This document shows, piece after piece, positions 1 through 22,725 of a DNA stretch of 22,725 nucleotides. The notes under the pieces were generated by a model. That model ran no database searches and was not told where the DNA came from. It saw nothing but the letters and a program-made list of their open reading frames with translations. This DNA is from a virus, in the IMG/VR virus record IMGVR_UViG_3300009684_000183, positions 1-22,725 of that record. The stretch is one strand, 5' to 3'. How positions within the stretch are numbered: the stretch's first letter is position 1; the number at the start of each line of letters is the position of its first letter. Position numbers and translations under genes: made by a program.

Positions 1-2
1 GC

Positions 3-2012
3 GATGGGTTAGGTAATGACTTACCTATACAAGTATCATCAACTAAAGTAAACTTTACAAACAAAGTAAATGCTAACAGAGTAGTAGAAGGCTTTACAAG
101 TGTTGCTGCAAGTGGAACACAAATTGTTTTAACTGTAGATTCTACACCAAACTATTTAGTTACTGGTAGTGGAGGTCAAACATTTAAGTTGCCAGATGCT
201 ACCACACTAGAAAATGGCACACCTTTTTACTTTAACAATAACCAGAGTAGTGGAGCAATTACTGTAAATAATAATTCCGGAACACCAATTGCTTCGGTTC
301 CTGCTGGTGGATTTACTGAAATAACATTACTTTCAAATAGTATTGCTGCAGGATCATGGGAGCGACATGAACAAGCTCCATCTAATGTTAGTTGGTCAAC
401 TAATACATTTGACTACCCTGGCTCAATAACAGGGGCAACTTGGAATGGCGTAGCTATTGCAGATGCTAAGATAGCAAGTGCTGCTACTTGGAATGCAAAA
501 CAGGATGCTCTTGTAAGTGGAACTAACATTAAAACCGTCAATTCTACTTCAATTTTAGGTAGCGGAAACATAGCGGTACAAGATACACTTGTTTCAGGAA
601 CTAATATTAAAACCGTCAATGGTAATTCTTTACTTGGTAGTGGAAATTTAAGTATTTCAGCAAGTCCAAGTGGAGTTGCAGGAGCGATTCAATTTTCCGA
701 TGGTAGTGCATTTTCAAGTGATGCTACTAGATTTTTTTGGGATGATACAAATAAACGCTTAGGAGTAGGAACAAATTCACCAGCAAGTTTATTATCGTTA
801 TCTCAAACTATTGCATTGGCAGCAGGTGCAACAAATCCACGCATCGCAAATATTGCCTACACTGTAAATAATACAGGAGCACAAACTGGGACATTATCAG
901 GTATATTTTTAAACGCAACAGAAACTAACTTAAATGGTCAAACCCATAATTTAATCGATTTACAAGTTGGTGGGGTGAGTCAAATCAAAGTTGATAGAGT
1001 AGGTGCTTTATCTGTAGCAACTTCATTTGGATTTACTGCTAAAAGTTTAATAACATCTCCATCAGACGGAGTATTGAAATTATCTAATAATGCTGGTACA
1101 GATTTTAGCAGACTTCAATTAGGGGGTACAACATCATCCTTTCCAGCAATATACAGAAATGGAACAGGAATTGATTTTAAAACTGCTGACAATAGTGCTT
1201 ATTCTCCCGTAATAATGGGTCAACTAACTGCACAAGATACTATACAAGTAAATGCTCCAACATTCGGGAATACAGGGAATATCATTATTTTCGGTAGTTC
1301 CCTTCAAGGACAAACTCCCAGTATTACAAAATTTTCTATTTCAACATATTTTACCCCTGATGGTGCTGGAAATGGTAATACTTATACAGGGTATGGATTT
1401 TATTCAACAATTAATCAAACTTCAGGTGCAGTGGGTGTTACAAGAGCAATTTATGTAAATCCAACTTTAACATCTGCTCCTAATTTTAGAGCAATTGAAT
1501 CAGTTGTAGGTGGGGCGTACTTTAATACAACATCTGTACAAGCAAGTGCAATTTTACAAGCAGATAGCATTACCCAAGGTTTCTTGCCTCCAAGAATGAC
1601 AACTGCTCAAAAGAATGCAATATCATCACCTGCAAGTGGACTTGTAGTTTACGATACTACCAACAATGCCGTAGCATATAGAGATGCAACAAATTGGGGT
1701 TATTTATCAGGGGCAAGTCAAACTATTGCAGGAGCAGGAGGAACAGTAAATATTCCATATAGTTCGGGTAATATTGTGAATTTAACATTAACGGCTTCTA
1801 CAACTTTAACTTTTAGCAATGCAGTAGTTGGTACATATATTTTAGAAGTTATACAAGGGGGTTCAGGCAGTTATACGCTTACTTATCCTGCTAGTGTTAA
1901 ATGGTCAGGAGGTACAGCACCAACACTTACTACAACTGTAGGTAAAACTGATATTATTACTTTGTTCTATGATGGAACAACTTATTTTGGAACATATAGT
2001 TTAAATTATTAA
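3..2012 (+). CDS. Tail fibre-like structural protein, 5' end beyond the window
   Basis: The reading frame is open from base 3 to the TAA at 2010-2012, so the gene starts left of the window. A TTG at 189 is only an internal codon. The visible 669 codons are rich in Ser, Thr, Gly, Asn and Ala with few charged residues, typical of phage tail fibres or other adhesive virion proteins. It contains two 26-residue repeats built on the motif SGTNIKTVN...LLGSGN, and a segment (F-W-D-D-T-N-K-R-L-G-V-G-T) of the kind found before beta-helical fibre regions. The last 100 residues are beta-rich and end in a Tyr/Thr-rich module. A second predicted virion-surface gene follows after 1 base. The role in host attachment is inferred from composition, repeats and position; no enzymatic motif is seen. 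Confidence 0.75.
   Translation, partial: DGLGNDLPIQVSSTKVNFTNKVNANRVVEGFTSVAASGTQIVLTVDSTPNYLVTGSGGQTFKLPDATTLENGTPFYFNNNQSSGAITVNNNSGTPIASVPAGGFTEITLLSNSIAAGSWERHEQAPSNVSWSTNTFDYPGSITGATWNGVAIADAKIASAATWNAKQDALVSGTNIKTVNSTSILGSGNIAVQDTLVSGTNIKTVNGNSLLGSGNLSISASPSGVAGAIQFSDGSAFSSDATRFFWDDTNKRLGVGTNSPASLLSLSQTIALAAGATNPRIANIAYTVNNTGAQTGTLSGIFLNATETNLNGQTHNLIDLQVGGVSQIKVDRVGALSVATSFGFTAKSLITSPSDGVLKLSNNAGTDFSRLQLGGTTSSFPAIYRNGTGIDFKTADNSAYSPVIMGQLTAQDTIQVNAPTFGNTGNIIIFGSSLQGQTPSITKFSISTYFTPDGAGNGNTYTGYGFYSTINQTSGAVGVTRAIYVNPTLTSAPNFRAIESVVGGAYFNTTSVQASAILQADSITQGFLPPRMTTAQKNAISSPASGLVVYDTTNNAVAYRDATNWGYLSGASQTIAGAGGTVNIPYSSGNIVNLTLTASTTLTFSNAVVGTYILEVIQGGSGSYTLTYPASVKWSGGTAPTLTTTVGKTDIITLFYDGTTYFGTYSLNY
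504..659 (+). repeat. Two tandem 78-bp repeats within the tail fibre gene
   Basis: Two in-frame 78-bp units (504-581 and 582-659) encode 26 residues each. Both contain LVSGTNIKTVN, then a Ser-rich turn, then LGSGN. The shared core is nearly identical at DNA level (aaaaccgtcaat in both). Such short units are typical of trimeric fibre shafts and can expand or contract by recombination. Confidence 0.7.
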
Positions 2013-2013
2013 T

Positions 2014-2841
2014 ATGCTATTTCCTTTTAGTTTTATTCAATCTACACAAATTCAACCTTTGTTGGACTTATATCCAAGTGCAACAGTAGCATATTCATTG
2101 CGTAAATTAAGAACTGCATATAGTGGTAATGCAATTCGGGTAAGACGTACAGATTTAACCGAACAAAATATTGGATTTACCGCAGCTGGGGACTTAGACA
2201 CTGCTGCATTGCTTTCGTTTGTTGGCACGGGTGCAACAGATAATGGATTTATTGTAACATGGTATGACCAAAGTGGTAACGCAAATAATGCAACACAATC
2301 AAATGCTATTTATCAACCGCAAATAGTAAGTGCGGGAAGTATATTATTATTAAATAGTAAACCATCTATAAAATTTGATGGTGTAAACGATTATTTGCCC
2401 ATTACTGCAATAACTCCTGCAAGTCAGAACTTTAATACTTTTGTAGGGAAAAGAAGTGCATCTGGAGATATATTGGCTGGATTATTGGGTGCACAGTACG
2501 TACTTCAATTATATTCAAATAACTTTTATGGAATACAAATGGCAATTGGAGCTTCTAGTGGTTATAATCAAAGCACAGCTACAGATACAACGACAGATAG
2601 ACTACTTTTAACTGGATTACGAGAAAGTGGTGTCATGAAAATCTATAAAAACAACAATTTGATTCCTTCAAGTTTTACTACTGCAACTTTAGCAAATTCA
2701 ATTAATTCTATTGGACAATATGTTGCTGTACCTTATTATATAAAATGCAGTTTACAAGAAATTGTCTATTATAATACTGCACAAGAAACTAATCGTATAG
2801 GAATAGAAACTAACATAAATTCATATTATGGCGTTTATTAA
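2014..2841 (+). CDS. Arabinofuranosidase-like / concanavalin-fold virion protein
   Basis: This 275-residue protein starts 1 base after the tail fibre stop. Residues ~20-115 carry a recognisable pattern: VAYSLRKLRTAYSGNAIRVRR, then a DIGFT-like segment (here NIGFTAAGDLDTAAL), then FVGTG and TWYDQSGNANNATQ. This resembles the alpha-L-arabinofuranosidase B catalytic-type domain found in many phage tail proteins. The second half (from about PSIKFDGVNDYL) looks like a LamG/concanavalin-like beta-sandwich of the kind that binds sugars. A role in recognising or trimming host surface glycans is inferred from family and position. It could equally be a non-catalytic lectin. Confidence 0.6.
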   Translation: MLFPFSFIQSTQIQPLLDLYPSATVAYSLRKLRTAYSGNAIRVRRTDLTEQNIGFTAAGDLDTAALLSFVGTGATDNGFIVTWYDQSGNANNATQSNAIYQPQIVSAGSILLLNSKPSIKFDGVNDYLPITAITPASQNFNTFVGKRSASGDILAGLLGAQYVLQLYSNNFYGIQMAIGASSGYNQSTATDTTTDRLLLTGLRESGVMKIYKNNNLIPSSFTTATLANSINSIGQYVAVPYYIKCSLQEIVYYNTAQETNRIGIETNINSYYGVY

Positions 2842-2853
2842 AGGATATAAATA

Positions 2854-3477
2854 ATGGCATACGTTTACAGACATATTAGACTTGATAAAAATGAACCATT
2901 TTATATTGGTATTGGTAGCGATGAACATTATTATAGATCTACTGCTAAAGCTCATAGAAACAAAATATGGAAAGGCATAGTATCACGTACTGAATACAAA
3001 GTTCAAATTATATTTGATAATATTACGTTTGATGAATCCAAAGAAAAAGAAAAAGAATTTATCAGCTTGTATGGAAGAATAAATTTAGGTACTGGTATTT
3101 TATGTAATTTAACAGATGGAGGAGATGGAATAATAGGTCAAGTTTTTACCCAAGAACATAGACAAAAAATATCAGAATCAAACAAAGGAAGAAAGTTATC
3201 TGATGAACATCGTAGAAAACTAAGAGAAAGTGGTAGAGTCTGGGGATTGACAGAAGAACAAAAAAAACATTTAAGTGTAATTCAAAAGGGAATACCTAAA
3301 AATAAAGAAAAAGCTGCAAGAGGACTAACAAGTGGAGTTTCTCGACAAGTTCTTGATTTATATACTGGTATTTTTTATGAAAGCATATTGCAATTATCCC
3401 AATTACATGACATTAATTATCAGACATTATTAAAAAGACTTAGAAGCAAATCAAACAAAAGATACTTAGTAGTATGA
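2854..3477 (+). CDS. Free-standing GIY-YIG homing endonuclease
   Basis: 207 residues. The N-terminus has the GIY-YIG nuclease pattern: V-Y-R at residues 4-6, F-Y-I-G-I-G at 16-21 and an acidic E in K-E-F-I near 68. The segment CNLTDGGDG (84-92) is typical of phage homing endonucleases. Two NUMOD3-like DNA-binding repeats follow (about 97-115 and 115-130, E-H-R-x-K-[IL]-x-E-S), and the C-terminus resembles a NUMOD1 helix-turn-helix. No intron signature surrounds it; it sits between two virion-type genes. Its TGA stop overlaps the next start as ATGA. An AAAGGA stretch 6-11 bases before the ATG is one of the few Shine-Dalgarno-like leaders here. It is probably a selfish gene that cleaves DNA of related phages lacking it. 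Confidence 0.85.
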   Translation: MAYVYRHIRLDKNEPFYIGIGSDEHYYRSTAKAHRNKIWKGIVSRTEYKVQIIFDNITFDESKEKEKEFISLYGRINLGTGILCNLTDGGDGIIGQVFTQEHRQKISESNKGRKLSDEHRRKLRESGRVWGLTEEQKKHLSVIQKGIPKNKEKAARGLTSGVSRQVLDLYTGIFYESILQLSQLHDINYQTLLKRLRSKSNKRYLVV

Positions 3478-3710
3478 TAACTGGATATAAATATACAATC
3501 GAACAAGAAACCATTGCAGCACAAAAGCAATGCGATGCTTTTTATGGCATTCCAAAATCTCCTGAAGATGTAACAACGCATTGGGTTGGTTATAATTTTG
3601 CAGAATTGAATAACCCTCAATTTTATTACATAACATTTGACAAATCACTTTTGCCAATTTTAGGGCAGCCAATTGAATTTGAAATAATACAACCACCATT
3701 TTCATTATAA
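3474..3710 (+). CDS. Small hypothetical protein downstream of tail genes
   Basis: 78 residues, starting at an ATG that overlaps the endonuclease stop (ATGA). The sequence is soluble and aromatic-rich, with no signal peptide or membrane segment. The central part (residues ~34-54: hTHWVGYNFAELNNPQFYYI) suggests a compact folded domain. I do not recognise a family with a known function. The position, between tail fibre-type genes and lysis genes, suggests a minor virion or assembly protein, but that is inference only. Confidence 0.65.
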   Translation: MITGYKYTIEQETIAAQKQCDAFYGIPKSPEDVTTHWVGYNFAELNNPQFYYITFDKSLLPILGQPIEFEIIQPPFSL

Positions 3711-3737
3711 AACAGTTTAAAACATAAAAATATAAAA

Positions 3738-4046
3738 ATGATAAAATTAAACAAACCAAGTTTCATAGCAACAAGCAACGAAACACAGACAAGCACTAAA
3801 GTGCAATTATTAATTGTAAATTACAATGCTTTTTTAGGCAGTAAAGATGTAGATGGGGAACAAGTTCCACAAGGTTATATTCAATCGTTTGTTTATAACG
3901 AAACAATGAATAGTATCATGACGGATACTCAAGAAGATACTAATTTCACGGCAAATATATTAGTAGAATTAACTGATATGTATATTGCTAAATTGCAAGT
4001 ATTAAATCCAAAAATTAAATTTACAAATACCTTATTGTCTGAGTAA
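3738..4046 (+). CDS. Small hypothetical protein
   Basis: 102 residues, ATG start after an A-rich leader (27-base gap). No membrane segments, cysteines or recognisable motifs. The N-terminus has a beta-like stretch (VQLLIVNYNAFLG), and the C-terminal third is probably helical (ILVELTDMYIAKLQVL). Co-directional with the flanking late genes, so probably expressed late. Function unknown. Confidence 0.6.
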   Translation: MIKLNKPSFIATSNETQTSTKVQLLIVNYNAFLGSKDVDGEQVPQGYIQSFVYNETMNSIMTDTQEDTNFTANILVELTDMYIAKLQVLNPKIKFTNTLLSE

Positions 4047-4068
4047 TAACACAATTTAAATTTCTACA

Positions 4069-4476
4069 ATGAAAACATCATCTTTACTTTACCTAACAAC
4101 TACTTTTTTTGCTTTTATTGGAAGCTACTTTATGCACTTAACTGCAGACAATGCAGAACAATATCTAGCCTTAGTAGCTGTTATAAGTATTGATGGACTC
4201 TTTGGTATATGGGGAGGAATTAAAACTGAAGGATTTAAAACTTTTAAAGCTGTTAGAATACTTCAAACGCTTATTGTTTGGATATTTATGCTTACTGGGG
4301 TATTAATGATAGAAAAAGGTTTTCAAGGTACTTCTTGGTTAAGCGAAACAGTTTGTGCTCCTTTTATTCTATTTCAGCTTATGTCTGCTCTTAAAAATGC
4401 AGAAAGAGCTGGCTTAATTAAAAATGAACTTTTAACAATCATCTTAAATAAAATAGATAAACATAAAACTGTATAA
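4069..4476 (+). CDS. Holin-like membrane protein
   Basis: 135 residues with three to four hydrophobic segments: about 6-25, 30-50, 64-84 and 90-105. A short charged C-terminal tail (NKIDKHKTV) is probably cytoplasmic. A glycine-rich D-G-L-F-G-I-W-G-G-I segment between the second and third hydrophobic stretches resembles the phage_holin_4-type families of toxin secretion/lysis holins. It is directly followed by two small membrane-anchored proteins that look like spanins and, two genes later, by an endolysin. A holin forming inner-membrane holes at the end of infection is the best call. The family assignment rests on topology and context more than on a strict motif. Confidence 0.6.
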   Translation: MKTSSLLYLTTTFFAFIGSYFMHLTADNAEQYLALVAVISIDGLFGIWGGIKTEGFKTFKAVRILQTLIVWIFMLTGVLMIEKGFQGTSWLSETVCAPFILFQLMSALKNAERAGLIKNELLTIILNKIDKHKTV

Positions 4477-4490
4477 CATTTATAAAAACT

Positions 4491-4847
4491 ATGATAATTT
4501 TAAAATTTTTAACTACTAAAGTCTATACTAACGTATGGACTATATTATTGATTATAGTCGCTATTATATCAATTAAATACTGTTCAGTTAATAAAACCTC
4601 TATTGAAGAGGAGAAAAGCTCTAAAATCCTTCTAAACCATCTTGATTCTTTAGAAAAAAAAACAAATGTTTTGATTTTTAAAATAGATTCATTAGATTTG
4701 CTCAAGAAACAACAACTAACCCTTTACTATAAAACCAAGTGGAAGTATGACACGATTAAAACTATTATTGACACTATGCCTCCTTTGGATGGCACAAAGT
4801 TGCTACTCTCAAAGTCTAGACAGCTTACCAATCAAGGAATTGAATAA
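4491..4847 (+). CDS. Probable inner-membrane spanin (Rz-like)
   Basis: 118 residues. A single N-terminal membrane segment (about 14-32, WTILLIIVAIISIKYC) is followed by a coiled-coil-prone region (about 38-90) with repeated leucines and alternating charge (HLDSLEKKTNVLIFKIDSL). This N-in, single-pass plus periplasmic coiled-coil layout is that of i-spanins such as lambda Rz. The last 101 bases overlap the start of the next gene in another frame, as in classical Rz/Rz1 pairs. It lies directly behind the holin-like gene. Spanins fuse inner and outer membranes at lysis, as expected for a phage of a Gram-negative host. Confidence 0.5.
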   Translation: MIILKFLTTKVYTNVWTILLIIVAIISIKYCSVNKTSIEEEKSSKILLNHLDSLEKKTNVLIFKIDSLDLLKKQQLTLYYKTKWKYDTIKTIIDTMPPLDGTKLLLSKSRQLTNQGIE

Positions 4848-5094
4848 CGAATTTCTTAAGGGAATTTCAGCTAGAGAAAGATTACAATACTTAAAAAACA
4901 CAGTAAAGTTGGATAGTCTCCAACTTTCTTTGTATAAGGATAGTATTGTTCCTAATCTTAAACTTCAACTAAAAGACTCTAAAAAAGAAATGATTTGCCT
5001 AAATACTGCTATTGAAGATAAAAATTATTTACTTAAAATTTATCGATATACTTGTATTGCTTTCACATTTATAACAATAGGACTACTTTTCTAA
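4747..5094 (+). CDS. Probable outer-membrane spanin partner or second lysis membrane protein
   Basis: 115 residues. The N-terminus is a signal peptide (MTRLKLLLTLCLLWMAQSCY) with a Cys at 19 that could be an imperfect lipobox (A-Q-S-C). The middle is a charged, coiled-coil-prone region with leucine spacing. A hydrophobic C-terminal segment (about 99-115) ends the protein. The start lies inside the preceding gene in another frame (101-base overlap), mirroring the nested Rz/Rz1 arrangement. The terminal membrane segment is not typical of lambda Rz1, so this could instead be a variant u-spanin-like or accessory lysis protein. The ATG at 4747 is preferred because it supplies the full signal peptide. 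Confidence 0.5.
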   Translation: MTRLKLLLTLCLLWMAQSCYSQSLDSLPIKELNNEFLKGISARERLQYLKNTVKLDSLQLSLYKDSIVPNLKLQLKDSKKEMICLNTAIEDKNYLLKIYRYTCIAFTFITIGLLF

Positions 5095-5095
5095 C

Positions 5096-6403
5096 ATGTC
5101 TCCAAAAGAACTAATTATTCGCCATTATCTTCTTAATCCTGAAACAGAAGAAACCGCTTTAAGTATAGCTAATCGCTTTAACTATAGGCTTGAACTTAAT
5201 GATTTACAAAGAGCGAAAGCTGTAAGAGATTTAAAAAGAGTATCTAAGGGAACTCGACATCCTAAAATGGTCTATAAACCTACCATAAAAAATACCAAAG
5301 ACTCTTCTTATAAAGAAAATATAGACAAAGGAACTTTAGAAGTTTCTTCTATACTTTCTGATGAGCCCAGGTCTCCTCAAGAAATTATTGACATTCACAA
5401 AGTAGATGAATCTATTTGGAAACTTTCTCAATATTGGAGTAAAGAAAAATCAAATGGGTGGTTAGTATCTGCTATGTTTGTTCAAAAAAAGACAGGAGAA
5501 CTTACGCATGAAGACTTATTAAATGACCTTTCTACTGTATTAATAACAGATAATATTGTTCCTTACGTAGTAGTACAACAAGAATCAAACAAGAAAGCAT
5601 TATTTGTTTATTTAAGCGATAAACACATAGGAGCTATGACTAAATCAGACGCTATGTATGATAACGTCTATAATAAAGAAGTTTTTAGAGATCGTCTAAC
5701 TCAAGTTTATACTAAGATTCTTGAAACTGTACACCTTGTAGGAGTTTTTGAAGATATTTATATTTGTGATTTAGGAGACTCTATGGATGGATGGAATGGT
5801 TATACTACTAGAGGTGGGCACAAACTTCCACAAAATATGGACAACAAGGAAGCTTTTAATACTTATTTGTTTGAGCATAAACTTTTCTTTGATAATCTTA
5901 TGCGTTCAGGATTTGCAAATCAATATCATGCAGTAATGCAAACAAACGATAATCATAGTTCAGATTACGGATACATTGCTAATCAAGCACTTGGACTTTA
6001 TTTAGAAACTGCGTACCCTGGTATCAAAGTACAATTAATGACTAAATTTTTAGAACATATTAACTATGGATTACACACAATTATACTCACTCATGGAAAA
6101 GATTCAGAAGATCTTAAGCATGGTCTTCCCCTTCAGCTAACTCATAAAGCAGAAAACTTCTTAGAGAAATATATCAATTATCATAAAATTGATACTAATT
6201 ATCCTATACATGTTATTAAAGGAGACCTTCACTCAGAAAGTCAACAAGTCGCTTATCACTTTAGATATCGTAACGTTCTTTCTATGTATGGAGCATCTAA
6301 GTGGATAATGAATAACTTTGGACCTAGTCATGCAGGAGTATCTTTTGACATTTATAACAAGAACTCTAAATCAGTTTATTCGTTTTATCATTTATTTAAC
6401 TAA
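5096..6403 (+). CDS. Calcineurin-like metallophosphoesterase with N-terminal DNA-binding-like region
   Basis: 435 residues. Residues ~170-380 carry the ordered metal-binding motifs of the calcineurin-like phosphoesterase fold: D-x-H (S-D-K-H, D175/H177), G-D-x-x-D (GDSMD, 227-231), an N-x-N-H variant of GNH[DE] (NDNH, 284-287), a lone H (LTHGKD, H333) and G-D-L-H (376-379) in place of GHxH. The first ~60 residues are basic and helical (L-N-D-L-Q-R-A-K-A-V-R-D-L-K-R), possibly a helix-turn-helix. Residues ~105-130 (WKLSQYWSKEKSNGWLVSA) form a linker seen in related phage proteins. It could be a nuclease or phosphatase acting on DNA or nucleotides; the substrate cannot be read from sequence. 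The start is 1 base after the preceding stop. Confidence 0.7.
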   Translation: MSPKELIIRHYLLNPETEETALSIANRFNYRLELNDLQRAKAVRDLKRVSKGTRHPKMVYKPTIKNTKDSSYKENIDKGTLEVSSILSDEPRSPQEIIDIHKVDESIWKLSQYWSKEKSNGWLVSAMFVQKKTGELTHEDLLNDLSTVLITDNIVPYVVVQQESNKKALFVYLSDKHIGAMTKSDAMYDNVYNKEVFRDRLTQVYTKILETVHLVGVFEDIYICDLGDSMDGWNGYTTRGGHKLPQNMDNKEAFNTYLFEHKLFFDNLMRSGFANQYHAVMQTNDNHSSDYGYIANQALGLYLETAYPGIKVQLMTKFLEHINYGLHTIILTHGKDSEDLKHGLPLQLTHKAENFLEKYINYHKIDTNYPIHVIKGDLHSESQQVAYHFRYRNVLSMYGASKWIMNNFGPSHAGVSFDIYNKNSKSVYSFYHLFN

Positions 6404-6414
6404 GAAATTAAATT

Positions 6415-6621
6415 ATGGATATTTTACATTCAATTAATGAATTCTATTTAGAAAGCCGTAAAGAAGGGACAGGAGTCTATCCTAATGCTATTTTAATGAC
6501 TTCTAATCAACTTTCAGACTATACTAGGGAATTACCCTCAGGAATAAAAATAGAGGCTTTAGAAGGCCTAACTATCATTTTAACAGATTATATAGAGAAG
6601 CCTAAACTACTTAAACTTTAA
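6415..6621 (+). CDS. Small hypothetical protein
   Basis: 68 residues, ATG 11 bases after the metallophosphoesterase stop, in the same late transcription unit. No membrane segment or cysteine. The pattern (NAILMTSNQL...GIKIEALEGLTIILTDYI) suggests a small alpha/beta fold. I cannot assign a family. Its position between the phosphoesterase and the endolysin is the only functional hint. Confidence 0.6.
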   Translation: MDILHSINEFYLESRKEGTGVYPNAILMTSNQLSDYTRELPSGIKIEALEGLTIILTDYIEKPKLLKL

Positions 6622-6635
6622 ACTTTACAAATTTT

Positions 6636-7256
6636 ATGAAATACATACAAGATTTTTTAAACAAACACGGTTACCAATTAAACCCCGACGGAGTTATTGG
6701 ACAATTTACTTATGATGCAGCTGAGAATTACGTAAGAAAAGCTTGTTTAGCAAATAAGTTTAGAGTTCCTACTAAAGGAATTGTCTATGTAAGAACAGAT
6801 GAAAAGTTAACAAATACATTTGATGATTTTGGATGCTTGTTTACTAATGGAAAACTTACTAAAATTTTTAGAGCTTCGACAACAGCAGGTAAGTATTATG
6901 TTCAAAATCCAATTACTTACGGAGGTATTACAGGAACAGCTATTACAGTAGCTCCTCAACAGATGAGAGACTCTCATGTGTTTAAAACTTCAGGAAATTG
7001 GAAGTCTTTATGGTTAGGTGCTCCTTATTTTCAACAAGTACTTGCTCTTAGAATTTATAGAGATGGAAACAAAGACTCTAATATAGATAAAGAAATTACT
7101 ACAACTGGTCTATTTGGTATTAACTTACATAGAGCAGGTTTAGGATCTATTGTAGATCGTTGGAGTGCAGGATGTAATGTATGTCCTGATAAAGAATGGT
7201 TTGAAGTTGTAAGTTATTTTACAGCGGGTGAAAGAATAGATTATACCATAATTTAA
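6636..7256 (+). CDS. Putative endolysin: peptidoglycan-binding region plus YkuD-like catalytic domain
   Basis: 206 residues. The first ~35 residues (IQDFLNKHGYQLNPDGVIGQFTYDAAENYV) match a PG_binding_1 half-repeat, with the usual D-G-x-x-G-x-x-T turn. The C-terminal half contains GINLHRAG (161-168), a spacer and WSAGC (176-180). That is H then S-x-G-C in the order of the L,D-transpeptidase/YkuD catalytic motif (HG...SHGC), with H165 and C180 as likely active residues. There is no signal peptide, so release would depend on the nearby holin-like protein. In phages this domain most likely cuts peptidoglycan peptide bridges rather than making cross-links. It lies 14 bases after the preceding gene, in the lysis region. 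Confidence 0.65.
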   Translation: MKYIQDFLNKHGYQLNPDGVIGQFTYDAAENYVRKACLANKFRVPTKGIVYVRTDEKLTNTFDDFGCLFTNGKLTKIFRASTTAGKYYVQNPITYGGITGTAITVAPQQMRDSHVFKTSGNWKSLWLGAPYFQQVLALRIYRDGNKDSNIDKEITTTGLFGINLHRAGLGSIVDRWSAGCNVCPDKEWFEVVSYFTAGERIDYTII

Positions 7257-7260
7257 CTTT

Positions 7261-7608
7261 ATGGAACTTGCTAAAGAAGATATTTTTAAATCTAAAAGAA
7301 AACCTAAAAGCCCTATTTCTTTTAAACTTACTTTAAACGAAGAACAAAAAGAAGCTAAAAGAGTTATTTTAAATAATCCTATTACTGTTCTTTTAGGTTC
7401 AGCAGGATCAGGAAAGACGCTTACTGCAACTAATGTTGCATTAGATCAATTATTCAACAGAGAAGTAGATAAGATAGTTATTACTAGACCTACAGTAACT
7501 GAAGAAGACTTAGGTTTTCTTCCTGGAGGTATAAGTGAAAAAATGGATCCTTGGCTACAACCTATCTATCAAAACTTCTACGCTCTTTACGGCAAAGAAA
7601 AGATATAA
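7261..7608 (+). CDS. phoH: PhoH-like ATPase, N-terminal part ended by an in-frame TAA
   Basis: 115 residues. It carries Walker A GSAGSGKT (46-53) and the PhoH-typical stretch TRPTV...LGFLPGG (75-90), followed by EKMDPW. The frame stops at TAA 7606-7608, but the same frame continues without interruption to 7941 and supplies Walker B and the rest of the PhoH domain. Reading through codon 116 would give a normal 226-residue PhoH-like protein. The residue expected there in the K-E-K-I-x-K-E-I-A-E-G context is Glu, so a single GAA-to-TAA change explains the break. It is either a real nonsense mutation, an assembly error or, less likely, readthrough. PhoH-like proteins are P-loop NTPases common in phages, possibly RNA-directed. 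Confidence 0.75.
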   Translation: MELAKEDIFKSKRKPKSPISFKLTLNEEQKEAKRVILNNPITVLLGSAGSGKTLTATNVALDQLFNREVDKIVITRPTVTEEDLGFLPGGISEKMDPWLQPIYQNFYALYGKEKI

Positions 7609-7644
7609 AAAGAAATAGCTGAAGGTAACATTGAGATTCTTCCT

Positions 7645-7941
7645 ATGAGTTATATAAGAGGTATTACTTTTGTTAATACTTTTGTTATAGCAGATGAAGT
7701 CCAAAACTTAACTCATACTCAAATGGAAGCTTTATTAGGTCGCCTAGGACAAAATTCTAAAATGGTACTTTGCGGAGACGTAAGTCAAATAGATTTACGC
7801 AATAAAAAGAATAGTGGTCTTAGTTTCTTACGAAGAGTAGAAGAACAAGTTGAAGGATTTAAGATAATTACTTTAAAACAAAATCATCGGCATTCTATAG
7901 TCCAACCTATACTGGATGTCTATAAGGTGTACGCAGATTAA
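7645..7941 (+). CDS. phoH: PhoH-like ATPase, C-terminal part after the in-frame stop
   Basis: This is the same reading frame as the preceding PhoH segment. The first in-frame ATG after the stop is at 7645, and the coding signal already resumes at 7609 (KEIAEGNIEILP). It holds Walker B FVIADEVQN (residues 13-21) and the downstream PhoH signature GRLGQNSKMVLCGDVSQIDL. If translated alone it would lack the nucleotide-binding P-loop, so it should not be a functional ATPase without the N-terminal part. No leader typical of the other genes precedes the 7645 ATG, so independent initiation is not well supported. The frame ends 9 bases before a bidirectional terminator stem. Confidence 0.7.
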   Translation: MSYIRGITFVNTFVIADEVQNLTHTQMEALLGRLGQNSKMVLCGDVSQIDLRNKKNSGLSFLRRVEEQVEGFKIITLKQNHRHSIVQPILDVYKVYAD

Positions 7942-7950
7942 AAAGAAAAA

Positions 7951-7975
7951 GGGAGATTATTAGTCTCCCTTTTTT
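7951..7975. terminator. Bidirectional intrinsic terminator between convergent arms
   Basis: Stem GGGAGA (7951-7956) with TCTCCC (7964-7969), 7-base loop, then TTTTTT on the plus strand. On the minus strand the same stem is followed by TTTTCTTTTT. It lies between the end of the plus-strand late arm and the end of the minus-strand arm, and should stop transcription from both. Confidence 0.85.
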
Positions 7976-7995
7976 GTTGATTGGTTTTTTCTAAA

Positions 7996-8394
7996 TTAGC
8001 GTTTGCTAGCAATATAATCTCTCTTACGATTAAGAAGTTTTAGTAACTCCATCTTGTTATGTGTTTCAGCCCAAGCAATTTCTTGGTCTAAATCATTTAA
8101 GATAGAATTAATAGATTCATCCCACATTTCTTCTTCTGTAGGCTCAACTACTTTAGCTACTCTTGTTTTAATAGTTACAGTAGTATCTTCTGTTTCAAAA
8201 GTTCTAGTAATAACTTTACAGTCGTGATACTCTTCTACTTTAGTGTCTACTAAGTCTGAGATACTAAAAGCTAAAGCATGAGGTAAGTCATCAAAGTTGT
8301 CTTTAGCAGGTTCTTTTTTATCTTCTAGTTTGCTTTCAAGAGCTTCCAAGAATTTAATAAAGTCTTCAATATTACCTTTTTTTACGCTTTCCAT
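7996..8394 (-). CDS. Hypothetical protein, last gene of the minus-strand deaminase unit
   Basis: 132 residues, rich in Glu and Lys. The N-terminal ~30 residues (NIEDFIKFLEALESKLEDK) are predicted helical and coiled-coil-like. A central beta-type stretch (HDCKVITRTFETEDTTVTIKTRVAKV) is followed by a charged helical C-terminus. No family recognised. It overlaps the upstream gene by 13 bases, indicating translational coupling, and ends just before the terminator at 7951-7975. Confidence 0.6.
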   Translation of the reverse strand: MESVKKGNIEDFIKFLEALESKLEDKKEPAKDNFDDLPHALAFSISDLVDTKVEEYHDCKVITRTFETEDTTVTIKTRVAKVVEPTEEEMWDESINSILNDLDQEIAWAETHNKMELLKLLNRKRDYIASKR

Positions 8395-8711
8395 GTAGGA
8401 CCTCCAGTCAATTTAAAGAATTCGTTAATTTCAGACAATACAGTCAACTCAATAAGAATAGGTTCGCTTGTAATTTCAAACTTAGAAACCTTTACAGGGT
8501 GTTTTTGTTTAGTTACAGGGTCTACTTTGTACTGATAGTCTGTAGGAGTCATTTTGTCTACAGACTGTTTAAGTATAATAACCAACTTCTTGTCAGAAGG
8601 GTAGGTTAAAAGAACAGAATCTAAATCAAAAGAATAACCTGTTTCAATAGTCATGTCGACCTCGTCTTCATGTTGTGTTTTTGTTACTTGTGTATAATAA
8701 AATTGTTTCAT
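8382..8711 (-). CDS. Hypothetical protein
   Basis: 109 residues, beta-rich, with alternating hydrophobic and charged residues. Contains YSFDLDSVLLTYPSDKKLVI followed by ILKQSVDK, then a late segment with PVKVSKFEITSEPILIELTV. No cysteines, signal peptide or membrane segment. I do not recognise a family. It is 6 bases downstream of its upstream neighbour and overlaps the downstream gene by 13 bases, so it is part of the same polycistronic unit as the GroES-like and deaminase genes. Confidence 0.6.
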   Translation of the reverse strand: MKQFYYTQVTKTQHEDEVDMTIETGYSFDLDSVLLTYPSDKKLVIILKQSVDKMTPTDYQYKVDPVTKQKHPVKVSKFEITSEPILIELTVLSEINEFFKLTGGPTWKA

Positions 8712-8717
8712 AGTTTT

Positions 8718-9143
8718 TTATTCTAAATTTTTATCTAATCTTGCTGTGTACTCTTCGAGAGTGAATTTTAAATCTAAGTGTGTAACTTTTGTTCTAGATT
8801 GATTCCAAGTAACAGTTGCAGTAAGTCCTCCAGAGCTAATATTATGTTCCAATAATGAAGAGTCTTCTTTAAAATCTTTTAGTCTGAGATTAACAACCTC
8901 ATAAAGTAATCTTTTTGCTGACTTTTTTACCATTTCAGTAGTTACTTCTTTATTTTTCCATTCCCAGCCTAAAAAGTTCATAACTAATCTAACTTTCGAA
9001 CAATTAAAGTTATAAAGAACTTCATCAATCATGTACTCGATTAATTCTACATTTATCTGCTCAGGAGAATAACCTATATTCATTCCATCAAGTAGAGTTT
9101 TTAACTCATCTGATTCATTTCTAGATAAATCTTCTTTGTGCAT
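8718..9143 (-). CDS. Hypothetical protein of a phage-specific family
   Basis: 141 residues from the ATG at 9143-9141 (MHKEDLSRNESD). A TTG at 9152 is also in frame, but the ATG sits 2 bases after the GroES-like stop (TAATTATG) and is the better start. The core (VLYNFNCSKVRLVMNFLGWEWKNKEVT) followed by a basic helix and a beta-rich C-terminus (LTATVTWNQSRTKVTHLDLKF) resembles small conserved phage proteins of unknown role. No catalytic motif is visible. Confidence 0.6.
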   Translation of the reverse strand: MHKEDLSRNESDELKTLLDGMNIGYSPEQINVELIEYMIDEVLYNFNCSKVRLVMNFLGWEWKNKEVTTEMVKKSAKRLLYEVVNLRLKDFKEDSSLLEHNISSGGLTATVTWNQSRTKVTHLDLKFTLEEYTARLDKNLE

Positions 9144-9145
9144 AA

Positions 9146-9430
9146 TTACCAAATAATGTCGATATCCTGTTCTCGAATTAATAATTTAGGCTCACCTTCA
9201 ATCTCAATAACTTGAGCTTGTTGCAAGTAATAAGGAGATACATAAACAAAGTCACCTTCATTTAAGTTTTCTACTGTACTTCCTACAGCAAATACTTTAA
9301 TTTGAGTGAATTTTTTAAGTTGTTCTTCATCGAATGTTTTTTTGTCTTCTGGACTTAATTCGATTACTGGTTCTTTGATGTCAGGCTGATCAAGTAACAC
9401 TCGACTGCCTCTTAGTTTAAATGTTGACAT
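9146..9430 (-). CDS. GroES-like co-chaperonin
   Basis: 94 residues, close to the length of GroES (about 97). It starts with LRGSRVLLDQP, like the first strand of Cpn10. Residues ~43-70 follow the family pattern: I-K-V-F-A-V-G-S, then N-L-N-E-G-D-F-V-Y-V-S-P, matching 'GkVvAVG...vkvGDkVlf'. The end, EPKLLIREQDIDIIW, matches 'YLilreeDILavi'. The region where GroES has its mobile loop is replaced by an acidic/basic insert (residues ~17-41, E-L-S-P-E-D-K-K-T-F). Phage co-chaperonins such as T4 gp31 replace host GroES for capsid protein folding, which would be the expected role. It is 8 bases downstream of the deaminase gene. Confidence 0.6.
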   Translation of the reverse strand: MSTFKLRGSRVLLDQPDIKEPVIELSPEDKKTFDEEQLKKFTQIKVFAVGSTVENLNEGDFVYVSPYYLQQAQVIEIEGEPKLLIREQDIDIIW

Positions 9431-9438
9431 ATAATTTT

Positions 9439-9891
9439 TTATTTTTGGTTTGTTGCTTGTAATACTTGAACTCCACAGGCTTTAAGAAAATCAACTCCTG
9501 AAGAATCCCTATAACTTTCTATATAAATAAATCTTTTAATTCCACTTTGAACGATTAGTTTAGCACAATGTACACAACAAGAATGCGTACAATACAAAGT
9601 AGCACCTTCAGTACTAATTGGACTCTTACAGGCTTTTGTAATAGCGTTAGATTCTGCATGTAATACTTCATCTAAGCTAACTAACTGACCATCAACCTCT
9701 ATTTCGCATACATTAGGTCTACCCTTCGCAGTTCCATTGTAGCCGAAAGAAATAATATTCCCATCTTTCTCAATTAAAGCTCCTACTTGTAAACGTACAC
9801 AATAAGATTCTTGAGCAATTCTTTCAATTAAGTCAAGATAAAGAGAAGCTTTTTCTTTTTTTTCAAGTCCTTTTATTTCGTAGTTGTTCAT
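9439..9891 (-). CDS. dCMP deaminase (ComEB/DCD-like cytidine deaminase fold)
   Basis: 150 residues. The zinc site is visible: H-A-E (78-80), with the catalytic Glu at 80, and S-C-C-V-H-C (104-109), giving C106 and C109 as ligands. The usual Pro of the PCxxC motif is replaced by Cys105. The N-terminal part VGALIEKDGNIISFGYNGT is typical of dCMP deaminases, which have the substrate loop GYNGTA(K)G. It converts dCMP to dUMP, feeding thymidylate synthesis during phage DNA replication. It is the first gene of the unit 9891-7996 and has its own promoter at 9920-9950. The pool of dUMP it creates fits with the uracil-DNA glycosylase encoded elsewhere on this strand. Confidence 0.85.
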   Translation of the reverse strand: MNNYEIKGLEKKEKASLYLDLIERIAQESYCVRLQVGALIEKDGNIISFGYNGTAKGRPNVCEIEVDGQLVSLDEVLHAESNAITKACKSPISTEGATLYCTHSCCVHCAKLIVQSGIKRFIYIESYRDSSGVDFLKACGVQVLQATNQK

Positions 9892-9914
9892 TTAAAATAT
9901 TTATTCTATCTTTG
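9884..9914 (+). promoter_or_regulatory. Bacteroidota-type promoter for the lone plus-strand gene
   Basis: TTG at 9884-9886, a 20-base spacer, then TATCTTTG at 9907-9914, matching the TTG / TAnnTTTG sigma-A consensus of Bacteroidota. Transcription would start near 9920, about 14 bases before the ATG at 9934. The -33 element lies inside the deaminase start codon region. Confidence 0.75.
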
Positions 9915-9919
9915 TAGTG

Positions 9920-9950
9920 CAAATATATACATTATGTCTGAACAAAACAA
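9920..9950 (-). promoter_or_regulatory. Bacteroidota-type promoter for the dCMP deaminase unit
   Basis: On the minus strand, TTG (9950-9948), a 20-base spacer, then TATATTTG (9927-9920). Transcription would start near 9914, about 23 bases before the deaminase ATG at 9891. It overlaps the transcribed region of the plus-strand gene, and the plus-strand promoter overlaps its own. Confidence 0.75.
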
Positions 9951-10245
9951 ATTACAAAACACAGTTTACTGGAATCCAGATGCTGACATCGTTTTAAAAG
10001 GAGCTGAATTAGCTGCTTTATTTCAAGTAATCGATTTACAAGAAGTAAATTTGATGAGTTTACCTATCTCTACACTATCTAATATTTTTGGATTAGCAGG
10101 ACAGGTAAAAACTTCTATCGTAGAAAGAATGAATGCTCAAGGGCTTTTATTCAGTGAGCCTTCATCAGTAGAAACTGTAGAAACTGTAGAAAGCGAAGAA
10201 CTTAACACACCTTTTGTAGTAACAAAGGAGGAATCAACTAATTAA
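9934..10245 (+). CDS. Lone plus-strand hypothetical protein in the replication arm
   Basis: 103 residues. Helical, hydrophobic middle (LKGAELAALFQVIDLQEV, then SLPISTLSNIFGLAGQVK) and an acidic low-complexity tail with a VETVETVES repeat encoded by three 9-bp units (10168-10194). No membrane segment is long enough to be certain; no family recognised. It is the only plus-strand gene in the right arm and is framed by a dedicated promoter upstream and a strong terminator downstream. It therefore behaves as an independent monocistronic cassette, possibly a highly expressed small protein. Confidence 0.7.
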   Translation: MSEQNKLQNTVYWNPDADIVLKGAELAALFQVIDLQEVNLMSLPISTLSNIFGLAGQVKTSIVERMNAQGLLFSEPSSVETVETVESEELNTPFVVTKEESTN

Positions 10246-10276
10246 TTAATCAACTATCGATTTCGGGTTTACAAAG

Positions 10277-10302
10277 AAAGGGGGCTATACACCCCCTTTT
10301 TT
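10277..10302. terminator. Intrinsic terminator between convergent genes
   Basis: Stem AAAGGGGG (10277-10284) with CCCCCTTT (10292-10299), 7-base loop, then a T-run on the plus strand continuing as TTTATTTT. On the minus strand the tail is CCCCC-TTTCTTTG, weaker but plausible. It serves the lone plus-strand gene and may also end the long minus-strand operon. Confidence 0.85.
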
Positions 10303-10735
10303 ATTTTAATAAACGTTCTTCGAATCTATAAATTTCCTTAGAAGGATCAAAGAAAATATCTCCGTCTAGAAATTTTGCTTTGTTAATTGCTGTAAAATCA
10401 GAAGATAAATTATGAAATCTATTTTGTTTGATGTCATGATAATCTTCTAAATACAATGGATTAACTTTAAAGACATACATTCGCTTATCCTGTATATCAT
10501 ACCAATCATAGAAAGAATTAAAATCAGCAATACTTCTCTCAAAAGTAATATAATCTACTTTTCTATTAGGTGTAAAAAGATAAAATAAACAATTTTCATG
10601 TTTTTTATTACATCCATAATCATCTACGTAGACATTTTCTAATCCATAGTTTCTAAGCATAGAAAAAGAGGACTGTTTAAATACAGTCGAAGATAAAATA
10701 CGAGCACTTACAGTTAGTTGTTCAAAAGGAGTCAT
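10301..10735 (-). CDS. Hypothetical protein
   Basis: 144 residues, rich in Phe, Tyr and Asp. Segments such as VYVDDYGCNKKHENCLFYLF and SIADFNSFYDWYDI suggest an alpha/beta domain with several surface aromatic residues. No known catalytic motif. Its ATG overlaps the stop of the nuclease gene by 4 bases (ATGA), so it is translationally coupled to it. This raises the possibility of a partner or regulator of that nuclease. It is the last gene of the long minus-strand operon. Confidence 0.6.
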   Translation of the reverse strand: MTPFEQLTVSARILSSTVFKQSSFSMLRNYGLENVYVDDYGCNKKHENCLFYLFTPNRKVDYITFERSIADFNSFYDWYDIQDKRMYVFKVNPLYLEDYHDIKQNRFHNLSSDFTAINKAKFLDGDIFFDPSKEIYRFEERLLK

Positions 10736-11703
10736 ATATATCTCACTCCTTCATTCTCATAATCCTCCATCCTATAGTCCCATAAATCATTTGATATATG
10801 CCATTTATAGCGTATTAGAGCCATTCTAAATCCTTCATAGTATCTACCGTCTACTTCGCCTCCAAACTGTCCTATATTCAAAGTTTCATCTGTTATTTCG
10901 TAAATTAAAGGATTACCTGGAAACTTTTGACTTTCTACAATAAATCTAAACGGTTGTAAAATAGGAACGTTGCCTTCACAAAATTGAGTTAGGTCTGTAC
11001 TTCCTAATCCATAACGGTAAAAAGCCGCTTGAAAATCATATCTATGTTTAAAGAAAGTGTACATCCAAGTATTTATAGAAGTTCCTGTAGTCTTAATATC
11101 TATGGGATATAACTTATTTTCAAGTCTGTCGTAACAAAGAACATCTAATAGACCTTTACAAGGAGTATCTTCGTATTCAAAAGTTACCATTACTTGAAAA
11201 CTAATTAAGAATCTGTCACTATTCTTAAGGAATTTAGCTGTATAAGGATTTTCTAGAAGGCTTCTTTTAATTAGTTGAATTGTATTAAACTGCATTGGAG
11301 TAATTACGTCTTTACCTTCTGCAGCAACTAGTTCATCATAATAAGATTTGCCTTCTGTTTTAAATCTCTCCTTAACCTTCTCTAGGGTATCTCGCTTAAA
11401 CCCTACAGTAGAATAAGCAATTTCTGCTGCGTTACTGTTATTACGGTTGATAAAAAGATTCCATACATAATCTCCCATTTGAGCTGTAGGTCTTTCTACC
11501 GTCGTCATAAAGAACTTATTCTCGAATGCATCTTCACCTTGTGTGATAAGTAAATCTACTCCATCGCCTATAGTAATTGCTTCTGGGGTTTCATCTTCAT
11601 CTGAGAATCCTGGATCTAAGAATTGTCTAGGATGTCCTAGTATTTTTTTAAGCCTACTTTGGCTTATTGCTGTGCTTTCTAAATATGTTTTATCTGTAAT
11701 CAT
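10732..11703 (-). CDS. PD-(D/E)XK exonuclease, RecE/Cas4-like
   Basis: 323 residues. The N-terminus ESTAISQSRLKKIL (9-22) matches the 'S.S.L' helix of RecE-type nucleases. The catalytic signature is C-K-G-L-L-D (D187) followed by Y-P-I-D-I-K-T-T (D202, K204), the PD-(D/E)XK core with Asp in the E/D position. The downstream Q-A-A-F-Y (Q225...Y229) is the QxxxY motif seen in Cas4, RecB and RecE nucleases. It probably resects double-stranded ends to make single-stranded DNA for annealing or strand exchange, together with the Sak4-like ATPase and SSB-like protein encoded upstream. Its ATG overlaps the preceding stop by 4 bases. Confidence 0.75.
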   Translation of the reverse strand: MITDKTYLESTAISQSRLKKILGHPRQFLDPGFSDEDETPEAITIGDGVDLLITQGEDAFENKFFMTTVERPTAQMGDYVWNLFINRNNSNAAEIAYSTVGFKRDTLEKVKERFKTEGKSYYDELVAAEGKDVITPMQFNTIQLIKRSLLENPYTAKFLKNSDRFLISFQVMVTFEYEDTPCKGLLDVLCYDRLENKLYPIDIKTTGTSINTWMYTFFKHRYDFQAAFYRYGLGSTDLTQFCEGNVPILQPFRFIVESQKFPGNPLIYEITDETLNIGQFGGEVDGRYYEGFRMALIRYKWHISNDLWDYRMEDYENEGVRYI

Positions 11704-11885
11704 TGTTTAATATCGATTAAAAAAGTAAAATAAAGCCATCCTATATGTATAGAATAGCTTTGTGTTTTAGTTTTAGAGTATCCTATTAAAGGAGTTAAAT
11801 AAAAAAAGATATAGGGATTATCTCTTTGTCCGTACTTCTTACGAAAGAAGTTATAAAATTTTATACTAATCTTTCCGTAAGTCAT
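11700..11885 (-). CDS. Small basic, aromatic-rich protein
   Basis: 61 residues. Basic N-terminus (KISIKFYNFFRKKYGQ), then a hydrophobic aromatic stretch that could contact the membrane (IFFYLTPLIGYS and IGWLYFTFLI). Its start overlaps the upstream gene by 20 bases and its stop overlaps the nuclease start as ATGA. Those overlaps are the main reason to accept it as a gene. No family recognised. Confidence 0.55.
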   Translation of the reverse strand: MTYGKISIKFYNFFRKKYGQRDNPYIFFYLTPLIGYSKTKTQSYSIHIGWLYFTFLIDIKQ

Positions 11886-12333
11886 TAAATTCTGGTTTTT
11901 CAGCTAAAACATACGCTAAAAACATAGCATTACATTGGATGTGACCTACGTGATAACAGAGTGACTCATTATCTATAAATTCTCCATTTAAAAGACTGAA
12001 AGTATGTCTAAGCATACTCTCAATGATCTGAGTTGCAGGCATTCCTAAACGCCAGTTATCTCGGGAATATTTTTTTGTCCCATAAGCTAATACATCAACC
12101 ATTGGTTCTAGTGATTTAAAATCTACCAAAGACCAATTTACTTTTCCTTGATTATATCTTAGAGCTTGATTATCCCTAAGTCCTTGTTCAAATAAATCAA
12201 CAGGACTTGTCTTTGAAGTTGGAGGAGGATCAGGGGTCATACTTATTGGAGAAGCAGTAATAGTAGGATTTTGTATTGGAGAAGTTCCACTATTCCCTAA
12301 GTGGATTCTTTGGTTTAATTCGTCTATTTTCAT
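11866..12333 (-). CDS. dATP/dGTP diphosphohydrolase-like protein (DUF5664, MazG-type fold)
   Basis: 155 residues. The first ~48 residues are a Pro/Ser/Thr-rich low-complexity extension. From residue ~59 it follows the DUF5664 pattern: R-Y-N-Q-G-K, then LEPMVDVLAYGTKKYSRDNWRLG (76-97), then M-L-R-H and a late H-V-G-H-I-Q-C-N helix (128-135). This is an all-alpha NTP pyrophosphatase-like fold related to MazG and to the phage dGTP/dATP diphosphohydrolases. It probably removes pyrophosphate from specific dNTPs to shape the nucleotide pool. Related enzymes (MazZ) act in diaminopurine DNA synthesis, but no PurZ or DatZ gene is visible here. The ATG follows an A-rich leader. Confidence 0.65.
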   Translation of the reverse strand: MKIDELNQRIHLGNSGTSPIQNPTITASPISMTPDPPPTSKTSPVDLFEQGLRDNQALRYNQGKVNWSLVDFKSLEPMVDVLAYGTKKYSRDNWRLGMPATQIIESMLRHTFSLLNGEFIDNESLCYHVGHIQCNAMFLAYVLAEKPEFNDLRKD

Positions 12334-12353
12334 TATAATTTATTTTGTTAAGT

Positions 12354-12794
12354 TTAACTTGGTATAGGAATACGTACTCCTAAAATATCACTTGCAAAGT
12401 TAATAATTTTTTCTATAAAAACCCTAACCTCTTCCTTCTTTGCTTTAGAAAGAGATAAGTGAACTTTTGCAAATTCTCCTCCATATCTAATTTCCTCGTA
12501 GAAGAAACGATCTTTTAAAATCCATATAATGTCTTCTTTGGTGTAAGAAACTCCTTCTAAATCCTCTATAGCGGCCTTTACGATAGGAAGAACTATACCA
12601 TAAAAGTAAGAGAGTTGAGGATTGGTCTTTTTAGAGTCAATTCTAGTAATGGAAACCTCTACATCTACTGTAGGGTCTCCATTAAGAATCTCTTGAAAGT
12701 AACTTTGCATTAATTCATGATCGCCTTTTAAATAGACTTTACCGTCTATATTTTTACTTAGGCTAGCTGGTAAGTAAATTCGGTTTATAGACAT
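12354..12794 (-). CDS. NinB-like recombination protein (tentative)
   Basis: 146 residues. The segment S-K-K-T-N-P-Q-L-S-Y-F-Y-G-I-V-L-P (~54-70) resembles the 'R-S-x-x-Q-N-x-x-Y-W' core of NinB/Orf-type phage proteins that bind single-stranded DNA. The rest is charged and helical, ending in a short hydrophobic tail (GVRIPIPS). Neighbouring NinG and the RecE-like nuclease favour a recombination role. The similarity is partial, so it might be an unrelated phage protein. It overlaps the upstream gene by 32 bases. Confidence 0.45.
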   Translation of the reverse strand: MSINRIYLPASLSKNIDGKVYLKGDHELMQSYFQEILNGDPTVDVEVSITRIDSKKTNPQLSYFYGIVLPIVKAAIEDLEGVSYTKEDIIWILKDRFFYEEIRYGGEFAKVHLSLSKAKKEEVRVFIEKIINFASDILGVRIPIPS

Positions 12795-13050
12795 CTTTTT
12801 GTTCTAGTTGTTCTAATACTTCAAAAGCAATCTCTTCTTCACTTTCTAAAAAACTCTTAGGAACTCTTCGCTTATCAAAGATGTCATCTAAGGTTTTAAT
12901 AAAGTGAGAGTTTTTTGCTTTTGCTTCATTAATCGCTTTACGTAAATCAGGAGTTACAAACTCTCTAATAAAAGCGTATTGTGTATTAAGAGCTCTTGCT
13001 AATAGATATGCTCTTCTAATATCCCACAGTTCTTGATCTGCTTTGTTCAT
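12763..13050 (-). CDS. Hypothetical small helical protein
   Basis: 95 residues, mostly helical: ELWDIRRAYLLARALNTQYAF, then a basic helix around LRKAINEAKAKNSHFIKTL, then an acidic tail (ESEEEIAFEVLEQLEQ). No membrane segment or metal-binding pattern. ATG overlaps the upstream stop by 4 bases and the downstream gene by 32 bases, so it is embedded in the operon. Function unknown. Confidence 0.6.
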   Translation of the reverse strand: MNKADQELWDIRRAYLLARALNTQYAFIREFVTPDLRKAINEAKAKNSHFIKTLDDIFDKRRVPKSFLESEEEIAFEVLEQLEQKDVYKPNLLTS

Positions 13051-13703
13051 TTATCTGTAAATGTAATTAAATAATTACCATATTCTTCTTTAAGCGTTTT
13101 AGTCTCTGCGTCTGTAAGATTCCAATTTACATCTTTAAAATAATCTAACACAGATTGAAAGCTTTCAAAGAGTCCATCAGAAATATAATAAAGTACATTT
13201 TCAAAGAAACCCTCAGGATTATTAGTTGCTTCGTATTGTTTATAACTAGTTTGATTGTCTGTTACTTCTCCTTCTTTTGTAATAGTAAACTCTCCTGCAA
13301 AATCCATCCCTGACTCAGCATAATCTCCATAAGCATCTAGTTGGTATGTTGTACAAATCTTTTGAAAGAAAGATACTACAGGACTCCAAGCACTAGAACC
13401 CGTAAGTTGAATTTCTATATCAGACATAACTTCCCACTCACACTCAAACCATTTAGAACCGTATAAATCATAAACATCATAGCCTGGTTTAGTAAAGTCG
13501 TCTGGTTGATCTGATAGAATTAAGTTGTAGTTTCTTGCATACAAATCAACAGTGTTTGAAGCATAACTAGGAATAGTTAATCCTTTGTCAGTGTATTCTT
13601 CTTTTAGATGATTAGCTGTCTCTCTCTGTAAAGCTTGTTCTAACTTACTTATTTGTTCAGGCTCACCTGAAAAATATGCAAAATTTTGACAATGATTTGC
13701 CAT
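13047..13703 (-). CDS. Api92/YubB-like protein with ferredoxin-like fold
   Basis: 218 residues. The N-terminus MANHCQNFAYFSGEPEQISKLEQAL and the later pattern W-S-P-V-V-S-F-F (about 105-112) followed by Y-A-E-S-G-M-D-F-A-G-E-F (about 128-139) match the Api92-like/DUF1281 proteins of phages and plasmids, which have a ferredoxin-like fold and no established activity. Its ATG shares one base with the stop of the small frameshifted gene upstream (TAATG). The C-terminal part (FKDVNWNLTDAETKTLKEEY) is helical. Confidence 0.55.
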   Translation of the reverse strand: MANHCQNFAYFSGEPEQISKLEQALQRETANHLKEEYTDKGLTIPSYASNTVDLYARNYNLILSDQPDDFTKPGYDVYDLYGSKWFECEWEVMSDIEIQLTGSSAWSPVVSFFQKICTTYQLDAYGDYAESGMDFAGEFTITKEGEVTDNQTSYKQYEATNNPEGFFENVLYYISDGLFESFQSVLDYFKDVNWNLTDAETKTLKEEYGNYLITFTDK

Positions 13704-13884
13704 TACTTTAAATTAAGAATTAATTCTTTTAGGTCTGTCATACCTAAAGAAACTTCATGATTTACTGAACCACCTTCTTCTATTTCTTCTAGACACAGGT
13801 TGTAAATGTCTAGAATTTCTTGTTTTAACTCAGGGTACTTATTGATGTACCCACTGCATGTTTTTGAAAATCTTCTAATGTCAT
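13703..13884 (-). pseudogene. Small conserved-type gene with a frameshift
   Basis: From ATG 13884 the frame reads MTLEDFQKHAVG and then diverges to a TAA about 20 codons in. From near 13850 another frame reads YINKYPELKQEILDIYNLC then LEEIEEGGSVNHEV, ending LKELILNLK at TAA 13705-13703. Inserting one base near GTGGG (about 13850) joins the two into a 60-residue protein that fits between the polymerase and the next gene with a TAATG overlap. The segment E-E-I-E-E-G-G-S-x-x-H-E is a familiar phage small-protein motif. So it is a single gene with a 1-base deletion, either real or a sequencing error in the G-run. No classical slippery heptamer in the correct phase is visible. Confidence 0.6.
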
Positions 13885-13894
13885 AATTTTTAAT

Positions 13895-15889
13895 TTATTT
13901 GCTCCATTTAACATCGATGCAAGGGTCTGCTTTAAGAGAAACTCTCTTACAGAACTTAGAACCTGCATCTTCCATTGCTTTTTGTAATTCTTTAGCGGTT
14001 ACTTCTGCTATGTCTTTAGAACATTCTACAAGAACCTCGTCATGAATTAAGTTAACTATTTTAACTTTGTTTATTAAGTTGTTTTTTACGATGTAATTTC
14101 TCCAAAAGAGAACACAAGCTAATTTAGTAATCTCAGCACTCTCTCCTTGAATAGGAAAATTCAAAGACATTCTTTCGATATCTCCTTTCTTTCTAAACCA
14201 TCTAGATACTTTCTCTTTTAGTACTTGGAAGGTAGGAGTATTGTCTTGTTTGTGCTTTTTGTATTTTGCCCAAAACCCTTCTTCTTGGAACTCTTTAGAA
14301 GATTCTTTAAACTCTTCAAAATAATTTACATAAGAACGCTTACCTGTCACAGGAGATATTAAAATGTAGCCATTGTTAATACCTTCTTTCTTTGTTGTCT
14401 CAAAGTAAGCTTTTAGTCCAGGAAATGCCATAAAGTAAGATTCATAAATTTTATTACCTTGTTCTACACTTAAGCCTAGTTGATCAGCTATACCAATACC
14501 ACTACCCCCATAGTTAATAGCAAAACCAGCAACTTTAGCACTTTGTCGTTTGTCTTTGTGTTTCTTTTTAATCTCGTCTAAAGTAAGTCCTTCTAGCTCG
14601 TCATACATCTTACTCGCAACAAACGAATGCATATCACCTAGGTCTTTGTCGTAAAACTCTAATAGATTATGGTCTAAGCATTTATTCACTAGAACAATTT
14701 GCTCTTGACCTGTATAATCACAACCTATAATTACATTACCTTCTTCTGCAGTAAAACAGTCTCTTGTCTCTTCATCTGATGGAATGTTTTGGAAGTTAAG
14801 ATAAGATTCTTTAGTCTTTGTATTTTTTCCTCCACTAGATAATCTGCCTGTATTCATTAATTGTTTAAATTGAGTATGCAATCTTCCTGTAGTAGGGTGA
14901 ATTTGATTAAGCCAATTTTCTCCATAAGTTCCTAAATCTTTTTGAGCTTGTTTATACTCTAAATAAGTTTCAATAATAGGAACTTTGTTTTTGAATTTAA
15001 ATAAGTGATTTGCTTCAATAGTGTCTTTTTCAACTCCTTTCTCAACCACTTTAGTATCTACGCCTAATTTTTGAAAAAATTGTACTACTTGCTGAGGAGA
15101 ATTCCAGTTAATATTAATCTTAGTTCCTGAAGAAAACAAGTCTAGTTGAGTAGTAATAAACTCTTCCATGTTACTGTCGATAATAAACTTGTTAAGAGCA
15201 CTCTCTGACTCTGCCAAAGAACTTTGTACTTCAATCATCTTCTTCTTCCACATAGCTTGATTAAGATGCATACCACAGAACTCTGTGTAAGCCAACACTT
15301 TAACAAACTCATTGTCCAAATCAATAGACACTAAGCTTCCTACTTCTTCTAATTTCTTAAGTTGAATTTCTCTAATTTCGTGAAGATACTCTACGTCCTT
15401 AGCTGAGTAAAGAATAAACTCTGTTGTTAACTTGCCATTGATGTTTGCTCTCTCCTCCTTATCTAAGTGAACTCCTATGTGTCTATCTACACAAGCAGCT
15501 AAAGAACATTTGTGAGAATCAATACCCAATGAAAGCGTTTTTTCGCCTAAGAAAGTGTCATAAACCTTAGTAGGAAATATGCCATTTACATAGAGGAATT
15601 TTAAATCAAATTTTAAGTTATGACCAATCAGACCTTTTTCTGTTAAAAGTGTCTTAAAACAGTGTATATCCACTGTAGCAGTGTCTACAACAAACTGATG
15701 TTCTCTATTACCTAACTGAATAGTATAAAGAGGGTCTATAAAGTAATCAAATCCACCTGTCTCTGAGTCAAAACCAATCCAGTCTAATTTTTCTAAATAC
15801 TCTAGCGACTGTTCTAGAGTACATTTTTGGATAAAATCCACTGACCTAAATTCAGGGATTTCTGTACGGTTTGTTATTAAGTATATCAT
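13895..15889 (-). CDS. polA: Family A DNA polymerase with 3'-5' exonuclease
   Basis: 664 residues, the replicative polymerase. Exonuclease motifs: D-S-E (D41, E43), N-L-K-F-D (91-95), Y-S-A-K-D (161-165). Polymerase motif A is C-D-Y-T-G-Q-E-Q (D391), motif B R-Q-S-A-K...Y-G (R448, K452, Y460, G461) and motif C H-D-E (616-618). All catalytic residues are intact. There is no 5'-nuclease domain, as in T7-type phage polymerases. Motif A reads DYTGQEQ instead of the bacterial DYSQIE, a common phage form. The start overlaps the NinG gene's stop by 4 bases. Confidence 0.95.
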   Translation of the reverse strand: MIYLITNRTEIPEFRSVDFIQKCTLEQSLEYLEKLDWIGFDSETGGFDYFIDPLYTIQLGNREHQFVVDTATVDIHCFKTLLTEKGLIGHNLKFDLKFLYVNGIFPTKVYDTFLGEKTLSLGIDSHKCSLAACVDRHIGVHLDKEERANINGKLTTEFILYSAKDVEYLHEIREIQLKKLEEVGSLVSIDLDNEFVKVLAYTEFCGMHLNQAMWKKKMIEVQSSLAESESALNKFIIDSNMEEFITTQLDLFSSGTKININWNSPQQVVQFFQKLGVDTKVVEKGVEKDTIEANHLFKFKNKVPIIETYLEYKQAQKDLGTYGENWLNQIHPTTGRLHTQFKQLMNTGRLSSGGKNTKTKESYLNFQNIPSDEETRDCFTAEEGNVIIGCDYTGQEQIVLVNKCLDHNLLEFYDKDLGDMHSFVASKMYDELEGLTLDEIKKKHKDKRQSAKVAGFAINYGGSGIGIADQLGLSVEQGNKIYESYFMAFPGLKAYFETTKKEGINNGYILISPVTGKRSYVNYFEEFKESSKEFQEEGFWAKYKKHKQDNTPTFQVLKEKVSRWFRKKGDIERMSLNFPIQGESAEITKLACVLFWRNYIVKNNLINKVKIVNLIHDEVLVECSKDIAEVTAKELQKAMEDAGSKFCKRVSLKADPCIDVKWSK

Positions 15890-16545
15890 ACTTTAATTAA
15901 TTTTTGAATAACTCTACTATAATTGTAATCAGCGTTACTAAGGATAACGAACTTTTCTTCAATAGACATGTTTGGTTGACTTTCAATCTGGCTTAAAGCA
16001 TCCTTATAGATGTCATAAATTTCTTTACGATCTGAATTATTTAATTTTAAACTAACTGTAGAAAGTTTTAATAATACTTCTGTCATTCCTTCATTCCAGA
16101 TTCGATTTAGAGATTTTCCTAAATTCCATACATGATGAGGAGTGTAAAGATTACAAGTAGGACAACCTGGTAGTAAATTTCTTAAATCCACTCTTGTCAT
16201 TGACTTTGTTCTGCTTATAAAATGGCAACATTGCAGTTGTTTTTTATCCATTTTAACTTCACATGCATAGCATTTTTCTTCATAAGCAGCTCTAATTAAC
16301 CAAGAAGTCATTTGGTCTAACCTAGATTGAGTGATTGTGTTTTTAATTTTTTCTCTCTTTTTAGCTTTTCTTTCTTTTAGTGCTTCTAACTTTATCTTTT
16401 TGGTACAGACAGCACATATTTTCTTAGTTTTATTGGCTAAAGGTCGAACTTTACTACAAACAGAACAAGGAATTGATTCTTTGACCTTCTCAGTAGGCTC
16501 TCCTTTGATAGGAGTTTTTTTTGGGGTTACGTTTCTACGTATCAT
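15886..16545 (-). CDS. ninG: NinG-like recombination protein
   Basis: 219 residues. Two cysteine clusters form zinc-binding sites: C27/C30 with C44/C47, and C92/C95 with C107-H108 and C128/C131 (A-C-E, C-C-H-F, G-C-P-T-C-N). A basic linker (KERKAKKREKIKNT) joins them. The order and spacing match lambda NinG (Rap), a structure-selective endonuclease that cuts recombination intermediates. It is the first gene after a terminator; the leader before the ATG has a TAAATTTG box (16559-16552) but no TTG at the proper distance, so promoter status is uncertain. It overlaps the polymerase start. Confidence 0.75.
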   Translation of the reverse strand: MIRRNVTPKKTPIKGEPTEKVKESIPCSVCSKVRPLANKTKKICAVCTKKIKLEALKERKAKKREKIKNTITQSRLDQMTSWLIRAAYEEKCYACEVKMDKKQLQCCHFISRTKSMTRVDLRNLLPGCPTCNLYTPHHVWNLGKSLNRIWNEGMTEVLLKLSTVSLKLNNSDRKEIYDIYKDALSQIESQPNMSIEEKFVILSNADYNYSRVIQKLIKV

Positions 16546-16562
16546 AGTTTACAAATTTAAAT

Positions 16563-16584
16563 AAAAGGGAGGAATAAACCTCCC
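16563..16584 (-). terminator. Intrinsic terminator between the coiled-coil gene and NinG
   Basis: On the minus strand, GGGAGG (16584-16579), a 6-base loop, CCTCCC (16572-16567) and TTTTATTT. It would partly end transcription from the upstream primase/UNG genes and lies about 20 bases before the NinG start. Confidence 0.75.
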
Positions 16585-16597
16585 TCAATTAATTTTT

Positions 16598-16813
16598 TTA
16601 TTGTGAATCGTCTTTTTCGATTTTTCGTTTGCTTTCTTCTTTTAAGAAGTCACTAAACGCTTCAATCTCTGCAAGTCTGCCTTTTATTTCACAGTAATCA
16701 AACTCTGTCTCTTTAGGCTCTTGTCTTAAACGAGTTATTCTTGATTGTAAATATTCAATCATTTTACTCTTTAAGTCATAGTATCCTAGTTTTTCATATT
16801 CTAAGTATGTCAT
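16598..16813 (-). CDS. Small coiled-coil protein
   Basis: 71 residues, highly charged: basic first half (YLQSRITRLRQEPKE) and acidic second half ending EESKRKIEKDDSQ. Heptad-like spacing over residues ~15-65 suggests a coiled coil. Its ATG overlaps the UNG stop by 4 bases. No family recognised. Confidence 0.6.
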   Translation of the reverse strand: MTYLEYEKLGYYDLKSKMIEYLQSRITRLRQEPKETEFDYCEIKGRLAEIEAFSDFLKEESKRKIEKDDSQ

Positions 16814-17544
16814 TGGTCTATTTTAAAATCTTTTAAGTGATCTACTGTATGAGGTAATTCTAACCAATCTATAGTCTCTCCGTTATAAAGTTGAAGTATG
16901 CGATTAATCTCATTGAAATGATCGCATTCCCAAATTCCTCCTGTATAAGTAGCAGAAGCAGGATGACTACATTCTAAAATATACTGGCTTTCAGGATTAA
17001 GATACTTTTTATACTTTTGAGCATCTTTACCCCACAAAACAAATATATGTCCAGGAAGCTCGTTTAAAGCCTCTAAAACAGCCTTAGTAAAGAAGTCCCA
17101 CTGTTTTAAGTGTGAACCTGCTTTGCCTTTCTCGACTGTTAGAGCACTGTTTAACATTAGAACACCTTGCTTAGTCCAATTCTCTATGTTAAGATCTGTA
17201 GGAAATGCTAAATCATCAGGATAGCAAGTCTCTTTAATCTTTTGATAAATAATCCTAAGAGAAGGAGGAACAAAATCTCTGTTTTTTGGAGCAAATGAAA
17301 GTCCGCATGCAACAGGTTCTCCTTTATATTCAGTAAAGTAAGGATCCATCGAAACAATAGTTACACGAGTCTTCATATAAGGAGTAAGTTGAAATGCTCT
17401 AAAAATCTCTTCTCTTAAAGGAAAGATTTGTTTAGTCTTTCTTTCTTCTGCTATAAACTTAGCAAGTTCCATAAACTCAGGAGACTCAATGGTTGGTTGT
17501 AGTCTTACATACCAATCATCAGGAATGTTAATTAATTTTGTCAT
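16810..17544 (-). CDS. ung: Uracil-DNA glycosylase with divergent active-site motifs
   Basis: 244 residues. The water-activating motif, usually GQDPYH, reads SMDPYF (65-70) and keeps the catalytic D67 but has M for Q and F for H. The N-binding motif LLLN reads L-M-L-N (N132) and the HPSPLS motif reads H-P-A-S-A-T-Y (H194 kept). The GLSFAP (81-86) and VLWG (169-172) signatures are typical of family 1 UNG. So the fold and the Asp/His pair are preserved, while uracil-contact residues differ. Uracil removal, or a changed base preference, is plausible. It is translationally coupled to its neighbours through overlaps on both sides. Confidence 0.75.
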   Translation of the reverse strand: MTKLINIPDDWYVRLQPTIESPEFMELAKFIAEERKTKQIFPLREEIFRAFQLTPYMKTRVTIVSMDPYFTEYKGEPVACGLSFAPKNRDFVPPSLRIIYQKIKETCYPDDLAFPTDLNIENWTKQGVLMLNSALTVEKGKAGSHLKQWDFFTKAVLEALNELPGHIFVLWGKDAQKYKKYLNPESQYILECSHPASATYTGGIWECDHFNEINRILQLYNGETIDWLELPHTVDHLKDFKIDQ

Positions 17545-18230
17545 ATTTCTTGTATTATCTCTAAGCCATCAACAAAACCTCTACCTACTCTAAGTCTACC
17601 TCTTGTTAAAGTTATGTTTTCAAAGTTAACAAGTTTAGTCTTAATGAATTCTTGAGTAGCATATTTTTTAATGCCTATCTGAGTATCAATATCTCCAAAT
17701 ATATCAGGATAAGTTTCTTTAAGAGCATCTAAAATACTAATAAAGTTAGCTAAATACGTCCTATCTGTTTCTACTAAATCTGAATGCTTTTTTAAGCAGT
17801 TAATAACCGTACTGTGATCTCTTCCAAACAACTCTCCACAATGAGTAGTCGTGTAGTTTAAATAAAGGACCATAATAGCATTAATTTGATTACGACAATC
17901 TACAGGTATCCTTTTTCTAGAACGACACAAAGCTTCGTTTAAAGTAAGTCTATTTACTTCAGCTGCCTTAGTTATTATAGAGAGTTCCACATCTGTAAAT
18001 GTAGAAAGCTCAGGTACAAACTCTTTCTTTGCCTCTAATGTGCTTTGAATCTTTTCTACAGTTTTTGATCTTATTGTTTTTAAACGTTTTACGTTATGGT
18101 AATTTTGTACTTTCTTTTTAAAGATATGTTCTCCATTTCTCACAAATGCTTCCAATTGCAAAGAAGACAATCCTTGGCTCTTTCCTATTTTTTCTAATCC
18201 TTCTAGGATAAGATCTCTAACTGTTTGCAT
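17541..18230 (-). CDS. Protein with DnaA domain IV-like DNA-binding region
   Basis: 229 residues. Residues ~80-155 match the C-terminal (domain IV) helix-turn-helix of the DnaA initiator: a first helix IITKAAEVNRLTLNEAL, then S-R-K-R...N-Q-I-N-A-I-M-V-L-Y-L (104-124) and the signature G-R-D-H-S-T-V (136-142), which contacts the DnaA box in DnaA. There is no AAA+ ATPase domain. The N-terminus (1-70) is basic and helical. It may bind a phage origin and recruit the primase or DnaB encoded beside it; that role is inferred. It overlaps the primase by 28 bases. Confidence 0.75.
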   Translation of the reverse strand: MQTVRDLILEGLEKIGKSQGLSSLQLEAFVRNGEHIFKKKVQNYHNVKRLKTIRSKTVEKIQSTLEAKKEFVPELSTFTDVELSIITKAAEVNRLTLNEALCRSRKRIPVDCRNQINAIMVLYLNYTTTHCGELFGRDHSTVINCLKKHSDLVETDRTYLANFISILDALKETYPDIFGDIDTQIGIKKYATQEFIKTKLVNFENITLTRGRLRVGRGFVDGLEIIQEI

Positions 18231-19186
18231 ATTTCTATTAATTTTTCTTTTCCGTAATTTTTATAAATGTCACTAGGGTCTTTACCCCACCTTTCTTCGT
18301 GAAATAAGCAAGGTATTTTATACTTATCCATTATTTTTGTACACCCTATTTTACCTGCTTCATCTGCGTCAAACCAAAGATATAGTTTATTGAATCTTGA
18401 TTGTAGAATCTCGTAGGCATTTTCTGATAAAGGTGTATTTTCGCTTCTTACAGCAACTGCATTAATCCCCAAAGAGGATAAGGTCATTACATCTTTTAAA
18501 CCTTTTGTAATAACAAGAATCTCTCCTTTGTGAGGAAGTTGAGTATAACCCTCTAGAATACCTCCAAAATAAGAAGATCTGAATTTATTTTTTTTATCAG
18601 CAAACGGCCTATAAAGTTTGAACTTGTCTTTTTCCTTGTAGCGATAACAAGGGTCAAATTCATTATTTAAATACCATATTTCATCTGCTATCCATGCTTT
18701 GTCTACTTTTCTAATATCATAGAATTTAAGCATAGATTCTGAGATTCCAAAATTACCCCAATAAGCCAAGTCTTTTTTGTTAAACTTAGTCAGTTTAAGT
18801 TTGATATTAGCGGGTTTAATTTCTGGTACTACACTCAGTTTAGTTTCCATTTTAAGTCTTTCTTTGTCTTCTAGATTCAAAGAGGTTAGTTGGAAGTCCG
18901 ACTCTATCTTATAAAGAATATCAGGATACTGGTAGCCAGTTCGCATACAAGCAACATCTATAGGGGTGTAATACACCTTTTCAGTTGCATAGTCTACAAA
19001 ATATAAATTACCTGATTGAGACCATCGAAAGATACAACTTGCATTAGTATCTTTTCTGAAAGGATTTACATACTTTTTACCTAAGCGAATTTCATCGTTA
19101 AAATAAAAAGACATAACTCTTTCTTGTCCCAATAAGGAATAGATAGATTGTACACTTGGTCTGATTTCTAAAGATTCTAGATTCAT
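18203..19186 (-). CDS. DnaG-like primase with TOPRIM domain
   Basis: 327 residues. The N-terminal part follows the primase zinc-domain-like pattern (N-P-F-R-K-D-T-N-A-S-C-I-F and then D-Y-A-T, 41-68) but lacks the zinc cysteines. The TOPRIM domain has I-T-K-G-L-K-D (226-232), F-D-A-D-E-A-G (272-278) and K-D-P-S-D (302-306). The usual catalytic Glu of motif I is replaced (ITKG), a form seen in several phage primases. It primes lagging-strand synthesis with the DnaB helicase. The ATG directly abuts a terminator-like T-run. Confidence 0.8.
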   Translation of the reverse strand: MNLESLEIRPSVQSIYSLLGQERVMSFYFNDEIRLGKKYVNPFRKDTNASCIFRWSQSGNLYFVDYATEKVYYTPIDVACMRTGYQYPDILYKIESDFQLTSLNLEDKERLKMETKLSVVPEIKPANIKLKLTKFNKKDLAYWGNFGISESMLKFYDIRKVDKAWIADEIWYLNNEFDPCYRYKEKDKFKLYRPFADKKNKFRSSYFGGILEGYTQLPHKGEILVITKGLKDVMTLSSLGINAVAVRSENTPLSENAYEILQSRFNKLYLWFDADEAGKIGCTKIMDKYKIPCLFHEERWGKDPSDIYKNYGKEKLIEICKQLEILS

Positions 19187-19212
19187 AAAAAAGGGGAGTT
19201 TTTACACTCCCC
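19187..19212 (-). terminator. Terminator or attenuator directly upstream of the primase ATG
   Basis: On the minus strand, GGGGAGT (19212-19206), a 6-base loop, ACTCCCC (19199-19193), then TTTTTT (19192-19187) and at once the ATG of the primase at 19186. It would stop transcription coming from the SSB-like gene, or modulate primase expression by hairpin formation at the start codon. Confidence 0.75.
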
Positions 19213-19219
19213 AATTAAA

Positions 19220-20065
19220 TTAGAACAATGAAATAGGTGCTGAATCCGCAAAAGGATTAGCTATCTCTGTAGGAGTATCTCCAAACATCATAATAGGAGC
19301 ATTAGCGTCTACTTCGTTTGTAGCAGGTGCTAATTCCGCATTATACTCATTGAAGGTAAATGAACCATTATAGAATGATTTAAAACCATATTGACCCATA
19401 ACATTCTTAGTTACGTAGTCAGTTACTTTACCATATACATTAAGGAAAATTCCTGTATAAACGTCTTGGTATTTACCGTCTTTGATACCCATAAGAACTT
19501 TAACACCACCGTCTTTTTCATTAAAATGGTTAAAGAAATTAACTAGTTCACTTCCATTACCTTTAGTTAAGGTAGCCCAAGAAGTCAACACCAACGGATT
19601 GCTTTTAGGAGAAATGTTACCATAAGCTTTCAAAAGAGAATAAATAGTCTCTTCTCCTCCTTTAGCTTCACGAATACTCTTCATGTCAATTTTTCTTTCA
19701 GGTTGTAATCCTGCTTGTGCTTCACTTAATAAAGATAAGTTCTCAGCCCATGCAGTTTTAGTAAAATCATCAATCCACTGTTTCTTACCTGCATTAGACA
19801 TACGAGTATTGTTGTCTACCCAAATAGAAAACTTACCTTTCAATTCTGTCTTAAAAGAAGGGTGGTTAACATACCAAAAATCTAAACGAGTGTTTTTCTC
19901 GGTTACATAGTTAGGTTCTTTTACTTTCTCAATGTCCACACCTAAGATACTTGCTAAAGTCTTAGTGTCTGGGTTAACTGAAATAATTTGAACAGGAGCA
20001 AATCCTGTGTACATTTTACGAGATGATGCACTCGCTTCTCTGGTTTCTAAGTTGTCGAAATTCAT
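19220..20065 (-). CDS. Probable single-stranded DNA-binding protein
   Basis: 281 residues. The core resembles phage ssDNA-binding proteins of the type seen next to Sak4-like genes: W-Y-V-N-H-P (about 68-73), then a beta strand F-S-I-W-V-D, then Q-W-I-D-D-F-T-K-T-A-W (about 101-111), similar to the 'tG..q.iD..G.TAW' pattern. The C-terminus is acidic and ends DSAPISLF, an acidic-aromatic tail like that used by SSBs to contact partners. I cannot confirm the fold, and the family name is not certain. Placed just downstream of the Sak4-like gene and upstream of the primase. Confidence 0.5.
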   Translation of the reverse strand: MNFDNLETREASASSRKMYTGFAPVQIISVNPDTKTLASILGVDIEKVKEPNYVTEKNTRLDFWYVNHPSFKTELKGKFSIWVDNNTRMSNAGKKQWIDDFTKTAWAENLSLLSEAQAGLQPERKIDMKSIREAKGGEETIYSLLKAYGNISPKSNPLVLTSWATLTKGNGSELVNFFNHFNEKDGGVKVLMGIKDGKYQDVYTGIFLNVYGKVTDYVTKNVMGQYGFKSFYNGSFTFNEYNAELAPATNEVDANAPIMMFGDTPTEIANPFADSAPISLF

Positions 20066-20084
20066 AATTTATTTTTTGTTTTTT

Positions 20085-20342
20085 TTATTTTGATTTTTTA
20101 CTTGTTGTTGTTGGTACTACTACCTCTTCTGCATAATATGCATCGATGATTTCGCATACTGCATTTAAGTCATTTGGAATAAGGGTGTCATCAAACATTC
20201 CCATAGGAGATTTAGCAGGATACATACGAAAACGGTTAGTTACAAAATTGTAAGTAGGATTACCATCTTTGTCTTCGTCTACATGAGTATAAAGACAGAT
20301 AGTAAACAAACCTTCAAGAACAATTTGGTTGTCGAGCATTTT
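20085..20342 (-). CDS. Sak4-like ATPase, 3' exon
   Basis: The exon starts at AAA 20342 and ends at TAA 20085-20087. It encodes KMLDNQIVLEGLFTICLYTH, then YNFVTNRFRMYPAKSPMGMFDD, then a short tail (EVVVPTTTSKKSK). This is the C-terminal part of the recombination ATPase encoded by the 5' exon at 21312-21767. A 69-codon-plus frame from the ATG at 20345 exists only because the last intron bases (ATG before AAA) form a start codon. On joining, T-I-G|K-M-L-D-N-Q is restored, which is the conserved motif in this family. The complete spliced protein is 237 residues. Confidence 0.85.
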   Translation of the reverse strand, partial: KMLDNQIVLEGLFTICLYTHVDEDKDGNPTYNFVTNRFRMYPAKSPMGMFDDTLIPNDLNAVCEIIDAYYAEEVVVPTTTSKKSK

Positions 20343-20350
20343 CATTGATA

Positions 20351-20369
20351 CCTTAAGGTTTCCCGAAAG
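20351..20369 (-). repeat. Short repeat flanking the intron endonuclease, downstream copy
   Basis: On the minus strand CTTTCGGGAAACC..., nearly identical to CTTTCGGGGAAACG... at 21120-21101. The two copies flank the endonuclease gene inside the intron (one G missing). Confidence 0.7.
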
Positions 20370-20371
20370 GA

Positions 20372-21058
20372 TTAGACTATATCTTGTAATTCATTTGCAT
20401 TTTTATATTTCCAACCAAAGCCTCCAGCTGTCTTTCCTCTTCCAACACAACAATTTTGGATAGCTCCTCTATGTGTGTTGTTTGCTAAAGCAACATGTTG
20501 TAAAGAAAGATACTCTTCTATAAAATCTCCTTGTTTAGAGAATTTTAAGACAGGTTTATATCTTTTTGCTTTGGTTTCTTGAGATTGTTTTTTACCGAGG
20601 TTAATTTGTCGAAGTTTCTCTTTTGTAATTTCCGACAATTTTATACCAATTCTTGATTCGCTCATTTTCTTCTTAGAAACACTTGTATGTTTAAATCCTG
20701 CCATTTTTTCACGCATTTTTTGTTTGCGTTCTTTACTATAGATTTGATTTTTATTTCCATCTCCTCCATCAGTCATGTTAAGCAGTTTATAATTCCAAGC
20801 TTTAAATTGTGCAATCCAGTATTGTTCAGTAATTTCCCAAATAGTTTCATCTATTTCTTCAATAGCCTCAATAATAGGAATTAAATCATTTTTATATAAT
20901 TGTTTTATCCAATTACACTTGTGACTTGTTTCTCTATCTCGTATAGCACTCATGATATGGCCATCAAGCCTTCTTTGTAAAGTTTGTACAGTTTTTCCAA
21001 TGTACCTTATCTCTAAAGTAGTTGGGTCTGATAACGTATAAATTTTTACTTTTCTCAT
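20372..21058 (-). CDS. Intron-encoded GIY-YIG homing endonuclease
   Basis: 228 residues. GIY-YIG core: K-I-Y (5-7), R-Y-I-G-K-T (18-23), R-R (29-30) and E79 in E-Q-Y-W-I. The segment N-M-T-D-G-G-D-G-N is typical of the phage families. NUMOD3-like repeats follow (about 107-160). The last ~45 residues (K-P-V-L-K-F-S...G-G-F-G-W-K-Y) match a NUMOD1 domain, which recognises DNA. It lies wholly in the intron and should cut an intronless Sak4-like gene near the splice junction, driving intron homing. It has a promoter of its own (21063-21093), only 4 bases before the ATG, so the transcript is probably nearly leaderless. Confidence 0.9.
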   Translation of the reverse strand: MRKVKIYTLSDPTTLEIRYIGKTVQTLQRRLDGHIMSAIRDRETSHKCNWIKQLYKNDLIPIIEAIEEIDETIWEITEQYWIAQFKAWNYKLLNMTDGGDGNKNQIYSKERKQKMREKMAGFKHTSVSKKKMSESRIGIKLSEITKEKLRQINLGKKQSQETKAKRYKPVLKFSKQGDFIEEYLSLQHVALANNTHRGAIQNCCVGRGKTAGGFGWKYKNANELQDIV

Positions 21059-21062
21059 GATT

Positions 21063-21093
21063 CAAATATACTAAAACTATTGGTAAAATGCAA
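21063..21093 (-). promoter_or_regulatory. Bacteroidota-type promoter inside the intron
   Basis: On the minus strand, TTG (21093-21091), a 20-base spacer, then TATATTTG (21070-21063), matching TTG-N20-TAnnTTTG. The endonuclease ATG begins 4 bases further on, at 21058. It would let the homing endonuclease be made independently of splicing. Confidence 0.75.
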
Positions 21094-21100
21094 GTAATTA

Positions 21101-21120
21101 CCTCACCGTTTCCCCGAAAG
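21101..21120 (-). repeat. Short repeat flanking the intron endonuclease, upstream copy
   Basis: On the minus strand CTTTCGGGGAAACG, partner of the repeat at 20351-20369. It also forms part of a P9-like stem CGAGAGTTT...AAACTTTCG. Confidence 0.7.
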
Positions 21121-21311
21121 TTTTAAACTCTCGAGTACTCCCCTTCACGGGGATAGTCGTTGAACGTTCTTCCCTATTTTCATAGTAGGAAGCTTCGCTG
21201 CTGATTACCCAATCCTAGTCTCTTTCACTTTGCTGAAGTCATTACTGCTTCAGGGAGTGTACTAGGCTCTAAGGGCGTTCCAGTCAATTAGATGAGTACA
21301 GGCAAATGTTC

Positions 21312-21767
21312 ACCTATGGTTTTGATTTTCTGACCTACAATCTTACCTTCGTCTTCAACAGTCTCTGAATGAGATAGATAGAATACTTTTAAGTCAGATC
21401 TTAGTCTACGAGCTGTAGTTAACATAGTTGTTACATCTTGAGCTAATAGAGAAAACTTTGTAAAGCCTGTCTCTGTTGCTTTCTTTACCATACCAAAAGC
21501 CATAGAATAGATAGCATCATCCATTACAATGTTTTTGATTTGTGGAGCACCTGTACTGATTTGTTGTAACAAAGTAGTAATTTGCTTGATGTCGTCTACC
21601 TCGAAATAATTCTTTTTTTCTGCTGTGTAGAGTTTGTCTGCTCCCCTAAATGGAAGTTCTTTACGAGCTACATTAATGATGAATGTTTCATCAGGGTTAA
21701 GCGTCCTAATTGACGTTGATTTACCAGTTCCCGAAGGACCTACGATTGCGATTAATTTACTTGACAT
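21312..21767 (-). CDS. Sak4-like recombination ATPase, 5' exon
   Basis: 152 codons before the splice site. Walker A G-P-S-G-T-G-K-S (10-17), Walker B I-K-N-I-V-M-D-D (77-84), and a later S-H-S-E region (132-135) typical of RecA-like P-loop proteins of phages. The exon ends T-I-G (150-152), directly before the conserved K-M-L-D-N-Q supplied by the 3' exon. Without splicing the frame runs 7 codons into the intron (EHLPVLI) to a TAA, giving a truncated protein. Sak4-type ATPases act with SSB in single-strand annealing and strand exchange, consistent with neighbours. Leader is A-rich (AAAAAAAAAGAAAT). Confidence 0.85.
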
Positions 21768-21778
21768 ATTTCTTTTTT

Positions 21779-22069
21779 TTAATTTGTTTCTTGTTCAATT
21801 GTTAGTTTCCATCCATAATTAAGGGTAAACATTAGTACTTGTCTTTCTCTGAAATACTTAGCTTTAGACAATCCTAAATCTCTATTGATTTCAGGATCTT
21901 TGTTAGTTGTTAGCCAATTTTCAAAGTCGATTTCTTCTTCTCTAGTCCATGTATGTTTGTAAAACCACTTCTCTTCTTTAAAATCTATAGAGTCATAATC
22001 TGCTCCAACTCTAGTACACATTTCTTTTAGGACTTTTATTAATCCTGGTCCATAATTCTCTTTATTCAA
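21779..22069 (-). CDS. Hypothetical protein with likely TTG start
   Basis: 96 residues from TTG 22069, which has an AAGGA leader 6 bases upstream. A TAA lies in frame 18 bases before it, so no earlier start exists; the next ATG would cut the N-terminus by 16 residues. The sequence (KEEKWFYKHTWTREEEIDFENWL...RERQVLMFTLNYGWKL) is a compact alpha-helical pattern common in small phage proteins. It sits between the DnaB helicase and Sak4-like genes, which suggests a replication role, possibly helicase loading, but nothing in the sequence proves it. Confidence 0.65.
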   Translation of the reverse strand: MNKENYGPGLIKVLKEMCTRVGADYDSIDFKEEKWFYKHTWTREEEIDFENWLTTNKDPEINRDLGLSKAKYFRERQVLMFTLNYGWKLTIEQETN

Positions 22070-22082
22070 GCTTGTTCCTTTC

Positions 22083-22725
22083 TTATTTTAGTGCTCTAAA
22101 TCTCTCATAATGATTCCCAGTGAGCATTTCCTGGGGTGTAGGTAGTTCCATAAATTCTCCATTAGCTCCATTAAAATATAGTCCGATACTAGAATTCTCA
22201 AGTCCAAAATCACGGTCTTTGAGAAACTTAAGCGATCTATAAGATTGACTTAATAAAGATATGTCATACCCATTATGAGTTGGTATATCATACCTTGAAG
22301 GATTAAATAATCCTATTACAGTACGATAGTCTTGCTGTACACCCTTATTAAGGTGTAATTCTTCTAGTGAAGGTTCTAATTTTTCTTCAATTAGTCCTCC
22401 CTTAGAAGTAAATGTTTGTTTTTCTGATGTAGGTGTCTGTTGATGTACGATAACGTTGACCATGTTAAATCTCTTAGAAAAGATTTCCAAGACATAGTCT
22501 TTAATCATAAAGTCAAAAGTTTGATAAGAAGTTAATCTAGATTTAGTATCAGGAGATAATTCGTTAGAGAGGAGACTAATATGATCAAGTACAAAGAATA
22601 CCCATCTGTCTTCGTTTTTATACTTGTAGCCTGTAATTATTTTACGACCATCTTCTATATCCTTATAGATGTATTCGCCTATTTCAGGATTCTCAAAGTA
22701 AGCTTTTACAGTCTTAGCAATTCCA
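22083..22725 (-). CDS. dnaB: DnaB-type replicative helicase, C-terminal part, 5' end beyond the window
   Basis: The frame is open from the right edge (first full codon at 22724) to TAA 22083-22085; a Met codon at 22508 is internal, not the start. Visible are a Walker B-like W-V-F-F-V-L-D-H-I-S-L-L, then the F4 helicase segment F-N-M-V-N-V-I-V-H-Q-Q (motif H3-like), then Q-Q-D-Y-R-T-V-I-G-L-F-N-P and Y-R-S-L-K-F-L-K-D-R-D (motif H4 region) and the end G-L-Y-F-N-G-A-N-G-E-F-M-E-L-P. This is the RecA-type half of a hexameric 5'-3' helicase. The P-loop must lie to the right of the window. It unwinds the fork together with the primase encoded downstream. Confidence 0.85.
   Translation of the reverse strand, partial: GIAKTVKAYFENPEIGEYIYKDIEDGRKIITGYKYKNEDRWVFFVLDHISLLSNELSPDTKSRLTSYQTFDFMIKDYVLEIFSKRFNMVNVIVHQQTPTSEKQTFTSKGGLIEEKLEPSLEELHLNKGVQQDYRTVIGLFNPSRYDIPTHNGYDISLLSQSYRSLKFLKDRDFGLENSSIGLYFNGANGEFMELPTPQEMLTGNHYERFRALK

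Follow-up and report, generated by a model that had tools for sequence, protein, structure and literature searches.

A PhoH-like gene of a phage contig is interrupted by a single in-frame TAA codon, which we read, with a probability of about 0.53, as a very recent and private one-base nonsense change in an accessory phage phoH. The window, i.e. the whole stretch of DNA that was analysed, is a 22,725-base (22.7-kb) IMG/VR virus record with a G+C content of about 28-37%, and represents a fragment of an incomplete genome. The in-frame TAA within phoH is confirmed as a real feature of this record and is more than chance, because the DNA is collinear with that of relatives and because no clean nonsense codon was found in 904 gene comparisons. 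The best interpretation is an ordinary recent nonsense mutation or a sequencing error, rather than a novel mode of decoding.

The interrupted phoH frame

The features of the phoH region and its gene setting are as follows:

5' of and up to phoH, + strand: a 607-aa ORF, a holin-like gene and several unassigned genes
7261-7941, + strand: phoH-like frame of 226 codons plus stop, broken at codon 116 (ORF list, profile match)
7261-7605, + strand: N-terminal 115 codons including the P-loop, positions 6-96 of the PF02562 profile (profile search)
7396-7419, + strand: Walker A motif or P-loop, GSAGSGKT (read from the sequence; the GxAGSGKT columns are invariant in the alignment)
7606-7608, + strand: in-frame TAA at codon 116, a sense codon in 38 of 38 relatives spanning the site (codon comparison)
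7609-7938, + strand: C-terminal part of the phoH frame
7645-7941, + strand: 98-aa ORF with an internal ATG start, PF02562 positions 111-205 (ORF list, profile search)
7684-7698, + strand: Walker B motif, VIADE (read from the sequence; the D-E columns are invariant in the alignment)
7951-7969, + strand: terminator-like hairpin GGGAGA...TCTCCC followed by a T run (seen by eye in the sequence)
mostly - strand: DNA-metabolism genes, namely family A DNA polymerase, uracil-DNA glycosylase superfamily, Toprim protein, deoxycytidylate deaminase family and AAA_24 ATPase

We take GSAGSGKT to be the Walker A motif (P-loop) and VIADE to be Walker B. The TAA at 7606-7608 is in frame with both the ATG at 7261 and the terminal TAA at 7939-7941. 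When the frame is read through with X at the stop, it gives one PF02562 match over residues 26-222 with 208.3 bits, far above the curated cut-off of 27 bits for this family. This agrees with the preliminary description, which had proposed one continuous PhoH frame with a TAA between Walker A and Walker B. Taken alone, the two halves match adjoining parts of the profile (positions 6-96 with 84.8 bits and 111-205 with 96.6 bits), and a profile search of the window record itself flags one TAA within the PhoH match. The two Walker motifs are not encoded in a single uninterrupted protein, as the TAA at codon 116 lies between them. The hairpin at 7951-7969 sits between phoH and the convergent gene at 7996-8394.

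The window DNA is collinear on both sides of the TAA with that of the relative L002 (IMGVR_UViG_3300036945_000648), at 80% over window positions 4630-8126. A frameshift or a chimeric join is excluded by this collinearity and by the identical reading frame on both sides of the stop. An intron or intein at the TAA is likewise discarded: there is no insertion, and the codons align without gaps against those of relatives.

Codon 116 and constraint in related phages

Codon 116 was compared among 40 viral-contig relatives, 38 of which span the site (L040 and L041 begin downstream of it). Its counterpart is Asp in 23 relatives, Gln in 5, Arg in 4, Lys in 4 and Glu in 2, and a stop in none. GAA, one base from TAA, is confined to L002 and L003 (IMGVR_UViG_3300016476_000671), which are the nearest collinear relatives. 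The earlier expectation of a Glu at this codon thus holds for these two, whereas the site varies over the 38 relatives, with Asp in the majority. At the level of whole records, 39 of the 51 searched carry a PF02562 match, and the window alone has a stop in its main PhoH match (0 of the 38 other matching records). G038, the record of locus L039, shows in addition a second match that is reduced to its 3' part and includes one TAA; the insertion in L039 described below explains it. Since neither the 38 relatives nor the 38 other PhoH records have the stop, it is private to the window record in these comparisons; conservation of the TAA in relatives, the finding that was said to refute the initial interpretation, was looked for and none of the 38 shares it. 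A search of viral contigs with a 31-base pattern, N standing at the changed base, gave no match, and very near records may be absent from the set searched. L047, the nearest record by polymerase, stops short of phoH. The phoH frame finds 3,243 matching records in the phage collection, a figure that counts matches alone.

There is no clear sign of relaxation or decay of phoH on either side of the stop. The dN/dS ratio of the window versus L002 is 0.071 upstream of the TAA and 0.096 downstream, and versus L003 it is 0.127 upstream and 0.056 downstream. The ratio of synonymous to nonsynonymous private changes is 17:4 upstream and 13:8 downstream for the window, 16:6 and 13:9 for L002, and 16:16 and 24:8 for L003. 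Private nonsynonymous changes of the window are thus more numerous in the downstream than in the upstream part, yet not above those of L002. An old pseudogene is ruled out by the similar ratios against L002 (0.096 vs 0.071) and by a frame that, past codon 116, has neither an indel nor a second stop before 7939. If the stop is real, a rough Poisson bound, which depends on the assumed background, would date it to approximately the final 10-20% of the branch leading to the window. The absence of decay and a stop private to the window fit the initial proposal of a recent loss or an error.

The downstream frame is intact and constrained, which would also fit occasional or conditional read-through of the stop to give a putative full-length PhoH; relatives have Asp, Gln, Arg, Lys or Glu at this position, so that nearly any inserted residue might be tolerated. 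We nevertheless regard this as extremely improbable, as a recent mutation accounts for the intact frame without it, and the stop is found in no relative. In addition, TAA ends 18 of the 27 window genes counted, in line with its description as the normal stop across the window, and the TAAA context is the commonest terminal tetranucleotide there (9 of 27). No tRNA was detected by a scan of the window, a fragment of an incomplete genome, and no suppressor tRNA in six related records searched, where G005 alone gave matches, to tRNA-Ser, tRNA-Gln (ttg) and one of uncertain type. Of the signs of programmed read-through, a conserved stop is thus seen in 0 of 38 relatives, and neither a suppressor tRNA nor a recoded stop in the window fragment. 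A conserved stop or general recoding can be dismissed, since the TAA is absent from every relative compared and is the predominant terminator of the window genes. The earlier suggestion of a conditionally read-through gene is therefore not supported, the stop being unconserved, in the commonest terminator context, and unaccompanied by a suppressor tRNA in the window and the six records. It would take quite exceptional circumstances for the TAA to be real, fixed and read through in the host, with PhoH produced at a low level or conditionally from a variable, tolerant site.

A split PhoH, made of separately translated half-proteins of 115 and 98 aa, could be imagined because an internal ATG at 7645, 36 bases past the TAA, opens the 98-aa ORF. 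Re-initiation there is unsupported because this Met belongs to the intact protein in near relatives, where it is a sense codon of PMSYIRG and needs no start function. No relative is split, and the residues between the stop and ATG 7645 would be lost. We consider such a split very improbable.

Nonsense change or consensus error in an accessory gene

The private stop, the intact frame, the lack of decay and the frequent absence of phoH in this phage group together lead to two readings, a recent nonsense change or a consensus error. The second, in which the TAA is a sequencing or assembly error in the consensus of a metagenome contig and the phage has an intact phoH, is a serious possibility that we hold with less than even confidence. 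One base only is concerned, without decay on either side, all compared relatives are intact, and the record is an IMG/VR virus contig. Against an error, no other interrupted frame was found among the window genes with orthologues, save the gene split by an intron-like insertion, and a generally poor contig is excluded on this ground.

The frequency of nonsense codons was surveyed by comparing 21 window genes with 98 non-repeated loci, i.e. 904 gene-by-locus pairs and about 194,000 aligned codons. An internal stop was flagged in 4 of the 904 alignments, but closer examination showed no clean nonsense codon within a conserved gene in any of them. Those of L074, L082 and L065 were set aside because the alignment extends 5' of the gene or crosses unaligned insertions close to its start, and that of L086 because it reflects a rearranged polymerase end. 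The corresponding 95% upper bound on clean nonsense is about 0.33% per gene for 904 comparisons that are non-independent, many contigs being near-copies. About 5.7% of single-base changes in the window genes would make a stop. The zero count indicates that errors of this kind are uncommon in the collection. Broken phoH copies are rare too, since every other phoH gene among the relatives has an open frame. The rarity of the window stop argues a little against a routine error, and equally against a routine loss.

A match to phoH is absent from 39 of the 42 loci that hold the flanking genes, defined as the neighbour at 5096-6403 plus either the one at 8382-8711 or the one at 9146-9430. Contig ends truncate some of the 42, and the majority come from the polymerase search. 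Among 12 larger related records to which the polymerase led, none has a PF02562 match anywhere in the sequence available. With phoH missing from 39 of 42 loci and from 12 of 12 larger records, the gene is accessory, or dispensable, in this phage group and its loss should be tolerated. Among near relatives with phoH, the three largest (G003, 74 kb; G005, 105 kb; G009, 97 kb) carry a single copy each. A second phoH may lie elsewhere in the incomplete genome of the window. In L006, the locus of G005, phoH has the opposite orientation to that of the window relative to the same neighbours, which suggests an inversion or a separate gain.

A true nonsense change is slightly more likely than a consensus error because no other interrupted frame hints at a poor contig and because the gene seems dispensable, and we infer that the change at base 7606 is real. 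Under a true nonsense change, translation from 7261 would end after 115 residues. The resulting piece would keep the P-loop, without Walker B, the NHRH stretch and the remaining C-terminal half. It would probably be inactive, with no ATPase, an assumption that we make from what is known of the PhoH family, and no working PhoH would be expected from the window copy. Nothing would rescue the frame, and the stop could mark the usual beginning of gene loss, or else be a segregating variant that happened to enter the assembly. Whether one accessory phage gene is at the first step of loss or one contig carries an error matters little. The comparison does show that, in a single group of phages, phoH can be present, absent or invaded by homing elements, so that little can be concluded when an individual contig lacks it or has it broken.

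Homing elements and known systems

Homing elements are common in this phage group and are more notable than the phoH stop. The window itself has the following:

20343-21312, - strand: insertion of about 970 bp that splits the AAA_24 ATPase gene
20372-21058: GIY-YIG ORF inside this insertion

The insertion gives a partial match to the group I intron family RF00028 with 38.9 bits and an E value of 3.6e-8, under the gathering score of 50. In L047, a relative that is 88-95% identical, the AAA_24 gene is uninterrupted at the insertion point. The phoH gene of L003 contains an insertion that matches LAGLIDADG_3 and Hom_end.

Several further observations were made on such elements. Directly 5' of its intact AAA_24 gene, L047 has a free-standing 301-aa ORF (828-1733), the start of which is GIY-YIG-like by eye and which has no counterpart in the window. 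The window ORF at 2854-3477 (+ strand) is homing-endonuclease-like, with a weak NUMOD3 match below the cut-off and 49.6% identity to an ORF of L045 over its first 109 residues. The L003 insertion (3636-4883) is in frame and intein-like; it ends ...VTHN before a Ser, and its first residue seems to be Pro in place of Cys or Ser, with a Cys close to the C-terminal end (VQCLL). These features are reminiscent of class 3 inteins.

In L039 (4617-6091), the 3' end of phoH is of an unusual type. It is succeeded by an ORF that matches NUMOD3 (5272-5952; a GIY-YIG-like insertion) and by what remains of an ordinary phoH 3' end, at 5930-6091. This looks like the insertion of a free-standing homing gene that replaced the end of its target phoH. 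Judged by the C-terminus, the phoH genes of L008, L009 and L011 share the unusual 3'-end type of L039. In L064 (3302-5086) and L044 (6980-8754), about 1 kb interrupts the counterpart of the window uracil-DNA glycosylase gene (16810-17544), perhaps as another intron or homing insertion. In L086 (10001-11896), the end of the polymerase gene runs into sequence that recurs at the end of the neighbouring gene; this is a local rearrangement or misassembly.

A literature search retrieved no paper on a premature stop codon of phoH in a phage genome. phoH is presented as a marker gene of marine phages in the title of a paper cited in PMC3853055, and the intein described in PMC3853055 sits in the terminase, not in phoH. 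Among known genes, immuto26A_208 of Flavobacterium phage vB_FspM_immuto_2-6A (PhoH-like ATPase, PF02562) shows 63.8% amino acid identity over 97% of the window frame. Both are a PhoH domain from end to end; the immuto gene is intact, whereas the window has one TAA. L002 has an intact phoH with 90% protein identity over the whole frame, and L003 shows 92% protein identity to the window phoH in the C-terminal part. Both have a neighbourhood collinear with the window at about 70-80% DNA identity and carry GAA where the window has TAA; L003 alone differs further from the window by a 416-aa insertion in phoH after GFLPG. With ordinary point nonsense mutations, i.e. first-step pseudogenes, the window phoH has the same single changed base, the same private occurrence and the same lack of decay, and no feature distinguishes it from them.

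Follow-up and report, generated by a model that had tools for sequence, protein, structure and literature searches.

We have found that the sak4 gene of an uncultured crAss-like phage very probably carries a mobile IA-type group I intron together with its homing endonuclease. The window, i.e., the whole stretch of 22,725 bases that was analysed (virus record IMGVR_UViG_3300009684_000183), has the interrupted gene on its minus strand. A group I intron in the Sak4 gene had already been proposed in the original prediction, and it is supported here by empty alleles, by relatives with the intron at the same site and by compensatory changes. The prediction had omitted a GIY-YIG homing endonuclease gene within the intron, which makes up about 70% of it. 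The main parts of the locus are the following.

21312..21767, minus strand: exon 1 of the Sak4-like gene, codons 1-152 (phrog_2872 profile positions 3-149, Pfam AAA_24; uninterrupted in the relatives L002 and L003)
20343..21311, minus strand: group I intron, IA type, 969 nt (RF00028, empty alleles, same-site relatives, compensatory changes)
20372..21058, minus strand: GIY-YIG homing endonuclease ORF, 228 aa, in the P8 loop (Pfam GIY-YIG, phrog_314)
20085..20342, minus strand: exon 2 of the Sak4-like gene, codons 153-237 plus the stop (phrog_2872 profile positions 147-213; joined 237-aa frame)

The ORF listing gives two minus-strand ORFs, 21767-21288 and 20345-20085, that match consecutive parts of phrog_2872, a Sak4-like annealing protein (E 3.7e-34 and 2.3e-17 for the two exons). 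Joining 21767-21312 to 20342-20085 produces a single 714-nt frame of 237 amino acids in which, as had been claimed, the motif KTIG/KMLDNQ is restored (the slash marks the junction). Read through unspliced, the frame meets a stop seven codons into the intron (EHLPVLI and stop). The structure predicted for the L002 orthologue (mean pLDDT 86) matches RecA/Rad51 proteins and the solved Sak4 8rc5; judging from this modelled RecA-type fold and from the family profile that extends over both exons, the interrupted gene is that of a Sak4-like RecA-fold annealing protein. The insertion point, between codons 152 and 153, falls between the invariant G152 and the nearly invariant K153, where a helix starts in the L002 model. 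Conserved protein-coding positions of this type are common homing sites (PMC3984707).

The Sak4 genes of L002 and L003 (IMGVR_UViG_3300009164_000782) are 98–99% identical to that of the window in amino acids (93–95% in nucleotides) and have no interruption here, the empty site reading ATTGGA/AAAATG in both. L003 is a sibling phage with an empty site; it tracks the window over 16360-22496 at 92–95% identity except for this intron and an insert of its own. We have scanned IMG/VR with endonuclease and DNA patterns for further copies, and the same intron was found, inserted at the identical base, in L082, L067/L083, L085 (where the contig end cuts it) and L087, all of them contigs of other metagenomes. 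Exon 1 of these intron-bearing relatives is 60–72% identical to that of the window, with pS values of 0.71–0.80, at or near saturation, yet the 5' intron core is 88–97% identical. In all the intron-bearing alleles the intron is preceded by GGT, and therefore the required U.G pair is available. GGT is also present in 20 of 53 distinct uninterrupted alleles; L002 and L003 carry GGA, not GGT. Between the window and L002 the differences increase toward the insertion site, a pattern of possible co-conversion that is suggestive only, because the intervals were chosen afterwards.

Both splice sites could be placed to the base, where the original prediction had put them: exon 1 ends in ATAGGT at 21312, and the 969 bases of the intron start with GAACATTTGCCTGT and finish with a G at 20343. 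The short helices P1 and P10 are the following.

21312..21317, minus strand: exon side of P1, ATAGGT (pairs with 21298-21303; mismatch at -4 in L067 and L087)
21298..21303, minus strand: internal guide of P1, GCCTGT (pairs with the exon-1 end ATAGGT)
21304..21308, minus strand: guide side of P10, CATTT (two compensated pairs in L082)
20337..20341, minus strand: exon-2 side of P10, AAATG (partner of CATTT)

The predicted P1, in which ATAGGT pairs with GCCTGT and leaves a U.G at the 5' splice site, holds across the relatives, since the U.G is present in all five sequences and the terminal intron G in all four complete copies; only position -4 is mismatched (U-U), in L067 and L087. The proposed P10 was borne out as well. 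CATTT (21308-21304) pairs with bases 2-6 of exon 2 (AAATG), base 1 staying unpaired, and in L082, where exon 2 begins AAAGC (AAAAT in the window) and the guide ends GCTT (ATTT in the window), two pairs are changed on both sides and one outer pair fails. These double changes are the most telling of all the compensated pairs, as conservation of a helix between an intron and the exon downstream of it would be expected only where the two meet during splicing.

For the complete intron we have written by hand a model of 78 pairs (P1, P3, P4, P5, P5a, P5b, P6, P6a, P7, P7.1, P7.2, P8, P9 and P10) and counted it over five distinct aligned rows (those of L067 and L083 are identical and were counted once). 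Besides P1 and P10 it comprises these elements.

21291..21296, minus strand: P3, 5' strand, CTCATC (two compensated pairs in P3)
21166..21288, minus strand: domain of P4, P5, P5a, P5b, P6 and P6a (all pairs kept in the five sequences, one compensated, in P6)
21153..21158, minus strand: P7, 5' strand, GACTAT (6 bp, invariant)
21115..21152, minus strand: P7.1 and P7.2 hairpins (one compensated pair each; mark of the IA type)
21102..21107, minus strand: P3, 3' strand, GGTGAG (two compensated pairs in P3)
21085..21101, minus strand: P8, 5' side, in two segments (one compensated pair with respect to L082)
20386..20403, minus strand: P8, 3' side (within the end of the endonuclease ORF)
20375..20380, minus strand: P7, 3' strand, ATAGTC (6 bp, invariant; within the 3' match to RF00028)
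20351..20370, minus strand: P9 hairpin (three compensated pairs)

Over the 78 pairs and five sequences 99.2% of the cells are paired, a figure that is partly built in because the same sequences served both to draw the model and to count its pairs. This applies far less to the double changes: 11 pairs are changed on both sides (two in P3, one each in P6, P7.1, P7.2 and P8, three in P9 and two in P10), with a mean of 6.2 in shuffles, none of the 500 being as high, and at most one in slid versions of the model. P7.1 and P7.2 are located between P7 and P3 and both are kept, which identifies the intron as one of the IA type. The covariance search proposed with the original prediction gave a match to RF00028 that is real but lies under the curated gathering cut-off of 50 bits, a score reached nowhere in the window. 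A second search in local E-value mode found 40.0 bits (E 1.9e-8) over 21003-21381, i.e., the 5' core, with a further 19.1 bits (E 0.035) for the 3' part, 20352-20532; the scores stay below the cut-off probably because the endonuclease ORF (20372-21058) separates the two halves of the core. The longer relatives had no RF00028 match. Between the local match and the hand model, the group I catalytic core (P3, P4, P6, P7 and P8) is present, and the 5' core (263 nt) folds better than its shuffled versions (z -2.79; 2 of 200 as good).

The product of the ORF in the P8 loop scores 28.4 bits against the GIY-YIG domain (PF01541, cut-off 22.6) and matches phrog_314 with E 2.6e-23. Its last codons, GAT ATA GTC TAA, hold the 3' strand of P7, and therefore the endonuclease gene and the ribozyme core overlap. 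A sequence search of the PDB with the endonuclease gave chance matches only, I-TevI not being matched, the endonuclease was not found in species-representative genomes, and its AlphaFold model (mean pLDDT 47) was too poor for use. A second homing-endonuclease-like gene of the window (2854-3477, plus strand; phrog_314, E 1.1e-21) is apparently free-standing. Just upstream of the intronic gene we detected one more conserved arrangement.

21063..21093, minus strand: putative promoter-like element, TTG-N20-TATATTTG (kept in five introns)

TATATTTG ends 4 bases ahead of the endonuclease ATG and the TTG lies 20 bases farther upstream, an arrangement present in 5 of 5 introns (TTTG becoming TTTA in two) that resembles the Bacteroidota promoter consensus. 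Similar elements are located between divergent genes near 9907 and 9927. With 38 occurrences in the window against 33 expected, the -7 motif shows no enrichment on its own, and the element is therefore only a lead; sites resembling sigma-70 promoters were no more frequent than by chance.

Could the intron still splice but no longer home, having been inherited with the gene and lost in the siblings? We regard this as improbable, albeit the most serious of the alternatives. In its favor, the relationships of the intron and those of the exons have the same main split (the window, L082 and L085 on one side, L067 and L087 on the other), and because of this shared split a recent transfer is not proven. 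However, the closest intact siblings are without the intron, and phages that are synonymously saturated with respect to the window have it at the same base. Besides, purifying selection acts on the endonuclease (dN 0.14 and dS 1.23 between the window and L082), and its synonymous divergence is below that of Sak4 in the pairs compared, most clearly between L067 and L087 (pS 0.295 vs. 0.665, the latter over a short exon-2 stretch) and also between the window and L082 (0.605 vs. 0.717). A degenerate intron that does not splice, with Sak4 inactive or produced as two fragments in this phage, is very unlikely. Each of the two ORFs is open, that of exon 2 with an in-frame ATG at 20345, but the core helices are all intact, P7 and P10 included, with the changes there compensated, and the window exons are strongly constrained in comparison with L002 (dN 0.006, dS 0.21). 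Least credible of all are two truly separate genes, for which a third ORF flanked by two open ones might speak, or an interruption of another kind (an intein, a translational bypass or an assembly error). These are rejected because both ORFs match consecutive parts of a single family, the insert frame is not continuous with exon 1 (the stop after seven codons), the group I core has compensated helices and the insert recurs at exactly this base in contigs from other metagenomes.

As a mobile intron, the element would act in the following way, a course of splicing, cutting and homing that we infer from the sequences. The Sak4 transcript would fold into the ribozyme (P1, P3-P9, P7.1 and P7.2), attack by exogenous guanosine would come at the U.G pair, after AUAGGU, and P10 would align exon 2, the exons being joined at codon 152/153 to give the Sak4 of 237 amino acids. 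The endonuclease made from the P8 loop would cut the intron-lacking sak4 of co-infecting phages near the junction, and repair of the cut allele would copy the intron in.

The gene has other insertions in the relatives. In L003, positions 730-1795 have an endonuclease-like ORF of 301 aa within the Walker A codons of sak4, the order being the first 13 codons of sak4, a stop, the ORF and then a complete sak4. This ORF has an I-HmuI NUMOD-like domain and, by eye, a GIY-YIG-like start. The first 21 codons of the complete sak4 differ from those of L002 at 18 of 63 bases, the protein being unchanged, and the following 617 bases have 13 differences. It seems that the endonuclease gene arrived in the Walker A codons along with a re-coded start; this start restores the protein and may no longer be cut. 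The arrangement looks like a homing gene that delivers a gene start resistant to cutting. A search for a second copy of the arrangement found none, leaving it in a single contig. In L042, sak4 has another group I intron (2137-3731; RF00028, 38.8 bits) at a different site, near codon 102, with an ORF that looks HNH-like by eye. Taken together with the window intron, these cases make sak4 seem a repeated target. We would give very little credence to the further idea that splicing sets the supply of Sak4, that Sak4 anneals the ends made by the endonuclease and that this coupling of homing to repair draws different mobile elements to the gene. Group I introns above the Rfam cut-off are also present in a gene upstream in L016 (497-752, 97 bits), L005 (565-845, 84 bits) and L002 (361-609, 72 bits), that of L016 following a LAGLIDADG endonuclease ORF.

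Regarding the phage, its genes follow the order Sak4-primase-UDG-PolA, as they do in crAss001 and cr128_1, and PolA has ca. 37% identity to those of crAss phages. The crAss001 RNA polymerase had a weak match in three of four longer relatives and its capsid protein was matched in only one of six. The phage has a crAss-like replication module, and we call it crAss-like, placement in Crassvirales being withheld because the hallmarks in the longer relatives are weak or mostly absent. By inference, the lineage would infect Bacteroidota. The phoH gene of the window (7261-7941, plus strand) has a lone in-frame TAA at 7606-7608, where five relatives have GAA or GAT; a nonsense mutation or a sequencing error would account for it.

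Introns of this kind are already well known in phages, crAss-like ones included, and the window is a well-resolved further case that leaves the general view of group I introns unchanged. Its use is more practical: the Sak4 gene of these uncultured phages can be read from split exons that ordinary annotation calls as separate ORFs, and the base-resolved intron with its empty-site sibling is ready material for a splicing or homing assay. In crAss-like phages, group I introns with endonucleases are known in the core genes for MCP, PolB, primase and the AAA-domain ATPase ATP_43b (Yutin et al., 2021; PMC7886860), the last of which may belong to one family with the Sak4-like gene described here. Those introns came from gut phages and were found via the endonuclease domains, whereas the window represents environmental relatives of the crAss group and adds base-resolved sites, an empty-site sibling and covariation. 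More generally, phage introns sit in conserved protein genes, and group I introns are also found in recA and nrdE of Bacillus (PMC3984707). The Bacillus recA intron is likewise in the gene of a RecA-type recombination protein, although the gene is another one (RecA, not Sak4) and the hosts are different.

A match in sequence is an unannotated stretch of the Flavobacterium phage FpV4 (KT876724.1, 80046-80194; locus L091, 3001-3149). In FpV4/Fpv3, phages of a Bacteroidota host, 143 nt of the intron core are matched at 76.7% identity, but the locus is another one, upstream of an endodeoxyribonuclease gene, and the core alone matches; a group I intron of a cultured phage has probably escaped annotation here. 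Finally, the td intron of phage T4 with I-TevI is likewise of the IA type, interrupts a phage gene and bears a GIY-YIG endonuclease in one of its peripheral loops, although the ORF is located in the P6a loop in td and in P8 here.
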